From Pacificibacter marinus (GTDB taxonomy: Bacteria; Pseudomonadota; Alphaproteobacteria; Rhodobacterales; Rhodobacteraceae), in contig NZ_FNZV01000006.1 in NCBI RefSeq assembly GCF_900109555.1, forward strand, positions 124,001-188,000: a DNA stretch of 64,000 bases, in the 5' to 3' direction. A program made the translations under genes and the position numbers. Under the pieces are notes generated by a model. The model saw nothing but the letters and a program-made list of their open reading frames with translations. It did no database searches and was not told where the DNA came from. Shown one piece after another: positions 1-64,000 of this stretch. Within the stretch, counting starts at the first letter, position 1, and each line of letters starts with the position of its first letter.

Positions 1-98
1 AGAAACCCTCCGTCAAAAAAGCACGCGAGAAAGCCGAAGCAGTCCGCCGTGCTCGCAAGTTGGCTCGTAAAAAAGCTCAACGCGAAGGCATGCTCTAG
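1..98 (+). CDS. rpsU: Small ribosomal subunit protein bS21, C-terminal part
   Basis: Only the last 31 codons are inside the window; the 5' part lies off the left edge. The reading frame begins at base 3 with KPSVKKAREK, continues as a very basic helix (RRARKLARKKAQ) and ends REGML before TAG. This is the typical tail of bS21 in Rhodobacterales. bS21 sits on the platform of the 30S subunit near the anti-Shine-Dalgarno region and helps initiation. A strong terminator follows 52 bases downstream. Confidence 0.88.
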   Translation, partial: KPSVKKAREKAEAVRRARKLARKKAQREGML

Positions 99-150
99 GA
101 TCGCTTTGATCTGACGTGCGAATGGTCTTTTCTTAAAGACATATAAAAAT

Positions 151-185
151 AAAAACCCCCGATGTTCAGGCATCGGGGGTTTTTT
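151..185. terminator. Bidirectional intrinsic terminator after rpsU
   Basis: A perfect 10-bp stem (ACCCCCGATG at 155-164, CATCGGGGGT at 171-180) encloses a 6-base loop. It has five A residues on the left and a run of T on the right, so it can stop rpsU transcription rightward and the sugar-acid operon (ending at 211) leftward. Confidence 0.9.
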
Positions 186-210
186 ATAGCGTATTCAAGA
201 TGCGTTTCGT

Positions 211-1113
211 TCATGGCCTGCAAAGCGAATTTGCCCACATAAATCCATCAAGGCGCGCTTGCTGTGCATCCGTCAACGGCCAAGCGGATGGCGGGCGCGT
301 GGGACCACAATCGATCCCTTGGGCCAAAAGCGCCGCTTTGACGCCTGTCACATTTGTCCCGTTAAATTCTTCGGCGCGGATATCTTCAAACGCTTGCATA
401 TCTGCGATCAAAGCGTTGGCTGTAACATAATCACCCGCATCTAAACTTGCGTGAATAGCCACAGAGCGCTCAGGCCAAACATTGATCAAACCCGACGTAA
501 AACCACGCGCCCCAACCGCATAAAGCGCGGGAGCCCAAATCTCGGCCAAGCCCCCGACCCAAACAATATCAGGGTCGCAAGCCTTTATCGCTGCCGCCAA
601 TTTCAGCGGATTTGGCGTGGCCCATTTGACGCCTTTGACACCGGGAATGGCACATAGATCGGCAATCGCATCGGTCCCAATTGCGTCATTGCGCAAGTAC
701 AGCATCATCGGCAAACCTGCCGCATCAGACACCGCTTTGATATAATCCACAGTGCCACGCGGGCTGACAAAAGGGTCTGGGGGCTGATGTATCATCAAGG
801 CTGCAGCGCCAGCATCGGCACTGGCTTTCGCCAAACGACAAGCATCGCGCACGCCTCGTCCAACACCCGCCAAAAGCGGTGCGCGCCCATCGACCAACTC
901 AGCCACTTCAGACACCATTGTGCAGGCTTCATCAGTCGTCAGCGCGTAAAATTCACCTGTGTTGCCATTCACAACAGGCATATGCAGTCCAGCGCCCAGC
1001 GCACGATCAATAATTGGCGCAAGCTTTTGTGGCGCAACGTCCCCCGCAACGTCATACGGGGTGACAAGAATACCAGAGATGCCACGCAGGGCGGTATCGA
1101 GATCAAGAGACAT
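211..1113 (-). CDS. Dihydrodipicolinate synthase/N-acetylneuraminate lyase family protein (sugar-acid aldolase or dehydratase)
   Basis: A 300-residue TIM-barrel protein of the DapA/NanA class I aldolase superfamily, the usual length. Visible are the family motif GNTGEFYALT (50-59), the tyrosine of MLYLRND (Tyr139) and the Schiff-base lysine in GVKWA (Lys163). The gene lies 43 bp downstream of an IlvD/Edd sugar-acid dehydratase on the same strand. By analogy with pentonate and hexonate pathways it probably acts on the 2-keto-3-deoxy sugar acid made by that enzyme, as a 2-keto-3-deoxyarabonate-type dehydratase or as an aldolase. Which of the two, and the exact sugar, cannot be read from sequence. 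True DapA of lysine synthesis is unlikely given the neighbours. The C-terminus reads into the rpsU-side terminator. Confidence 0.8.
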   Translation of the reverse strand: MSLDLDTALRGISGILVTPYDVAGDVAPQKLAPIIDRALGAGLHMPVVNGNTGEFYALTTDEACTMVSEVAELVDGRAPLLAGVGRGVRDACRLAKASADAGAAALMIHQPPDPFVSPRGTVDYIKAVSDAAGLPMMLYLRNDAIGTDAIADLCAIPGVKGVKWATPNPLKLAAAIKACDPDIVWVGGLAEIWAPALYAVGARGFTSGLINVWPERSVAIHASLDAGDYVTANALIADMQAFEDIRAEEFNGTNVTGVKAALLAQGIDCGPTRPPSAWPLTDAQQARLDGFMWANSLCRP

Positions 1114-1156
1114 ACTGTCTTTCCTTTGCCTTCAAACTACAACAGGGCTTTGGGTT

Positions 1157-2896
1157 TTAAAAAATATCAGGTTCCGAAGCAGCCGCCCCAAAATCGCGTT
1201 GCAGATAATCGAAATCGCAGCCCGTATCTGCTTGACCTACATGCTTGGAATACATCCAACCCCAGCCACGCTCAAATTTTGGTTCAGGGGCGACCCAGGC
1301 CGCTCGACGACGGGTAATTTCAGAGTCATCCACCAACATATCCAAGCGACGATTTTCTAAATCCAATCGTACAATGTCGCCTGTTTTCAGCAATGCCAAC
1401 GGCCCTCCAACATAGCTTTCAGGTGCGACATGCAGCACGCAAGCCCCATAAGATGTCCCCGACATGCGCGCGTCAGAAATACGCAACATATCGCGGTACC
1501 CTTGTTTGATCAGCGCCTTGGGTATCGGCAGCATTCCCCATTCAGGCATCCCTGGCCCACCCTGAGGCCCGGCATTGCGCAAGACCAGAACGGTGTCTGG
1601 CGTCACCTCAAGATCTTCATCTTCGATGGCGGCTTTCATGTCTGGATAGCTATCAAAGACCAGTGCAGGGCCTTGGTGCTGGTAATATATCGGATCACAG
1701 GCCGCAGGCTTGATCACAGCCCCATTAGGGCAAAGATTGCCGCGCAACACGGCAAGTGAACCTTCTTTATAGACGGGATTGGACAAAGGCCGGATCACGT
1801 CATCATTATACACAACCGCGTCTTTTAAGTTTTCACCCACAGTTTTGCCCGTGACCGTCATACAAGATGTGTCCAGTAAGCTCGCCATTTGCGCCATCAA
1901 AGCGCGCAGCCCGCCAGCGTAAAAGAAATCTTCCATCAAATAGTCTTTACCAGAAGGGCGGACATTCGCGATCAACGGCGTCGTACGCCCCAACGCATCG
2001 AGATCATCCAGCGTCAACGCCACACCTGCACGGCGCGCCATTGCGATCAAATGCACGACCGCATTGGTTGAGCACCCCGTTGCCATAGCCACAAGAGCGG
2101 CATTTCGCACAGACGCCTCAGTGACGATCACGTCAGGCGTCATATCTTCCCACACCATATCAACGATACGGCGACCGCAATCTGCGCCCATACGTTGGTG
2201 GCCAGAATCAGCCGCCGGAATCGATGATGCACCAGGCATGGTCAGACCCATCGCATCCGCAATAGCTGTCATGGTCGAGGCCGTGCCCATGGTCATACAC
2301 GTCCCAGCGGATCGCGCGATACCGCCCTGCACGCCTGTCCATTCCGCATCCGATATATTGCCTGCGCGGCGTTCATCCCAGTATTTCCAAGCATCGGACC
2401 CTGACCCAAGCACCTGCCCCGCATAATTTCCGCGCAGCATCGGCCCAGCTGGCAGGTAAATCATCGGCAGCCCCGCCGTGATCGCCCCCATCACCAATCC
2501 AGGTGTGGACTTATCACAGCCGCCCATCAACACCACGCCATCTAGCGGATGTGAGTGGATGTTTTCTTCAACTTCCATAGCCAGCATATTGCGGTAGAGC
2601 ATTGAAGTGGGTTTGGTAAATGTCTCATCGACAGACAGCGTTGGCAATTCGACAGGGAATCCGCCAGCTTGAAGAATACCGCGCTTCACATCTTTGACCC
2701 GTTCGGGAAAATGGCTGTGACACGCATTCAGTTCTGACCACGTATTGAGGATTCCGATCATCGGACGTCCCATATAGTCGGCCTCAGAGTACCCCAACTG
2801 CATCATACGCGACCTATGACCAAAGCTGCGCAAATCATCAGGCGCAAACCAACGCGCACTGCGCAAGGTGTCAGGCGTTTTTCGCGTTTGATCCAA
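1157..2896 (-). CDS. IlvD/Edd-family sugar-acid dehydratase, L-arabinonate dehydratase type
   Basis: A 579-residue dehydratase of the IlvD/Edd family. Three cysteines expected to bind the [2Fe-2S] cluster are visible: Cys59 in ELNACH, Cys127 in MGGCDKS with the adjacent Asp128-Lys129, and Cys200 in SAGTCMTMG. Length and cysteine positions agree with what I recall of the pentonate dehydratase subgroup (L-arabinonate dehydratase of Rhizobium). It should turn an aldonic acid into the 2-keto-3-deoxy acid, the substrate for the downstream DapA-family enzyme. It is the first gene of the pair; two LacI-type operator sequences lie just upstream. Dihydroxy-acid dehydratase (IlvD) of branched-chain synthesis is less likely given the sugar-type neighbours. 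Exact substrate is inference. Confidence 0.85.
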   Translation of the reverse strand: MDQTRKTPDTLRSARWFAPDDLRSFGHRSRMMQLGYSEADYMGRPMIGILNTWSELNACHSHFPERVKDVKRGILQAGGFPVELPTLSVDETFTKPTSMLYRNMLAMEVEENIHSHPLDGVVLMGGCDKSTPGLVMGAITAGLPMIYLPAGPMLRGNYAGQVLGSGSDAWKYWDERRAGNISDAEWTGVQGGIARSAGTCMTMGTASTMTAIADAMGLTMPGASSIPAADSGHQRMGADCGRRIVDMVWEDMTPDVIVTEASVRNAALVAMATGCSTNAVVHLIAMARRAGVALTLDDLDALGRTTPLIANVRPSGKDYLMEDFFYAGGLRALMAQMASLLDTSCMTVTGKTVGENLKDAVVYNDDVIRPLSNPVYKEGSLAVLRGNLCPNGAVIKPAACDPIYYQHQGPALVFDSYPDMKAAIEDEDLEVTPDTVLVLRNAGPQGGPGMPEWGMLPIPKALIKQGYRDMLRISDARMSGTSYGACVLHVAPESYVGGPLALLKTGDIVRLDLENRRLDMLVDDSEITRRRAAWVAPEPKFERGWGWMYSKHVGQADTGCDFDYLQRDFGAAASEPDIF

Positions 2897-2922
2897 GGTA
2901 GGTATCCTTCATGTTTTTACTT

Positions 2923-2940
2923 TATGTATGCGCATACATA
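2923..2940. promoter_or_regulatory. Putative LacI-type operator (site 1), perfect palindrome
   Basis: An 18-bp perfect palindrome, TATGTATGCGCATACATA, with a central CpG, the hallmark of LacI-family operators. It lies 27 bp upstream of the dehydratase start, in the intergenic region shared with the divergent LacI gene. Placement fits repression of the catabolic pair; binding is inferred. Confidence 0.7.
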
Positions 2941-2989
2941 TCACCATATCAAAACAATTAAAGGATTTAGTAGTCTAAAGTATATTTAA

Positions 2990-3003
2990 TGAATACGCAT
3001 ATA
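2990..3003. promoter_or_regulatory. Putative weaker LacI-type operator (site 2)
   Basis: TGAATACGCATATA matches the core of site 1 (TGTATGCGCATACA) at 11 of 14 positions and also has a central CG. The two centres are 65 bp apart, close to six helical turns, a spacing that could allow looping by a tetramer or shared control of both divergent genes. Confidence 0.45.
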
Positions 3004-3089
3004 AATGAAAATTGGCTACAGAAACACATTCCTGCCACGCCGCAGCGTTTCGTGCAGCGAAATGACAAAGACACCTTGTCAGCCCCGCA

Positions 3090-4133
3090 ATGAGAGCCGA
3101 TTGTGTTCAAATGACAAATGAAACATTTCGCGACAGCGGCAAGAGCCGAGTGACAATGGCTGCCGTGGGCCGCCTGGCAGGCGTGTCACAAGTTACTGTC
3201 TCGCGCGCCCTATCCCATCCTGAAAAGGTATCCCCAGACACTTTACAACGTATTCGAGACGCTATTGAAGCGACAGGTTTTGTGCCCAATGCACTTGCGG
3301 GAGCCTTGGCATCAAAGCGGTCACATTTGATTTCCGCTCTGGTGCCATCACTCACCAATATTGTCTACGCCTCTTTCATCGCAACATTTTCCGCCCAATT
3401 GCGCAGTCACGGGTATCAGGTTTTGCTGTCAGAAACCGGCTTTGATACAACATCGGAACAAGATCTGATTGCCACTCATCTGTCGCGACGCCCTGATGCG
3501 ATGCTTTTGACGGGTATTCATCACAGCCAACAAGCACGGCGATCTCTTTTAGGCGCAGATATTCCCGTGGTCGAAGTTTGGGATATCACAGACAGCCCGA
3601 TCGATATGTGCGTCGGCTTCAACCATGTCGACGCAGGGCGCGCAGTTGCAAACTTTTTGTACGAACAGGGCCATAAAAATGCCGCGACCATCACGGCCAA
3701 TGATGAGCGCGCACTGCGTCGCCAGTCCGCTTTTTCTGAGACATTTACACAGCTAAGTGGCAATGCGGTTTTAAATTCCAATACCGGCGGCCCCGCCAGC
3801 ATCGGCGCAGGGCGACGTGCGCTGGCGCACTTGATCGATGATACTGGATTTCAACGCGGAGCCGTTTTTTGCAGCTCTGACCTTTTGGCGCATGGCGTAC
3901 TGATTGAAGCACGTGCTCGTGGTCTTTGTGTACCCGGCGATATGGCAGTCATGGGATTTGGCGATCAAGACTTTGCACGCGACCTAGAGCCCGCCCTAAC
4001 CACCGTTGCCATTGATCGTCTTGCGTTAGGTAGCGTCGCCGCAGAGGCGCTTTTGGCACGCTTGGTACGACCAGATACAAAACAATCAATCTTTGACCTT
4101 GGGTTCAAAATCCTGCGCCGCGCCTCTGCCTGA
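3090..4133 (+). CDS. LacI-family transcriptional regulator
   Basis: A 347-residue regulator with an N-terminal LacI helix-turn-helix (VTMAAVGRLAGVSQVTVSRAL, about residues 21-41; hinge after PEKVS) followed by a periplasmic-binding-protein-like sensor domain. That domain ends with the family pattern of CSSDLLAHG and GFGDQDFA. An internal ATG at 3111 is an equally plausible start because neither has a clear Shine-Dalgarno sequence. It is divergent from the dehydratase and overlooks two palindromic operators, so it is probably the local repressor released by a sugar-acid or its keto-deoxy intermediate. The sequence resembles GntR (gluconate) type LacI repressors, but the ligand cannot be assigned. 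Confidence 0.88.
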   Translation: MRADCVQMTNETFRDSGKSRVTMAAVGRLAGVSQVTVSRALSHPEKVSPDTLQRIRDAIEATGFVPNALAGALASKRSHLISALVPSLTNIVYASFIATFSAQLRSHGYQVLLSETGFDTTSEQDLIATHLSRRPDAMLLTGIHHSQQARRSLLGADIPVVEVWDITDSPIDMCVGFNHVDAGRAVANFLYEQGHKNAATITANDERALRRQSAFSETFTQLSGNAVLNSNTGGPASIGAGRRALAHLIDDTGFQRGAVFCSSDLLAHGVLIEARARGLCVPGDMAVMGFGDQDFARDLEPALTTVAIDRLALGSVAAEALLARLVRPDTKQSIFDLGFKILRRASA

Positions 4134-4328
4134 AGGATTTGACACTCAAGCCTTGCGCACCACGAAGTGCGCCCGCATTACGATCTAAAACCAAATATGC
4201 CAACTTACAGACCCAATGGGAACCAAGCCTATATCACGTTGAGGCCGTAAGTTTACGCGCTGCACACATTGCTAATATTTGAAAAGTCGCGCACTAAATG
4301 GATGCCCCACAATGACGGTCGATGGTTT

Positions 4329-5069
4329 ATGAGTATTCTGAAATCAACAATTTCCGGCACACCTCGCCGCAACAACCACGCGCATGTCGTCAATGAAATT
4401 GGGCATGCCATTGTAAACCACACGTTTGCAACAGGGGAAATCTTGCCCAAAGATGTCGAACTTGAACAAAGGTTCAACGTCTCACGCACAGTTCTGCGAG
4501 AGGCCATGAAAACCCTTTCAGCAAAAGGAATGGTTTTCGCGCGCGCCCGCGTTGGCACCCGTGTCACGGACCCAAGTGAGTGGAATTTTTTTGATAAAGA
4601 TGTTTTAGAATGGCATCTCGACTCTGGGTTTGATCGCACATTCATCATTCACCTCACAGACATACGCCTATCGTTGGAACCTTTTGCTGCGCGACTGGCA
4701 GCTCAACGAATATCCCCAAATGATCTAGATACACTGCAAAAGTATTGCAACGATATGGAATTGGCACCGAGCAATGAAGCATTTGCCTTAGCGGATTTGA
4801 ATTTTCATCAGGTTCTCTTGCAGGCCTCAGGCAATCCATTCATGCTTTCTATCGGCAACATCATCGAAGCGGCCTTGGCAAATACATTTCAAATATCTGG
4901 CCCAACCAACAATCAAATGCATCACCTCAAAGCCGTTGCCGCACACCGTGACATCACCCGAGCAATCGCAAATGCAGATGCAGATGCGGCCGCAGCGGCG
5001 ATGCACACAGTTATCTTGGCAGGTCGCGACCGCGTTCTTAAGGCAATTGATCAAAAATCAATCCTTTGA
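4329..5069 (+). CDS. FCD-domain GntR-family regulator
   Basis: About 246 residues from the ATG at 4329; in-frame starts further upstream (TTG 4269, ATG 4302) are possible and no start has a strong ribosome site. The N-terminus is a winged helix of the FadR type (LPKDVELEQRFNVSRTVLREAMKTL, then GMVFARARVGTRV). The C-terminal half is an all-helical FCD ligand domain with the expected acidic and histidine metal-site residues in DLNFHQVLLQASGN and AAHRDI. Such regulators commonly control sugar-acid (gluconate, galactonate, uronate) genes, which fits the neighbouring catabolic pair, although a LacI gene also serves that locus. The 195 bp between the LacI stop and this start contains no other gene I can support. 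Confidence 0.85.
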   Translation: MSILKSTISGTPRRNNHAHVVNEIGHAIVNHTFATGEILPKDVELEQRFNVSRTVLREAMKTLSAKGMVFARARVGTRVTDPSEWNFFDKDVLEWHLDSGFDRTFIIHLTDIRLSLEPFAARLAAQRISPNDLDTLQKYCNDMELAPSNEAFALADLNFHQVLLQASGNPFMLSIGNIIEAALANTFQISGPTNNQMHHLKAVAAHRDITRAIANADADAAAAAMHTVILAGRDRVLKAIDQKSIL

Positions 5070-7580
5070 GCGCAGTACGCCAGCGGGTCTAACAAGCATG
5101 GCACGCCACGAAAACCACAAAGATGTGCTCAGTGTAACGCCAATGCCACCAAGTACGATGATGATTGATGCGCGCCAGTCAAAGGCGAAAGAGGTGTCCA
5201 TCACAAAATGTGTCACCGCCCACCCGCCAACACCGCCTGCGAAAATGGCAACACATCCAGCAGCCACACCCATATAAATCGATCGCAGAGCAAAACTCCA
5301 AAGAATGCGCAAACGCGTGGCACCCAATGTTTTCAAAATAGCGGCCTCGTACCGTCGCTTTTCTTCGCCTGCAGCAGCAGCCCCAATCAAAACAACAGCA
5401 CCCGTGATCAAGGTCGCAAGCGCCCCCAATGTTGTCGCAGCCGCGATGCTTTGCATAATAGTCACAACACGATCTATCGCGTCCCGCACACGAATTGTTG
5501 TAATATTCGGATAGGCTTTTGACAGCGATCTGATGAGCGGCGCTTCAGCATCTTCATCCGCATAAATCGTCGCAATATAGGTGTGCGGCGCACCTTGGAT
5601 TGCCGCAGGATTCATTGAAAGAACAAACCCCATACCTGCCCCAGAAAAATCAACCTCGCGAAAAGATGTGATCCGGCTTGTGATATCGCGGCCAAGAACA
5701 TTAAGGGTCAACGTATCTCCAAGAGACAGCCCAATTTCGGCGGCTTCTTCTGCGGCAAAGCTAATTTGCGGATCACCATCATAGGTCTCGGGCCACCAAG
5801 CGCCTTGTGTAATGCGCGCATTTTCGGGTTTTGTGGCGGAATAGGTCACGCCACGATCCCCACGGATCACCCAGTGATTTCCTGCGACGGTTGCGGCGTC
5901 TTGACCATTTATTTTCGTTATAATGCCGCGCAACATCGGAGCCGTTTCGAACTTTCGTACACCTGTGGTGGCCGCAAGTTCAGTCGTAAAGCCATCAATC
6001 TGGTCTTTTTGGATATCCACAACGAAATAGGACGGCGCAACAGCGGGCAATTCATTTGAAATGGCGCCGCGCAAGTTGGTATCGATTTGACCAACGGCAG
6101 ACAGCACAGTCAACCCAAGGCCCAATGAAAGCACGACAGACATTGTTTCGCCACTTGGGCCACCGACAGAACCCAGCGCCAACCTTAAAGACGGGCGACC
6201 TTTGGCAAAGCGACGTTTGGCCATCCAAGTCGCGAGACGGCGCAAAAGCGCTGCACATAGAACAAGCAAAGCAAAGGCGGCCGCCAAGCCGGCAAAAGAC
6301 CAAAGGACCAACCCGAACGAACCAGTGAACACAATCGCGCAGCCGACCAACAACGCCACCAATACCATCATTGTGATCAAATATGGCAAACGCGGCAGAC
6401 CGCTCAGCCCCAATTGTGCATTTCGGTAGAGCGCAGCAGGACGGATTTTTTCGGTACGCGCCAAAGGCCACGTCACGAAAATAGTTGCAGCCAAAAGACC
6501 ATAGATGGTGGCTTCGATCAACGACTGAGGATAAACGCCGATTTGCGCAGGAACAGGCAAAGCCGCCTCGATAAAAGGCGCGACAAGAATGGGCACAGCA
6601 GCCCCGATCCCCAAACCGATAACGATGGCAGCACATGTCAAAACGCCAAGTTGAAAAGCGTAAACCATAAAGATCGTCGCGCGCTCCGCACCAAGCGTTT
6701 TGAGCGTGGCAATGATGGTGGTTTTACGATCCAGATAGGCACTGACTGCCGCAGAAACTCCAACCCCGCCAACGGCAAGACCCGCAAGGCCAACTAAGAC
6801 CAAGAACGCCCCGAGACGATCAACAAATCGCGACACACCTGGCGCCCCATTGCGAGCATCACGCCAACGAAAAGCGGCGTCACTCAAAGCTTTGGTCGCA
6901 TTGTCTTTCGCAACATCCAGATCGGTCCCATTCGGCAATTTCAACCGATACGCCGTTTCAAACAGCGTGCCCGGCGACAAAAGGTTTGACCCCTTCAGCG
7001 CAGCGGTACTTACAATAGAGCGCGGCCCAAGCGAGAACCCTGCAGACGCATTGTCGGGCTCACGTGACAGTTCGGCCATAACAATGAACGGTAGGCCTCC
7101 GACAAGAATATCGTCTCCAAGCGAAAGACCAAGGCGCTCAATCAGCATCGGGTCCAACACCGCCCCAGCAACACCATCACGCCCTTTAAGCGCGGCAGAC
7201 AGCGGCATGTCGGGCGACAAAACAACAGACCCAATCAAAGGATATGCCGCGTCCACCGATTTGACTTGGGTCAGAGCGCGTTCGTCACCGTGCGTGATCA
7301 TCGACCGGAAGTCCGCTATTTCCGACAGAGCCAAACTGTTGTCTTCAAGCCAAGCGCGCTCGGCATCTGACGCAAAGCGGTACGTGAATTCCAGCTCTGC
7401 ATCGCCCCCCAAAAGCGCAGCACCTTCACGGTCCAACCCCGCTGAAATGCTTTCACGCACGGATGTGACCGCAGCAATCGCTGCGACACCAAGCGCCAAG
7501 CAGGCCACGAGCACACGAAAGCCGCGCAAACCTCCGCGCAATTCTCGGCGCGCGATTTTCCACGCAATCGCAACACTCAT
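5058..7580 (-). CDS. ABC transporter permease, FtsX/MacB-like (YbbP type)
   Basis: An 840-residue membrane protein with two FtsX-like permease units. The N-terminal helix lies near residues 20-40 (RVLVACLALGVAAIAAVTSV) and is followed by a long extracytoplasmic domain. A central membrane bundle (about 255-420) is followed by a second large soluble domain, and the last four-helix bundle starts near residue 710. This matches YbbP of the E. coli ybbA-ybbP pair. It overlaps the ATPase gene by 4 bp and is translationally coupled to it. The pair sits divergent from a TesA-type esterase, as in E. coli. These exporters are thought to act mechanically on lipids or lipoproteins rather than transport a small solute, but the substrate is unknown. 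It converges on the GntR gene, overlapping its 3' end by 12 bp. Confidence 0.85.
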   Translation of the reverse strand: MSVAIAWKIARRELRGGLRGFRVLVACLALGVAAIAAVTSVRESISAGLDREGAALLGGDAELEFTYRFASDAERAWLEDNSLALSEIADFRSMITHGDERALTQVKSVDAAYPLIGSVVLSPDMPLSAALKGRDGVAGAVLDPMLIERLGLSLGDDILVGGLPFIVMAELSREPDNASAGFSLGPRSIVSTAALKGSNLLSPGTLFETAYRLKLPNGTDLDVAKDNATKALSDAAFRWRDARNGAPGVSRFVDRLGAFLVLVGLAGLAVGGVGVSAAVSAYLDRKTTIIATLKTLGAERATIFMVYAFQLGVLTCAAIVIGLGIGAAVPILVAPFIEAALPVPAQIGVYPQSLIEATIYGLLAATIFVTWPLARTEKIRPAALYRNAQLGLSGLPRLPYLITMMVLVALLVGCAIVFTGSFGLVLWSFAGLAAAFALLVLCAALLRRLATWMAKRRFAKGRPSLRLALGSVGGPSGETMSVVLSLGLGLTVLSAVGQIDTNLRGAISNELPAVAPSYFVVDIQKDQIDGFTTELAATTGVRKFETAPMLRGIITKINGQDAATVAGNHWVIRGDRGVTYSATKPENARITQGAWWPETYDGDPQISFAAEEAAEIGLSLGDTLTLNVLGRDITSRITSFREVDFSGAGMGFVLSMNPAAIQGAPHTYIATIYADEDAEAPLIRSLSKAYPNITTIRVRDAIDRVVTIMQSIAAATTLGALATLITGAVVLIGAAAAGEEKRRYEAAILKTLGATRLRILWSFALRSIYMGVAAGCVAIFAGGVGGWAVTHFVMDTSFAFDWRASIIIVLGGIGVTLSTSLWFSWRAMLVRPAGVLRSKD

Positions 7581-8269
7581 GCAGAGACCTCATCTGTCGT
7601 GAGATCAAGCGAACCATCGCGCAATCGGATCACTCGATCACAACGCGCCGCCAATTCAGGGGCGTGGGTCACCAGAACCAATGTCGACCCATGACGGTCG
7701 CGCAACCCCATCAGCAAATCCATAATCGCCTCGCCTGTTGCACCATCCAAATTGCCTGTCGGTTCATCAGCGAGAAAAATCTCAGGGCGCGGCGCGGCAG
7801 CGCGGGCCAATGCCACACGCTGTTGTTCGCCACCAGACATCTGCGACGGGAAATGATCACAGCGCGCGCCAAGCCCCACAGCCTCAAGTTCGGCACGTGC
7901 GCGATCGAATGCATCCGCATGACCGGCCAATTCTAATGGGGTTGCGACATTTTCAAGTGCTGTCATCGTCGGAATAAGGTGGAAGGATTGGAACACAATC
8001 CCCATATGATCTCTACGAAAGCGTGCAAGCGCATCTTCATTCATATCTGTCAGGTTGTGATTGAGCACAAACAAAGATCCTGCGGTGGCCTGCTCTAACC
8101 CACCAAGTAACATAAGGAGAGACGATTTGCCCGATCCAGATGGCCCTACCAGCCCAACCGTTTCGCCGCGCGCGACATCAAGTGTGATCCCCCCCAAAAT
8201 ATCGACACGCCCAGCGTTGCCATCTAATGAAAGTCCAATGTCTTTAAGGGAAATCACAGTGTCGGTCAT
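7577..8269 (-). CDS. ABC transporter ATP-binding protein (YbbA/LolD type)
   Basis: A 230-residue ATPase from the ATG at 8269 ([14 protein letters not shown]); a longer in-frame extension to 8326 lacks family resemblance. Walker A is GPSGSGKSS, the signature is [14 protein letters not shown], Walker B is [13 protein letters not shown] and the H-loop is LVTHAPELA. It drives the 840-residue permease encoded next. Its start codon overlaps the start codon of the divergent esterase on the opposite strand (8267-8270), so the two promoters must each lie within the other gene. Confidence 0.92.
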
Positions 8270-8984
8270 GCAGCGCGTCCTAAATTGCTTCTCTTCTCGA
8301 TATGGGGCCTTTGCCCCAAGCAGCAAGCTGTTATCTACGTTTTTAGTTTCAGTTTCCCTAATTACAGCTGGCCCCAGTGCCGCATTAGCAAAAACGGTGA
8401 CGATTGCGGCCCTTGGAGACAGTTTGACGCAAGGCTACGGGCTACTGCAAGAAGAAGGGTTCACAGCGCAATTGCAAGATTGGTTGGATGCTGCACAAAG
8501 CGATGTGACCCTTATAAACGCGGGCGTGTCAGGCGACACCACAGCTGGCGGACTGAGCCGTGCAGATTGGACCCTGACACCAGATGTGGATGCGATGATC
8601 GTCGCCCTTGGCGGCAATGATGTATTGCGCGGCACAGCGCCTGAAATTGCACGCGCAAATCTTGCGGGTATTTTGGACATCGCCGCTTTGAAAAACGTGC
8701 CAGTGTTGTTGATCGGCATTGATGTGCCCGAAAATTATGGAACTGACTATAAATCCCAGTTTACCGCAATCTACACCGATCTAGCGGCAGAATATGACAC
8801 GCTTTTGATCGACAGTTTTTTACGGCCCCTCACTGAAATCGGTCCCATGAGTGAGGTTCTAAACACTTATTTTCAAGGGGATGGCATTCACCCCAATGCG
8901 AAAGGCGTCAGTATTATTGTGCAAAGCGTCGGACCAAGTGTCAGTGACTTGGCAGATCAAGTGCGGGCGCGTTCTGCACAATAG
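8268..8984 (+). CDS. tesA: SGNH-hydrolase, TesA-type esterase/lysophospholipase
   Basis: A 238-residue periplasmic hydrolase if translated from the ATG at 8268. A signal peptide (hydrophobic stretch ending SAALA, about residues 21-41) precedes the mature domain. Block I is GDSLTQGYG with catalytic Ser52, block III is GGNDVLRG, and block V DGIHPNAKG supplies the Asp-His pair. E. coli TesA is a multifunctional thioesterase, protease I and lysophospholipase L1. The upstream in-frame extension to 8061 is antisense to the ATPase and is not supported. The pairing of tesA with ybbA-ybbP is a conserved neighbourhood in proteobacteria. The gene ends 3 bp from the convergent ccoS. Confidence 0.88.
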   Translation: MQRVLNCFSSRYGAFAPSSKLLSTFLVSVSLITAGPSAALAKTVTIAALGDSLTQGYGLLQEEGFTAQLQDWLDAAQSDVTLINAGVSGDTTAGGLSRADWTLTPDVDAMIVALGGNDVLRGTAPEIARANLAGILDIAALKNVPVLLIGIDVPENYGTDYKSQFTAIYTDLAAEYDTLLIDSFLRPLTEIGPMSEVLNTYFQGDGIHPNAKGVSIIVQSVGPSVSDLADQVRARSAQ

Positions 8985-8987
8985 GGA

Positions 8988-9149
8988 TTAATCTGGACGT
9001 GGGTGATCGTCGTAATCTGTAGTTAAAATACGCTCTGCATCCCCTTGCGGATCATCAAACTGTTGCGACTTGATAAACCAAAAAAACGCGCCAAGCCCCA
9101 GCCCGCCCAAGAACAACGAAATCGGGATCAAAAAGACAAGAACGTTCAT
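8988..9149 (-). CDS. ccoS: cbb3-type cytochrome oxidase assembly protein CcoS
   Basis: A 53-residue membrane protein that I read directly from the minus strand. It begins MNVLVFLIPISLFLGG, has one membrane helix, continues AFFWFIKSQQFDDPQGDAERIL and ends DDHPRPD. The FxW..KS.QF.D..G.A.RIL pattern is diagnostic of CcoS. CcoS is needed for insertion of cofactors into the cbb3 oxidase. Its ATG overlaps the ccoI stop (ATGA), so it is translationally coupled as the last gene of ccoGHIS. Confidence 0.93.
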   Translation of the reverse strand: MNVLVFLIPISLFLGGLGLGAFFWFIKSQQFDDPQGDAERILTTDYDDHPRPD

Positions 9150-11323
9150 TTAAAACCTCTCAACCGCAACGCATTGAGCGACACCGTGATAGACGATGTA
9201 GACATGGCCAAAGCCGCCGCAAGTGGTGTCGCGAAACCCGCCAGCGCAATTGGAATTGCGATCATGTTATAGCCTGCAGCGATGGCAAAGTTTTCTTTGA
9301 TCCGGCGCGTCGCAGACACGGCCACCTTGGTCGCCTCGCCAATCGGGGCCAAAGACTGCCCCAACAGGACAATATCAGACACCACACGTGTGGCTTCCAA
9401 AGCAGATGCTGGCGAGATTGACACATGTGCCGCCGCCAAAGCAGCGGTATCATTCAACCCATCGCCGACCATCAAAACTTTGCGCCCGTTGCGCGACAAT
9501 GCTTCAACCCGTGCGGCTTTATCCATTGGCAGGCATTCCGCGTCCCATACGCTTATACCTACCCTTGCAGCAATATCAGCCACGGCAGCGGGGGCATCGC
9601 CAGAAAGTAAAACAACGTCTTTGCCTTGCGCTTTCAACGCAGCGACAGCCACCTCGGCCCCCGCGCGCAATTGATCGACGAAAGTAAATGCAATCGGGAC
9701 CGCACTGCCAATCTGCAGATAAGTAGCTGTTTGCGGTAAAGCTTCACAGCCAAGCCACGCAGCACGACCAAGTCGCACGCGCTGGCTATTCCACTGTGCC
9801 TCGATCCCCTGTCCGGGCACTTCAGTGACATCAACAACACCTGCGGGCTCGCAGCCCGTATCCCGCGCCATCGCATGTAAAGCAGCTGACAATGGATGGG
9901 CAGACCCCGCAGCCAACGCCATAACAACAGAGCGCGCTTCGTGGCTAATTTCGGACCAATTTGACGGCTCAGGTCGCCCCTCAGTCAATGTGCCGGTCTT
10001 GTCGAATACAACGGTATCAACCTCGGCCAGCCGTTCCAAAGCAGTTGAGGATTTGATCAACATACCTGCGCGAAACAACCGCCCTGAGGCAGCGGTTGTC
10101 ACAGCAGGCACGGCCAATCCAAGCGCACAAGGACATGTGATAATCAAAACGGCGACCGCAATATTCAAAGAATGACGCATATCGCCCGTAGTGATGAACC
10201 AGCCTAAAAATGCGATCAAAGCCAGCAAATGAACAGCTGGCGCATAAATGCGCGCGGCACGATCTGCCAATGACGTATAGCGATTGCGCGATGTTTCCGC
10301 CATGGCGACCAAATCAGCCAATCGGTGCAGGGAGCTGTCTTCGCCTGCGGCAGACACTTGAACCAAAAGAGGGCCTGTTAGATTGACCTCACCCGCGCTC
10401 ACCTGCGTACCAAGTGATGCGGCTACAGGCAGCGTTTCACCAGTCAAAAGCGAGCGATCCAATTCAGAACCGCCCTCAACAACAACCCCATCCACGGGCA
10501 CCCGCGCGCCGGGAACAACCCTTACGATTGCACCACGTGCCAGTTCGCCAATGGGAACGATACTTCCATCTTCAAGTGTGGCGCGGGGCACCTCAAGCGC
10601 GGTGAGTTCTTCTGCAGCAGAGCGGGCAACGGACCGTGTTCTATGGTCCAAATAGCGCCCAGCCAGCAAAAAGAATGTCAAAGACAAAGCGGCGTCAAAA
10701 TAAGCGTGTGCGCCCGAATGAAAGGTTTCAAAAATCGACATGCCAGCGGCAAGCACAATGGCCAGTGAGATCGGCACATCCATATTCAATCGCCGACCAC
10801 GCAATGCACCCCAAGCAGATGCAAAAAAGGGCTGCGCCGAAAAGGCTATCGCAGGCAGAGCAATGACAGCAGATATCAAATGGAACATATCGCGCGTGGC
10901 ATCAGATGCACCGGACCATACGGCCACGGACAACAACATGACATTCATCATAGCAAAACCCGCAACAGCAAGGCGTGCTAAAATAGCACGTCCTTGGCGG
11001 TCGGTTTGCGTCGCGGCCAAGGCGCCAGCATCCAGTTCATAGGCCTCGTACCCCACACGATTGAGCGCCTCTGCCAAAATTGTGGCGCTGGTGGTGTGGT
11101 CCGCATCAACTTGAGCCCGTTTAAGTGTTAAATTCACGCGTGCGGCTCGCACACCGGGTTGGCGCGCAAGTTCGCGTTCCACACCAGAAATACAAGCGGC
11201 GCAGTGAATGGCTGGCAGCGACAACGTGATTTTCGCATCTTTGACATCGTGTGCATGAGCTACATCCTTTGCCGCCGGTGCAGCAAGGCATGCAGGACAC
11301 GCAGACATTTGAATTTCAGACAT
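9146..11323 (-). CDS. ccoI: Copper-translocating P1B-type ATPase CcoI (FixI)
   Basis: A 725-residue P-type ATPase. Residues 9-12 form a CPAC pair that may be an extra metal site. A heavy-metal-associated domain carries HCAAC (Cys41, Cys44). The membrane CPC motif (TCPCALGLAVP) identifies a Cu+-type transporter, and the phosphorylation motif DKTGT and hinge MVGDGLNDTAAL are intact. CcoI exports copper across the inner membrane for assembly of the CuB centre of cbb3 oxidase. It lies between ccoH and ccoS in one operon, 12 bp downstream of ccoH, downstream of an FNR box at the head of ccoG. Confidence 0.95.
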   Translation of the reverse strand: MSEIQMSACPACLAAPAAKDVAHAHDVKDAKITLSLPAIHCAACISGVERELARQPGVRAARVNLTLKRAQVDADHTTSATILAEALNRVGYEAYELDAGALAATQTDRQGRAILARLAVAGFAMMNVMLLSVAVWSGASDATRDMFHLISAVIALPAIAFSAQPFFASAWGALRGRRLNMDVPISLAIVLAAGMSIFETFHSGAHAYFDAALSLTFFLLAGRYLDHRTRSVARSAAEELTALEVPRATLEDGSIVPIGELARGAIVRVVPGARVPVDGVVVEGGSELDRSLLTGETLPVAASLGTQVSAGEVNLTGPLLVQVSAAGEDSSLHRLADLVAMAETSRNRYTSLADRAARIYAPAVHLLALIAFLGWFITTGDMRHSLNIAVAVLIITCPCALGLAVPAVTTAASGRLFRAGMLIKSSTALERLAEVDTVVFDKTGTLTEGRPEPSNWSEISHEARSVVMALAAGSAHPLSAALHAMARDTGCEPAGVVDVTEVPGQGIEAQWNSQRVRLGRAAWLGCEALPQTATYLQIGSAVPIAFTFVDQLRAGAEVAVAALKAQGKDVVLLSGDAPAAVADIAARVGISVWDAECLPMDKAARVEALSRNGRKVLMVGDGLNDTAALAAAHVSISPASALEATRVVSDIVLLGQSLAPIGEATKVAVSATRRIKENFAIAAGYNMIAIPIALAGFATPLAAALAMSTSSITVSLNALRLRGFK

Positions 11324-11335
11324 CGCGCGGCCTTT

Positions 11336-11794
11336 CTAGCGCTTCACATGGATAACAACGCGCTGTTTGAAAGGCGTGCCATCCATGGCTTCTGCCACCA
11401 TGCGATAATTCCAGTTGCCCGCATCCAAGACACCCGTCTCAGCCACATAGGACGTGCCATCGAAAACGAATTCAGGCGTTTGATCCTGTGTCACATTCGT
11501 GGCGCGCCCCAAGGTTCCAGCGATCGATTTCACCTGTACAGGCATGCCATCTTTGCCACGAATCGTCACATATAGTTTTTCGTTTCGATCCGTAGCATCG
11601 ACAGTCCAGCCCAAAGCTTCTTGCGATGCTTTATCTGCATTAAAGCTTTGCGAGGCGACATAAGAGTTTTTTACCTCAAGCCCTGGAAAGGTCCGAACCG
11701 CGCTGTAGGCCATGAAAAGGTTAACGCCAATGATGACAGAAAAAGCCGAAACTGTGCCGATCAAAACATGCTTACCCGTGATTTCGCGAACCAT
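11336..11794 (-). CDS. ccoH: FixH/CcoH family protein, cbb3 oxidase assembly
   Basis: A 152-residue protein with one N-terminal membrane helix (HVLIGTVSAFSVIIGVNLFM, residues 9-28) and a periplasmic beta-rich domain. FixH/CcoH features include the F..SY..SQ.FN....A...GW pattern and the ending FKQRVVIHVKR. CcoH stays with the cbb3 complex and stabilises its assembly. Its start codon directly abuts the ccoG stop codon. Confidence 0.92.
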   Translation of the reverse strand: MVREITGKHVLIGTVSAFSVIIGVNLFMAYSAVRTFPGLEVKNSYVASQSFNADKASQEALGWTVDATDRNEKLYVTIRGKDGMPVQVKSIAGTLGRATNVTQDQTPEFVFDGTSYVAETGVLDAGNWNYRMVAEAMDGTPFKQRVVIHVKR

Positions 11795-13225
11795 TTATTT
11801 GCCCTTTCCGTTGAACACTGTGCCCACAGAGGCGCGCTCATTGTTTGTTGTATCAGTCACCCACATGGTGATGGGGGTTCTGTCAGACGTCGCGGGGACT
11901 GATTTTGGCAGCGCAACCACATAGACCCGTTGCAATTTGGTGCCATCCGCAGGCACGATCACAGTTTGATCGGCCCCACCTTCGATTTCAACCGACAAAG
12001 CATCACTTCCGCTCACAGACATTTGGAACGGCCTATCATCACCCAGTTTATTGCGCAGGCGCACATCATAGATGTTGCGGATTGATCCGTCAGATAGCGT
12101 CACATAGGTCGGGTTGCGCACGGGGGCGACAGTCATATCAATGTCTGAACGAATAAACAAAGCAAAGACCAACCCAAAACCAACAGCAGACCACAATGCA
12201 GTGTACATTAAAGTCCGTGGACGCAAAATGTGTTTCCAAATCGGCCGAGGCGGCTGGCCAGCGATTTCCATGGGCTCGTCCTTAAGCGCCATGTAATCAA
12301 TCAAACCACGAGGCTTACCGATTTTATCCATCACTTCGTCACAGGCATCGATGCACAAGGCGCAAGTGATGCATTCAAGCTGCTGCCCATCGCGAATATC
12401 GATACCAACAGGGCACACATTCACGCAGGCCATACAGTCGATGCAATCGCCTTGATTGGGGTCTATTTCCCCTTTGCGAAGCTTCCCGCGTGGCTCTCCA
12501 CGCCAATGACGATACCCAACCACAAGCGTATCTTCGTCCATCATAGCCGCTTGGATACGCGGCCATGGACAAGCGTAGATACAGATCTGTTCACGCGCAA
12601 ATCCGCCAAAGAAAAACGTGGTCGCGGTCAAAACGGCCATCGTGCCATAAGCAACGGGATGGGCATTTCCAGTGACAAGATCAACCAGCAATGTTGGCGC
12701 ATCAGTAAAATAAAACACCCAAGCCCCGCCTGTCGCCAGACCGATTAATAGCCAAACAAACCATTTGGTCAGGCGCAGGCGCACTTTACGCAAATCCAAT
12801 TTCTTCTGGCGATGTAGACGCAAGCGCGCGTTGCGGTCGCCCTCTATCCAACGCTCGACCAGAATGTAGAGATCCGTCCAAACGGTTTGCGGACAGGCAT
12901 AGCCACACCACACGCGCCCCGCTGCGGATGTAAACAAAAACAGCCCAAGGCCGGCCATGATCAACAGTCCAGCTATGAAATAGAATTCATGCGGCCAAAT
13001 TTCGATCCAAAAAAAGAAAAAACGTCGATTGGCCATATCCACTAAGATTGCTTGATCTGGCAACTTTGGCCCACGGTCAAAACGCAACCAAGGCGAAACA
13101 TAATACACCCCCAACGTCAGGATCATGATAATCCATTTCAGGTTGCGAAACACGCCTGAAACGCGGCGCGGGAAAATGGGCTCGCGGGCTTTGTAGAGTT
13201 TGGGTGTATTGTCAGTAGAACTCAT
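11795..13225 (-). CDS. ccoG: Cytochrome c oxidase accessory protein CcoG (FixG/RdxA)
   Basis: About 476 residues from the ATG at 13225, chosen because GAGAGG lies 8 bases upstream; longer in-frame starts at 13264 and 13288 exist, and the last would overlap the FNR box. Membrane helices lie near the N-terminus, a NapH-type segment carries WCGYACPQT, and two ferredoxin-type [4Fe-4S] clusters are given by CIDCMACVNVCP and CITCALCIDACD. CcoG is a copper reductase that helps deliver Cu+ to cbb3 oxidase. It is the first gene of ccoGHIS and is preceded by a perfect FNR box. Confidence 0.93.
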   Translation of the reverse strand: MSSTDNTPKLYKAREPIFPRRVSGVFRNLKWIIMILTLGVYYVSPWLRFDRGPKLPDQAILVDMANRRFFFFWIEIWPHEFYFIAGLLIMAGLGLFLFTSAAGRVWCGYACPQTVWTDLYILVERWIEGDRNARLRLHRQKKLDLRKVRLRLTKWFVWLLIGLATGGAWVFYFTDAPTLLVDLVTGNAHPVAYGTMAVLTATTFFFGGFAREQICIYACPWPRIQAAMMDEDTLVVGYRHWRGEPRGKLRKGEIDPNQGDCIDCMACVNVCPVGIDIRDGQQLECITCALCIDACDEVMDKIGKPRGLIDYMALKDEPMEIAGQPPRPIWKHILRPRTLMYTALWSAVGFGLVFALFIRSDIDMTVAPVRNPTYVTLSDGSIRNIYDVRLRNKLGDDRPFQMSVSGSDALSVEIEGGADQTVIVPADGTKLQRVYVVALPKSVPATSDRTPITMWVTDTTNNERASVGTVFNGKGK

Positions 13226-13287
13226 TGGAGCCGCCTCTCGCACTGTTCGCGTTTGCACTGTCATGCGCGTGCCGCGCTGTCCTAGCA

Positions 13288-13301
13288 TTGATATGGATCA
13301 A
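13288..13301. promoter_or_regulatory. FNR/FnrL box upstream of ccoG
   Basis: TTGATATGGATCAA, a perfect match to TTGAT-N4-ATCAA, 63 bp upstream of the preferred ccoG start. The regulator gene fnrL lies about 5 kb away. Suggests low-oxygen induction of the cbb3 assembly operon. Confidence 0.85.
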
Positions 13302-13392
13302 GCTTACGCCCACGTTATCCGCTTGGTGCATGTTATGTCGCACCCGATATTTCATTTGCTTAAAGATACGCGATCAAAAGCAACTAGAACGT

Positions 13393-13422
13393 AAAAAGGC
13401 TGGCCGCTTTATGCGCCCAGCC
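13393..13422 (-). terminator. Intrinsic terminator of ccoNOQP
   Basis: On the minus strand a GGCTGG...CCAGCC stem with an inner GCG/CGC extension is followed by TTTTTAC. It lies 29 bp beyond the ccoP stop and before the FNR box of ccoG. Confidence 0.7.
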
Positions 13423-13450
13423 CCGTATCTAAGGCGCGTTAAAGGCAGGG

Positions 13451-14308
13451 TTATTCCCCACCACCGCGCGTGTGGACATAGATCGCGGCTGCGTTGACTT
13501 CAGCTTCGCTCAAACGCTTGCCCCATGCAGGCATCACACCAAAACGGGCGTTGGTGACTGTTTCATGGATGGTCTCACGATCCCCGCCATAAAGCCAGAT
13601 AGCATCGGCCAAGTTAGGCGCACCTTGATCGCGATCTCCGGTGCCGTCTTCAGCATGGCAAGATGAACAGTTCTCTTCAAACACAACAGCACCTTGAGAG
13701 GACAAAGTGGTGTCAAACTCAGAGCCTGATATCTGCAACACAAACTCAACGACCTGATCTATTTGTTCAGGTTCTAAAAGCTCATCCGCACCAAACCGTG
13801 GCATTTCAGAGTAATGCGCGTCGTCAGTTTCATTGCGGATACCGTGCTTGATGGTATAGGCGATTTCATCGATAGAACCGCCCCAAAGCCAGTCATTGTC
13901 CAAAAGGTTTGGATAGCCCACATTCCCAGCAGCACCAGACCCGTGACATTGCGAACAATTCGCGCGAAACACCGCAGCGCCAGCATTTGTCGCATAGTCG
14001 TACAGCGGTGAGTTTGGTTCGATTTGTGTGATGTCTGCAGCAGCCAACTCGGCCTCAACAGCGGCATTCATATCATCAAAACTTTGGATATCAGCCGCCA
14101 CTTCAGCGCGAGTTGAGTAGCCCAACAAACCAGTCGTTGCACCCTTAACCAAAGGCCAAGCTGGGTACGCAATAGAATAGCCGATAGCCCAAACGATGCA
14201 CAAATAGAAAGTCCACAACCACCACCGCGGCAAAGGATTGTTATATTCTTCAATCCCATCCCAAGAGTGGCCAGTGGTTTCGACCTCATTCTTGTCTTTG
14301 TTGCTCAT
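13451..14308 (-). CDS. ccoP: cbb3-type cytochrome c oxidase subunit III (dihaem CcoP)
   Basis: A 285-residue membrane-anchored c-type cytochrome. The N-terminal anchor ([20 protein letters not shown], 27-46) is followed by two haem domains with CSQCH (118-122) and CSSCH (214-218); likely axial methionines are in SEMPRFG and GVMPAWG. CcoP passes electrons from soluble cytochromes to CcoO. Its ATG overlaps the ccoQ stop by 4 bp. Last gene of the operon, followed by a terminator. Confidence 0.96.
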
Positions 14309-14487
14309 GACTGAGACTCCTCATTGTCAGAGGGGGCATTTTCGTGCCGGAAGGGAATGTTGGCGATGTCTTTGTACTTTTTGCTACTGCCGGGGCGAAA
14401 CGCCCAAAGAATGGCAGTGACGAAAAAGGCAAACATAGCCAAAAGCACCCAACTGTCTGCTATTTCACGGAAGATATGATAGTTCAT
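14305..14487 (-). CDS. ccoQ: cbb3-type cytochrome c oxidase subunit CcoQ
   Basis: A 60-residue single-helix protein ([13 protein letters not shown], then a helix to about residue 29, then [17 protein letters not shown]). The small size, the FRP..KK.Y..IA..PF pattern and the position between ccoO and ccoP identify CcoQ, which stabilises the oxidase and interacts with CcoP. Confidence 0.93.
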
Positions 14488-14499
14488 GTCAGTTCCTCC

Positions 14500-15225
14500 T
14501 TAACGCGATGCGTCTGGGGTAAAGGTTGAAAAATCAACCAAAGTTCCCAGCATTTGCATGTAGGCGATCAAAGCATCCATTTCCGAAATGCCAGGCTCAT
14601 TGTCGAAATTACGCACTTGTGCACCGGGGTAGCGTTCAATCAATCCATCGTAGTCACTGTCAGGGTCAGCTTGCGCCTTGAAATCGGCCTGTGCCACTTC
14701 GATCATTTCAGACGTATAAGGAACGCCAACAAGTTTATGCGTTTTTAGAAGATCTTCGATATATTCGCCTTCGATCTTTGCCTTGGTCAGATAGCCGTAT
14801 TTTGGCATCACAGATTCAGGCACAACAGATTGCGGGTCACTCAAGTGATCGACGTGCCACTCATCCGAATAGCGCCCCCCCACACGGGCCAAATCTGGCC
14901 CTGTGCGCTTGGAGCCCCACTGGAATGGGTGATCATATTGCGACTCTGCTGCCAATGAATAGTGACCGTAGCGTTCCACTTCGTCACGCATCGGGCGGAT
15001 CATTTGTGAGTGACAGACATAGCAGCCCTCACGCACATAGACATCACGCCCTGTGAGTTCGAGCGGCGAATAGGGCCGCATACCTTCCACGTCCTCGATG
15101 GTATTCTCTAGGTAAAATAGAGGCGCGATTTCGACGATGCCGCCGATACTAACCACCAACAAAGACCCAACCAAAAGCAAGGTTGCGTTGGTTTCAATGA
15201 ACTTGTGTTTGTCTAGAAGTCCCAT
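14500..15225 (-). CDS. ccoO: cbb3-type cytochrome c oxidase subunit II (monohaem CcoO)
   Basis: 241 residues from the ATG at 15225 ([13 protein letters not shown]); the upstream extension to 15273 overlaps ccoN and is rejected. One membrane helix (about 14-33) anchors a periplasmic haem domain with CYVCH (Cys68, Cys71, His72) followed by [17 protein letters not shown], the CcoO fingerprint. It receives electrons from CcoP and passes them to CcoN. Starts 13 bp after the ccoN stop. Confidence 0.96.
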
Positions 15226-15238
15226 ATCTGAGCGCCCC

Positions 15239-16834
15239 CTATTCTGCCGGAACCATGGCTGCGGCATCTGCAATTGCAGGTGCGCGGCGCACGGTCATCC
15301 AGAGGTTATAGACCATGATGAGAGACCCAAGCAGGAACAGAACCCCACCCATAGCCCGCACCACATACATCGGGTGTTTGGCTGCCACAGTGTCGGCGAA
15401 TGCGTTGACCAAGAACCCTTGGCTGTCAACTTCGCGCCACATCAGACCTTCCATAATCCCTGTGACCCACATAGACGCCGCGTACAAAACGATGCCAATT
15501 GTGGCCAACCAAAAGTGCCAAGACACGAGAGACAAAGAATACAAACGCTGTTTGTTCCAAAGCTTTGGCACGAGGAAATATAGAACACCGAATGTGATCA
15601 TGCCGTTCCAACCCAAAGCGCCAGAGTGCACATGGCCGATGGTCCAGTCAGTATAATGTGACAGTGAATTCACCGCACGGATCGACATCATCGGACCCTC
15701 GAATGTGGACATGCCGTAAAAGCCGATAGAGATCACCATCATGCGAATGACAGGATCAGTACGCAGCTTGTCCCATGCGCCAGACAGCGTCATCAAACCA
15801 TTGATCATCCCGCCCCAAGAGGGCATCCACAAGACGATGGAAAATACCATCCCAAGTGTCGATGCCCAATCAGGCAAAGCGGTGTAATGCAAATGGTGCG
15901 GGCCAGCCCAAATGTACAAAAAGATCAACGCCCAAAAGTGAATGATGGACAATTTATACGAAAACACAGGACGCTCAGCTTGTTTGGGCACGAAGTAGTA
16001 CATCATCCCCAAGAACCCAGCCGTCAAGAAAAAGCCAACCGCATTGTGACCATACCACCACTGCGTCATCGCGTCTTGAACGCCAGAAAACAATTGAACA
16101 GATTTGGACCCAAAGATCGACACAGGAATGGACAGATTGTTGACGATGTGCAGCATCGCGATGGTCACGATGAACGACAGATAGAACCAGTTCGCCACGT
16201 AAATGTGCTTTTCTTTACGGATCAAGATTGTCCCAAGGAACACAGCCAAATAAGAAACCCAAACGATGGTCAGCCAGATATCCACATACCATTCTGGTTC
16301 AGCGTATTCTTTGGATTGGGTGACGCCGAGCAAATATCCTGTCGCCGCCAAAACGATGAACAGGTTGTAACCCCAAAACACGAACCATGCTAAATTTCCG
16401 CCCCAAAGCCGCGCGGCTGATGTCCGCTGCACCACATAAAATGAGGACGCGATCAAAGCGTTGCCGCCAAAGGCAAAAATCACCGCTGAGGTGTGCAAAG
16501 GGCGCAAGCGACCAAAGTTTCCATAACCGTGCAAAAATTCAAAGTTGAGTTGCGGAAACGCAAGCTGGAACGCGATGAACGTTCCCACAAGAAATCCGAC
16601 GACACCCCAGCCAGCCGTTGCGATTACGCCAAAACGGACGGGGCCATCAAGATAACCCGTCGGCTTGACGTGCACTTCGCCCGTATCCCGTAGAGTGTAA
16701 ATAAATGTCACAGCCGCTGCGGCCATAAAGATCAGAGCGTGAATTTGGTAACCCAAATCGCGTCCGTAGTTGGCGGCAAGACCGGCAAGGACCACGACGA
16801 CCCCCAGCACTGCCAGCTTAATATAGTTCCACAT
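15239..16834 (-). CDS. ccoN: cbb3-type cytochrome c oxidase subunit I (catalytic CcoN)
   Basis: A 531-residue integral membrane haem-copper oxidase subunit with about twelve helices. Histidine-bearing segments expected for haem b, haem b3 and CuB are visible ([49 protein letters not shown]). It reduces oxygen to water with high affinity and pumps protons. First gene of ccoNOQP; an FNR box lies 106 bp upstream of the start. Confidence 0.97.
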
Positions 16835-16940
16835 TTTGCGTCCCTTCGATCAAATGCCCTTCGTTGAAGGCATAGTGGACCCGCGCATAAGAATGCGGGC
16901 CGTGATGAATTGGGTTTGACTGACATGAGCAAAGCAAACC

Positions 16941-16954
16941 TTGATCTGAGTCAA
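16941..16954. promoter_or_regulatory. FNR/FnrL box upstream of ccoN
   Basis: TTGATCTGAGTCAA matches the consensus TTGAT-N4-ATCAA except for one base. It lies 106 bp upstream of ccoN on the minus strand, in the 296-bp gap shared with the divergent usp gene. Confidence 0.8.
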
Positions 16955-17053
16955 GGTACTCCAAAAATGCAAAAAAAAGACAAACAGAGTATAATTTTAT
17001 CGCAAATATCTCTCGTGTGCATGGCAACAAAGCTTTCTGAGTAAAATGTGGCA

Positions 17054-17067
17054 TTGATCTCAATCAA
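17054..17067. promoter_or_regulatory. FNR/FnrL box upstream of usp
   Basis: TTGATCTCAATCAA is a perfect FNR box, 63 bp upstream of the universal stress protein start. The gap thus has one box per divergent promoter. Confidence 0.85.
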
Positions 17068-17130
17068 AGCTCCCGGCGCAATATCAGCGCACAATATGGG
17101 CATGTAGAACTCAAAACACGGAGGCACCCC

Positions 17131-17970
17131 ATGCCCTTCAAGACCATCACAACGATTATGTGCGACGCAAAAGCCGATATGCATACACTCAACGCAGCGA
17201 TCGCTTTGGCGCGCCGTGAAGAGGCCCATCTTGATGTTATCTGTCTTGGGCTTGATCGCACCCAGCTTGGTTTTTACTATGCAGGAACCAATGCTATGAT
17301 TTTGCAAGATAATTTACAGATTGCGCAAAAAGAAAGCGAAGATTTAGAAGCAATTGTCAACGCGCATTTGGCCGCCGAAGACATCCAATGGGCGACCCTA
17401 CCGATAACCGCGCAAATGGTGGGCCTGACAGTGCAACTCTCAAATATTCTGCGCTATTCCGATCTGGTCATTTTGCCCCGTCCCTATGGTCCCAACCGTG
17501 ATCGTGAACACGAAGAAATCCTAGAAGCTGCACTGTTTTCATGCCGCGTTCCAGTGCTTGTCATGCCAGATGACGCGGTTCTACCAGATCGCATTCAGCG
17601 CGTTGTTGTCGCATGGAATGACAGCTCAGAGGCACTGGGGGCCATTCGCGCTGCCCTGCCTGTCTTGAGCGTTGCAGACAATGTGAACATTGCCATCATT
17701 GATCCACCAACACACGGACCAGACCGCTCAGATCCCGGTGGCGCTTTGTGCCAGATGTTAGCCCGCCATGGCGTGCAGCCCGAAGTATCGGTGCTCGCAA
17801 AAACCATGCCGCGTGTCACTGATGTGCTAAGCCGCCATGTAAGCGATCAAGCCGCTGACATGCTGGTCATGGGCGCCTACGGCCACTCGCGTTTTCGCGA
17901 ATCAATCTTGGGCGGCGCAACCCGCGACATGTTAGAAATGGCTGAAGTGCCTGTCTTTATGTCGCATTAA
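17131..17970 (+). CDS. Universal stress protein with two USP domains
   Basis: A 279-residue cytoplasmic protein made of two tandem USP folds. The first is divergent (about 1-145); the second (about 150-279) keeps the nucleotide-binding pattern GAYGHSRFRESILGGAT. Universal stress proteins bind ATP or other nucleotides and support survival under stress or energy limitation. Its position between ccoN and fnrL, with its own perfect FNR box, indicates a low-oxygen stress role. This gene order is common in the Roseobacter group. Precise biochemical function is unknown. Confidence 0.88.
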   Translation: MPFKTITTIMCDAKADMHTLNAAIALARREEAHLDVICLGLDRTQLGFYYAGTNAMILQDNLQIAQKESEDLEAIVNAHLAAEDIQWATLPITAQMVGLTVQLSNILRYSDLVILPRPYGPNRDREHEEILEAALFSCRVPVLVMPDDAVLPDRIQRVVVAWNDSSEALGAIRAALPVLSVADNVNIAIIDPPTHGPDRSDPGGALCQMLARHGVQPEVSVLAKTMPRVTDVLSRHVSDQAADMLVMGAYGHSRFRESILGGATRDMLEMAEVPVFMSH

Positions 17971-18009
17971 CTCAAGTAAACGCATCTCAAGTTGAGGTAC
18001 ACCAATTTG

Positions 18010-18047
18010 ACGCGCTGTAGATCATCTCTGTCTGGGTTACAGCGCGT
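18010..18047. terminator. Inverted repeat between convergent usp and fnrL
   Basis: Perfect 10-bp arms ACGCGCTGTA (18010-18019) and TACAGCGCGT (18038-18047) around an 18-base loop, in the 87-bp gap between two convergent genes. It could serve both as terminator, but neither side has a T-run, so function is uncertain. Confidence 0.45.
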
Positions 18048-18057
18048 TAAGGCCGAA

Positions 18058-18789
18058 TTAAACCATCACCCCGCCGTCTGCATCATCACCTGTTTCTGCC
18101 ACCAAAAGATCAAAATCAGGGATAATGATCTTACGCTTGCCCTCAAGCTGCACGATGCCTTCACGTTTGAGCGCAGAGACTTGTCGCGATACAGTTTCAA
18201 GCGTGAGCCCAAGATAATCGGCCATAGCTTCGCGGGTCAAAGGCAATTCAAAAGACGTGCCGCTTTGGGCTGTCTGAAGCGCCAATGATGCCTCTCGGCG
18301 CGCCAAAATGGTCAACAAAGACGCAATTTTTTCACGTGCTGTCTTACGCCCCAGAATAAGCATCCATTCGCGGGCAGCATCCAATTCGTCTAACGTCATT
18401 TCAAGCAAACGTTGGGCAATATGCGGGGTATTGAGCATCATTTTTTCAAACGGCTTGCGGCGAAAGCAGCACAGCGTCAGATTGCTCACAGCCACAACAT
18501 CATACGGCGCAAATTCACGCCCCGGACGTCCCAAAAAATCAGAGGGCAACAAAAGCCCCACCATTTGTGTCCGTCCGTCCTCCATCGCTTGGCTCAAAGA
18601 TGCGACACCCGTCACAACAGAGGCCACAAAATCCATACTGTCCCCAGACCAAATCACCGGCTGGCCAGCCTCAAAGGATCGATAAAACTTGATCGATTCC
18701 AGAATCTCCAACTCATCGCTTTCGCAACGCGCGCAAACGGCACGGTGGCGAATAGGGCATGTTCCACAATCTTTAAGGTCAAATGTCAT
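18058..18789 (-). CDS. fnrL: Oxygen-sensing Crp/Fnr-family regulator FnrL
   Basis: A 243-residue Fnr homologue. Four N-terminal cysteines (Cys8, Cys11, Cys19, Cys22 in CGTCPIRHRAVCARC) and a cysteine pair at 107-108 (TLCCF) are candidate ligands of the oxygen-labile [4Fe-4S] cluster. A cyclic-nucleotide-like beta-roll, a dimer helix and a Crp helix-turn-helix follow; its recognition helix TLETVSRQVSALK has the E..SR contacts that read TTGAT-N4-ATCAA. Four such boxes occur within 5.5 kb, including one just upstream of this gene, so it probably controls ccoGHIS, ccoNOQP, usp, hemN and itself. Confidence 0.95.
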   Translation of the reverse strand: MTFDLKDCGTCPIRHRAVCARCESDELEILESIKFYRSFEAGQPVIWSGDSMDFVASVVTGVASLSQAMEDGRTQMVGLLLPSDFLGRPGREFAPYDVVAVSNLTLCCFRRKPFEKMMLNTPHIAQRLLEMTLDELDAAREWMLILGRKTAREKIASLLTILARREASLALQTAQSGTSFELPLTREAMADYLGLTLETVSRQVSALKREGIVQLEGKRKIIIPDFDLLVAETGDDADGGVMV

Positions 18790-18813
18790 AACGATCCTGC
18801 TATGGCTGCTTTC

Positions 18814-18827
18814 TTGATCTGGGTCAA
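18814..18827. promoter_or_regulatory. FNR/FnrL box between fnrL and hemN
   Basis: TTGATCTGGGTCAA, one mismatch to consensus, in the 73-bp gap between divergent fnrL and hemN. It can serve autoregulation of fnrL and induction of hemN. Confidence 0.8.
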
Positions 18828-18862
18828 AGCGCAGAAACTATCTTTGGGTAAACCCTACCCGC

Positions 18863-20218
18863 ATGACCACCCACACACAACTCCGCAATCTGGGCCTTTT
18901 TGACGCTCGTGTACCACGCTACACGAGCTATCCAACCGCGCCGCATTTTTCAACCAACCTAGGTGCGACACAAACGGGCACTTGGATGAGCGAACTGGAC
19001 CCCAGTACGCCCGTTTCTTTGTACGTTCATGTGCCGTTTTGTAGGCGGTTGTGTTGGTTTTGCGCGTGCCGCACCCAAGGCACAAGCACCCTCAGCCCTG
19101 TTGCGGCCTACCTTGAAACGCTCAAGCTAGAACTCGAGTTGATCAAGAAACATCTGCCAAACGGAATCAAAATTGGCCACCTACATTGGGGGGGCGGCAC
19201 GCCCACCTTGCTTGATCCGGCCATGATGAAAGACCTAACACGCGCCATCACTGCAGTTGCGCCCTTTTCAACAGACTATGAATTTTCAGTCGAAATCGAT
19301 CCCAATGAGATCGACGATGCCCGCCTTGACGCTCTTGCACTTGCCGGTATGACACGGGCATCCATTGGGGTGCAGGATTTTGACCCTAAAATCCAAGAGA
19401 CCATTGGTCGAATACAATCCTATGAGATCACAAAAGCAGCTGTGGATGGCCTGCGAAATCGTGGAATCAAATCACTCAATGCCGACATTTTGTACGGGCT
19501 ACCGGGACAAACCTCTGAACGGATTGGGGACAGCGTCCAAAAACTTTTGTCGCTTGCACCAGACCGTGTTGCTCTGTTCGGCTACGCCCATGTGCCATGG
19601 GTCGCCCGACGTCAATCGATGATCCCCACCGATGCCTTGCCAACCCCAGAAGAACGTCTTGAGTTGTTCAATGTCGCCCGCGATTTGTTCGTGTGGGATG
19701 GTTATTCTGAGATCGGGATCGACCATTTCGCGAGCAAAGGCGACGGACTAGAGCTTGCTGCGCGTTCTGGAAAACTGCGTCGCAATTTTCAGGGTTATAC
19801 AGATGACAAATGCCAAACAATGATCGGCGTTGGTGCGTCTTCAATCGCCAAATACGAACACGGCTATGCGCAAAATGCCCCCTCAACATCTGATTACCAA
19901 AAACGGGTGCGCGCAGGGGAATTGCCCATCACCAAAGGGCACCAGTTCACAGACGAAGACCGCCTGCGCGGCCGTATTATCGAAGCCCTGATGTGTGATT
20001 TTAGCGTGAGCTTCAGTGACCTGAACACGCGGTTCGGTGTGCAGAAAACCCAATTCGATGCTTTCGCAACAAATGTCGCCACCGCATTTCCAAAGATGCT
20101 GAAAACGTCACAGGACGCGATAGAAATCAAAGAGCACGCACGACCATTGACCCGCATGATCGCACGGCATTTCGATGTTTATGCAATGACACAAGAACAG
20201 CACTCTAGCGCTGTTTAA
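18863..20218 (+). CDS. hemN: Oxygen-independent coproporphyrinogen III dehydrogenase (radical SAM)
   Basis: A 451-residue radical SAM enzyme. The cluster motif is PFCRRLCWFCAC (Cys60, Cys64, Cys67) with the extra Cys69 typical of genuine HemN rather than HemW; the N-terminal VPRYTSYPTAP trip-wire motif is also typical. GGGTPTLL provides the SAM-binding glycines. It decarboxylates coproporphyrinogen III to protoporphyrinogen IX without oxygen and so supplies haem to the cbb3 oxidase under low oxygen. Divergent from fnrL with a shared FNR box. Confidence 0.95.
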   Translation: MTTHTQLRNLGLFDARVPRYTSYPTAPHFSTNLGATQTGTWMSELDPSTPVSLYVHVPFCRRLCWFCACRTQGTSTLSPVAAYLETLKLELELIKKHLPNGIKIGHLHWGGGTPTLLDPAMMKDLTRAITAVAPFSTDYEFSVEIDPNEIDDARLDALALAGMTRASIGVQDFDPKIQETIGRIQSYEITKAAVDGLRNRGIKSLNADILYGLPGQTSERIGDSVQKLLSLAPDRVALFGYAHVPWVARRQSMIPTDALPTPEERLELFNVARDLFVWDGYSEIGIDHFASKGDGLELAARSGKLRRNFQGYTDDKCQTMIGVGASSIAKYEHGYAQNAPSTSDYQKRVRAGELPITKGHQFTDEDRLRGRIIEALMCDFSVSFSDLNTRFGVQKTQFDAFATNVATAFPKMLKTSQDAIEIKEHARPLTRMIARHFDVYAMTQEQHSSAV

Positions 20219-20244
20219 GCCAAGAAACGTTGTTCAAGGCTGTG

Positions 20245-21189
20245 TTATCTCCAGTCGAAAAAATTATCCCCAGCCCGAGCCAAAAGGCGCTGCGCAAGAG
20301 TTTCGCCAAGCGCGGCCCCTTGGGCAATCGGACCACTGATAACATCAGACAAAGCTTCTGATCCATCCGTGCGCAACACTTCACCGCGCAGTGTAAGTGT
20401 ATCACCTTCAAGCGTGGCAAGCCCTGCGATGGGGGTTTCACACGATCCATCAAGCGCCGCCAAGAACGCCCGCTCTGCCGCCAAACGGTGTCCCGTTGCT
20501 TCATGATGAATCGCTTTCAAAAGCGTAGCGGTATTGGCATCATCCAAACGTCGCTCGATCCCGATCGCACCTTGCGCCACCGCAGGCAACATATCATCTG
20601 GCGAAATTTCCGTGCGCGGCACATCCGCCGCATCAAGTCGGTTCAATCCGGCCATGGCCAAAAACGTCGCGGCAGCCACACCGTCTTTCAATTTTTTCAA
20701 ACGGGTCTGCACATTGCCGCGAAATTCAACAACATTCAAATCGGGGCGGCGGTGCAAAAGCTGTGCTTTGCGGCGCAGTGACGAGGTGCCGACAACAGAA
20801 CCAACGGGCAGGTCTTGCAGCGTGCCGCCGCTCAGTTGGATAAACGCATCACAGGGGTTTTCGCGCGGCAAGTAGCAATCTAAAATCAACCCTTCGGGTT
20901 GATCAACAGGCATATCTTTCATCGAATGCACGGCAATATCGATGTCTCCCGCAACAAGCTGTTCTTCGATTTCGCGCGTGAACAATCCTTTGCCACCGAT
21001 CTCTTTGAGGGCACGGTCTTGCACACGATCCCCTTGGGTGGAAATCACCATCACCTCGAACGCCTCAATCGGCAAATCAAACGCCGCCATCAAGCGCGCA
21101 CGGGTTTCATAAGCTTGAGCCAGCGCCAGCGGTGAACCACGGGTGCCGATTTTCAACGTACGGGCGGGGGTTGGAAGTGTATGTGTCAT
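20245..21189 (-). CDS. hemC: Hydroxymethylbilane synthase (porphobilinogen deaminase)
   Basis: 314 residues from ATG 21189 (MTHTLPTPARTLKIGTRGSP); the longer in-frame extension to 21276 is not family-like. Motifs: GTRGSPLALAQ near the N-terminus, VHSMKDMP (88-94), GTSSLRRKAQL (134-144), and DGSCETPIAG with Cys250 that carries the dipyrromethane cofactor. It polymerises four porphobilinogens to hydroxymethylbilane. It converges on hemN (26 bp apart) and is divergent from hemE. Confidence 0.95.
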   Translation of the reverse strand: MTHTLPTPARTLKIGTRGSPLALAQAYETRARLMAAFDLPIEAFEVMVISTQGDRVQDRALKEIGGKGLFTREIEEQLVAGDIDIAVHSMKDMPVDQPEGLILDCYLPRENPCDAFIQLSGGTLQDLPVGSVVGTSSLRRKAQLLHRRPDLNVVEFRGNVQTRLKKLKDGVAAATFLAMAGLNRLDAADVPRTEISPDDMLPAVAQGAIGIERRLDDANTATLLKAIHHEATGHRLAAERAFLAALDGSCETPIAGLATLEGDTLTLRGEVLRTDGSEALSDVISGPIAQGAALGETLAQRLLARAGDNFFDWR

Positions 21190-21293
21190 AGCCATGAAGT
21201 ACCTGCGACACGAGCGCCTGACAAGCCATGGAATGCTTGACAAAACACCGCAGGCGCGTGACCAACGTCCAAGCAATTTTGGAAGGGCGGATC

Positions 21294-22328
21294 ATGGCAG
21301 ACAAAACAATCCTCAAGGCACTGCGCGGCGAAACTCAGGCTGTGCCTCCTATTTGGATGATGCGTCAGGCTGGGCGTTACCTCCCGGAATATCGGGCCAC
21401 ACGTGCCCAAGCCGGCGACTTTTTAAAGCTGTGTTACAATCCTGACTTGGCCGCTGAAGTCACATTGCAACCGATCCGTCGCTTTGGCTTTGATGCCGCT
21501 ATTTTGTTTGCTGACATTTTGCTTTTGCCACAAGCCTTGGGCGCAGATCTTTGGTTTGTCACAGGAGAAGGCCCACGCCTGTCCACAATCACAAAGGAAG
21601 ACGATTTCGCGCCTATGAAGAGCAAAGACGACATCCACACCGTGCTTGGCCCTGTGTATGAAACCGTGAAAATCCTGTCGCGCGAGCTACCAAAAGAAAG
21701 CACACTCATCGGCTTTGCTGGCGCGCCGTGGACCGTTGCAACCTATATGATCGCAGGGCGCGGCACACCCGACCAAGGCCCTGCGCATGCTTTGCGGATG
21801 GGCAACAATGAGTTGTTTGAGAAAGTCATTGATTTGCTGACGGTCAGCACCATCGAGTATTTAGACATGCAAATCCAAGCGGGTGCTGAGGTTGTCAAAA
21901 TCTTTGACAGCTGGGCCGGTTCACTGAAAGGTGACGCATTCGAAAAGTACGCTGTTGCCCCTGCTCGCATCATCACGCAAGAACTGAAAAAACGCCATCC
22001 CGGCATTCCAATCATCGGGTTCCCACGCGAAGCAGGTGACGGCTATATCGGCTTTGCCAAAAAGACTGGCGTGGACTGTGTTGCGCTGGACAATTCCATT
22101 ACGCCTGAATGGGGCGCCAAGCATGTGCAGGTCGATGGCTGTGTTCAGGGCAATCTGAAATCATCCCATATGGTGACAGGTGGCCAAGAGCTGATCGACG
22201 GCGTGCGTCATGTGCGCGATACCTTTGCCAAAGGCCCACATATTTTCAATCTTGGTCACGGCATCACTCCAGATGCAAACCCCGATAACGTTTCCTTGAT
22301 GATCGAAACTTTGCGAGAGAACACATGA
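21294..22328 (+). CDS. hemE: Uroporphyrinogen III decarboxylase
   Basis: 344 residues from ATG 21294, with GGAAGGG about ten bases upstream; the in-frame extension to 21228 is not conserved-looking. The signature [17 protein letters not shown] (18-34) contains the substrate-binding arginines, and the [10 protein letters not shown] segment carries the catalytic aspartate. It converts uroporphyrinogen III to coproporphyrinogen III, the substrate of HemN. Overlaps the next gene by 4 bp. Confidence 0.95.
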
Positions 22329-22825
22329 TCAGAAACGCGCAAACATCAGACATGGACGCCATTGCCGCGCTGCAAGTCCAAAGTTGGCGCGCGGCCTACC
22401 AAGGCTTGCTATCAGACGACTATTTAGGCCAACCCGTCGTCGATGATTTGCGCGCCAAATGGGTGGGTATGGATGTGCCCAAAGACGATATTTTACTGGT
22501 ACATGAAACCCATGGCACGGTGAATGGGTTCATCTATGTGATGTGCTCTCGGACGCCTGCCTACATAGACAATCTGCATGTATCGCCCGATCAAAAGCGA
22601 TCTGGCATTGGCAAAGTCTTGATGCAAGAGGCAGCAAGGCGCTTGATAGCTCAAGGCGGCACATCTGTGTCGCTCACAGTGATCACTGACAACCTGCCTG
22701 CTGTGAACTTTTATGACAAGATGCGCGGTGAACGTGGCCCAGCACAAGATGAAAAGCTCTATGGAGACCCCGTCAAAACATACCCCGTGACATGGTATGA
22801 CCTGCACGCCTTGGCCGGACAATAA
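22325..22825 (+). CDS. GNAT-family N-acetyltransferase
   Basis: A 166-residue GCN5-related acetyltransferase. The beginning [28 protein letters not shown] is a common RimI-like start, and the acetyl-CoA pyrophosphate loop is visible in [22 protein letters not shown]. Its ATG overlaps the hemE stop, so it is co-translated with hemE; whether it has any haem-related role is unknown. Substrate cannot be predicted. Confidence 0.85.
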
Positions 22826-22939
22826 CCAAAACATATACCCCGCCGCGCCCACTATAAAAGCGCGAAAAGTGTCAAAGGCAGCCCCAAGAACTGTCGTAAT
22901 CAGAGATATCGTATTTTACCAACAAACGTGGTTTTATAA

Positions 22940-23011
22940 GTGAGTGCTCCATATTTTATAGGCGTTGATTTCGGAACTGGCAGTGCCCGCGCTGGTGTAA
23001 CCCCAGCATGA
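22940..23011 (+). pseudogene. N-terminal remnant of an FGGY-family carbohydrate kinase
   Basis: From a GTG at 22940 the frame reads VSAPYFIGVDFGTGSARAGV, then TPA and a stop. The part FIGVDFGTGSARAGV is the phosphate-binding start of ribulokinase/xylulokinase-type FGGY kinases. Only about 20 codons survive, and no continuation is recognisable before the glutathione-transferase gene. The rest of the 259-bp gap (22826-23084) holds nothing else I can assign. Confidence 0.6.
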
Positions 23012-23049
23012 CGCGGACGGCATCTTCGCTTGGATCACATGCCTTTTGG

Positions 23050-23075
23050 CGCCCCGAAGCTATCACCCCGGGGCG
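23050..23075. terminator. GC-rich hairpin after the glutathione-transferase gene
   Basis: CGCCCCG (23050-23056) and CGGGGCG (23069-23075) form a 7-bp stem with a 12-base loop, 9 bp beyond the stop of the minus-strand gene. No T-run follows, so it may be a weak or Rho-assisted terminator. Confidence 0.4.
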
Positions 23076-23084
23076 GACCAGATA

Positions 23085-23762
23085 TTATACGTTGACGTAG
23101 TTGCTTGGAAAGAGTGCGCGCAGCGATGCCTCATCCCCGACAGCCTTGAAGGTTTCGCCCTGTCCAATCAACTGTGCTTTTTCTACAGCTGGGCGCGCAT
23201 TGATAGCATCGAACCAACGTGCAACTTCGGGGAATTGCGCAAGGCCTTCGCCGCCTAACACACGCGCACCCCGTATTGCCCAACCCCATGCAGAAATATC
23301 GGCGATGGAATAGCTGTCACCCACGATGAATTCGCGGCCTTTCAGATGGTCGTTCAAGACCTGATAATGGCGTTCTGTTTCGCGCATAAACCGGTTCTTA
23401 GCATATGGAAGATCTTCTGGAGCCGCATAATGGAAGTGAACGTTTTGACCGGAAAATGGTCCAAGCCCAGATGCAATAAACAACAACCAAGACAGCATAG
23501 CGCCGCGATCTTCAGCTGCGCCACCCAACTTGCCAGTTTTATCGGCAAGGTACAGTAGGATTGCCGTGCTGTCGAAAACAACGGTGCCATCGTCATCAAT
23601 CGCTGGCACTTTGCCATTGGGGTTGATCGCACGAAATTCTGGTGTGTGTTGTTTGCCTGCGGCGGTATCAACAGGCACCAATTCATACGGCAGATCAGTT
23701 TCGGCTAAAAAGAGCGCGATCTTCAACGGGTTTGGTGTTGGATGGTAGTAAAATTTCAACAT
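23085..23762 (-). CDS. Glutathione S-transferase family protein
   Basis: A 225-residue cytosolic GST fold. The thioredoxin-like N-domain holds YYHPTPNPLKIALFL, the cis-proline loop NPNGKVPAI and the glutathione gamma-Glu contact DSTAILLYLAD; the helical C-domain has the N-capping motif SIADISAWGWA. The pattern resembles the YfcG/Ure2p-like (nu class) enzymes, which have disulfide reductase activity. It is 33 bp downstream of a YghU-type gene and probably co-transcribed with it and the TetR gene. Substrate unknown. Confidence 0.87.
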   Translation of the reverse strand: MLKFYYHPTPNPLKIALFLAETDLPYELVPVDTAAGKQHTPEFRAINPNGKVPAIDDDGTVVFDSTAILLYLADKTGKLGGAAEDRGAMLSWLLFIASGLGPFSGQNVHFHYAAPEDLPYAKNRFMRETERHYQVLNDHLKGREFIVGDSYSIADISAWGWAIRGARVLGGEGLAQFPEVARWFDAINARPAVEKAQLIGQGETFKAVGDEASLRALFPSNYVNV

Positions 23763-23795
23763 TTCATAGTCCTATTGGTCTTAAGGAAAGACAGG

Positions 23796-24659
23796 TCACT
23801 CTGCCGTTTGTGCGATCTTGTCTTGAGTTTTCGTGTCAAAATCTGACGCATCATGACGTTCGTGAAGTTGCTCGTTGAGAGGCCCGCGTGTACGGTTCAC
23901 AATGCGGCCACGTTGAACGGCTGGACGGGCAAGAATGTCATCTGCCCAACGGCGCAGGTTGACGTAGCTATCCACATCAAGGAACTCACCCGCATCATAG
24001 GCCTCACCCAGAACAAGATTGCCATACCAAGGCCACGTGAGCATGTCCGCAATCGTGTATTCGTCTCCGCCCAAAAACCGATTTTCGGCCAATTCTCGGT
24101 TCAACACATCCATTTGGCGCTTCGTTTCCATTGTGAAGCGGTTGATGGGGTATTCGAACTTTTCGGGTGCATAGGCATAAAAGTGACCAAAGCCGCCGCC
24201 CAGATATGGTGCAGAGCCCTGAAGCCAGAACACCCAGTTCATAATTTCAGTGCGTTGCGCAGTATCTGTAGGCAAAAAGGCCCCGAACTTTTCTGCGAGA
24301 TACAGCAAAATTGAACCGCTCTCAAAAACGCGCGTGCCCGTATCATGGTCCATCAGAGCCGGAATTTTAGAATTCGGGTTCACGGCCACAAAACCGGATG
24401 AAAACTGATCTCCATCGCCAATCTTGATCAGATGTGCGTCATATTCGGCACCCGTTTTGCCAAGGGCCAGAAGCTCTTCCAGCATGATGGTGACTTTTTG
24501 ACCATTAGGTGTGCCCATCGAGTAAAGCTGAAGCGGATGTTTCCCGACGGGCAGTTCCGCGTCAAAAGTAGCGCCCGCAACGGGCCGATTGGTCTTAGCC
24601 CAATCGCCGCCGCTTTCGGCATCCCATGTCCAGACCTTCGGGGGAGTGTAATCAGCCAT
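23796..24659 (-). CDS. yghU: YghU-type glutathione S-transferase/disulfide reductase
   Basis: 287 residues from ATG 24659, chosen for AAAGGA seven bases upstream; a TTG at 24677 is a less likely start. A YghU-like N-terminal extension (KVWTWDAESGGDWAKTNRP) precedes the thioredoxin-like domain with YSMGTPNGQKVTIMLEEL, NPNSKIPAL and ESGSILLYLAEKFG, and a helical domain with TIADMLTWPWYGNL. E. coli YghU is a nu-class GST with high glutathione-disulfide reductase activity. It follows the TetR gene by 14 bp, suggesting control by that regulator. Confidence 0.9.
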   Translation of the reverse strand: MADYTPPKVWTWDAESGGDWAKTNRPVAGATFDAELPVGKHPLQLYSMGTPNGQKVTIMLEELLALGKTGAEYDAHLIKIGDGDQFSSGFVAVNPNSKIPALMDHDTGTRVFESGSILLYLAEKFGAFLPTDTAQRTEIMNWVFWLQGSAPYLGGGFGHFYAYAPEKFEYPINRFTMETKRQMDVLNRELAENRFLGGDEYTIADMLTWPWYGNLVLGEAYDAGEFLDVDSYVNLRRWADDILARPAVQRGRIVNRTRGPLNEQLHERHDASDFDTKTQDKIAQTAE

Positions 24660-24673
24660 TGCATGTATTCCTT

Positions 24674-25324
24674 TCAAGTGGGTGTGACGCCAAACGATGT
24701 GGCAGTTATGAGGTGAGGGTGATCTGGTGCGTTAAGCCGCAAAGTTTCGACATCCCCTGCTAATTCTTCGGCAAGAGCAGCGATATCGGTTTGCTCTATT
24801 CCTAAATGCAGTTCAAAACGCAGGGCCGCTATTGTACCTTGGAACCGCCGTGCCAAATGTGTGCAGTCGGCATGGTCCGGCAGTTCGCCTTCAGCCTTTG
24901 CACGTTCAAACGCATCCGCAAAAGCCTGACGGATATGACCGAGGTGAATTTTAGCTTGATCAGCAATTTTTGGTTCAGTTGACGTCGCATCCACCAGTGT
25001 TTTCGTCAGCATACAAACCTGACACGCGACATCTTCAGGGGCAAGGCGCGCAAACCCACGTATGTATTCAGCCAGTCCTGTCAGAGGTGAATTTGCCTGT
25101 TCCATATGTGCGCGAAACCGGTTTATGGACCGCTGAACGTACAAACCCAGTGCGAGAAGGTAGAGATTTTCTTTGTTACAAAAAGCGCTATAAATGCTCC
25201 CCGGCTTCATTTTGAGCGCGCATTCCAAGTCTTTGAGGGAGGTCGCGTGATAGCCTTTTTCCCAAAAAATGAGCATTGCTGCTTGCAACGCCTCGTCTCG
25301 GTCAAATTTTGCAGGCCGGCTCAT
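24674..25324 (-). CDS. TetR/AcrR-family transcriptional regulator
   Basis: A 216-residue repressor. The N-terminal TetR helix-turn-helix spans roughly residues 8-52 (DEALQAAMLIFWEKGYHATSL, then KMKPGSIYSAFCNKENLYL). The C-terminal ligand domain contains cysteines (CQVCMLTKTL) that could sense electrophiles, as in the NemR-like subgroup; this is inference. It is first in the direction of transcription before yghU and the second GST gene, so it probably regulates them and itself. The 283-bp gap to the efflux gene (25325-25607) has no gene I can support. Confidence 0.87.
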   Translation of the reverse strand: MSRPAKFDRDEALQAAMLIFWEKGYHATSLKDLECALKMKPGSIYSAFCNKENLYLLALGLYVQRSINRFRAHMEQANSPLTGLAEYIRGFARLAPEDVACQVCMLTKTLVDATSTEPKIADQAKIHLGHIRQAFADAFERAKAEGELPDHADCTHLARRFQGTIAALRFELHLGIEQTDIAALAEELAGDVETLRLNAPDHPHLITATSFGVTPT

Positions 25325-25607
25325 AAGATATCTTTTCCAAAGGTCTCAAATTATCAGTATGAGTTAATGATCGATTACTCAACAACTTTCGAAGCCCCCA
25401 CAAACTTATGATGTAAAAAGCGGATATAAAACTGTGGCACACAGATGAGCTGAACAGCCGCAAGATTTGTAAACGCCTTGAAGCCGCTCACCGCACTTAG
25501 CGTATTTGACCGCTTCACGCAGAACGCGCGCTTTGCAGAGTCTGGAATGCCATGCAATGAAAAGACCACAGGCACACCAAAACCGACATTTACACGCAGT
25601 TTTTGGA

Positions 25608-26813
25608 TCAAGTTCGCTGTGGTAATTTCTGGGCGACAAAAGGACGATGCTTGGCGATCAACCACAACGTTGCGCAGGCAGTGCCTATAACAATCAGCAG
25701 TATGCCATAGTTGCGGATAAGATTGTGAGAGTTAGCAGAAACGATCTGCACGGCGCCAGCCCCCAAAAGGGTCCCGCTGAACTGGATCAGTGCCGCAGCC
25801 GATCCAGTATCTTTTGTTTGCTGATCTAACATCAAGTTCACGCCCGGCACACGCACAATGATAACACAAACGGTTGTCGTGGCAGCTACAGCAGCAAAGA
25901 CCCAAAGGGAATACCCTCCAAAGAACAGCATCGCGATACCGCCAATGACGATCATAGCGAAGCATCCCAGAATGACTGACTGCACTTGGATGATACGAGA
26001 CAACCGCAGATAAAGAAACGGCCCCAACGTGGCGCAAACGGCATTGAAAGCGAAAATGAAACTGAAGGTCTGCTCGGACATACCAAAGTCGTCGATATAA
26101 ACATAGGCGGCGATGCCAAGGAAGGCCATCAAACACATAGGCACCAAAGAGAACAGCATGAGCAGGTAGGCGAAATGTGGGTTCTTCAACACCACGCCCA
26201 AGCGGCTCCATGATTTTAGGATAGGGGCTGTAGATTTATCCACGACAGTTTCATGATAAAGCGCGACGAGCCATCCTGCAAAACAGGCAAACACAGCAAG
26301 CACGATAAACATTGCATGCCAAGATGCCACTTTTAGCAAGAACGCCCCAAGAACTGGCCCGACCATTGGCGCGATAATGACCAGAGACATAACGGTCGCC
26401 ATCATCCTCTCGCGCTCACGTCCGTCAAACATATCCTTGACGATAGAGGTGCCAACCACGGTAATTCCACCCCCCGCGAAACCTTGCACGATGCGAAAAG
26501 CGATTAGATGTTCAACACTATTAGCCAAAGCACATAAGAGACTGGACACGATATAAATTGCGAGAGCTGCAAAGAGTATTGGCTTGCGACCCATCCTTTC
26601 GCTCAACGGCCCCCAAAACAGCATGCCAACAGCAAAAGCGACCATATAGGCGCCAAGTGTTAGATTGATCATGCCATGGCTGGTCGCAAAAATTTCAGCC
26701 ATTTGTGGCAACGCAGGAAGGTAGAGATCCATAGTCAGCGGGGGAAAAGCACCAAGAATGACCAATAAAAACAATGTTCCTCGCTTACCCAATTTTGGCT
26801 GTTCGATATTCAT
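25608..26813 (-). CDS. Bcr/CflA-family multidrug efflux MFS transporter
   Basis: A 401-residue major facilitator with twelve predicted helices. The N-terminus has FPPLTMDLYLPALPQMAEIF, typical of the Bcr/CflA drug:H+ antiporters; the loop 2-3 motif is GPLSERMGRKPIL, and the helix-5 drug-antiporter pattern includes APMVGPVLGAFL. It probably exports antibiotics or sulfonamide-like compounds. Minus strand, 283 bp upstream of the TetR gene on the same strand. To its right begins the region of decayed mobile DNA. Confidence 0.87.
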   Translation of the reverse strand: MNIEQPKLGKRGTLFLLVILGAFPPLTMDLYLPALPQMAEIFATSHGMINLTLGAYMVAFAVGMLFWGPLSERMGRKPILFAALAIYIVSSLLCALANSVEHLIAFRIVQGFAGGGITVVGTSIVKDMFDGRERERMMATVMSLVIIAPMVGPVLGAFLLKVASWHAMFIVLAVFACFAGWLVALYHETVVDKSTAPILKSWSRLGVVLKNPHFAYLLMLFSLVPMCLMAFLGIAAYVYIDDFGMSEQTFSFIFAFNAVCATLGPFLYLRLSRIIQVQSVILGCFAMIVIGGIAMLFFGGYSLWVFAAVAATTTVCVIIVRVPGVNLMLDQQTKDTGSAAALIQFSGTLLGAGAVQIVSANSHNLIRNYGILLIVIGTACATLWLIAKHRPFVAQKLPQRT

Positions 26814-27095
26814 TTCAAAATGTCCTGTTTCGATGATCCGGCGAAAGCAAGGGGAATGGAAAATATATTACGCGCGGTAACGTCATTATTTGCCATATCT
26901 GAAGATGAATGACGACCCACAATTACTAAAGTGTTTTGAAAATAAAAGCTTAGCTTGCGATCATTTAGCCTTAGGGGGCAGGACCGCTTCCGGCTCCTCG
27001 CCTGTGATATGAACCCCAGACCTATGGCTACACTCGGCTGGGAGCCGTCATCTGCTGCGGCGGAGGCGAGCGCTTGGGGCGGCACGAAACCTTGA

Positions 27096-27545
27096 CAGGT
27101 CCACATAACCTACAACAAGCGTATCAGCCGCTTGGCGACGATACAGGAACATAAGATGATACTGCATGCTTTAACGCTTGGTGTTCCAGAAGAACGTCTT
27201 GCCAGTGCGTTGAACGTCAACATTAAAACAATGCAGGAAAAGCGCCGCCTCTTAGATGGCAGTTGCGGCGAGGCGGCAGACTTACTCAAAGACAAGCAGG
27301 TCGCATTGACTGGTTTTCGGATTCTCAAGAAGATGAAACCACTACGTCAGATCGAAGCGACTCAGTTGATGGTCGCGATGAACAAGTATACGATCAACTA
27401 CCCCTGTTCGTTGTTGGCTGCGACGCCAGAAAATCAGCCTATCGCCGGTGCGACACCTAAGAAAATCAAAGGTATATCCCGAGAACAACTCGAGCTCACG
27501 GAAACTGAGGCCGCAAACCTTGAGCGGGAGGTGTTCACGCCCTGA
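27096..27545 (+). pseudogene. RepB/ParB-like C-terminal domain protein, truncated at both ends
   Basis: The open frame starts after a stop at 27093-27095 and reads TYNKRISRLATIQEHKMIL, GVPEERLASALNV, KRRLLDGSCGEAADLLKDK, RILKKMKPLRQIEATQLMVAMN and LLAATPENQ. These are landmarks of the RepB plasmid-partition C-terminal domain found in Rhodobacterales plasmids and integrated elements. A full copy would be preceded by a ParB-like N-domain, absent here, and would continue past LEREV, where this copy stops at FTP. It is probably an inactive relic. The adjoining 26814-27095 contains nothing recognisable. Confidence 0.7.
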
Positions 27546-27827
27546 ACTTGCCGTTAGACGAAATGCAAATTGGGGACCCGAACCCTTTAAGCGCGGGGAC
27601 CGCAGGAGATGCCGCACTGTGGGGCGAATCAAGTGCGGTGTTGGGACGACGCGATCCCATTTGAACCCATCATGCCAGATCAAAAAATGGGTTCAGGCAA
27701 CACCATCAAGACGGCCTGCAATGTATAGCTCAAATTCTATCGTAGCACGCTCATGGGTCTCTTCCGCAGCACGATCTATAATGGACCAGTTCTTTTCGAC
27801 CTCACCCGCAAAATCGGACGCTTGGGA

Positions 27828-28010
27828 TCACAACATTTTACGAGCATAGATACTGAGGTAGTCAGTTGCCAGAAACACATTCAAAGCGGGTACACATCCG
27901 AACTTTCACCGAAATGCTTCCGAAAAATGGGCCAAATTAAAATTATTGGTCCCTCTTAACATTGCGTCTTCCAGAGCGAACAACAGCATTTGAATTGTTA
28001 ACCCGAACTC
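27828..28010 (-). pseudogene. Remnant of a TniB-like AAA ATPase (C-terminal end)
   Basis: On the minus strand the frame NEFGLTIQMLLFALEDAML, RGTNNFNLAHFSEAFR, stop, KFGCVPALNVFLATDYL, SIYARKML continues through one in-frame TGA. The layout (ALEDAML, T-LAHF-EAF, ..P.NVF) resembles the C-terminus of Tn7/Tn5053-type transposition ATPases. It lies directly after a transposase remnant in the same direction, as expected for a tniA-tniB order, with most of both genes deleted. Assignment by resemblance only. Bases 27546-27827 hold a short open stretch (VEKNWSIIDRAAEETHERAT) that I do not recognise. Confidence 0.45.
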
Positions 28011-28014
28011 ATTT

Positions 28015-28386
28015 TGCTCCTGCATGAACAAGCCGAAGCACCAAGATCGGGCGCTTCATCAGAGTTGGGCGTAACAGCCAGTCGCATACCGAGCACGCAA
28101 CGGGTCACCGCATCGATCGCAAAATATAGCCAACGCCCGCCGCGTGACAAAGATGCAAGCTGTTCAGCAGACAAGCGATCTAACGCACCTTTATGACGAG
28201 AATGGCAATCAGATCAACATTCCACTCATCGTTCTCAATACGCTCCAATGGATAGCTCACATCGATTCCATCTACGAAAAGCATGAACTTGCGGTTGGCT
28301 GCCTCTACTCCATAACGTTGCGCGTGCGTCGTATATGTTCGGATCGCAACGATTGATGAACAATCGCAAGCCCTAAACGAATACAA
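28015..28386 (-). pseudogene. DDE transposase/integrase fragment (TniA/Mu-type), frameshifted
   Basis: Minus-strand frame 1 reads YGVEAANRKFMLFVDGIDV then PLERIENDEWNVDLIAIL. Near 28197 the frame shifts and continues GALDRLSAEQLASL, GGRWLYFAIDAVTRCVLGM, RLAVTPNSDEAPDL. The D of ENDEWNVDL or FAIDAVTR would belong to the RNase-H-like catalytic core of Tni/Mu/IS481-type transposases. N- and C-terminal parts are missing and the frame is broken, so it cannot be active. It runs straight into the ATPase-like remnant, implying an internal deletion. Confidence 0.6.
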
Positions 28387-28399
28387 CGTCCCAACAGGA

Positions 28400-28636
28400 T
28401 GAGGCCCAGTCCGTATTGCATTACCATATTGTTGAAAAACAGGACTTCGAATCTCAAAAAACTTATCCTTTCAAGGCCTTATCCAACCTGAAGGGGAGTT
28501 AAGTAATATCGTGCACCCAGGAAGATATGGATGAAGTAAATAATTTTTATTATCAAAATGTTAATGCATAAATATTCAATAATATTATGCACTTTTCTAT
28601 GAAAAACGAAGCATGCGGTTTTCACAAAGCCCTCTC
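28400..28636. other. AT-rich gap inside the decayed mobile region
   Basis: No gene seen. The centre (about 28535-28610) is far richer in A and T than its surroundings, with runs such as AATAATTTTTATTATC, consistent with foreign or decaying DNA. It occupies the place where the catalytic N-terminal domain of the following recombinase should be. Confidence 0.5.
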
Positions 28637-29342
28637 TTAGATTGGGGCATCACTCGCCGCAAAGGTCACCACGGGGCGCTGATCTCACTAGAAACCTTTG
28701 AGCGCGCCGAAACGGAACCAAAATGGTCCTGCCCGCACAGACATCAGCAGCGACTTCCCGCTGCGTGGCGCGGCGCTCTGCGCCGACTGTGACAAGCCAC
28801 TGACGTCTCGCTGGTCGCGCAGTCATACGGCAAGCGCAATCCGTATTTCTGGTGCCGCACCAAAGGCTGCGAGAGCTTCCGCAAAAATATCCGCGCTGAA
28901 AAGGTCGATGTCGTGAAGGCCATGCTGACCCAAGCTTGTGCGCAACGTTTGACACAAGCCGATGCGATAAAAGCTGAGCTGACTCGTCAAATGGCAAACC
29001 GACAAACAACTCGACGCGCTGTTGGCCCGCATCGTTGAAACCAACAACTCCACCGTCATCGCTGCCTATGAGACGAAGATCACCAAGCTAGAGCAAGAAA
29101 AATTGGTTCCGATTGAAAAGCGGGAGAAAAAATCCACATCAAAGCGCACATCCGAGCAAATTTTCGAACTCGCGGTAAAATTCCTGTCAAACCCTTGGAA
29201 TATATGGTAAATTATAGACCTAACACTCAAGAAAACAGTGCTCAGATTGGCATTTAAAGCCCCATTGACCTATGATCGCCAAAATGGATTTCTAACCCCG
29301 CAAACGTCTGTAATCTTTAGGCTTTTGGAGGGTTTTTACTGA
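28637..29342 (+). pseudogene. Large serine recombinase remnant, multiple frameshifts
   Basis: Pieces of a site-specific serine recombinase in three frames: WGITRRKGHHGALISLETFE; then SSDFPLRGAALCADCDKPLTS; then KRNPYFWCRTKGCESFRKN, completing a CxxC...C...C zinc ribbon; then DALLARIVETNNSTVIAAYE and FELAVKFLSNPWNIW. An in-frame TAA follows, and then KKTVLRLAFKAPLTYDRQNG and LLEGFY end at 29342. This order (recombinase domain, zinc ribbon, coiled coil, C-terminal tail) is the family architecture, but the resolvase catalytic domain is missing. It stops nine bases from the 3' end of tRNA-Arg. Confidence 0.8.
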
Positions 29343-29351
29343 AAAGTAAAA

Positions 29352-29428
29352 TGGTGCACCCGAGAGGATTCGAACCTCTGACCCCCTGATTCGTAGTCAG
29401 GTACTCTATCCAGCTGAGCTACGGGTGC
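29352..29428 (-). tRNA. tRNA-Arg (anticodon ACG)
   Basis: On the minus strand 77 bases fold as a cloverleaf: acceptor GCACCCG/CGGGTGC, D-arm with AGCTCAGCTGGATAGAG, anticodon stem CCTGA/TCAGG with loop CTACGAA (anticodon ACG, normally deaminated to ICG), T-arm GGTTCGAATCC, and an encoded CCA end. It borders the recombinase remnant at its 3' side. Confidence 0.97.
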
Positions 29429-29515
29429 GCTCATGAGGGCGATTTACCGAGTGTGGCGGGGCGGCGCAAGGGGCCAATTGATCTTTTTGTAAAAAACTTT
29501 GTCACAAAATGAAAT

Positions 29516-30946
29516 TTAGGCAGATTTTGATATCTGGTCACCTGCGTGCACGTCGGAAAAGCCTTTTGGTAAATGAATGGCAAACCGTGTGCCTGTCTTA
29601 TCACTAAGCTCAAGAACAAGCCGCCCACCATGCCCGCGAATAAGTTCGGACGCGATAGCAAGCCCCAAGCCAAAGCCACCTTTGCGCGCGCCGCCGTGAA
29701 AGGGCTGAAACAAGTGCTCACGCGCCTTAGCGGGCAATCCAGGACCTGTGTCAGAGATATGAATGATCCATTCGTCGGCTTCATCCACACTGGACACGGC
29801 AATCTCACCTGGATTTCCGGTTGCCATGATGGCTTGGCGCGCGTTGCGCACAAGGTTTGAAATAACGCGGTACAGTTGTTCGTCGTCCGCACGCAACACC
29901 ATGGTGGCGGGCACATCTTCTGCAAACGACAGATCGAAATCCATCACAGCAAGACGCTCACTTTCAATAACTTCAGCAACCAATTCAGCGATACGCACCC
30001 CTTTCAAGGCGGGGGCAGGCTCTTCGGCTTTACCAAACGCCAAAGTGGATTCGCATAGATTCACGGCACGGTGAATCGAGTTCACGAGCTTGGGGGCAGA
30101 GCGCATAACTGCAGGGTCTTGGGAGGCTTCAAGCCTGTCACTGAAAAGTTGCGCAGTGGTCAAAATATTGCGCAAATCATGGGACACCTTGGCGACAGCC
30201 CCACCAAGTTGCGCCAAACGTTCTTTTTGCCGCAAGGCCCCCGTGAGTTCTGTTTGCATGTCGCACAAAGCAATTTCAGCCTCGCGCAATTCAAGAACAT
30301 GCGCAGACGGTTCAATAATGCGGCGGGCATCTTCGGGGGCTTGAGCATATGATGTCATCGCCCCCACGACACGCTTGATCGGCTTCACGATCAAAGCACG
30401 TACCGCGAAAAACAACAGAGCTGCCGTGAGAAAGGAAATGACAGCAGACAACATCAAAATTCGCATGCCGTAGTCAATCATCGCCATGCGCAAAGGTTGC
30501 GTCGAGAGCGTTACCTCAATCAAGAGGCCTGCCTGTTTTACAGGGTCGCCAATCACACGGATCACTTGGTCTTTAGGATCGAGCATAACAGTGATCGCGT
30601 CTTGGATCAGCTCCCACGCAGAAGCATCACGCAAATCATAGGTCGCAAAGATTTGCGCAGGAATCGGTGAGGACAGCACCAGTTGGCGGATCTCATTGCG
30701 CCGCAGCACCACGTTGTAAACGCCGGCATTGGCCAAAAGTTCGTCTTCCAGCCCCATATCAATGGTTTCATTAGCCAAAAGCGCGAGCGACGCGATTTGC
30801 GCTCGCTCAAGGCGCGACAGCAAAAAGTCTTCCCGAAAACGTGCAATCGAAGGCACGAAAATCATAACCTCTGCGGCCATCACAAAGATAACCGTAAGCA
30901 TCAAGAACCGCCCTGTAAGCGTATTTAAGAACCGTGGCAGTTTCAT
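29516..30946 (-). CDS. HAMP-domain sensor histidine kinase
   Basis: A 476-residue membrane kinase. Helix 1 (about 13-32) and helix 2 (about 160-188) flank a periplasmic sensor domain; HAMP follows. The dimerisation box is VSHDLRN with the phospho-acceptor histidine, then N box NLVRNARQA, G1 DTGPGLP, F LFQPF and G2 GGFGLGLAI. No response regulator is in the neighbourhood. It starts 20 bp after the stop of the flavin oxidoreductase gene, so TVP38, oxidoreductase and kinase probably form one transcript. Signal unknown. Confidence 0.88.
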   Translation of the reverse strand: MKLPRFLNTLTGRFLMLTVIFVMAAEVMIFVPSIARFREDFLLSRLERAQIASLALLANETIDMGLEDELLANAGVYNVVLRRNEIRQLVLSSPIPAQIFATYDLRDASAWELIQDAITVMLDPKDQVIRVIGDPVKQAGLLIEVTLSTQPLRMAMIDYGMRILMLSAVISFLTAALLFFAVRALIVKPIKRVVGAMTSYAQAPEDARRIIEPSAHVLELREAEIALCDMQTELTGALRQKERLAQLGGAVAKVSHDLRNILTTAQLFSDRLEASQDPAVMRSAPKLVNSIHRAVNLCESTLAFGKAEEPAPALKGVRIAELVAEVIESERLAVMDFDLSFAEDVPATMVLRADDEQLYRVISNLVRNARQAIMATGNPGEIAVSSVDEADEWIIHISDTGPGLPAKAREHLFQPFHGGARKGGFGLGLAIASELIRGHGGRLVLELSDKTGTRFAIHLPKGFSDVHAGDQISKSA

Positions 30947-30966
30947 AGACCCTCGACTGGGCCCCT

Positions 30967-32394
30967 TTATGGCAGGAACCGTTGAACCAGTTTCACAACT
31001 GTTTGGACACGCGGGTTGTCAAACAGCTTTGGTGTAAAATAGGAACCCGCAGCGCGCTTGTTAAGTTCCATCAATGTCGGATATGGCGCGACCACGCCAG
31101 CAATTTGTCCCATTTTTAGTCGAGAGGCTACCGCCAATGCCCAAAAGGATATCAATTCCCCAGCATCAGGCCCAACAATCGTCACCCCAACAGGGCGGTT
31201 TTTCACAACCATCACTTTAATAAATCCACCACCAGACGAGCGCCCTGTCGCGATAGCACGATCATTGCCAGAGATATCAGCGCGCGACACTGTCAGTTTC
31301 GCACCATGGGCCTTATGCGCTTCAGCTTCAGTCATCCCGATTTGGGCCAATTCAGGGTCAGTATACGTCGCACGCGGAATATGGTCCGACTGCGCCTTTG
31401 CAGGAAGGCCAAAAAGCATGGAGCGAATCAAAACACCCGCGTGATAGCCTGCAACATGGGTGAACTGCATCCCACCTGCGGCATCACCGATCGCATAAAC
31501 ACGCCTGTTCGATGACCGCAAAGAGGCATTCACCTTGACGCCCGCACGGTTGCGATTGATCTCGCCCTTTTCCAAATCCAGCTTATCTGTGTTGGCAACG
31601 CGCCCAACTGCAACCAATAGATCACTGCCTTTGACTTCAGAGCCATCTTTGAGCGTCAGCGTGATATCACCAGCACCGCCAGAGACAGTCACTACAGGCG
31701 CCTGCTCTAGAATTGCGACGTCTTCCGCACGCAGCGCCTCTTTCACCACCTGAGCCGCCTCGGGATCATCGCGGCCCAGCGCGTCCATAGCATCCAAAAC
31801 TGTAACATCGCATCCCAAACGACGGTGAGCTTGCGCCATTTCCATGCCGATAGGTCCGCCACCCAAAACCAAAAGGTGCTTGGGGGCCGAGCGCTGCTGC
31901 CACAACGTTTCATTTGTCAAATACGGCACGCTCTCCAGCCCATCTATGGGTGGAATAAAGGCGCGCGAGCCTGTTGCAATCACAAAACGGCGGGCCGTGA
32001 TTTCAGTGTCTCCAGCTTGTACAGTCGTCGGCGATGTGAACCGCGCAAACGCCCGTATCACAGTACAACCGAGGCTCTCAAACCGTTCTTGGCTGTCATG
32101 AGGAGCAATCGTGTTTATGGCCGATTGGACATGATCCATCGCAACTGCGTAGTCGACCTGCGGAGCAACTCCCGCAATCCCAGCCCCACCTTTGCGCATC
32201 AAATGCGCCTGTTTGCCTGCAGACAAAAGTGCCTTGGACGGCACACAGCCGTAGTTCAAACAATCGCCACCCATTTCTCCCGCTTCAATCAGCACCACCT
32301 TGGCGCCCATTTGAACGGCTCCAGACGCAACAGACAGCCCACCAGAGCCGCCACCGATCACGCAGATGTCCGTTTTAATTTTTTGCAGGGTCAT
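30967..32394 (-). CDS. FAD-dependent pyridine nucleotide-disulfide oxidoreductase (mercuric reductase/Lpd-like)
   Basis: A 475-residue class I flavoprotein. FAD-binding GGGSGGLSVASG (15-26), the redox-active disulfide in GGDCLNYGCVPSKALL, the second nucleotide-binding GGGPIGMEMA and the FAD contact YAIGDAAGG are intact. The C-terminal dimerisation domain lacks the usual His-Glu pair (HAHPT..E) of lipoamide dehydrogenase; instead it reads ISFWALAVASRLKMGQIAG and VAPYPTL. No C-terminal Cys pair of MerA is visible either. It is therefore an uncharacterised relative. It overlaps the upstream TVP38/DedA-family gene by 4 bp, a pairing seen in other bacteria. Confidence 0.86.
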   Translation of the reverse strand: MTLQKIKTDICVIGGGSGGLSVASGAVQMGAKVVLIEAGEMGGDCLNYGCVPSKALLSAGKQAHLMRKGGAGIAGVAPQVDYAVAMDHVQSAINTIAPHDSQERFESLGCTVIRAFARFTSPTTVQAGDTEITARRFVIATGSRAFIPPIDGLESVPYLTNETLWQQRSAPKHLLVLGGGPIGMEMAQAHRRLGCDVTVLDAMDALGRDDPEAAQVVKEALRAEDVAILEQAPVVTVSGGAGDITLTLKDGSEVKGSDLLVAVGRVANTDKLDLEKGEINRNRAGVKVNASLRSSNRRVYAIGDAAGGMQFTHVAGYHAGVLIRSMLFGLPAKAQSDHIPRATYTDPELAQIGMTEAEAHKAHGAKLTVSRADISGNDRAIATGRSSGGGFIKVMVVKNRPVGVTIVGPDAGELISFWALAVASRLKMGQIAGVVAPYPTLMELNKRAAGSYFTPKLFDNPRVQTVVKLVQRFLP

Positions 32395-33203
32395 TTCGTC
32401 ACCTCCTCGGTGCGTTTGAAGCGCTTATAGAGCATCGGCAGTGCGGACAGGGCCGCAAGTCCAAGAATCGGGAACAACACTTGTGGTTCAAAAATCACCC
32501 CAAGATTGGGCGTCTCGCCACGCTCGAACACAGACCCAAGCCCAGCACCGACAGACGTAAACACCAATGTCCCCGGCACAATGCCAAGCCCCGTGGACAC
32601 CACAAAGCGGTACAACGGGACACCCACAAACGCAGGCAACAGATTGGCGACAAAGAAGGGGACAATAGGTAGCAATCGAATAAGAAAAAGCATCGACCAC
32701 TGATTTTCGTCAATACCATCTTTGAGACGCTTCAGACGCCCTGAGCCGGTGTCCATCTTAGCTGCAAGCCAAGCCCCAAGCCCCCAACGCGCGGCAAGAA
32801 ACAAACAGCTCGCGCCAATCGTCGCCCCTGCAACGTTGAAAAACACGCCAGGGAAAACTCCAAACAAAAAGCCCCCAGACAAGGTCGCAATACTTGCGCC
32901 GGGCAATGAAAACGTAACGATGACAATATAACTTAGCACAAAAACAGCCACAGCGGCTCCATAGTGCGCATCACGATAGGCCAAAAGTTCCTCGCGGTGT
33001 TGCGCAAAGCTTTCGAAACTCAACGAGTCGCGAAATATAGCGGCCAATCCAACGGCCACTGCTACAAACAGCACGAGGGGCAAAAAGCGCGCAACCGTCC
33101 CTCTGGAAGTCACAATCGGGGCGGGGGCATTCAAGGGGCTAAAATCAGGCAAAGGCTTTCCTTTATGGGGCTTGTCTGGCAAAATGCTCAGGCTTTGCGC
33201 CAT
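32391..33203 (-). CDS. TVP38/TMEM64 family membrane protein (DedA/VTT superfamily)
   Basis: A 270-residue polytopic membrane protein. The VTT core includes FSLPGASIATLSGGFLFG, GATIGASCLFLAARWGLG, and FLIRLLPIVPFFVANLLPAF followed by a glycine-rich loop. DedA/TMEM64-type proteins act as lipid scramblases or flippases or influence proton-motive force; the bacterial TVP38 role is not settled. Translationally coupled (ATGA) to the flavin oxidoreductase. First gene of a probable three-gene transcript. The region 33204-33413 upstream separates it from divergent rpmH. Confidence 0.87.
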   Translation of the reverse strand: MAQSLSILPDKPHKGKPLPDFSPLNAPAPIVTSRGTVARFLPLVLFVAVAVGLAAIFRDSLSFESFAQHREELLAYRDAHYGAAVAVFVLSYIVIVTFSLPGASIATLSGGFLFGVFPGVFFNVAGATIGASCLFLAARWGLGAWLAAKMDTGSGRLKRLKDGIDENQWSMLFLIRLLPIVPFFVANLLPAFVGVPLYRFVVSTGLGIVPGTLVFTSVGAGLGSVFERGETPNLGVIFEPQVLFPILGLAALSALPMLYKRFKRTEEVTK

Positions 33204-33309
33204 TGACCAGCGAAAATGCGCAATCTCACGTGGCAGTGAACATAGGTCAGCGGACCGTTATCAACTGTAATATTCCTGAGATTTGTTTTGCGAAATGCCG
33301 CGCAATCAA

Positions 33310-33338
33310 TTGACAACCCCCCCACTCCTGCCTAAAGA
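33310..33338 (+). promoter_or_regulatory. Putative housekeeping promoter for rpmH
   Basis: TTGACA (33310-33315) and TAAAGA (33333-33338) are separated by 17 bases and lie 76 bp upstream of the rpmH start. A good sigma-70-type fit by inspection; no transcript data. Confidence 0.45.
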
Positions 33339-33413
33339 CTGCGCTTTGAACGTATACACGCCTTCGAATCCCCTTAAAGGATTTGGGCCAACCAAACCGA
33401 TGGAGATGGAGCG

Positions 33414-33548
33414 ATGAAACGCACCTTTCAACCGAGTAACCTCGTACGCAAACGCCGCCACGGTTTCCGTGCGCGCATGGCGACTAAAGCTGGTCGTAAA
33501 ATTATCAACTCACGTCGTGCGCAAGGCCGGAAATCCTTGTCAGCGTAA
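33414..33548 (+). CDS. rpmH: Large ribosomal subunit protein bL34
   Basis: 44 residues, [20 protein letters not shown] at the start and a very basic remainder ending GRKSLSA. This is the complete, near-invariant bL34. A GGAG motif lies just ahead of the ATG. First gene of the classical rpmH-rnpA-yidD-yidC cluster. Confidence 0.97.
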
Positions 33549-33571
33549 AGTTGAGCCGAAAGGCTATGTGA

Positions 33572-34048
33572 ATGACACCGCCGAATGCACCTATGGTTAT
33601 GGCTCCTGCCGAAGCTAAAGGATCGCAATCGGTGGATTTGTCATGTCAAAACCATACGATTGTAACACTACAAAAGCGCGCAGACTTTCTGCGGGCTGCG
33701 CGTGCGCGTCGCCAAGGCACATCAAGCCTTTTGCTTCAAGGTCGCATGCGGGCAGCCGATGAACCTAAAGACGGCATTCGTGTCGGCTACACGTGTTCCA
33801 AAAAGGTTGGCAATGCGGTCAAACGCAACCATGCCAAACGCCGGTTACGCGAAGCGGCCCGTGCCGTAATCAGTGAATTTGGGCGCGAAGGTTGGGACTA
33901 TGTGCTGATCGGCAAAGCTGGTGACACAAGCGCCCGCCCCTACCATCTCCTCCTAAAAGATCTGCGATATGCGCTGCGCAAAGTCCACGGCGTCTCAGAA
34001 AAACCTAGTGGGCCTCAACCAAATCGGCCACAAGAGGGACAGAAATGA
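33572..34048 (+). CDS. rnpA: Ribonuclease P protein component
   Basis: 158 residues, longer than the usual ~120 because of an N-terminal extension of about 30 residues; a later start cannot be excluded. The core begins [17 protein letters not shown], continues with [12 protein letters not shown] and has the RNase P fingerprint [14 protein letters not shown] (the RNR box). It assists the RNase P RNA in 5' maturation of tRNAs. Overlaps yidD by 4 bp. Confidence 0.93.
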
Positions 34049-34290
34049 CTCCTCTCGCAGTGCTCGTGTCTCTGCCCGTCCGCGCCTATCGGATGATTTT
34101 TAGTGCATGGGTTGGATATAATTGCCGATACCAGCCCACTTGCAGCGCTTATGCTTTGGAAGCTCTTGACAAGCATGGCGCACTAAAAGGCTCATATCTG
34201 GCGGCACGCCGTATTGGTCGCTGCCATCCGCTGGGCAAAAGTGGCTACGACCCTGTGCCCGAGGCTAAACCAAAAAAGACCGAGGATTAG
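34045..34290 (+). CDS. yidD: Membrane protein insertion efficiency factor YidD
   Basis: 81 residues with an N-terminal amphipathic helix ([19 protein letters not shown]) and the family motif [16 protein letters not shown], followed by [15 protein letters not shown]. Three cysteines are present in the expected pattern. It aids YidC-dependent membrane protein insertion. ATG overlaps the rnpA stop. Confidence 0.95.
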
Positions 34291-34292
34291 GC

Positions 34293-35174
34293 GTGTTGGA
34301 CGATCTTGATGACATCCACCCACTGTTTCACGGTGCGCCTTCAACAACCGAATTTAAAAAGCTGCGCAAACGCATCGTGCGCAATGTGCGCGAAGCTGTC
34401 GAACAATACGGCATGGTGGAACGCGGCGCGAAATGGCTAGTGTGCATGTCTGGCGGCAAAGACAGCTATACACTTTTAGCGATTCTGCATGAGCTACAAT
34501 GGCGCGGCTTACTGCCTGTCGAGCTCTTGGCCTGTAATCTAGACCAAGGTCAGCCTGGATTTCCTGCAACTGTACTGCCTGAGTTTCTTAAGAAAATGGC
34601 AGTACCGCACCGAATCGAATACAAAGACACGTATTCCATCGTCACTGATAAAGTACCTGCTGGGCGCACCTACTGTGCGCTGTGTTCACGTTTGCGCCGC
34701 GCGAATCTATACAGAGTTGCCCGCGAAGAAGGTTGCACAGCCGTTGTGCTTGGCCACCATCGTGATGACATCTTAGAAACCTTTTTCATGAACCTGTTTC
34801 ACGGTGGGCGCCTTGCCACTATGCCACCGAAACTGGTCAATGAAGAAGGCGACTTATTTCTCTATCGTCCTTTAGCACATGCCGCCGAAGCTGACTGTGA
34901 AAAATTTGCAAAATCAATGAATTACCCCATAATTCCCTGTGATCTATGTGGCTCTCAAGATGGGCTTCAACGCCAGCAAGTCAAACAGATTTTGGATGGA
35001 TGGGAAAAGAACAGCCCCGGCCGACGTCAAATTATGTTCAAAGCCCTCACCAATATCCGGCCATCGCATATGCTCGATCCAAAGCTGCATGATTTCATTG
35101 GGCTTCTCACGTCTTCCCCGGATGGCAAGATGGAAAATACGGACAATTCGATGGAAATCCCGAAACTGCGTTAA
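34293..35174 (+). CDS. ttcA: tRNA 2-thiocytidine(32) synthetase TtcA
   Basis: 293 residues from a GTG start at 34293, two bases after the yidD stop. The PP-loop [10 protein letters not shown] (residues 54-63), the CALCSRLRR pair of cysteines and a later CDLCGSQ pair, plus [11 protein letters not shown], identify TtcA. It uses a [4Fe-4S] cluster and ATP to thiolate C32 of some tRNAs, including tRNA-Arg(ICG) in E. coli; a tRNA-Arg(ACG) gene occurs 5 kb away, though that is probably chance. Confidence 0.92.
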
Positions 35175-35256
35175 CGGAGCAGCCACTAAATTGGCGATAC
35201 TTTGACAGTGAACTGCGCGCCAATGCACGCCACCACTGATTTAGGACGCCGATCAT

Positions 35257-36789
35257 ATGCCAGATGATATTTCTGCCACGCGACGCCGCTTACAAAATCT
35301 ATTATCAGGGCATCAAACGCTCGCGTTCTTTCCAGCAATCTGTTTGGGCGCTTTTTGGGTGGGCGGCGAGCCGGCTCTTATTGTGGCGGCGCTTGGACTT
35401 CCCGTATTTTTTGCCTTCATTCAAGGCACAGCCAAACACCTTCCCAAACAAACAGGGGCAGACGCGATAACTGGCCTGCCGCTTCGCACAGCAGTGATAG
35501 ACACCATCGATCAAGTCATTGACAACCAATCCACCACGGGACGCACGACAGCGTGTCTCGCCGTAGAGATTGACGGATTTCACAGCATTGAAACCAGTTT
35601 TGGGCCTGCCGCGGCCGAAGTGATTTTAAAATCCTCCGCGCGCAGAATTCTTGATATTATGCGCGACCTCGACGTTGTTGCACGCCTTGACGGCCCTCGT
35701 TTTACAATTGCTTTAGCGCCGATGCACCGCACAGATTTGGAAACGTTGATTCAGCTATCTTCGCGCATTCAAGCCACTCTGTCAGAACCGCTCTCTGTTG
35801 ACGCTACAAAAATTTATGTATCTGCAAGTATTGGGTTTTGCCTGCCTGCTCGCGCACCTGGTCAGTCAGGTGCAGCCTTTCTTGATGCTGCCGAAGCTGC
35901 GCTCGCTGATGCGAAATCAAACGGGGCAGGTTCAATCCGTGCTTTTACACCGGGGACCACTCAAACGACCCTAGATCGCAGCACGATACAGGCAGACGTT
36001 GGGGATGCTCTCGAAAACGGGCAAATTATACCTTGGTTTCAACCTCAAATTTCAACCGATACAGGTGCTATTTCGGGTATGGAAGCTCTTGCTCGTTGGG
36101 TTCATCCAAAAAAAGGTGTGATTCCCCCAGCGAATTTCCTACCCGCGATTGAGGAAAATGGCCTTATCGAACGCCTTGGTGAAATTATTTTATATCACTC
36201 ATTTTCAGCTCTCCAAACCTGGGACGAGGCAGGTTTTAATATTCCAACGATATCAGTAAATTTTTCGGCAACCGAACTGTCTAATCCGAAATTAGTGGAC
36301 AAAATTCGCTGGGAGCTTGATCGGTTTGAATTCGAACCATCTCGTCTGACTATTGAAATTTTAGAAAACGTGATTGCCTCTTCTGACAATGACACTATCA
36401 CACGCAACATAGCGGCGCTCAGTCAACTTGGCTGCGGAATCGACCTAGATGATTTCGGCACAGGCCACGCATCTATCGCAAATATTCGCCGCTTTGCTGT
36501 AAAGCGGATCAAAATCGACAAGTCATATGTGAAGCGCTGTGATGTTGATCGAAACCAACAAGATATGTTGGCTGCCATCCTGACCATGGCAGAACGTATC
36601 AATCTTCAGACCCTCACAGAGGGCGTCGAAACCGTGGGAGAACATGCAATGCTGTCCCAATTGGGGTGTGGTCACGTGCAGGGTTTCTCTATTTCGCGAC
36701 CACTAGCTTTTGACCTCACACTGAATTGGATGGACGCCCACCGCAAAAAACTGGCCCAAACACCCAAAATCGGTCGTAAAGCCAGCTAG
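35257..36789 (+). CDS. Cyclic-di-GMP phosphodiesterase with degenerate GGDEF and intact EAL domain
   Basis: A 510-residue protein. Two N-terminal membrane helices (about 20-58) precede a GGDEF-like domain (about 70-230) in which the active motif is replaced by RLDGPRFTI, so cyclase activity is not expected. The EAL domain (about 245-500) keeps the key motifs: MEALARW, NFSATEL, EILENV, DDFGTGHAS, KIDKSYV and LTEGVET. It should hydrolyse c-di-GMP at the membrane and favour motility over attachment; the GGDEF remnant may bind GTP as an allosteric site. Lies between ttcA and yidC on the same strand, with an 82-bp gap after ttcA. Confidence 0.9.
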   Translation: MPDDISATRRRLQNLLSGHQTLAFFPAICLGAFWVGGEPALIVAALGLPVFFAFIQGTAKHLPKQTGADAITGLPLRTAVIDTIDQVIDNQSTTGRTTACLAVEIDGFHSIETSFGPAAAEVILKSSARRILDIMRDLDVVARLDGPRFTIALAPMHRTDLETLIQLSSRIQATLSEPLSVDATKIYVSASIGFCLPARAPGQSGAAFLDAAEAALADAKSNGAGSIRAFTPGTTQTTLDRSTIQADVGDALENGQIIPWFQPQISTDTGAISGMEALARWVHPKKGVIPPANFLPAIEENGLIERLGEIILYHSFSALQTWDEAGFNIPTISVNFSATELSNPKLVDKIRWELDRFEFEPSRLTIEILENVIASSDNDTITRNIAALSQLGCGIDLDDFGTGHASIANIRRFAVKRIKIDKSYVKRCDVDRNQQDMLAAILTMAERINLQTLTEGVETVGEHAMLSQLGCGHVQGFSISRPLAFDLTLNWMDAHRKKLAQTPKIGRKAS

Positions 36790-36890
36790 TCACTTTTCAC
36801 CTTTCCCTAGGAAAAACTTCGAATCTGCTTGACCTTCGGCGCTTGGAGAGGTTGAACCACCACTACCAATTCAACAATCAGGCGACCGTG

Positions 36891-38702
36891 ATGGATGATC
36901 AAAATAAGAACCTGATCCTGGCTGTAGTGCTCAGCGGGATCGTGTTGCTGGGGTGGCAGGTTTTCTTTCCTGCTCAAGAACCAGCAACATCTGTAACATT
37001 GACGACACCAGCCGCTACAAGCGACGGCACGGTCGCTATTACCCCGCCCCTCGCGCAGGGCGGCGATATAGCGATTGAAGCAAATACGCTTTCAACGGCC
37101 TCAGCGCCACAAGCACCACGCGTGTCTATAGACACTGATCGCCTGAAAGGTTCAATTTCTTTGGTCGGCGGGCGGATCGATGACCTATCACTCAAAGATT
37201 ACACGGTCGACATCGATAGCGACGAAATCGTCACACTGTTGACACCCGTAGGGACAGAAACGCCATACTACGCTGTTTACGGCTGGGCCCCAGGCGGCAA
37301 TCTAGGACAAGACGATGTCCCAGGAGCCAATACGATTTGGTCAGTCGAAACTGGTGATGTACTGACGGTCTCAACCCCAGTCACGTTAACTTGGGATAAT
37401 GACAAAGGCTTAACCTTTCGTCGCACAATTTCCATCGACAAAGATTACCTATTCTCTATCACTCAATCCGTCCAAAACGATGGAACGGATGCCGCACGCC
37501 TTGCTGCCTACGGTATAGTCGCGCGTCACGGCACTCCTGACGTTTCAAAATATTTCGTGCTCCACGAAGGTCTTGTGCGCCAAACTGATAAAGACCTTGA
37601 AGAAGCAAACTATAAAGACATCGCAAAGTACGATTTCGATGCACGCGAAGGTGCCCAAGTCGAAATCGCGCAAGTCGAAGAAAACGGATGGGTTGGCTTT
37701 ACAGACAAAAACTGGATGACCACACTTGTGCCTCAGCCAGGTCAGCCCTTTACCTCTGTTGTAAAGTTCGTTCAAACTGCGGAAATCTACCAAGTTGAAT
37801 CGCGTTTGCCGGCACAGGTTGTTGAACCGGGCTCCTCCGCTGAAAACACAACGTATCTCTTTGCAGGCGCAAAAGAATGGGAAGCCATCAAAGGCTACCA
37901 AGATGACAAAGGGTTTTACCGCTTCATCTACTCCATCGACTGGGGTATCTTCTTTTTCTTCACACAACCCATCTTCCGCTTGCTTCATGCACTCAATGGT
38001 CTGATCGGCAATATGGGCTGGTCCATCATCGCCCTGACGATTTTGATCAAAGGCATCATGTTCCCGCTCGCCTACAAATCTTACGTGTCCATGGCCCGCA
38101 TGAAAGAGCTGCAGCCTGAAATGGAAAAGATGAAAGAGGCCGCTGGCGATGACCGCGAGAAGCTTCAAAAAGGCATGATGGAACTTTACAAGAAGAACAA
38201 AGTGAATCCCGCTTCCGGTTGTTTACCTTTGATCCTTCAAATTCCTGTGTTTTTCTCTCTCTACAAGGTTATTTTCGTCACCATCGAACTGCGCCATGCT
38301 CCTTGGATCAGTTGGATTCGTGACTTGTCAGCCCCAGACCCAAGTTCAATTCTGAACCTCTTCGGCCTGCTGTCGTTTGCCCCACCAGACCCCAATTCTA
38401 TATTTGCGATTGCCAGCCTTGGTATATTGCCAATTCTATTGGGCATCTCAATGTGGCTACAACAAAAGCTAAATCCGGCCCCCACAGATGCAGCACAAGC
38501 TATGATTTTTGCTTGGATGCCTTGGGTGTTCATGTTCATGCTGGGCAGCTTTGCTTCGGGTCTCGTCCTCTACTGGATTTCAAACAACACCATCACGTTT
38601 ATTCAGCAATATCTCATCATGCGCAGCCACGGTCACAAACCGGATCTCTTTGGAAACATACTTAGATCCCTGCGCCTCAAGAAAAAGGAAGGTTCGGCCT
38701 AA
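36891..38702 (+). CDS. yidC: Membrane protein insertase YidC
   Basis: 603 residues from ATG 36891 (MDDQNKNLILAVVLSGIVLL), the classic start; a TTG extension to 36843 is rejected. An N-terminal helix (8-25) is followed by a large periplasmic beta-supersandwich domain (about 40-340) and the five-helix insertase core. The conserved WSIIALTILIKGIMFPL segment carries the positively charged groove residue. The C-terminal loop has LQIPVFFSLYKVIF. It inserts membrane proteins alone or with SecYEG. A 101-bp gap separates it from the EAL gene. Confidence 0.96.
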   Translation: MDDQNKNLILAVVLSGIVLLGWQVFFPAQEPATSVTLTTPAATSDGTVAITPPLAQGGDIAIEANTLSTASAPQAPRVSIDTDRLKGSISLVGGRIDDLSLKDYTVDIDSDEIVTLLTPVGTETPYYAVYGWAPGGNLGQDDVPGANTIWSVETGDVLTVSTPVTLTWDNDKGLTFRRTISIDKDYLFSITQSVQNDGTDAARLAAYGIVARHGTPDVSKYFVLHEGLVRQTDKDLEEANYKDIAKYDFDAREGAQVEIAQVEENGWVGFTDKNWMTTLVPQPGQPFTSVVKFVQTAEIYQVESRLPAQVVEPGSSAENTTYLFAGAKEWEAIKGYQDDKGFYRFIYSIDWGIFFFFTQPIFRLLHALNGLIGNMGWSIIALTILIKGIMFPLAYKSYVSMARMKELQPEMEKMKEAAGDDREKLQKGMMELYKKNKVNPASGCLPLILQIPVFFSLYKVIFVTIELRHAPWISWIRDLSAPDPSSILNLFGLLSFAPPDPNSIFAIASLGILPILLGISMWLQQKLNPAPTDAAQAMIFAWMPWVFMFMLGSFASGLVLYWISNNTITFIQQYLIMRSHGHKPDLFGNILRSLRLKKKEGSA

Positions 38703-38719
38703 GGGCCGTATCACCCAAT

Positions 38720-39367
38720 ATGAAGCTAACATTTCCCATTGCGGAACCAGACGCGGCGGCCCTTGAAAAGGGTCGCCTCCTCTTTTCAGGCGAAACTGAT
38801 TTTGTAAAAGGCGTCGTCGCCATGGACGGCATGCCGCCAGACGACCGAATCGAAATTTGCTTTGCAGGTCGCTCAAACGTGGGCAAATCAACACTGATCA
38901 ATGCGCTCACAGGACGCAAAGCTTTGGCGCGTGCGTCCAATACGCCAGGCCGAACACAAGAGATCAACTTTTTCACCTGCGCAGACAGCCATTATGTCGT
39001 CGATTTACCGGGCTATGGATTTGCCAAAGCGCCAAAAGACACAGTGGCCAAATGGCAGCGCTTGCTCAAGGCCTACCTGTCAGGCCGCGCAACTCTGCGC
39101 CGAGCCTTTGTCTTGATCGACAGTCGTCATGGCGTAAAAGCCGTTGACGAAGAAATCATGAGCTTGCTTGATCGCTCAGCTGTCACTTTTCAAGTCGTGA
39201 TGACCAAAGCAGATAAAGTCAAAGACGCCGAGCGCGAAAAGAATTTGGCCCAAACTCGTGAAGCCGTTTCCAAGCATCCTGCCGCCTACCCAGAGATCAT
39301 CGTGACATCTTCTGAAAAAGGTTGGGGGGTTGACGTGCTACGCGCGGTGATCTCAACTTTGGAATAA
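38720..39367 (+). CDS. engB: Ribosome biogenesis GTP-binding protein EngB (YsxC/YihA)
   Basis: 215 residues with G1 [14 protein letters not shown], switch [12 protein letters not shown]3 [12 protein letters not shown]4 TKADK and G5 TSSEKGWG. This small TRAFAC GTPase is required for late 50S assembly. Starts 17 bp after yidC. Confidence 0.95.
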
Positions 39368-39434
39368 CACTTTTATTACGGCATACAGGGTTGATATGCA
39401 TCGTCAGCCTCACACATTCCCCGGACCCCAAGCC

Positions 39435-40325
39435 ATGAAGAAACAAGACATGAATAGAGATTGGATCGCAACCGCACGCACATTGTCCCAAGCCCTGCCC
39501 TATTTGCAGCGCTACGAAGGCGCGACTGTCGTGATTAAACTTGGCGGCCATGCCATGGGCTCTGACGAGGCAATGGAAAGCTTTGCGCGCGATGTCGTTT
39601 TGATGCAGCAAGTGGGCGTTAAGCCCGTTGTCGTGCACGGTGGCGGGCCAATGATCAATAAGATGTTGGCAGATTTGAATATCGAATCCGAATTCGTGAA
39701 TGGTAAACGCGTGACGGACCTTGCCACCGTCGAAATCGTCGAAATGGTTTTGTCTGGCTTGGTCAATAAGCGCATCGTGCAAGCGATCAATAGTCAAGGG
39801 GGCCGCGCGGTCGGCATTTCAGGCAAGGACGCGAACTTGATGGTCTGCGAGCAAACTGACCCGACGCTTGGGTTTGTCGGAACGCCGGTTGATATGAACC
39901 CTGCCATCATTGCAGAATTGGGTCGTGAGGGCCTTATCCCCGTCATCGCACCAGTTGGTGCAGGCCGCAATGGCGAAACATTTAACGTCAACGGCGACAC
40001 AGCTGCGGGTGCTATCGCTGGTGCGCTCAAAGCGGATCGCCTGCTGTTGCTCACAGATGTGTCGGGCGTCAAGGGTGCAGATGGCGAGGTGTTAACCTCA
40101 TTAAACTCCGATATGATCCGGTCATTGACCAAAGAGGGCGTGATCGCGGGCGGGATGATCCCAAAAACTGAGACCGCGCTCGATGCACTGCGAGACGGCG
40201 TCAGAGCTGTTGTGATCTTGGATGGGCGTGCCCCCAATGCCTGCCTGCTTGAGCTTTATACAGAGCATGGCGCGGGCTCGTTAATCCGCGATTCTGAACA
40301 AAATAACTCAACGAAAGATATTTAA
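39435..40325 (+). CDS. argB: Acetylglutamate kinase
   Basis: 296 residues from ATG 39435 ([17 protein letters not shown]); ATG 39396 and 39450 are alternatives and no start is decisive. Motifs: [29 protein letters not shown] and [14 protein letters not shown] with LLLTDVSGV, all typical of the ATP and N-acetylglutamate sites. Catalyses step two of arginine synthesis. The C-terminal EHGAGSLI is common to the arginine-sensitive type. Stop overlaps the next start (TAATG). Confidence 0.94.
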
Positions 40326-40834
40326 TGGGCTTGCGCCTTATCCTCGCACGCCATGCAAAATCAAGCTGGGGCGACCCCTTGCTTGAGGATATAGATCGCG
40401 ACCTCAATACCCGCGGCACAAACGATGCAATACTGATTGGGCAGTGGCTTGCCACAAATGGCTACTGTCCGGACGAAGCACTCGTTTCAGCCGCCTGCAG
40501 AACACAGCAGACGTGGTCATCAATCAAAACTACAACCACGCTGGATACAACCAAAGTCGCGATACACGACGGGCTTTACCTTGCCTCCAGCGACCAAATT
40601 TTACATCATATACGGCAAGCGACAGGCAATACGGTCCTTGTGATTGCGCATAATCCGGGGATCGGCGATTTCGCGACGCGATTTGCCAAAGTCGCAACCA
40701 CACATAGCGATTTCGCCCGCTATCCAACCTGTGCAACCACAGTTTTTGATGTCAAAGCGTCCTCATGGTCCGATGTGAAATTTGGTGAGAACCCTATTTT
40801 AAACTTCTGTGTCCCGCGCGAGCTTCGTCCATAA
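40325..40834 (+). CDS. SixA-like histidine phosphatase family protein
   Basis: 169 residues of the phosphoglycerate-mutase/histidine phosphatase fold. The catalytic motif is LARHAKSSWGDP with the active histidine in the RHA position, and the second histidine is in VIAHNPGIGDF. SixA dephosphorylates phosphohistidines on HPt domains or NPr in E. coli; the substrate here is unknown and no HPt kinase is nearby. Coupled to argB by a 1-bp overlap. Followed by a strong bidirectional terminator. Confidence 0.82.
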   Translation: MGLRLILARHAKSSWGDPLLEDIDRDLNTRGTNDAILIGQWLATNGYCPDEALVSAACRTQQTWSSIKTTTTLDTTKVAIHDGLYLASSDQILHHIRQATGNTVLVIAHNPGIGDFATRFAKVATTHSDFARYPTCATTVFDVKASSWSDVKFGENPILNFCVPRELRP

Positions 40835-40857
40835 AAGAGATATACATCAGCTGATGC

Positions 40858-40881
40858 AAAAGGCGCCCTGAGGCGCCTTTT
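40858..40881. terminator. Bidirectional intrinsic terminator between sixA-like gene and aapP
   Basis: AAAAGGCGCC (40858-40867), loop CTGA, GGCGCC and TTTT: a 6-bp GC stem extended by A-T pairs, between two convergent genes. Confidence 0.9.
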
Positions 40882-40901
40882 CATTAACATTTTGAACTGC
40901 T

Positions 40902-41693
40902 TTAGTGACCCAAAATTTGGCTCAGGAACAATTTTGTCCGTTCGGATTTCGGGTTGTTAAAGAACTCTTCTGGCTCGTTTTGCTCAACAATTTGACCTTG
41001 GTCCATAAAGATCACGCGGTCGGCCACTTGACGTGCAAAGCCCATTTCATGGGTCACACAGAGCATGGTCATGCCTTCTTCCGCAAGCGTGACCATGGTG
41101 TCGAGCACCTCTTTGATCATCTCAGGATCAAGCGCTGACGTGGGTTCATCGAACAACATGATACGCGGTTGCATACACAAAGAGCGCGCGATCGCCACAC
41201 GTTGCTGCTGGCCACCAGACAGCATGCCGGGGTACTTGTTCGCTTGATCAGGGATTTTCACCTTTTCAAGAAAGTGCATTGCCAGTTCTTCGGCTTCTTT
41301 CTTGGGCGTTTTGCGCACCCACATTGGGGCCAAAGTACAGTTTTCCAAAATGGTCAGATGTGGAAACAAGTTGAAGTGTTGAAAGCACATGCCAACTTCT
41401 GAACGAATCTTATCGATGTTTTTAAGGTCTGATGACAGCTCAGTACCATCGACAATAATTTGGCCTTTTTGGTGCTCTTCCAAACGATTGATACAGCGGA
41501 TCATCGTGGATTTTCCAGAGCCAGAAGGCCCCGCAATCACAATGCGCTCACCACGTTGAACCGTAAGGTTGATGTCACGCAACACATGGAAATCACCGTA
41601 CCATTTGTTCATGTTGGTAATCTGGATCGCCACCTCATCAGAGACGTTCATTTTGCTTCGGTCGACAACGCGGTCTTGAATTTCAGCAGACAT
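40902..41693 (-). CDS. aapP: General L-amino acid ABC transporter ATP-binding protein AapP/BztD
   Basis: A 263-residue polar amino acid ATPase: Walker [11 protein letters not shown], signature [15 protein letters not shown], Walker [17 protein letters not shown]-loop CVTHEMGFA. It powers the AapQ-AapM permease that imports glutamate, glutamine, aspartate and other L-amino acids via AapJ. Last gene of aapJQMP, 15 bp after aapM. Confidence 0.94.
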
Positions 41694-41708
41694 AGATAGT
41701 CTCCTTTC

Positions 41709-43013
41709 TTAGTGATGATCGGTGCGAAGCTTGCGCTCCAGCCACTGTGAATATCGGGACATTGAGAAACAGCATACCCAAAAGATAAGTCCGATAAAGA
41801 TGTAGAGTTCCCAAGTGATCCCGTTCCATGCCGAGTTGGCCCTGATGGCTTGCGCGGCGGCAAGCATGTCAAAAATACCAATGAAGAATACAAGCGTTGT
41901 ATCTTTGAACAGACCAATGAAGGTGTTCACAATCCCTGGGATCGAAATCTTCAAGGCTTGCGGCATAATGATTAATCTTTGAGCTTGCCAGTAATCTAAG
42001 CCTAAAGCATCAGCAGCTTCGTACTGACCTTTCGGCAAAGCCGCCAAGCCTCCACGGATCACTTCCGCCATGTAAGCAGACGAGAACAACGTTACCATGA
42101 CGATCACACGCAGGGTCAAATCGAATACAACGTCTGGTGGCAAAAAGTAGTTGAGCAAGAGCGACGCTGTGAAAAGCAACGTGATCAACGGAACGCCACG
42201 GAAGAACTCGATAAAGCCGATACACATAGCTTTGACCAACGGTAAATCCGACTGACGCCCCAGCGCCAACACGATGCCAATTGGCAAAGATAGGGCAATG
42301 CCTGACACGCCGATAATCATCGAGATCACAAAGCCACCAAGTTCACGGCTTTGAATTTCTCGCAAAGCAAAAAGAGGCACCGTGTCGTTCAGAACGCCGA
42401 CGATTGCGGGACCGATTAAGAACCACCAGAGTAGCGCAATAGCGACCCCCACAAGCGTTGAAAGCCCCGACCCCATGTAACGCCCTGCGCCGATAGTTGC
42501 AAAATATGCAACCACAAATCCCATTGCGATAGACAGCGGTCCCCACAAGGAACCACCCCAGATCAACCACACCATCAAGAAAGGGTACGCGGCAGTGAGC
42601 CACAACAGTTTGCGTGGTAAGGCGTCAAACAGAACAGGCAAAACGGCAATGATCAGCAGAACAAAAGCGATATGGGTGCGCCAATATTCGCTGGATGGAA
42701 AAAAGGTGCCATAGAAAATCTGCTGCCAACGTTCATTGATCACGCCCCAACATGCCGCATGTCGACCGCTCAAAATCTCGCGACATTCTTGCAGTGAGTT
42801 CGCGTCCCAAACACCACCGAAAATCCAAGGCAGCGCCCCTCTGAGCAACGAATAAATCAGCACGATAGACACAAGTGTCAAAGCCGTGTTGAGCCAGTTA
42901 GAAAACAGGTTGTCTCGAATCCATTTAGACATGCCAACCTGCCCGCGTGGGGCTGGTTGTTGGTCCAACATGTTGTCGCGCACAAATGCGATGGTCGTAT
43001 TTTGATTACTCAT
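41709..43013 (-). CDS. aapM: General L-amino acid ABC transporter permease AapM/BztC
   Basis: 434 residues, longer than ordinary HisM-type permeases because of an N-terminal cytoplasmic extension and extra helices, as in Aap/Bzt systems. The C-terminal permease core has the EAA-type loop (EVIRGGLAALPKGQYEAADALGLDYWQAQRLIIMPQAL, split here across about residues 330-367). The soluble insert carries two cysteines (QECREIL, HAACWG). Forms a heterodimer with AapQ. Starts one base after the aapQ stop. Confidence 0.93.
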   Translation of the reverse strand: MSNQNTTIAFVRDNMLDQQPAPRGQVGMSKWIRDNLFSNWLNTALTLVSIVLIYSLLRGALPWIFGGVWDANSLQECREILSGRHAACWGVINERWQQIFYGTFFPSSEYWRTHIAFVLLIIAVLPVLFDALPRKLLWLTAAYPFLMVWLIWGGSLWGPLSIAMGFVVAYFATIGAGRYMGSGLSTLVGVAIALLWWFLIGPAIVGVLNDTVPLFALREIQSRELGGFVISMIIGVSGIALSLPIGIVLALGRQSDLPLVKAMCIGFIEFFRGVPLITLLFTASLLLNYFLPPDVVFDLTLRVIVMVTLFSSAYMAEVIRGGLAALPKGQYEAADALGLDYWQAQRLIIMPQALKISIPGIVNTFIGLFKDTTLVFFIGIFDMLAAAQAIRANSAWNGITWELYIFIGLIFWVCCFSMSRYSQWLERKLRTDHH

Positions 43014-43014
43014 C

Positions 43015-44235
43015 TTAGCGCTCCTTCAGTTTCATGGATTTGTTGTAGACGTTCATACCGGTTGAAATCACAAGAGATACGATGAGGTAGATCAGCATCA
43101 TCAACAGCATGCTTTCAAGTTCTCGACCCGTGTTGTTCATCGTCGTGCCACCAAGCGTGGCACGTAGATCTTGATAGCCAACGGCAAGAGCGAGCGATGA
43201 GTTTTTCGTAAGGTTCAAGAACTGCGAAATCAGCGGGGGAATGATCACCCGCAGCGCTTGCGGCAAAATCACAAGGTTCATGGTGCGCGAAGGGCGAATG
43301 CCAAGTGCCGCGGCTGCCTCGCTTTGTCCTTTTGAAATCGCCAGAATACCAGAGCGAACAATCTCGGCGATAAAGGACCCCGTGTAGACAGACAAAGCCA
43401 ACCAAAGTGCCAAAAATGAGTTACTGAGCTCAAATCCACCCTTAAAGTTAAATCCTGTTAAAACAGGGAAATTCAATCCAATGGGACGTCCCAGAATGAA
43501 AAACACCAACAAGGACGGTACAAAAAAGATCGCGATTTTGATCCAAAAATTTGGCAGAATTTGACCTGTCGCTTCGAACCGGCGTTTGGCCCATCGACCA
43601 AAGGCCCAGATGCCCAAAAGTGACAATAAGAATGTGATGACGACAAATGCAGACCCCGCGCCCCAGTCAGGAGACGGAATATACGTGCCACGGCCCGTCA
43701 CTGCGATACTGTCCCACAGCCACATTGATGCGTCAGGGTTTTCACCTCTAAACGATTTGGGTTGTGGTAAAGTTTCGGTCAGCACAGCCATTGTTGCGAT
43801 GATCCAGATCACCACGGGGATGTTGCGGAACGTTTCCACGTAGACAGTCATGATTTTTGCGATCAGCCAGTTTTTTGACAAGCGCAAAACGCCCGCCGTT
43901 ACCCCGATGATCGTCGCAAGGATACAGCCCAAAAATGCTACGAAAAGTGTGTTGAGCAACCCGACCATTGCGGCGCGAAAGTTAGATGATGTTGAATCAT
44001 ACTCGATCAAGCGCTGTTTGATGTCATAGTTAGCTGGATTTTTAAGAAACCCAAAATCGATTTCCTTGCCTAAACTTGCAAGATTGCTTTTCACGTTCAT
44101 CACCAAGAAAAGCGCGATAAACATAAAGGCGATAAACGCAATAACTTGGATCGTTATGGATCGGTATCGCGTGTCGTAAAGCAGTTGACTGATGTGAAAT
44201 CCATCGGCCTTTGGTGGGTCTATCATTGTCGTCAT
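43015..44235 (-). CDS. aapQ: General L-amino acid ABC transporter permease AapQ/BztB
   Basis: 406 residues from ATG 44235, with GGGGGA nine bases upstream; the extension to 44271 is rejected. About eight helices; the EAA loop reads EIVRSGILAISKGQSEAAAALG then VILPQALRVIIPPL. The N-terminal part has YRSITIQVIAFIAFMFIALF. Separated from aapJ by a hairpin, which probably lowers its expression relative to the binding protein. Confidence 0.93.
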   Translation of the reverse strand: MTTMIDPPKADGFHISQLLYDTRYRSITIQVIAFIAFMFIALFLVMNVKSNLASLGKEIDFGFLKNPANYDIKQRLIEYDSTSSNFRAAMVGLLNTLFVAFLGCILATIIGVTAGVLRLSKNWLIAKIMTVYVETFRNIPVVIWIIATMAVLTETLPQPKSFRGENPDASMWLWDSIAVTGRGTYIPSPDWGAGSAFVVITFLLSLLGIWAFGRWAKRRFEATGQILPNFWIKIAIFFVPSLLVFFILGRPIGLNFPVLTGFNFKGGFELSNSFLALWLALSVYTGSFIAEIVRSGILAISKGQSEAAAALGIRPSRTMNLVILPQALRVIIPPLISQFLNLTKNSSLALAVGYQDLRATLGGTTMNNTGRELESMLLMMLIYLIVSLVISTGMNVYNKSMKLKER

Positions 44236-44333
44236 TGTAGACTGTCCCCCATGTCCCCGTTTGTAACGCAAAATTCGACAGGATTACGCCCCATCGTTTG
44301 GTTACTTTGTTTTTGATCGTGCCTAGATATGAA

Positions 44334-44359
44334 AAGGGCGCGGAGTGAACCGCGCCCTT
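44334..44359 (-). terminator. Attenuator/partial terminator between aapJ and aapQ
   Basis: AAGGGCGCGG (44334-44343) and CCGCGCCCTT (44350-44359) form a 10-bp stem with a 6-base loop, followed on the minus strand by TTTTC. It lies 15 bp past the aapJ stop, in a position typical for differential expression of binding protein and permeases. Confidence 0.8.
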
Positions 44360-44373
44360 AAGAGTGCTAAAAC

Positions 44374-45408
44374 CTAGCGGAAGGGTGGGGAGTAGATGAG
44401 ACCACCTTCGGTCCAAAGCGCGTTCAAGCCACGTGCAAGGCCAACTGGTGTACTTTCACCAATGTTCGCTTCGAAAGATTCGCCGTAGTTGCCCACTTTA
44501 GTGATGATGTTCAGACCAAAGTCGTTTGGCAGACCAAGCATCGCGCCAAGTTCACCTTCGCCACCGAGCAAACGGTTGATTTCAGGGTTCTCAGTGCCGT
44601 TAGCAGCCATGTCAGCTGCATTTGCAGATGTCACACCAAGCTCTTCAGCAGAAACCATTGCGTTAAGTGTCCAACGTACAACGTCGCCCCATTCAGAGTC
44701 GCCGTGGCGTACAAGCGGGCCGAGTGGCTCTTTGGAGATGATTTCAGGCAAAACAACATAGTCGTTTGGCGTTTCAAAAGACGCACGGGATGCAGCAAGT
44801 GCAGACGCGTCAGTTGTGTACACATCACATGCGCCAGCCAAAAACTGGTTTTGTGCTTCTGTGAAGCTTTCCACTGGAACGGGCTCATAGTCCAAGCCGT
44901 TTACACGGAAGAAGTCCGCGAGGTTCAGCTCGGTTGTTGTACCTGTTTCAATACAAACAGTCGCGCCAGACAGTTCTTTTGCAGACGAAACGCCTAGGTC
45001 TTTTGGAACCATAAAGCCCTGACCATCGTAGTAGTTTACGCCAGTGAATTCGAGTTTGAGATCGACATCGCGTGAGAATGTCCATGTTGTGTTACGTGCC
45101 AACATGTCAACTTCGCCAGAAGACAGCGCTGTGAAACGCACAGCAGATGTCAGCGGTGTGTATTCAACTTTTTCTGGATCGCCGAAAATCGCAGCGGCAA
45201 CAGCGCGGCAAAGATCTACGTCAAAGCCTTTCCAAACGCCATTCGCGTCTGGGGCAGCAAAACCCGGTGTACCTGGGTTCACGCCACACTTAAGTGCACC
45301 GTGCTCTTTGACCGCAGCCAAAGTAGATGAGCCAGAGTCTTGAGCCATAGCACCGCTTGCCACGAGACCGGCAGCAGCCAAAGCGCTTAGAAATACAGTT
45401 TTTTTCAT
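44374..45408 (-). CDS. aapJ: General L-amino acid ABC transporter substrate-binding protein AapJ/BztA
   Basis: A 344-residue periplasmic protein with signal peptide MKKTVFLSALAAAGLVASG cleaved near AMA. The mature part has ALKCGVNPGTPGFAAPDANG, GFDVDLCRAVAAAIFGDP, NTTWTFSRD and FLAGACDVYTTDASAL, landmarks of the AapJ/BztA family of polar amino acid binding proteins. Cys pairs are at positions usual for these. First gene of aapJQMP. Confidence 0.95.
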   Translation of the reverse strand: MKKTVFLSALAAAGLVASGAMAQDSGSSTLAAVKEHGALKCGVNPGTPGFAAPDANGVWKGFDVDLCRAVAAAIFGDPEKVEYTPLTSAVRFTALSSGEVDMLARNTTWTFSRDVDLKLEFTGVNYYDGQGFMVPKDLGVSSAKELSGATVCIETGTTTELNLADFFRVNGLDYEPVPVESFTEAQNQFLAGACDVYTTDASALAASRASFETPNDYVVLPEIISKEPLGPLVRHGDSEWGDVVRWTLNAMVSAEELGVTSANAADMAANGTENPEINRLLGGEGELGAMLGLPNDFGLNIITKVGNYGESFEANIGESTPVGLARGLNALWTEGGLIYSPPFR

Positions 45409-45481
45409 TTTTACCTCTTCCTGATCATGCGTTGTTTACAACGCTTGTCCGATCATTTGTTGACCGGTGAATTGGATGAAT

Positions 45482-45495
45482 GGCGCATATGCGCC
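45482..45495. repeat. Perfect 14-bp palindrome upstream of aapJ
   Basis: GGCGCATATGCGCC reads the same on both strands and lies 73 bp upstream of the aapJ start. It may be an operator; no known regulator matches it by eye. Confidence 0.4.
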
Positions 45496-45598
45496 CTCAC
45501 TATGTTAAGATGAGAGCATTCATCACATATCGTCAAGTCCATGATCAAGATTTCGCATACTTAAGAGGCGGCAGCACAATTCATAAGCATACGATAAC

Positions 45599-45641
45599 AC
45601 CGACACTAACTGATGCTATTTTAGCATCAGTTAGTGTCGGT
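45599..45641. repeat. Perfect 20-bp inverted repeat with 3-base loop
   Basis: Arms at 45599-45618 and 45622-45641 are exact reverse complements around TTT. No T-run follows on either strand. It lies in the 315-bp gap (45409-45723) between aapJ and the ATP12 gene, both on the minus strand. It may end the upstream transcript with Rho, protect an RNA end, or be a mobile-element scar. The rest of the gap holds no gene I can support. Confidence 0.75.
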
Positions 45642-45723
45642 TCTATGTATACAGGGGCTACGCGGGTGATTTTATTCAATTTCACCGCATGAATAGGCCG
45701 TGAAAACCGGAAACTGGGTATCG

Positions 45724-46434
45724 CTATTTTTGCGCCATGTGGAAAAAATCATACGCATGTTCAAAGCTTTTCCGTTTGATTTCAGAAACTTTAGTCGCTT
45801 CGTCATCTTCGCCCCATTGGGCAATTTGGTACGCCTCATCGATGCGAGATAGGTCCCAAAGGGCTTTCGGTGCATGAAGTGATTCGGTTGCAGCGAATCC
45901 AAGGGCCAAAGATCCTGACAAAGCGACAAGATCATGAAACGCCGAAAGCTCAAACGCAGTCAGTGAGTGTACGCGTGCGCGCAGTAGTTCCAGCGCAGTT
46001 GAATCCTGTGGTACCGGCATAACACCCGCACGGGTTTCAAGGCGCGCACCATAGGTTTCAAAAACCCAGTCGATGATCGGATCCCAAGCCTCGGCTTGCT
46101 GTGCGATGAGTTCACGGGGAGATGTGGCGCGATAGCAAATAAGGTCACTGTCGCCGTAATCCGCCAGCATATCTGCGACCTCGGTGTGCTGAATGCGCAC
46201 CTTATCAATCGCAGCATTGGCACCACGAGTGAACGGCATGCCACTTGGATCAATCTTGCCCTCTTGCGCGTCCCATTCGTCCCGAATGTGGACCGCCAAC
46301 GGTTGCGTTGGAACGACCAAAAGCGCTTTGGCAGGGGTGCGCACATTGCGCCCATCCAAAAGGACGGTAAATCCTCCCTCAACCTCACTAACAGTTGTGT
46401 CTTTCCAAAAGCGCTTGGCCGCAAAATCCGCCAC
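45724..46434 (-). CDS. ATP12-family F1-ATPase assembly chaperone
   Basis: 236 residues with the ATP12 pattern: AAKRFWKDTTV at the start, LDGRNVRTPAK, EWDAQEGKIDPSGMPFTRGANAAID and DLICYRATSP. ATP12 binds the free F1 alpha subunit during ATP synthase assembly in mitochondria and alphaproteobacteria. It follows the HAD phosphatase gene by 3 bp and is probably the last gene of rluC-HAD-ATP12. Confidence 0.92.
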   Translation of the reverse strand: MADFAAKRFWKDTTVSEVEGGFTVLLDGRNVRTPAKALLVVPTQPLAVHIRDEWDAQEGKIDPSGMPFTRGANAAIDKVRIQHTEVADMLADYGDSDLICYRATSPRELIAQQAEAWDPIIDWVFETYGARLETRAGVMPVPQDSTALELLRARVHSLTAFELSAFHDLVALSGSLALGFAATESLHAPKALWDLSRIDEAYQIAQWGEDDEATKVSEIKRKSFEHAYDFFHMAQK

Positions 46435-46437
46435 GTC

Positions 46438-47106
46438 TTAGTCCTTCCAAATCTGATCTAAAGCCGCATCAAGCTGGCTAAAATCTGTCACGACAGCGCG
46501 TGCCCCCGTCGCCTTTAAAGCGTCAACTCCGTGGTACCCCCAAGAGACGCCAAGCCCAGCACAGCGTGCGGCAGCTGCCATTTCCATGTCATAGGTGGTA
46601 TCGCCAACGACAACAGCATTTTGCGCGGCCACTTCACACTCTGCCAAACAAGCTTGAACCATTGATGGATGTGGCTTTGACGGATGATTGTCAGCGCATT
46701 GCGTGCTGACAAAATGAGAGCCAAAGGTCCATTCTTGCAGCAAGGCATCCAAGCCGCGTCGGCTTTTCCCTGTGGCAATGGCTAAAACCACGTCATCGCG
46801 GGCAATCAAACGCGCGATAGCGCTGTCAGCGCCCTCAAACAGTGGCATGGCTGCATCCATTTTTAAGCGATTTTCAGTAAAATCAGCTTTGTAGACATCA
46901 ACCATCTCGGCAATGGTTTTGTCACTCGCCTCTTGGGCAAGTTCGCGGATCGCAATAGGTAACGACAGGCCCACGATCGACAAAATGGCATCACGCGTCG
47001 GCGTTGGCACCCCAACCGCACCAAAAGCAGCGGTCATTGACGCAATGATATGAGCCTGACTGTCGATCAATGTGCCGTCGACATCAAAGATTACAAGTTT
47101 GGTCAT
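46438..47106 (-). CDS. HAD-family hydrolase, phosphoglycolate phosphatase-like
   Basis: 222 residues: motif I DVDGTLIDSQ, motif II ATGKSRRGLD, motif III lysine in SKPHPSM, motif IV VVGDTTYDMEMA. Cap domain of the subfamily I type after residue 20. Related proteins dephosphorylate phosphoglycolate or other small sugar phosphates. Overlaps rluC by 4 bp, as in other Rhodobacterales. Confidence 0.88.
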   Translation of the reverse strand: MTKLVIFDVDGTLIDSQAHIIASMTAAFGAVGVPTPTRDAILSIVGLSLPIAIRELAQEASDKTIAEMVDVYKADFTENRLKMDAAMPLFEGADSAIARLIARDDVVLAIATGKSRRGLDALLQEWTFGSHFVSTQCADNHPSKPHPSMVQACLAECEVAAQNAVVVGDTTYDMEMAAAARCAGLGVSWGYHGVDALKATGARAVVTDFSQLDAALDQIWKD

Positions 47107-48143
47107 CTCAACGTCTCAAAAGGATCTTCAGCCGCCAAATCTTCGGACCAGTCAAAGGTATCCCAGCTATTTTTCATATGTTCAGGAAGCGGGGCAGTAA
47201 CGCTAAGCGGTTTATGGGTCACAGGGTGTTCAAACGCGATGCGACGTGCGTGCAGATGGAGTTTTTTACTGATCACGCCACCAAGCTGCGCGCCCCAGCC
47301 ATCGCCCATATTTTCCTGACCAGAGCCGCCATATTTGCCGTCACCGACAATAGGATGCCCAATCTCGGCCATGTGCACACGCAATTGGTGTGTACGGCCA
47401 GTCAAAGGTTCCATAGCCACCCAAGACGCGCGACTGCCAACACGGTACAGCGTAGCGTACAGCGAACTGGCCCGCTTTGCGCCCTCAGTCGTGCCGACAT
47501 CGCGCGGATGCACAGCGATCATTTTTTCGCCTTCGCCGCCTTTGCCACGCCCCATCGCTTTGACCAAACCATATTTGATCTCACCGAGATAAGGCACAGG
47601 AACGCCAGCGACCAAAGCCCAATAAATCTTACGCGTGTTGCGATGGCGAAAGGCTTCGGTCAGCTTTGTTGCCATTGCTGGGGTGCGCGCCAAAACCAAT
47701 GCGCCCGACGTATCTTTGTCCAAGCGATGCACCAAACGTGGCTTTTCGGGATAGCCAAAGCGCAAAGCCTCGGACAGAACATCAACGTGTCGCGTTTGTT
47801 TTGATCCGCCTTGGGTGGGCAGCCCCGCAGGTTTGTTGATCACGATAATATGGTCATCTTTGTACAAGACGGCCTCTTGCATCATCTTGATATCAGCCTT
47901 GGTGATGCGAATGGTGCTGTGTTTTGGTGCTTCAGAGTCTGGCAGCGGAGGCACACGCACGACATTGCCAGGACCAACGCGAGTATTGGATTTCACCCGC
48001 CCACCATCGACGCGAATATCGCCTTTGCGGCACATCTTTTCGATGTTGCCCTGTGTGACCAGTGGAAACGATTTACGGAACCAACGATCAAGGCGCTGTT
48101 CTGGCTGATCGTCTCCGATGGTAATTAATTGAACCTTGCTCAT
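47103..48143 (-). CDS. rluC: Large-subunit rRNA pseudouridine synthase, RluC/RluD family
   Basis: 346 residues. An N-terminal S4 RNA-binding domain (EQRLDRWFRKSF, then GDIRVDGGRVKSNTRVGPG) precedes the catalytic domain with HRLDKDTSGALVLAR (catalytic Asp) and EPLTGRTHQLRVHMA. It modifies uridines in 23S rRNA. RluC is more likely than RluD, but this is not decided by the motifs. Starts within the crcB stop (ATGA). Confidence 0.88.
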   Translation of the reverse strand: MSKVQLITIGDDQPEQRLDRWFRKSFPLVTQGNIEKMCRKGDIRVDGGRVKSNTRVGPGNVVRVPPLPDSEAPKHSTIRITKADIKMMQEAVLYKDDHIIVINKPAGLPTQGGSKQTRHVDVLSEALRFGYPEKPRLVHRLDKDTSGALVLARTPAMATKLTEAFRHRNTRKIYWALVAGVPVPYLGEIKYGLVKAMGRGKGGEGEKMIAVHPRDVGTTEGAKRASSLYATLYRVGSRASWVAMEPLTGRTHQLRVHMAEIGHPIVGDGKYGGSGQENMGDGWGAQLGGVISKKLHLHARRIAFEHPVTHKPLSVTAPLPEHMKNSWDTFDWSEDLAAEDPFETLR

Positions 48144-48514
48144 GCGAAAAAACCCCGTGCAACTGTGAGACCCAATGCAATGCCGCCGAGCGCCAAGGCC
48201 AAAGTGCCGAATACATATAGAGCGGCCAGACCGAATTGTCCGCGCTCGTAAATCGTTATCGCATCAAGCGAAAACGCCGAATAGGTGGTGAAACCGCCCA
48301 AGACACCGGTCATCAATAAAGGCGCAAATCGGTTGCCCGATTTTTCAGCCAAGACAACGACAAGAACCCCCATCAAAAATGACCCTAAAAAGTTGACGGT
48401 CATCGTCCCCCAAGGGAATCCTCTACCCAGCAAACGCATCATGCCAATGCCGGTCAGGTAACGGGCCGAAGCCCCGATTGCGCCACCAAGGGCCACTTGG
48501 AGTAGAGGAGTCAT
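48140..48514 (-). CDS. crcB: Fluoride efflux channel CrcB/Fluc
   Basis: 124 residues from ATG 48514 (MTPLLQVALGGAIGASARYL); the in-frame extension to 48763 overlaps rarA and is rejected. Four helices, GGAIGASARY, WGTMTVNFLGSFLMG and GGFTTYSAFSLD with the phenylalanine-threonine track of Fluc channels. It forms a dual-topology dimer that exports fluoride. No fluoride riboswitch was recognised in the 70 bp upstream. Confidence 0.94.
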   Translation of the reverse strand: MTPLLQVALGGAIGASARYLTGIGMMRLLGRGFPWGTMTVNFLGSFLMGVLVVVLAEKSGNRFAPLLMTGVLGGFTTYSAFSLDAITIYERGQFGLAALYVFGTLALALGGIALGLTVARGFFA

Positions 48515-48584
48515 GATCAGTGTCCTTTTGCCTGTTCCTTGGGTCGCATGGGGTAAAATGTCAACAGATATAGGGCCCACAAGA

Positions 48585-49898
48585 TCAATCGTGTTCCCTT
48601 TGGGCCCGTAGCTTTTCAAAATACGCCACCCTCTTGGCCAAATCACGCTCGAAACCGCGCTCAACTGGGGCGTAGAATTTGGTGCGCGGCAAGGTTGCTG
48701 GGAAAAAGTTTTGCCCTGAAAATCCATCTTCAGAATCGTGATCATAAGCATAGCCAGCCCCAAACCCCTGCTCTGCCATCATTTTGGTTGGAGCATTTAG
48801 GATATGTTTGGGGGGTGGTTCCGACCCTGTTTTGCGCGCCGCTTCACGTGCTGCCTTATAAGCCATATACCCCGCATTTGATTTCGGCGCGAGCGCCAGA
48901 TAAATCACCGCTTGCGCCAAGGCCAGTTCGCCCTCAGGGGACCCCAAGCGTTCAAACGTTTCCCATGCATGCATGCAAATAGACTGAGCTTGCGGGTCGG
49001 CCAAAGCGATATCTTCAACCGCCATGCGCAACAAACGCCGCGCAAGATAACGTGGGTCTTCGCCCCCTTCCAACATGCGCGCAAACCAATACAACGCCGC
49101 ATCGGGATCGGACCCGCGCACCGATTTGTGCAATGCGGAAATCAGATTGTAATGCTCTTCGCCAGATTTGTCGTATTTCGCAGCACGCCGCATCAACCGC
49201 TTGCCAAGCTGGTCGGAATCCAGCGGGTCTTTGACCTTCCACGCCATAACCTGTTCAATCAGATTCAGCAGTGTGCGCCCGTCACCATCCGCCATCTCAA
49301 ACAGAGTACTGCGGGCGCGAGCATCGAGCGGCATGGTGCGATCAAGGTCTTCTTCGGCGCGCGCCGCCATCTTTGACAGATCAGCAAGTGACAGCCGCTC
49401 CAAAATCATCACCTGACTGCGCGACATCACAGCAGCATTCAATTCAAAACTTGGATTCTCAGTCGTGGCCCCAACAAGCAAGATGGTGCCGTCTTCCATA
49501 TGGGGTAAAAAGCTATCTTGCTGCGCTTTGTTAAAGCGGTGAATTTCATCCACAAACAGCAGGGTACCCTTGCCGTTCTGACGTCGTAATTTGGCAGAAT
49601 CAAAGACCTTTCGCAGATCAGGGACACCCGTAAAGATCGCAGATATTTGTACAAAATGCAGATCCGTCTCATCAGCCAACAGACGTGCAATTGTGGTCTT
49701 ACCAACCCCCGGTGGACCCCAAAAAATGATTGATGACAATGATCCAGACGCCAGCATGACACCTAGCGGTGCCTCGGGGCCGAGAACCTGAGATTGACCA
49801 ATCACCTCTGACAAAGATTGCGGTCGCAACCTGTCTGCAAGCGGACGTGGGGCCAACGCTGTTTGAGGGGCTTCATCTGTATTAAAAAGATCTGACAT
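48585..49898 (-). CDS. rarA: Replication-associated recombination protein A (RarA/MgsA)
   Basis: A 437-residue AAA+ ATPase: N-terminal [17 protein letters not shown], Walker [14 protein letters not shown], Walker [16 protein letters not shown], sensor 1 GATTENPSF, and a C-terminal tetramerisation region with [13 protein letters not shown] and [13 protein letters not shown]. It acts at stalled replication forks. Genes downstream on the same strand are crcB and rluC. Confidence 0.94.
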
Positions 49899-49983
49899 AC
49901 GCAGACATTACGCCGCAAAGCGTCGCCATAAAAGAGAAAACGGGGCCGATATGGCGCGTCTCGGCCCCGATCATAAATGCATA

Positions 49984-50571
49984 CTAGTGCAATTTATTAG
50001 ACAGATTTATTCGGATACAAGCGTTGTTGGTTCCGCCAATGTCCATAACGCGGCCAATCACATCTATATCCAAACCAACGCGACGCCCCCAACGCGGGCC
50101 TTTCTCGGGAATCAAACCGATCACAGAAGTTGCACCAAGTTCACGCGCAGACAATGTCATCTCGTTAATAAGATTCATCTGCACACGCATGCGGCTTTTC
50201 GCAGGCACACGATGGGATACAAAAATGCGACTCGATTCCCAGATATGCTGCGCCACCGGCGCTTCACTAAACAACAGGTCAGGCGGAATACTGTCCAAAA
50301 GACCCCGCTGTGCGTCGCGGATCATATAAGAATAGATGCCACAATTTGTTGTAGTTGGCGTCAACCTAATGCCGGCTAGAACCTCGCCGAAATCATGTAC
50401 CGCAATCCAACGGGATGCAGGTGTGTCGTATTGATCGTATTCCATTCCATCTGCTTGCGGCAAATCCCATTTGGCTTGCTGAATAAAAGTTTCATGTCTA
50501 GCGCGAAGCATGTTCGCAAAAAGATCGCCATGGTTGTGCAGATTGGCAAAAGAAAGAGTGGTCGTTTGCAT
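49984..50571 (-). CDS. luxI: Acyl-homoserine-lactone synthase, LuxI family
   Basis: A 195-residue LuxI-type enzyme. Conserved positions are readable: Arg25 and Phe29 (RARHETFI), Trp35 (KWDLP), Asp46 and Asp49 (EYDQYD), Arg69 (AGIRLTPT), Glu112 and Arg115 (WESSRIFV). It joins S-adenosylmethionine with an acyl-ACP to make an AHL signal. It lies 53 bp downstream of a LuxR gene on the same strand. A weak inverted repeat (GTTGA/TCAAC) in that gap is not a clear lux box. Acyl chain length cannot be predicted with confidence. Confidence 0.92.
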   Translation of the reverse strand: MQTTTLSFANLHNHGDLFANMLRARHETFIQQAKWDLPQADGMEYDQYDTPASRWIAVHDFGEVLAGIRLTPTTTNCGIYSYMIRDAQRGLLDSIPPDLLFSEAPVAQHIWESSRIFVSHRVPAKSRMRVQMNLINEMTLSARELGATSVIGLIPEKGPRWGRRVGLDIDVIGRVMDIGGTNNACIRINLSNKLH

Positions 50572-50624
50572 GATAGACTCCGGTGTTGGTTGATATTTTC
50601 AACGCAACGCAAGAGCGCTCACCA

Positions 50625-51236
50625 TCACAACAGCTTGATCTCCTTGGCTTTTTGAATTGCCTCTGAAGTGGTCCGCGCCATTAGACGCTCTCGGGCCGAA
50701 ACCAAACGCGCCTTAAGCGCGCTTTCGGATATCCCGAGTCTGGCCGCGGCAGCTGCGTGACGATCACCGCCCGCGATGCACCTGAGGGCCTGAAGTTGAG
50801 CCTGTGTCAAATCTGTTTGGGGTTCAGAAACTTCATGCAATGTCCGTACAATGGTGGCGATTTTTGCAATTTCAGCATCTGTAAACTCGCGGTCAGAGCG
50901 GGAACACCCGACAATTGATCGCGATTGAACCGGCCCACAGGACACAGCCATACCGTAGTTCAGGCCGAATTCTGCGGCCTGCCTCCAAATTTTAAATGGA
51001 TCGGGGAGTTCTATTTCGCTCCACCTTGTTTGCCCTTCAGTGCTCAGGCCCCAAGCAATCATCGGATCGCGGAGCGCATATGCATTTAATGTGTAATGTT
51101 CCAACCACTTCGGATCATACGTCGATTGATAGACCAAGGGCGTCGCAAAACGAATATGCAAGCCGGCGGTGTAACCGACCGGCGCCGCGGCGCGGAGTTG
51201 GGCAAATAGACGATTAAGTTCGGAGGTACTGGACAT
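50625..51236 (-). CDS. luxR: LuxR-family quorum-sensing regulator
   Basis: About 203 residues from ATG 51236 (MSSTSELNRLFAQL). A longer in-frame version to 51356 would have 243 residues, close to ordinary LuxR length; neither has a good ribosome site. The autoinducer-binding domain shows Trp44, Tyr48, Asp57-Pro58 and Trp72 in the usual pattern. The C-terminal LuxR helix-turn-helix is LTQAQLQALRCIAGGDRHAAAA, ARLGISESALKARLVSARERL. It probably responds to the product of the adjacent synthase. The 51237-51519 stretch upstream holds no other gene I can support. Confidence 0.85.
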   Translation of the reverse strand: MSSTSELNRLFAQLRAAAPVGYTAGLHIRFATPLVYQSTYDPKWLEHYTLNAYALRDPMIAWGLSTEGQTRWSEIELPDPFKIWRQAAEFGLNYGMAVSCGPVQSRSIVGCSRSDREFTDAEIAKIATIVRTLHEVSEPQTDLTQAQLQALRCIAGGDRHAAAAARLGISESALKARLVSARERLMARTTSEAIQKAKEIKLL

Positions 51237-51519
51237 CAAAATACATTCACTATCAAAGGGAACGACAACAACCCTAAGGCGATCATCTAATTTGACGCTA
51301 AACCAAAGGTTATAGTTTGAAAAGACTGGATTGGGCAAATTTGGAAGGTGAACCAAAGTGACCTAGCGGAACTTTTTCATCCGCGCTGATCGTAACGCTG
51401 ATCGCTAAGGCGGCAACGTTCGAACCCGTCGCAACCATAACGCGAAAATTTGGAATCACACATTCATTTATTTGATGTTTTGAAGGAGTCGTATGAAAAA
51501 GCACTCAACTAAAATAAAG

Positions 51520-51545
51520 AGGCCCCGCTCAAAAGAGCGAGGCCT
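51520..51545 (-). terminator. Intrinsic terminator after rplQ
   Basis: On the minus strand AGGCCTCGCTC, loop TTTT, GAGCGGGGCCT with one G-U pair, followed by CTTTATTTTA. It lies 25 bp past the rplQ stop and closes the ribosomal operon. Confidence 0.85.
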
Positions 51546-51570
51546 AAAAAAACCATCAGTTCACGACGAC

Positions 51571-51996
51571 TTATGCGTCTGCGACTGTTCCGTCTTCCTC
51601 TGCAAGGCGCGCTTTGTCAGCAGCACCTTTAGCAGCGGCATCGCGCTCAACGAATTCGATGATCGCCATTGGCGCGTTGTCACCGTAACGGAAGCCAGCG
51701 CGTACGATACGCACGTAGCCACCTTGACGCTCAGCGTAGCGTGGGCCGAGGATGTCGAAAAGTTTCTGAGTGAATTGCTCTTGCTTCAACTGGGAAGCGG
51801 CTTGACGACGAGCGTGCAAGTCGCCGCGTTTGCCCAATGTGATCAATTTCTCGATGATTGGACGCAATTCTTTTGCTTTTGGCAAAGTCGTTTTGATTTG
51901 CTCATGTTCGATGAGCGAGCCGGCCATGTTCGCGAACATCGCTTTGCGGTGCTCGTGTGTACGGTTCAGGCGGCGGTAACCTCTAGCGTGACGCAT
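51571..51996 (-). CDS. rplQ: Large ribosomal subunit protein bL17
   Basis: 141 residues: [20 protein letters not shown] start, then [20 protein letters not shown] and [20 protein letters not shown], the bL17 signature. The C-terminal tail rich in Ala is normal for alphaproteobacteria. Last gene of rpsM-rpsK-rpoA-rplQ. Confidence 0.97.
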
Positions 51997-52118
51997 TATA
52001 TATCTCCTATAGCGTGTTTTATACTTTGTCTGGCAGCCGATGCGTGTCAGCTACTCTCCTTGGGGTCCGGTTTTAAAAATCGATACCCAGATAGTCCCCG
52101 CACCAAGCGGGCATTTAT

Positions 52119-52142
52119 GGAGGGACACTCGCGCGTCCCTCC
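52119..52142. repeat. Hairpin between rpoA and rplQ
   Basis: GGAGGGAC (52119-52126) and GTCCCTCC (52135-52142) with an 8-base loop, immediately after the rpoA stop on the minus strand. No T-run follows, so it is probably an RNA stability or processing element in the 153-bp gap before rplQ. Confidence 0.55.
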
Positions 52143-52149
52143 AAATTCT

Positions 52150-53166
52150 TTAGAACTGATCTTCGAATTTCTTAGCAAGATCTTCGATGTTCTCTGGTGG
52201 CCATTCTTCAACATCCATACCGAGGTGCAGCCCCATACCGGACAACACTTCTTTGATTTCGTTCAAAGACTTGCGGCCAAAGTTTGGTGTGCGGAGCATC
52301 TCAGCTTCGGTTTTCTGAATAAGGTCACCGATATATACGATGTTATCGTTCTTGAGGCAGTTCGCAGAACGCACTGACAATTCAAGCTCATCCACTTTCT
52401 TAAGCAGAAGTGGGTTGAACTCGAGACCATCGTCTTCTTCCTGACGGCTGGCAGACTCCGGCTCGTCGAAGTTGACGAAGATGCCCAACTGGTCTTGCAG
52501 AATGCGTGCAGCATAAGCCACAGCGTCTTCTGGTGTGACAGAACCATCAGTTTCGATTTTCAATGTGAGTTTGTCATAGTCGAGAACCTGACCTTCGCGG
52601 GTCGGTTGCACGTCATAAGACACTTTTTTCACAGGTGAATAGATCGCGTCGATGGCGATAAGGCCGATCGGTGCGTCTTCTGGTTTGTTTTTCTCAGCAG
52701 ACACATAGCCTTTGCCAGTGTTTACTGTGAGTTCCATGAACAAATCAGCACCGTCATCGAGGTGACAGATCACGTGATCTTTGTTCAAAACTTCAATGCC
52801 AGCGGACTCAGAGATGTCACCAGCAGTGACAACCATCGGACCTTTTGCAGAGATGGAAAGGCGCTTAGGGCCCTCTACTTCCATGCGCAAAGCCACGCCT
52901 TTGAGGTTCAAGATGACGTCAGTGACATCTTCGCGAACACCAGCGACTGACGAAAATTCGTGCAATACGTTGTCGATCTGAACGGATGTGATCGCGGCAC
53001 CTTGCAGTGACGACATCAAAATACGGCGCAGAGCGTTGCCGAGCGTAAGGCCAAAGCCACGCTCAAGTGGTTCAGCAATAATAGTCGCTTGACGTGCTGG
53101 CTCGTTGCCAGGCTTCACCTCAAGTTGCTGTGGTTTGATGAGCTCGGCCCAATTCTTGTGGATCAT
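52150..53166 (-). CDS. rpoA: DNA-directed RNA polymerase subunit alpha
   Basis: 338 residues. The N-terminal domain has [17 protein letters not shown] (dimerisation) and the C-terminal domain has [20 protein letters not shown] and [17 protein letters not shown], which bind UP elements and activators such as FnrL. Standard place after rpsK. Confidence 0.98.
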
Positions 53167-53227
53167 GCTGTAGCCTCCATTCTTGTCCCGAACCCATGTC
53201 CTAAAGTAGGGGACGCCCGAGGGGTCT

Positions 53228-53270
53228 TAAAAACGCAAAAACGGACCGCGAGCAAAATCGCCCGCGGCCC
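53228..53270 (-). terminator. Terminator-like hairpin between rpsK and rpoA
   Basis: In minus-strand RNA the arms at 53260-53270 and 53243-53253 pair over 11 bp (two G-U pairs) with a 6-base loop, followed by GTTTTTGCGTTTTT. It looks like an intrinsic terminator inside the operon, so it may be a partial attenuator that tunes rpoA-rplQ relative to rpsM-rpsK. Confidence 0.65.
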
Positions 53271-53286
53271 ATAAATCGGTACGAAA

Positions 53287-53676
53287 TTATACGCGGCGAC
53301 GCTTTGGTGGGCGACAGCCGTTGTGTGCCATTGGCGTCACGTCACGGATAGATGTGATGTTCAGACCGATAGCGGCCAGAGCGCGCAAAGCGGACTCACG
53401 ACCAGAACCTGGACCTTGAACTTCAACTTCCAAAGTTTTAACGCCATGCTCTTGTGCTTTTTTAGCAGCGTCTTCTGCGGCCATTTGAGCAGCATAAGGA
53501 GTCGATTTGCGCGATCCTTTAAAGCCCATTGTGCCAGCTGAAGACCAAGAGATTGCATTGCCCTGAACGTCAGAGATCAAAATCTTAGTGTTGTTGAACG
53601 TAGAGTTTACGTGAGCAACGCCTGTGGCGATGTTCTTGGAAACTTTTTTCTTAGTGCGACGGGTTTCACGTGCCAT
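53287..53676 (-). CDS. rpsK: Small ribosomal subunit protein uS11
   Basis: 129 residues with [40 protein letters not shown] and the C-terminal [16 protein letters not shown], all canonical for uS11. Starts 15 bp after rpsM. Confidence 0.98.
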
Positions 53677-53691
53677 ATCAATTAGCCTCCC

Positions 53692-54060
53692 TTACTTCTT
53701 CTTGCCAGCGATGGCTTTCGCAGGACCCTTGCGAGTACGTGCGTTGGTGTGTGTACGCTGACCGCGCACTGGGAGGTTGCGACGGTGACGCAGACCAATG
53801 TATGAACCGAGATCCATAGCGCGTTTGATGTTCATCTGCGTTTCACGGCGGAGGTCACCCTCAACTGTGTAGTTCGCGTCGATGTGCTCACGAATCGCAA
53901 GAACTTCTGCGTCTGACAGTTCGTTAACACGACGCGTTACGTCGATACCAACTGCCGCACAGATGTCCGCTGCGGATTTAGAGCCAATGCCCGTTACATA
54001 GGTCAAAGCGATAGGAAGACGCTTGCCTGTCGGGATGTTTACGCCGGCGATACGAGCCAA
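53692..54060 (-). CDS. rpsM: Small ribosomal subunit protein uS13
   Basis: 122 residues: [46 protein letters not shown] and TNARTRKGP. First gene of its transcript here because an intrinsic terminator follows adk upstream; its own promoter-like sequence is at 54216-54244. Confidence 0.98.
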
Positions 54061-54215
54061 TGTATATTCCTTTTTCGTTGCGGTTCCGTAGTACCGGAAC
54101 CTTTTTTCACAACGGAAGCCCGCAAGTTTTCCACCTACGGGCGCCAGCTGAATTCGATGATCTTCGCATTGGGAGCGACCCTTTTGCGAATCTATAACCC
54201 CATACGGGATGGGCT

Positions 54216-54244
54216 TGCATAATGCCGTGCCAAGCGGTGGTCAA
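54216..54244 (-). promoter_or_regulatory. Putative promoter of rpsM-rpsK-rpoA-rplQ
   Basis: On the minus strand TTGACC (54239-54244) and TATGCA (54216-54221) are spaced by 17 bases. The 155-base leader to rpsM could hold a ribosomal-protein control structure, not recognised. The whole gap 54061-54406 has no gene. Confidence 0.4.
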
Positions 54245-54355
54245 GCCCTTAGGCGCACCACGTTTCTATTTCATTTAAGCAATTGAGAAATATAGGTCAG
54301 ATCAGCAACTTCAACCCATGCGTGTGGCTAAAAATCGCACCAACGCTATAGACAC

Positions 54356-54390
54356 AAAAAAAAGCCGCGCCCAATAGGACACGGCTTTTT
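54356..54390 (-). terminator. Intrinsic terminator after adk
   Basis: On the minus strand GCCGTGTCC, loop TATT, GGGCGCGGC (with G-U pairs), followed by eight T. It lies 17 bp past the adk stop, so rpsM and following genes need another promoter. Confidence 0.88.
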
Positions 54391-54406
54391 CTAACTGTTG
54401 TAGAAC

Positions 54407-55048
54407 CTACGCAAGTGCTGCAGCTATATCGCTGGCAACTTTTTCAACATCCTGAAGACCATTTACAGAACGCAGATCACCGCGCGCATAGTAGTAGCCG
54501 ATCAAAGGGGATGTCTTTTTGTAGTATTCCATAAGGCGAGTCTTGAGGGATTCCTCATTATCGTCAGCGCGGCGCTTAAGGTCTGTTGACCCACAAGCAT
54601 CACAGACACCCGCAACTTTGGTTGGCTTGGTGTCATCATGATAAACTTCACCACAAGAGCCACAAGTGAAACGACCAGAGATACGTGCGACAAGCGCAGA
54701 ATCATCGACCCGCATTTCAATCACGGCCTCAAGCTGGGCACCATTGCGAGACAACAGCTCGTTCAATGCATCAGCTTGCCCCAAAGTGCGCGGAAAGCCG
54801 TCAAAAATATATCCAGCAGCGTTGCCTTCGCGGATTTTTTCTTCGATCAAACCAATTACGATTTCATCTGTTACCAGCTGACCGGCGTCCATGACGGCTG
54901 CAACTTTCTGACCCATTTCTGTGCCAGACGTCCGCGCCTCACGAAGCATATCTCCGGTTGATAGCTGCACCATGCCACGCTCCTCCACGAGGCGGCGTGC
55001 TTGTGTTCCTTTACCCGCTCCGGGTGGTCCAAGCAGTATAATGTTCAT
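54407..55048 (-). CDS. adk: Adenylate kinase (zinc LID type)
   Basis: 213 residues. Walker [15 protein letters not shown], the AMP-site [10 protein letters not shown] and [10 protein letters not shown] are present; the LID carries CGSC and CDAC, the four-cysteine zinc site. Balances adenine nucleotides. Overlaps secY by 4 bp, the usual secY-adk coupling. Confidence 0.97.
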
Positions 55049-56403
55049 CGTCTAGCGTTTCCTCTTTTGCTGCGTTTCTTACCGCGCAGTTGAGATTTCT
55101 CAATCAGACCTTCGTACTGGTGTGCAAGCAAGTGCGATTGAATTTGCTGGATTGTATCCATCGTCACAGAGACGACGATCAAAACAGAAGTGCCGCCAAA
55201 ATAGAAAGGAATCGTAAATTGGCTACGCAAAATCTCAGGTAAGAGACAAACTGCCGCAAGGTAGGCAGAGCCAATCACCAAAATACGCGCAACAATATAG
55301 TCCAAATGCTCTTCGGTTTTCTTGCCTGGGCGAATACCCGGAATAAAGCCGTTTTGGTTTTTCAGGTTTTCGGCAACTTCGTCAGACTTAAACGCAACGT
55401 TCGCAGTGTAGAAGTATGCAAAGAAAACGATCATCGCTGTGAAGAACAGCAAGTAAAGCGGCTGACCAGGACCAAAGTAGGCCAAGAGTGTCGACATCAC
55501 AGGCCCCAGATCGGACTGACCAGAAAATGTTGCGATGGTCGTTGGTAAGAGCAGCAATGACGATGCGAAAATCGCAGGGATAACACCAGCGGGGTTCACC
55601 TTGATCGGCAGATGGCTAGACTGTGCATCGAATACCTTCATGCCTTGTTGGCGACGTGGGTACTGAATGTGAACTTTGCGCAAAGCCCGTTCCATGAAGA
55701 CCACAAAGGCGATCACCCCGACGATCATCGCCAAAACAATGACAATCACGAAAGGTGAAATCGCGCCAGAACGACCAGACGCAAGGAACTGTGCCAAGGC
55801 GCTTGGGATCTCGGCGACGATGCCAACAAAGATGATCAGCGAAATGCCGTTGCCAATGCCGCGGTTGGTGATTTGCTCACCCAGCCACATCAAGAACATG
55901 GTGCCGCCCACAAGCGTAATGATTACGCCAGCACGGAAATACCAGCCAGCTTCGTGGGCAAGATCGCCTGCTTCCAAAGACGCGGCCAATCCATAGGCTT
56001 GAAACAACGCCAAAGCGACGGTCCCAAAGCGCGTGTATTGGTTGATCTTTTTACGACCCTGCTCGCCCTCTTTCTTGAGTTGCTCAAGTTTGGGGACCAT
56101 TGCGGTCATAAGCTGGATGATGATCGATGCAGAAATATAAGGCATGATGCCCAGTGCAAAGATGCCCATACGGCCCAAGGCACCACCCGTGAACATCGAC
56201 AAGATGCCACCGATGCCGCCAGACGCCTGTTCCATAAAGTCACGGAGTGCATTGGCGTCGATACCGGGTACGGGAATAAACGTACCTAAACGATAGACGA
56301 TCAACAGACCGAGGGTGAAAATTATACGCTGGCGAAGTTCTGTGGCTTTCCCGAGGGTGCCCCAGCTCAGATTCGCCGCCATTTGTTCTGCTGCAGATGC
56401 CAT
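55045..56403 (-). CDS. secY: Protein translocase channel subunit SecY
   Basis: 452 residues with ten membrane helices; N-terminal [20 protein letters not shown], plug region after [21 protein letters not shown] and the basic cytoplasmic loops ([10 protein letters not shown]-terminal [16 protein letters not shown]). Main channel of SecYEG. 102 bp after rplO. Confidence 0.98.
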
Positions 56404-56505
56404 TAGGTCTCTCTTTCACGATAACGCCGCCGAACGGGTCTCCCGATCGGCGGCGCTTGGAAAACATGGAATTGATGTAAGGGGCTCAGCCCCCTATCAC
56501 AACCC

Positions 56506-56976
56506 TTATTCGGCCGCTTGTGCCGTAACTGTGAGAGAGCCGCCAGCTTTTGCAACAGCTTCAACAGCTGCTTTAGACGCGCCAGTCACAGTGATGTTCA
56601 ATTTGGAAGTCGCTTCGCCTTTGGCGAGAACGCGGATACCGTCGAGTTTGCGGCGGATCAAACCAGATGCAACAAGTGTATCTTCGGTGATCGCTGCTTT
56701 CGCGTCGATTTTACCTTCGGCAATGAATTTCTCGATAAGGCCAAGGTTCACAACTGCAAATTTCTTGCGGTTTGGTTTGCTGAAGCCACGCTTAGGCAAA
56801 CGCATGTAAAGCGGCATTTGGCCACCTTCGTAGCCACCGATTGCAACACCTGAGCGGGATTTTTGACCTTTAATACCACGGCCACCCATTTTACCGGTGC
56901 CGGAACCAGGACCGCGACCTACGCGTTTGCGTGTTTTTGTGGCGCCTGGATTGTCGTGAAGTTCGTGCAGTTTCAT
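56506..56976 (-). CDS. rplO: Large ribosomal subunit protein uL15
   Basis: 156 residues from ATG 56976, with AAGGAG just upstream; the extension to 57093 overlaps the promoter and is rejected. [32 protein letters not shown] and [15 protein letters not shown] are canonical. The usual upstream partner rpmD is absent in this window, and rplO has its own promoter-like sequence. Confidence 0.97.
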
Positions 56977-57071
56977 GTCGCTTCTCCTTGCCGGAACTGA
57001 TCCCCAGCGACGGAAGATCAAACACGGCTTAAATTTGTTGATTCTCTGTAATCCAAATGGATCACTGCGCG

Positions 57072-57100
57072 CATATACGAGACATTGACGCACGTTTCAA
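57072..57100 (-). promoter_or_regulatory. Putative promoter of rplO-secY-adk
   Basis: On the minus strand TTGAAA (57095-57100) and TATATG (57072-57077) have a 17-base spacer, 95 bp upstream of rplO. It explains how this block is expressed although the rest of the spc operon is not next to it. The surrounding 56977-57309 contains no gene and no rpmD. Confidence 0.5.
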
Positions 57101-57309
57101 GCCTGCAATGACGCGCCAACATGAAAGACCCAGCGCATTACATCACGGCGTCTGCACAACCGTTTGCCCCCAAAAGCGCCCTTGAACACCAATCAAACCC
57201 TCTCCTATAATGCATTTGAAGCTCCCAAGGCGGCACTATAGGGCAATGTTTACTCTTTATTTGTGACGCGCATAGGCACGCATTTTCAGCACATTCAGGG
57301 AAATAAAAC

Positions 57310-58203
57310 ATGGGCTTTATGCACTCTATGACATGCGAGACCGAAGGCATTGCTTGCACAGCGCCTGTTGCTTGGCGTGCACTGGATGGCGTGTGCAGTA
57401 TATTTTGGTCAGCGCAAGCGTCCAAAGGGGCCACGGGGTTTTATACGTCACCAGACCCTCGCATAATGTTGTTTTTCAACGATGTCTCAAGCCATATCCA
57501 AATCACAAACCGATCCAAAACATTCGAAACCAACGCGCGCCCCATGTTGCGAGCGATCTACGTGCCCGCCGGCATGCCCATGTGGACGCGGTTTTCGTCG
57601 GAACATCAGTTTTCACATCTGGATTTGCATTTGCACCGTGATTGGTTGCTGCGGCGATTGGCTCCAATACTCGGACGATCCATGGCGCAAACAACGATTC
57701 GAACATATGTAGAGTTGCAAGACGTCCAATCGCTGGAAGCCATCGCGCAAACATTGGTTGGTGAAATATCAAATCCAGCGCGCCACACACTTTTCGCCGA
57801 AAGCTTGGCAACCACGCTTGCCGTCGGCCTGTTGGATTTACCGCCTGAGACGCAGGAGCCTGTGTCAGGCGGGCTCACCCCCGCGCAAATGAACCACTTG
57901 CAAACACTTGTAGCCGCAAGCAATCGAAACAAGATCAGCATCGCAACGCTGTCTTCTGAAATTGGGCTATCGGAGAGTTGGTTTTGCCATGCCTTTAAAA
58001 AGACCAACGGCGTGACCCCACTGCAATGGGTGCAAGAACAACGTCTCGATCAGGTCAAAGAATTGTTGGACACAAGCACAATCACAATTGCAGGGGCAGC
58101 TGCCGCTGTCGGATTTTCCGATCAAGCCCATTTGACGCGCGTGTTCCGACAATTCGAGGGAACAACCCCAGCGGTCTGGCGCCGCGCAAACCGCCAAAAA
58201 TAG
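57310..58203 (+). CDS. AraC-family transcriptional regulator
   Basis: A 297-residue regulator. The N-terminal 185 residues have no clear named ligand domain (cupin-like positions such as YVPAGMPMW). The C-terminal AraC DNA-binding domain spans about 195-295 with both helix-turn-helix units: SIATLSSEIGLSESWFCHAF and TIAGAAAAVGFSDQAHLTRVFRQ. It points toward and ends 30 bp before the convergent TonB-dependent receptor gene, so it probably activates the iron-siderophore locus in response to the imported siderophore, as PchR-like proteins do. The target promoters are not evident. Confidence 0.85.
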   Translation: MGFMHSMTCETEGIACTAPVAWRALDGVCSIFWSAQASKGATGFYTSPDPRIMLFFNDVSSHIQITNRSKTFETNARPMLRAIYVPAGMPMWTRFSSEHQFSHLDLHLHRDWLLRRLAPILGRSMAQTTIRTYVELQDVQSLEAIAQTLVGEISNPARHTLFAESLATTLAVGLLDLPPETQEPVSGGLTPAQMNHLQTLVAASNRNKISIATLSSEIGLSESWFCHAFKKTNGVTPLQWVQEQRLDQVKELLDTSTITIAGAAAAVGFSDQAHLTRVFRQFEGTTPAVWRRANRQK

Positions 58204-58233
58204 GTCCACCCGCACGCGGATGGACCCGATATC

Positions 58234-60345
58234 TTACCAGCTGTGACGCAAAGTTGCGCTGATGTTGCGGCCAGGGTTGTAGAAATCCGCCCCAAACCCA
58301 CCATAGGCAACGTGCTTTTCATCCAAAAGGTTGGTGACGTTCAATGCAATTTCGGTTGCATCCGAAACAGCATAGCTCACCGCCAAATCAAGGATCACTG
58401 CGTCATCTGATTTAGATGTATTGCCATCTGTCAGCCAATATTCCCCTGTGTATCGCGCGCCCAAGCCAAAAGTCGCATCACCACGACTTCCCTGCCCCGC
58501 AAGGGTGTAATCCAACCAAAGAGACGCCATGGTGTTGGGCACGAATTTAAGCTCATTGCCTTCATTGCCCCCTGTGCCATTTTCAATGATTTCGGACTCG
58601 AGATAGGAATAGGCTGCCGTTAGGCTTAGCGCCTCTGTCATTTCGGCTTTTGCCTCAAAATCAATCCCGCGCACCCGCGCCTTGCCGATAGTCTCTTCCA
58701 CAAGCGTGACTGGGTTTGTGACTGTCATGTTGGTTTTCGATAGATCAAACACCGATGCCGTGAACAAAGCACGCATGCCGTCTGGACGGTATTTTGCACC
58801 CAATTCATATTGCTCGCCACGCTCAGGGTCCACACCGATACCAGCAGGCGTGACAGACTGCGCATAACTGCCATACACGGACAGATCATTGCGCACTTTA
58901 TACGTCAGCCCGACACGACCCGTTGTTTCATTAAAGGATCCTGAATTGGATGTGCTCGTCAGCTTATTGACCTGAGTGACGTCGATCCAATCATGCCGCA
59001 GCCCAACATTGGCGATGAACCGGTCATTCACAGTCACGTCTTCTTGCAAGTAAATCGCTTTAGATGTCGTTTCGGTTGCATTGCTTAAATACGGCGTCAA
59101 AGTTGCAAGATCGATCCCGCCTGAATACGTCGGGTTGGTCCAATCAATGTTGTCCGCCAACGCCCAATAATTTGTGTTTTCCGCTGAACTATCACTGTAG
59201 GCAACCCCAACAAGAGTTCGACTGTCAAACATACCAAATTGGGTCTCGTACAAAAGATGAGCATCTACGGCCACCTCAGACGCAGAGCTGTCATTGGCAA
59301 AATAATACCGCGACGCAAGCGTATTTGGAAGCGATGCAATGCCCGCGACATAGGCGTAGCCAAAATCACTCTCGCTATCAGAATAGCGCGCGGTAGAGGC
59401 AATACTTAAACCGCTGCCAAAGTCATGATCGAACTTAACTGTGACCGTGTCTCGCTCAGTGCCGCGATAATTGAAATCAGGTTCACCAAAAAAGGTACTG
59501 CGATCAAAATCGATCCCATTGGGGTACCCGCCACTGCCCGGAACAGCATCGCGGTCCAGATGATCATAGACAACTGTCAGGCTGGTCGCATCGCTTGGAC
59601 GCCACGTTAAACCACCCATCAAGAACACTTCGTTGTTTTGCGAGTGATTGGTTTCAGCGTCAGCGTCTTGCACCTTTCCAGTCAAACGCCAAGACAGCGT
59701 TCCCGCATCATCAAAGTGGTCACTCAAATCAAAGCCAACCTCTTTGTGATTGTTGGACCCGTAGGTCAAATACACTTTACGCAGGCGCTCATCCGTTGGA
59801 ACCTTTGTGACATAGTTCACCGCGCCACCCGGATCTGATACCCCATAGTCAGCAGAATTAGCCCCTTTGAGAATCTCAATCCGCTCAAAGGCAAAAGGTT
59901 CTTCACGGACACCGCCAAAGGCAGCCCCAAGTGATAGACCATCGCGGTAGGTATAGGCATCAAAGCCGCGCACGAGGAAGTTATCAAAACGATCATCAGA
60001 TCCGTAAAAATCTGTCGCGACCCCAGAGGTATACTGCAAAACCTGCTCAGTATTGACCGCACGACGCGTCTCGATTTCTTTTGATGTCACAACGGAAACC
60101 GTCGCAGCCGTATTCAAAATGTCAGCCTGTAACTTGCCACCGTTTGTGACCTGCACGGCAACAAAAGAACTTGAATCATTATCAGCTTCGGCACCTTCGA
60201 CAACGATAGGGGCAAGTTCGATGTTCCTATCGTTGTCTTGCGCCAAAAGAGCGCTCGGGGCGCAGAGGCAAATAACGGCACAGCCAGACATAAGAGCCGC
60301 CAGACCGCGCTGAGGGCGGGTTGAATTTATATGTAAGAGGGACAC
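58234..60345 (-). CDS. TonB-dependent siderophore receptor
   Basis: 703 residues from a GTG start with AGGAG ahead. Signal peptide (GLAALMSGCAVICLCAPSALLAQ, split by charge near residue 13), TonB-box-like IELAPIVVEG, plug domain with EIETRRAVNTEQVLQYTSGV, NFLVRGFDAYTYRDG and ERIEILKGANSADYG-DPGGAVNYVTK, then a 22-strand barrel ending NPGRNISATLRHSW with terminal aromatic Trp. The pattern fits ferrichrome/hydroxamate-type receptors (FhuA/FoxA-like). It imports Fe-siderophore across the outer membrane for the ABC system encoded on the other strand. No siderophore synthesis genes are present, so uptake of foreign siderophores is likely. Confidence 0.92.
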   Translation of the reverse strand: MSLLHINSTRPQRGLAALMSGCAVICLCAPSALLAQDNDRNIELAPIVVEGAEADNDSSSFVAVQVTNGGKLQADILNTAATVSVVTSKEIETRRAVNTEQVLQYTSGVATDFYGSDDRFDNFLVRGFDAYTYRDGLSLGAAFGGVREEPFAFERIEILKGANSADYGVSDPGGAVNYVTKVPTDERLRKVYLTYGSNNHKEVGFDLSDHFDDAGTLSWRLTGKVQDADAETNHSQNNEVFLMGGLTWRPSDATSLTVVYDHLDRDAVPGSGGYPNGIDFDRSTFFGEPDFNYRGTERDTVTVKFDHDFGSGLSIASTARYSDSESDFGYAYVAGIASLPNTLASRYYFANDSSASEVAVDAHLLYETQFGMFDSRTLVGVAYSDSSAENTNYWALADNIDWTNPTYSGGIDLATLTPYLSNATETTSKAIYLQEDVTVNDRFIANVGLRHDWIDVTQVNKLTSTSNSGSFNETTGRVGLTYKVRNDLSVYGSYAQSVTPAGIGVDPERGEQYELGAKYRPDGMRALFTASVFDLSKTNMTVTNPVTLVEETIGKARVRGIDFEAKAEMTEALSLTAAYSYLESEIIENGTGGNEGNELKFVPNTMASLWLDYTLAGQGSRGDATFGLGARYTGEYWLTDGNTSKSDDAVILDLAVSYAVSDATEIALNVTNLLDEKHVAYGGFGADFYNPGRNISATLRHSW

Positions 60346-60645
60346 GACGGTAAGCTCCTAAAAGTCGAGGTAGTCATTCTTGCTTTCCAAACCAGCAACT
60401 AGTCTGGTCAGGGATGGCTTATGATTTAACCGAGCCTTCTCGTGAGATGACTCAATTCGGCACGGTTCAGATTGAGGTGTGATTAGCGACATGTTCGGTA
60501 AGCGTCTTGAACAATCTTACTGTTTTTGTCGGAAATTGTTTAAAACCACTATTTTTCGAAAATTTTACCCCAAAGCGTCGCGCTGTACACTTGACGCACG
60601 CGCATAGAGATAGGTAGTCGATAAAAAAACTCAACTATCGAGGTC
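60346..60645. promoter_or_regulatory. Divergent control region between the receptor and the iron ABC operon
   Basis: 300 bp without a gene, flanked by two divergent iron-uptake transcripts. It must hold both promoters. I could not identify a convincing Fur, RirA or Irr box; a 12-base palindrome TGAGATGACTCA (60443-60454) is the only notable symmetric motif. AraC binding sites may lie here. Confidence 0.5.
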
Positions 60646-60648
60646 GTG

Positions 60649-61659
60649 ATGCCAATCTCCAGTATATCCACACTTACACGTGCATTTTTTCGGATATCCC
60701 ACGCTGGCCTCATCGCTTGTGTCTTAAGTGTCGCCCCCTTACAGGCACAAGAATATCCACTCGAGATCCAGCATGCCTTCGGAACAACCGTCATCACGCA
60801 AAAGCCCGTACGCGTAGCATCTGTTGCTTGGGCAAACCACGAAGTGCCGCTGGCCCTTGGCGTTGTGCCCGTCGGGTTCGCTGCTGCAAACTTTGGTGAC
60901 GATGACAACAATGGCCTTTTGCCTTGGGTCGAAGCCGCTTTGAATGATCTCGGTGCCACAGCGCCCGCTTTGTTCGACGAAGGCGACGGGATTGATTTTG
61001 AAGCAGTCGCCCAGAGCGCCCCAGATGTCATTCTGGCTGCCTATTCCGGTCTTAGCCAATCGGATTATGACACGCTGAGTAAAATAGCGCCTGTTGTTGC
61101 TTATCCTGAAACCCCTTGGGCCACCGATTGGCGCGACATGATTTTACTGAACAGCACAGGTATGGGGATGGCCGCCGAAGGTGCCGCGCTGGTCGGCCAA
61201 ATTGAAACTGAGATTGCTCAAACTGCAGCGCGTTTTCCTGAGCTCGCAGGAAAATCTGCGATGTTTGTCACCCACCTCAACCCAATGAATCTAAGCACCA
61301 TCGGCTTTTACACGGACAATGACACCCGCGTGCAGTTGTTTCATGACCTCGGCCTCGTATCACCTGCCGTGATCAAAAATGCTTCCGAAAGCGGGCGGTT
61401 TTCAGGTCAAATCAGTGTGGAAAATGTCGACATGCTTCAAGATGCAGACATCCTAGTGACCTACGGCACGCCTGAGCTGCTAGAAAAAATGAGCGAAAAC
61501 ACTCTGACGGCGCGTCTGCCTGCCGTGTCACAAAAATCACTTGTGCTGCTGGGCAACAGCCCTCTGGGCACAGCGGCAAATCCAACTCCCCTGTCGATTT
61601 CATGGGTTCTTGAAGACTACGTGCGTCTGCTCGCCAATGCGGCACGAAACGTGAAATAA
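60649..61659 (+). CDS. Iron-siderophore ABC transporter substrate-binding protein
   Basis: 336 residues from ATG 60649 (a GTG three bases earlier is possible). Signal peptide with hydrophobic core GLIACVLSVAPLQA and cleavage before QEYPLE. The mature cluster B/class III fold has FGTTVITQKPVRVASVAW, ESVAQSAPDVILAAYSG-like DFEAVAQSAPDVILAAYSG, and PVVAYPETPW typical of FecB/FhuD-like proteins. It lacks a lipobox cysteine, so it is soluble in the periplasm. Coupled to the first permease by TAATG overlap. Confidence 0.9.
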   Translation: MPISSISTLTRAFFRISHAGLIACVLSVAPLQAQEYPLEIQHAFGTTVITQKPVRVASVAWANHEVPLALGVVPVGFAAANFGDDDNNGLLPWVEAALNDLGATAPALFDEGDGIDFEAVAQSAPDVILAAYSGLSQSDYDTLSKIAPVVAYPETPWATDWRDMILLNSTGMGMAAEGAALVGQIETEIAQTAARFPELAGKSAMFVTHLNPMNLSTIGFYTDNDTRVQLFHDLGLVSPAVIKNASESGRFSGQISVENVDMLQDADILVTYGTPELLEKMSENTLTARLPAVSQKSLVLLGNSPLGTAANPTPLSISWVLEDYVRLLANAARNVK

Positions 61660-62690
61660 TGGGTATCAACACCCTGCCAAAACCTACGATCCTCGCACAG
61701 CTTCGCGGCCCTACACTGTGGTTCGTCGCAATGGGGGCATTGCTGAGTGTCTCGTGCTTGCTTTCGGTTGCACTGGGTGCGCGACTTGTAGACATGCACG
61801 ACGTTATCGGCGCCCTCAAAGGGCAAACCGCAACGATTGGGGAAGCCGCCGTGACGCACCGTATCCCGCGCACCGTGCTTGCTATCGTGGCAGGCGCGGC
61901 GTTGGGCATGTCGGGGGGCGCGATGCAAGGCGTCACACGCAATCCGCTAGCAGACCCAGGGATACTGGGCGTGAACGCAGGCGCGTCCTTGGCAATCGTG
62001 ATCGCCATCGTTTGGGTCGGCACGGACAATGCACAGGTCTATATATGGACTGCTATTTTCGGCGCAGGCCTGTCTGCCATTGGAGTCTATTTTATCGCCA
62101 GTCGCGGGCGCGGCGGGGCAACGCCATTGAAGCTCGCCCTCGCAGGGGCAGCCACATCAGCGGCCCTGTCTTCGCTAACCACAGCCATCATCTTGCCACG
62201 CAGCGATATCGCAGGGCTTGTGCTGGCTTGGACCGTCGGCGGCGTTGGCGGTGCAACCTATGATCAAATCACGCCTGTTTTGCCCTTTTTGCTGGTTGGC
62301 ACAGTCATCACTCTGCTTTCGGCACGCAAACTGAATATGCTTGCCCTTGGCGATGAGACGGCAGCGGGCCTTGGGGAACAGGTGGCGCGCGCCCGCGCAT
62401 TTGCTGCGCTTGGGGCGATTTTACTGTGCGGCGGGACCACCGCCATGTGTGGCCCCATCGGTTTTGTAGGTCTGGTGGTGCCACATATTTGCAGACTGCT
62501 TATTGGGGTGGATTACAGACTTCTATTACCGCTCTGCGCGTTGGTCGGCGCCATACTTTTAACCCTCGCTGATATCACAGGCCGCTTGATCGCGCGCCCC
62601 GGCGAATTGGATGTCGGCATCGTCACAGCCTTTATCGGCGCGCCTGTATTTATCTGGATCGTGCGACGCAAAAGAGTGGCAGCGCTATGA
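61659..62690 (+). CDS. Iron-siderophore ABC transporter permease (FecCD family), first subunit
   Basis: 343 residues with about ten helices. FecCD landmarks: HRIPRTVLAIVAGAALGMSGGAMQGVTRNPLADPGILGVNAG near the N-terminal third (residues about 66-106), LGDETAAGLGEQV, and CGPIGFVGLVVPHICRLLIG. It pairs with the next gene product as the transmembrane channel. Overlaps both neighbours. Confidence 0.93.
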   Translation: MGINTLPKPTILAQLRGPTLWFVAMGALLSVSCLLSVALGARLVDMHDVIGALKGQTATIGEAAVTHRIPRTVLAIVAGAALGMSGGAMQGVTRNPLADPGILGVNAGASLAIVIAIVWVGTDNAQVYIWTAIFGAGLSAIGVYFIASRGRGGATPLKLALAGAATSAALSSLTTAIILPRSDIAGLVLAWTVGGVGGATYDQITPVLPFLLVGTVITLLSARKLNMLALGDETAAGLGEQVARARAFAALGAILLCGGTTAMCGPIGFVGLVVPHICRLLIGVDYRLLLPLCALVGAILLTLADITGRLIARPGELDVGIVTAFIGAPVFIWIVRRKRVAAL

Positions 62691-63730
62691 CCGACACATC
62701 CCAGCCCCTTCCACTGCAAATCGCCCATATGCGACGCAGACAACGCGCGCGCCAAACAGGTCTGAACCTGTTTTTACTGACGCTTGTTGCTGTTGGGTTT
62801 GTGCTCACACTAATGTCCGGCCATACGTTTGTACCGCTCGGCGATGTTATCCGCAGCCTTTTGGGCGAAACCATTGCAGGTGCATCTTTCACAGTGGTTG
62901 AATTGCGGTTCCCTCGCGCGGTTCTGTCTATTTTAACTGGTATGTGTTTTGGCATGGGGGGCGTTGCATTTCAGACCATGTTGCGCAATCCACTTGCCAG
63001 CCCAGACATCATCGGCATCAGCGCGGGAGCAAGCGCCAGCGCGGTGTTTGCGATTGTTGTGCTGTCCCTGAGCGGGCCAATGGTGTCGCTTATTGCCGTC
63101 ATCGCGGGATTGGGCGTGGCCTTGGCAATCTATGCGCTATCGTGGCGCAACGGCGTGACAGCTGCGCGGCTTATTTTGGTCGGGATCGGCCTGTCGGCAA
63201 TGTTGCAAAGTCTCATTTCATATCTGCTTTTACGTGCCCCAAGTTGGAGCCTACAAGAAGCGATGCGTTGGTTGATGGGCAGCGTCAACGGCGCACAATT
63301 GGATCAAGCCCTGCCCCTTTTCCTTGCCCTTTGCATTTGTGGCGGTCTGCTTTTGGCCCAAGCCAACAATCTTGAGGCCTTACGCATGGGCGATGAAACT
63401 GCTGCGGGGCTGGGCGTGTCGCTCACCCGCACCCGCATCACTGTAATTGTCAGCGCAGTGGGGTTGATTGCCTTTGCCGCCGCGGCTTCGGGCCCAATTG
63501 CCTTTGTGTCATTTCTGTCCGGCCCCATCGCGGCCCGCATTGCAGGACGCACTGGATCGCTGTTGATCCCTGCGGCCCTCGTTGGCGCAGCCTTGGTGTT
63601 GTTCAGCGATTACGCGGGGCAAGTTTTACTGCCCGCACGTTATCCCGTTGGCGTTGTGACCGGCGTTTTGGGTGCCCCTTACCTTATTTATCTTATCACG
63701 CGTGCGCACAAAACCGGAGGCGCCCTATGA
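62687..63730 (+). CDS. Iron-siderophore ABC transporter permease (FecCD family), second subunit
   Basis: 347 residues with the same plan: RFPRAVLSILTGMCFGMGG, NPLASPDIIGISAGASASAV, LRMGDETAAGLGVSL and SGPIAFVSFLSGPIAARIAG. The usual VPH...R tail of FecCD is altered to LSGPIAARIAG, as in FepG-like subunits. Forms a heterodimer with the preceding permease. ATG overlaps the preceding stop by 4 bp, and its own stop overlaps the ATPase start by 4 bp. Confidence 0.92.
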   Translation: MTDTSQPLPLQIAHMRRRQRARQTGLNLFLLTLVAVGFVLTLMSGHTFVPLGDVIRSLLGETIAGASFTVVELRFPRAVLSILTGMCFGMGGVAFQTMLRNPLASPDIIGISAGASASAVFAIVVLSLSGPMVSLIAVIAGLGVALAIYALSWRNGVTAARLILVGIGLSAMLQSLISYLLLRAPSWSLQEAMRWLMGSVNGAQLDQALPLFLALCICGGLLLAQANNLEALRMGDETAAGLGVSLTRTRITVIVSAVGLIAFAAAASGPIAFVSFLSGPIAARIAGRTGSLLIPAALVGAALVLFSDYAGQVLLPARYPVGVVTGVLGAPYLIYLITRAHKTGGAL

Positions 63731-64000
63731 GCCCCCCTTCCCTTGTTATCAATGATCTCGTTGCAGGCTACGGCGACACACAAATTTTAAACGGGATCAC
63801 CTTTGAAATTCCGCCGGCGCAGATCACTGCGATTGTCGGGGCCAATGCCTGCGGCAAATCCACATTGTTGAAAACCATGTCTCGCCTGATCACGCCCGTG
63901 TCTGGCACTGTCACGCTTGATGGCACCGCGCTTCACCAGATCAAGCCCAAACACTTGGCACGCAAGTTAGGATTTTTGCCGCAATCGCCCATCGCGCCAG
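63727..64000 (+). CDS. Iron-siderophore ABC transporter ATP-binding protein, N-terminal part
   Basis: The first 91 codons are inside the window. MSPPSLVINDLVAGYGDTQI, Walker A GANACGKSTLLKTMSRL (the usual GPNGCGKST with two changes, still matching GxxxxGKS/T), LDGTALHQIKPKHLARKLGF and the Q-loop LPQSP identify a FecE/FepC-type ATPase. It continues past the right edge. Confidence 0.92.
   Translation, partial: MSPPSLVINDLVAGYGDTQILNGITFEIPPAQITAIVGANACGKSTLLKTMSRLITPVSGTVTLDGTALHQIKPKHLARKLGFLPQSPIAP

Follow-up and report, generated by a model that had tools for sequence, protein, structure and literature searches.

We studied positions 26814-29352 of a 64,000-nt stretch of the Pacificibacter marinus contig NZ_FNZV01000006.1 (hereafter, the window). 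An earlier note had read this interval as 2.5 kb of mobile-DNA debris next to a tRNA-Arg, and all the pieces that it named were found, in the following arrangement:

27067-27106 (no strand): dispersed repeat of 40 bp, with copies 84-95% identical at many sites in the genus; it abuts the truncated RepB
27096-27545 (+): RepB-type plasmid partitioning protein lacking both ends (PF07506, E 1.9e-26)
27831-28010 (-): C-terminal tail of a TniB/TnsC-like ATPase (tblastn with the TniB of locus L042, E 4e-7)
27962-28323 (-): TniA/TnsB-like DDE transposase fragment in two frames (tblastn with the TniA of L042, E 1e-12)
28501-28640 (no strand): AT-rich gap, 30% GC versus 51.7% for the window
28643-29342 (+): large serine recombinase pseudogene, from the middle part to the C-terminus; 45% identity to L048 and 51% to L056 over the C-terminal part
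28956-29377 (+): stretch with a second copy, 95% identical, on contig C32 of the same genome; the two have a frameshift in common
29343-29351: nine-base spacer from the recombinase stop to the tRNA, putatively corresponding to the conserved element end in relatives
29352-29357 (-): TGGTGC, the CCA end of the tRNA and, by analogy with intact relatives, the predicted crossover core
29370-29374 (-): T-loop TCGAA, at +18 from TGG; predicted attB-side motif for the zinc-ribbon domain
29352-29428 (-): tRNA-Arg(ACG), intact (ARAGORN and Rfam, 68.3 bits)

Similarity to the RepB, Tni and recombinase families, which had been set beforehand as the check on these fragments, was present by profile and tblastn, and the gap at 28501-28640 is as AT-rich as claimed. 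Ten separate open stretches of the interval were searched with the profiles of Pfam, PHROGs and NCBIfam; only RepB was firmly identified in this way, and the others needed intact relatives. The RepB is indeed doubly truncated: it covers positions 2-138 of the 185 in the PF07506 profile (Pfam profile search), and residues 131-273 of the 333 in the intact RepB of L059, with 49% identity. The 40-bp repeat beside it is possibly an insertion-sequence end. Neither Tni fragment obtained a meaningful E-value in any of the three libraries, so their identity rests on the intact relatives, which Pfam recognizes as rve/Mu_C and TniB. Residues 279-320 and 327-394 of the 748 of intact TniA match 28323-28198 and 28174-27962 in two frames, and residues 409-470 of the 481 of intact TniB match 28010-27831 in a third. 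The 3' half of TniA and most of TniB are therefore absent, with the junction at ~28000, a scar that fits the earlier description of a frameshifted DDE transposase fused by deletion to a TniB-like tail. No TniQ or transposon end sequence was identified in the interval, where fragments of TniA and TniB alone were recognized for this element.

The window recombinase is dead. It shows no counterpart to the N-terminal 266 residues of an intact relative, and the PF00239 resolvase domain was not found in this truncated copy. Its decay had been recognized in the earlier note, with a different tally: one in-frame stop and frameshifts were named there, against two stops (28790 and 29208) and at least one frameshift (between about 28910 and 29023) here. 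Between the last base of its stop codon (29342) and the tRNA (from 29352) lie nine bases, the distance reported before. No left end of a serine-integrase element was recognizable at this copy. Celeribacter ethanolicus (L048/L212) has an intact homologue that also ends at this tRNA-Arg(ACG), with 524 aa before its frame enters the tRNA. The recombinase copies of the genus adjoin tRNA-Arg in L048, L056 and L057, and tRNA-Tyr in L058; the one in L066 has no tRNA at its end.

We searched 295 genomes of the family and obtained 66 recombinase homologues in 49 of them, with a query that contained 14 residues read from the antisense of the tRNA; the trimmed protein was used in later steps. A complete convergent tRNA gene, its 3' end lying 8-54 bp past the end of the alignment, accompanies 60 of the 66, with 16 different anticodons. 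The chance of such a placement is about 0.00075 per gene if a genome has 45 tRNA genes. Just ahead of the tRNA, the sequence is conserved (A at -9 in 58/65, G at -6 in 53/65, A at -1 in 56/65), and the target tRNA clusters on the tree (15 changes, versus 30.2 in shuffles). As a control, we collected PF07508 matches in 14 chosen genomes (24 matches in 13 of them), a sample that undercounts the clade, since known members are absent among the matches listed. All six clade members listed end at a tRNA or a tRNA 3' half. Among the other 18 recombinases, 13 end elsewhere and five at a tRNA (tRNA-Met twice and tRNA-Ser three times, one of the latter with no stop inside the locus); thus, the habit of ending at tRNAs extends beyond the clade. 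A search for relatives in plasmids yielded one partial match at E 1e-40 or better, and phage records gave none at 1e-30. Ends of tRNA genes being the insertion site of its family, we can account for a window recombinase that ends at a tRNA: the earlier note saw the decayed elements there, but overlooked this reason.

The exact ends of intact elements could be placed in four closely related cases from four families, found in Henriciella, Thalassospira, Pseudophaeobacter and Iodidimonas, with elements of 24,292, 24,999, 23,425 and 30,059 bp, respectively. Their homology begins at one place, within two bases, between unrelated flanks, and continues in blocks up to the tRNA. All four are bounded by a 7-bp direct repeat, ATGGTGC, which includes the tRNA CCA end; identity ends after TGGTGC, and no tRNA fragment is carried. 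Beside each element, the acceptor stem of the host tRNA pairs at 7/7 positions and the T stem at 5/5. Further left ends were located through relaxase homologues lying near them. The shared core is mostly 6-10 bp. For G146 and for G288, the left core had an equally good alternative, and distance decided the choice; the core of G022a has only TGG, plus GC at +4/+5, in common with its tRNA, and in a core-by-core matrix another core equals or beats the proper one in four of seven rows.

Displaced tRNA 3' fragments, the mark of Islander-type islands, did not appear: ten joined 40-kb loci hold no second copy of 30-45 bp, and the four elements have the 7-bp repeat only. Queries with whole tRNA-Tyr, tRNA-Thr and tRNA-Arg (8, 10 and 12 genomes) returned few 3'-end fragments, none of them closing an element: one in G006 (Tyr), and one on another contig of G082 together with the known piece on C32 (Arg). 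In G022, a 45-bp tRNA repeat was considered as the far end of the element and rejected; the adjoining DNA looks, by eye, like the end of a tyrosine-integrase gene. An uninterrupted site was sought in 275 genomes of the family with joined flanks as query, and none came to light: the matches listed run from the tRNA to at most 18 bp beyond the junction. The flank was absent from 30 fetched loci, bar one marginal match of 21 residues, and a conserved far-side neighbor of tRNA-Arg(ACG) or tRNA-Thr(GGT), which would mark an empty site, was sought and not found.

The intact recombinases have a resolvase catalytic domain (PF00239, 9.2e-26 in L048 and 3.9e-25 in L216) and a zinc beta-ribbon (PF13408, 1.9e-9 and 3.1e-8, respectively), and a PDB match to the catalytic domain of TP901-1 integrase. 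For the PF07508 Recombinase domain, L048 scores 20.3 bits against a cut-off of 21.1 and L216 gives no match, with at least six clade members above the cut-off. In NCBIfam, the tRNA-end recombinases reach 64 and 70.6 bits, far from the CcrB cut-off of 900. The Thalassospira element encodes a relaxase (PF03432, 6.7e-15), a coupling protein (PF02534) and ArdC, and the 12 of its 23 listed ORFs that were scanned include no transfer protein other than the coupling protein. This element, the single intact one whose genes were gone through individually, appears to be of the integrative mobilizable kind; relaxase homologues occur in 9 of 15 further element regions.

The T-loop sequence TCGAA lies at +18 from the element end in all ten tRNAs examined. 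At the element ends themselves, it lies at +23 in 12 of 13 cases, against a background of 75/10,377 (0.7%); three of the 12 (G022a, G290 and G144) come from a search for the motif itself over spacings of 18-24. The remaining end, that of G288, differs from the motif by one base at +23, and a further, fourteenth candidate (the second relaxase of G146, with its right end unplaced) has a spacing of 25 only. In serine integrases, the motif bound by the zinc ribbon is described as 5 bp further from the center in attP than in attB (PMC3783163, in the text available). The same combination of a short core and a 5-bp shift is seen here as +18 versus +23 on one arm. Because this offset equals the published one, the integrases of the tRNA-end clade probably recognize the T-loop of the tRNA gene.

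The same side of the locus probably received other elements as well. Intact relatives of the fragments keep different company: RepB occurs with ParB and another recombinase (L059), TniA with TniB (L042), and the tRNA-type recombinase with a relaxase. In relatives, the Tn7-like transposon begins about 9-12 bp downstream of the same tRNA-Arg(ACG). These observations indicate three or more kinds of element: a serine-integrase element that targets tRNA genes, a Tn7-like/Tni transposon, and a cassette of ParB and RepB accompanied by a different type of recombinase. The minimum of two decayed insertions proposed at first is thereby upheld and raised by one. Comparison with uninterrupted loci, suggested as a way to fix the ends of the island, was run on 18 genus relatives and did not define them: the 3' side of tRNA-Arg(ACG) varies, with each protein family in at most 8 of 19 loci. 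The genes to the left of the patch were found in none of the 18 relatives' loci, so the patch may also be a rearrangement junction.

We weighed three other explanations. The patch could stem from a single composite island, decayed after one entry; nesting of mobile elements is common, and the RepB, Tni and recombinase fragments all lie within 2.5 kb of one tRNA, yet the different company of their intact relatives argues against a single entry, which we consider unlikely. It is rather doubtful, too, that ordinary recombination copied the recombinase, once dead, from the C32 locus to the window or in the opposite direction, which would make its placement at the tRNA uninformative on targeting. 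The two 422-bp copies are 95% identical with a common frameshift, and the C32 copy passes from ACG-type to CCG-type tRNA sequence within the T-arm, joining two tRNA-Arg types in a chimera left unexplained by the tRNA-integrase model. Against this, both copies abut tRNA-Arg sequence, as do those of L048, L056 and L057, that of L058 abuts tRNA-Tyr, and the homologue at the same tRNA in C. ethanolicus is intact.

Finally, the serine recombinases could be passengers at the ends of islands whose tyrosine integrases choose the tRNA genes. In L056 and L058, tyrosine integrases (PF00589) do adjoin both the recombinase and a copy or half of a tRNA, and the tRNA repeat of G022, 48.6 kb away, lies beside what reads as a tyrosine-integrase C-terminus. 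However, the Pfam scan of the Thalassospira ORFs revealed no tyrosine integrase (12 of the 23 listed), two tyrosine integrases used as tblastn queries had no match in the four element regions, the direct repeats comprise 7 bp and no tRNA half, no 3' fragment lies within 40 kb in ten loci, and the T-loop spacing is that expected of a serine integrase. We regard this explanation as very improbable.

Our preferred reading, to which we assign a probability of roughly 80%, is that the interval represents an insertion hotspot, now decayed, 3' of tRNA-Arg(ACG), where relatives of the window recombinase integrate through a core at the CCA end while reading the T-loop. An intact element would join the chromosome through this short core, as alignment shows for four elements and as we infer for nine more. 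Since the core includes the CCA end, the tRNA would stay whole with no fragment carried by the element, the situation seen in the four. Judged by the spacing, the integrase probably takes the T-loop as its attB-side motif for the zinc-ribbon domain, with the same sequence presumably 5 bp further out in the attP arm. Further from the tRNA lie the remains of the Tn7-like transposon and the ParB-RepB cassette, identified by homology, whose mode and order of arrival can only be conjectured. On balance, we also favor a broader view: widespread alphaproteobacterial large serine integrases would use the T-loop as the zinc-ribbon half-site of attB and cross over at the CCA end, so that any tRNA gene is a potential target, a change of the core, a few bases long, lets the clade switch the tRNA species, and the tRNA is never interrupted.

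Known large serine integrases (A118/LI, phiC31, Bxb1, TP901-1) are alike in their resolvase and zinc-ribbon domains, short core and 5-bp shift, in the available text of PMC3783163; the present clade differs in targeting tRNA genes of many kinds, at their 3' ends. Mobilizable elements with site-specific serine recombinases have been described, in part of one account, as lying within genes, which they disrupt (PMC5704250). Serine recombinases at tRNA genes, called rare, comprise eight Mycobacterium AICEs at tRNA-Leu and phage phiRSM1 at tRNA-Ser, the latter at the 3' end (PMC3218068); compared by description alone, each uses one tRNA, and the accessible text mentions no T-loop or spacing rule. 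The Dehalococcoides islands similarly have a serine recombinase of ~540 residues, the CcrB-like DsiB, at an RNA-gene boundary (tmRNA), but, in the sections available, their target ssrA is single-copy, a second small recombinase (DsiA) is present and an ssrA direct repeat marks the boundaries (PMC3146451). Tn7-like transposons of CAST types I-B2 and I-D place relatives of TniA, TniB and TniQ just downstream of tRNAs (PMC10293859, in part), whereas fragments of TniA and TniB alone were identified in the window. Islander-type islands of tyrosine integrases also target tRNA genes and leave them functional; their attP contains a tRNA fragment, and a displaced one stays behind (PMC4383910, text in part), unlike the core of mostly 6-10 bp and the unrelated enzyme here. 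According to the same text, Islander limited its search to tyrosine integrases, tRNA genes being deemed theirs; serine-integrase islands at tRNAs would thus be missed. Given the PMC3218068 cases, its statement that no serine integrases use tRNA genes is not the whole record. The available portions of PMC4701971 and PMC13386836 contain no serine-integrase tRNA case, and the word tRNA is absent from the main text of Durrant 2022. The literature covered on serine integrases and their sites, which includes few subscription papers, describes neither the present family nor recognition of the T-loop. What is new is the breadth of tRNA targets, the exact element ends and the T-loop proposal; serine integrases at tRNAs have precedent.

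By common assumption, tRNA genes belong to the tyrosine integrases. The distant cases at tRNA-Met and tRNA-Ser, together with those reported at tRNA-Leu and tRNA-Ser, suggest that the habit of serine integrases ending at tRNAs is older than this clade or arose more than once. If the integrases do read the T-loop, a serine integrase would have many safe, conserved landing sites, target switching would be readable from sequence, and tRNA ends would be natural attB sites for genome engineering. The patch in the window would be explained as a tRNA 3' end struck repeatedly by unrelated mobile elements, each of which left its debris.

Every piece that the earlier note had described in the patch of broken mobile DNA at 26814-29352, beside tRNA-Arg(ACG), could be located, and a twin of its recombinase end lies elsewhere in the same genome (G000):

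27096-27545, plus strand: RepB fragment (PF07506, E 1.9e-26, profile positions 2-138 of 185)
28323-28198 and 28174-27962, minus strand: TniA fragment, residues 279-320 and 327-394 of 748, in two frames
28010-27831, minus strand: TniB fragment, residues 409-470 of 481, in a third frame
28501-28640: AT-rich gap, 30% GC
28643 to a stop at 29340-29342: serine recombinase remnant, frameshifted and interrupted by two in-frame stops
29352-29428, minus strand: intact tRNA-Arg(ACG)
Contig C32 of G000, 34965-35384 (positions 9965-10384 of the extracted locus L036): copy of the recombinase end

The RepB fragment is indeed truncated on both sides, aligning only with residues 131-273 of the 333 of an intact relative, which at locus L059 stands beside a ParB/RepB protein and a different type of serine recombinase. 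A short dispersed repeat at 27067-27106, present in many places in the genus, stops where the RepB homology starts and is possibly an insertion-sequence end. The proposed frameshifted DDE transposase with a TniB tail was recovered with query proteins classed by Pfam as rve/Mu transposase and TniB, and the frameshift and in-frame stops claimed for the recombinase are likewise there. A Tni-type end was judged by eye to lie ∼9-12 bp past the tRNA CCA in 10 of 18 relatives (loci L038, L039, L041, L042, L043, L047, L050, L052, L053, and L055), and Pfam confirmed two TniQ, one TniA, and one TniB protein from relatives with such ends; the TniA and TniB clusters of the 3'-side comparison have members in L042 and L055 only. 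Tn7-like elements that home downstream of tRNA genes are known from earlier work (PMC10293859). In L038, L039, L041, L043, and L047, a TniQ-type ORF, broken in L038, begins ∼140 bp past tRNA-Arg(ACG) on its 3' side, and a conserved transposon-like end lies ∼10 bp past the CCA. Given the Tni-type ends beside the tRNA in relatives and the company of RepB in L059, the debris stems from at least three kinds of element, in line with the earlier proposal of at least two. The interval itself is ordinary decay, and was correctly seen as such.

The surroundings were compared in 18 loci from 19 relatives (G017 left out). A histidine kinase adjoins tRNA-Arg(ACG) on the non-patch side in all 18, followed by two further genes in 17. 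On the 3' side, no protein family is common to more than eight of 19 loci (window counted), and no conserved neighbor was found across 30 family loci, window included, within up to 1.5 kb of that side each. The hemE-to-MFS genes left of the patch were not found in any of the 18 loci, whose extent on that side ranges from 3.9 kb (L048) to ∼10 kb; in the genomes G003, G006, G008, and G018, hemE and the tRNA share a contig, 0.87-3.6 Mb apart by coordinates. In the 18 relatives neither hemE nor the genes that follow it in the window (21228-26813) turned up next to tRNA-Arg(ACG), which points to a rearrangement having brought the two regions together in the window.

The window recombinase is dead and truncated: The N-terminal 266 residues of an intact relative have no match in the remnant at 28643-29342, and no left element end was recognized for this copy. 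Its C32 twin (422 bp, 95% identical) has the same frameshift but lacks the in-frame stop at 29208, which only the window copy carries. The tRNA-Arg piece on C32 is a chimera that switches from ACG-type to CCG-type after 26 bp, and its T stem is mismatched; a complete tRNA-Arg(CCG) is present on contig C18. A dead recombinase end thus adjoins tRNA-Arg sequence at two loci. At L036 10385-10600 (minus strand), upstream of the stretch with homology, lies coding sequence to which the C32 copy is fused in frame.

All genus relatives examined finish at tRNA sequence: Besides the C32 copy, the recombinase ends at tRNA-Arg(ACG) in L048 (Celeribacter ethanolicus, same locus as in the window), at tRNA-Arg(CCG) in L057, at the 3' half of tRNA-Arg(CCG) in L056, and at a tRNA-Tyr copy in L058. 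When the intact L048 protein was run against 295 genomes of the family, roughly one for each genus (E 1e-60 or better), 66 places in 49 genomes matched, and all 66 were extracted. In 60 of the 66, a complete convergent tRNA starts 8-54 bp beyond the alignment end, with 16 anticodons among the targets; five others (L094, L096, L106, L109, and L112) have a tRNA 3'-like fragment and one (L066) has none at the recombinase end, both by eye. The survey query held 14 residues from the antisense tRNA strand; later alignments and a later scan used the trimmed protein, which is why the commonest alignment-to-tRNA distance is 8 bp. That scan gave 10 loci, eight with a complete tRNA at the end; L220 runs to a contig edge, and L212, L219, and L221 come from the C. 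ethanolicus genome of L048. At ∼957-1000 of L219, a second recombinase end gives way, 4 bp short of where the tRNA would be expected, to a Tni-like end (by eye) instead. TGG stands at the tRNA end in 65 of 65 cases, and the preceding bases are conserved (A in 58/65 at -9, G in 53/65 at -6, A in 56/65 at -1).

As a control, PF07508 matched 24 times in 14 chosen genomes. All six matches from the clade finish at a tRNA or at half of one, versus five of 18 nonclade matches, at tRNA-Met or tRNA-Ser; the other 13 end at no tRNA, so tRNA ends are neither common to all such recombinases nor exclusive to the clade. These more distant recombinases (L267 and L270 at tRNA-Met; L274, L279, and L286 at tRNA-Ser) end at or overlap the tRNA genes, with identities of 24%-25% where detectable. 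Of 30 tRNA-Thr(GGT) loci located through the tRNA together with its opposite flank, two have a clade recombinase next to the tRNA.

Exact ends came from four closely related elements at tRNA-Thr(GGT), in Henriciella (L215), Thalassospira profundimaris WP0211 (L216), a Pseudophaeobacter MAG (L217), and Iodidimonas muriae (L218). Their left ends are 92%-96% identical pairwise and start at the same point to within two bases, next to unrelated flanks, and homology continues in blocks as far as the tRNA. ATGGTGC stands at both ends, giving core-to-core lengths of 24,292, 24,999, 23,425, and 30,059 bp, and right-end identity ends after TGGTGC. Since the acceptor stem pairs 7/7 and the T stem 5/5 in each host, the stems are the host's own. 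Shared ends, the stop of identity, and host stems place the predicted crossover at the tRNA terminus, with no tRNA fragment carried in the element. Among the proteins of the Thalassospira element are a MobA/VirD2-like relaxase, a T4SS coupling protein, an ArdC-type protein, an MmeI-type restriction-modification protein, and one with an ABC-three-component domain; the 12 ORFs scanned, out of 23 listed, include no tyrosine integrase. Next to this element stand three tandem tRNA-Thr(GGT) genes (L216 11514-11794).

Relaxase homologs occur in nine of 15 further regions. In G146, G077, G044, G273, G288, and G022b, 6-10 bp that include TGG and match the end of the element's own target tRNA exactly lie 368-440 bp before the relaxase start, with cores TGGTGC (Thr), TGGTGG (Tyr), TGGTGGA (Ala), and TGGCGGAG (Ser); in G146 and G288 the core tied with another position and was picked by distance. 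Pairwise homology in G044, G077, and G273 starts within 11 bp of these positions. When cores of seven elements were cross-matched, own targets stood out most clearly in G077 (9 versus at most 7), G273 (8 versus at most 6), and G022b (10 versus at most 5); another Thr core matched the Thalassospira element just as well, ties with other cores were seen for G146 and G288, and the own core of G044 was beaten by two others.

Counted from TGG, the position of T[CT]GAA on the tRNA side is +18 in 10 of 10 elements, which follows from tRNA geometry. In the left arm of the element, the motif stands at +23 in nine of these 10, and in G288 with one mismatch. With G022a, G290, and G144, where a motif search permitting spacings of 18-24 gave exactly 23, the total is 12 of 13, of which the first four are close copies and G044 and G077 are close, leaving about seven independent lineages. 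A second G146 relaxase, whose right end is not known, showed only spacing 25 in that search and was left out of this count. The background of the motif at +23 is 75 of 10,377 TGG positions. According to Rutherford and colleagues (PMC3783163), the zinc-ribbon motif of LI integrase lies 5 bp nearer the center in attB than in attP, and, with a single exception, the systems they compared have motifs identifiable in attP and attB alike. Mainly because 18 versus 23 matches this published shift, we propose that the clade integrases read the tRNA T-loop.

In a quick tree of 52 proteins, with some long branches and unsure deep placements, target tRNAs are clustered (15 changes over eight groups versus 30.2 in shuffles). 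Despite this clustering, the target has switched repeatedly, with sisters at SH-aLRT 100 using Leu(CAG) and Thr(GGT) (L084 and L086) or Arg(CCG) and Arg(ACG) (L083 and L076).

As a target class of serine integrases, tRNA genes have precedents. The Dehalococcoides ssrA (tmRNA) islands with CcrB-like DsiB (PMC3146451) come near the present clade. Other publications describe site-specific serine-recombinase IMEs as inside genes they disrupt (PMC5704250), protein-gene targets such as rumA for streptococcal serine integrases (PMC4701971), and tRNA sites for tyrosine integrases in mycobacterial prophages (PMC10654092). The TIGER/Islander 2025 announcement does not break down tRNA sites by integrase family (PMC12424338), and its database may therefore contain such cases. 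In the literature on serine integrases and their sites, Tn7-like elements, and half-sites, we found no description of this clade or of T-loop recognition. The decayed P. marinus patch points beyond itself to a group of related serine integrases that would use the ends of many tRNA genes as targets; association and exact ends support this well, and the mechanism proposed for the targeting is moderately supported.
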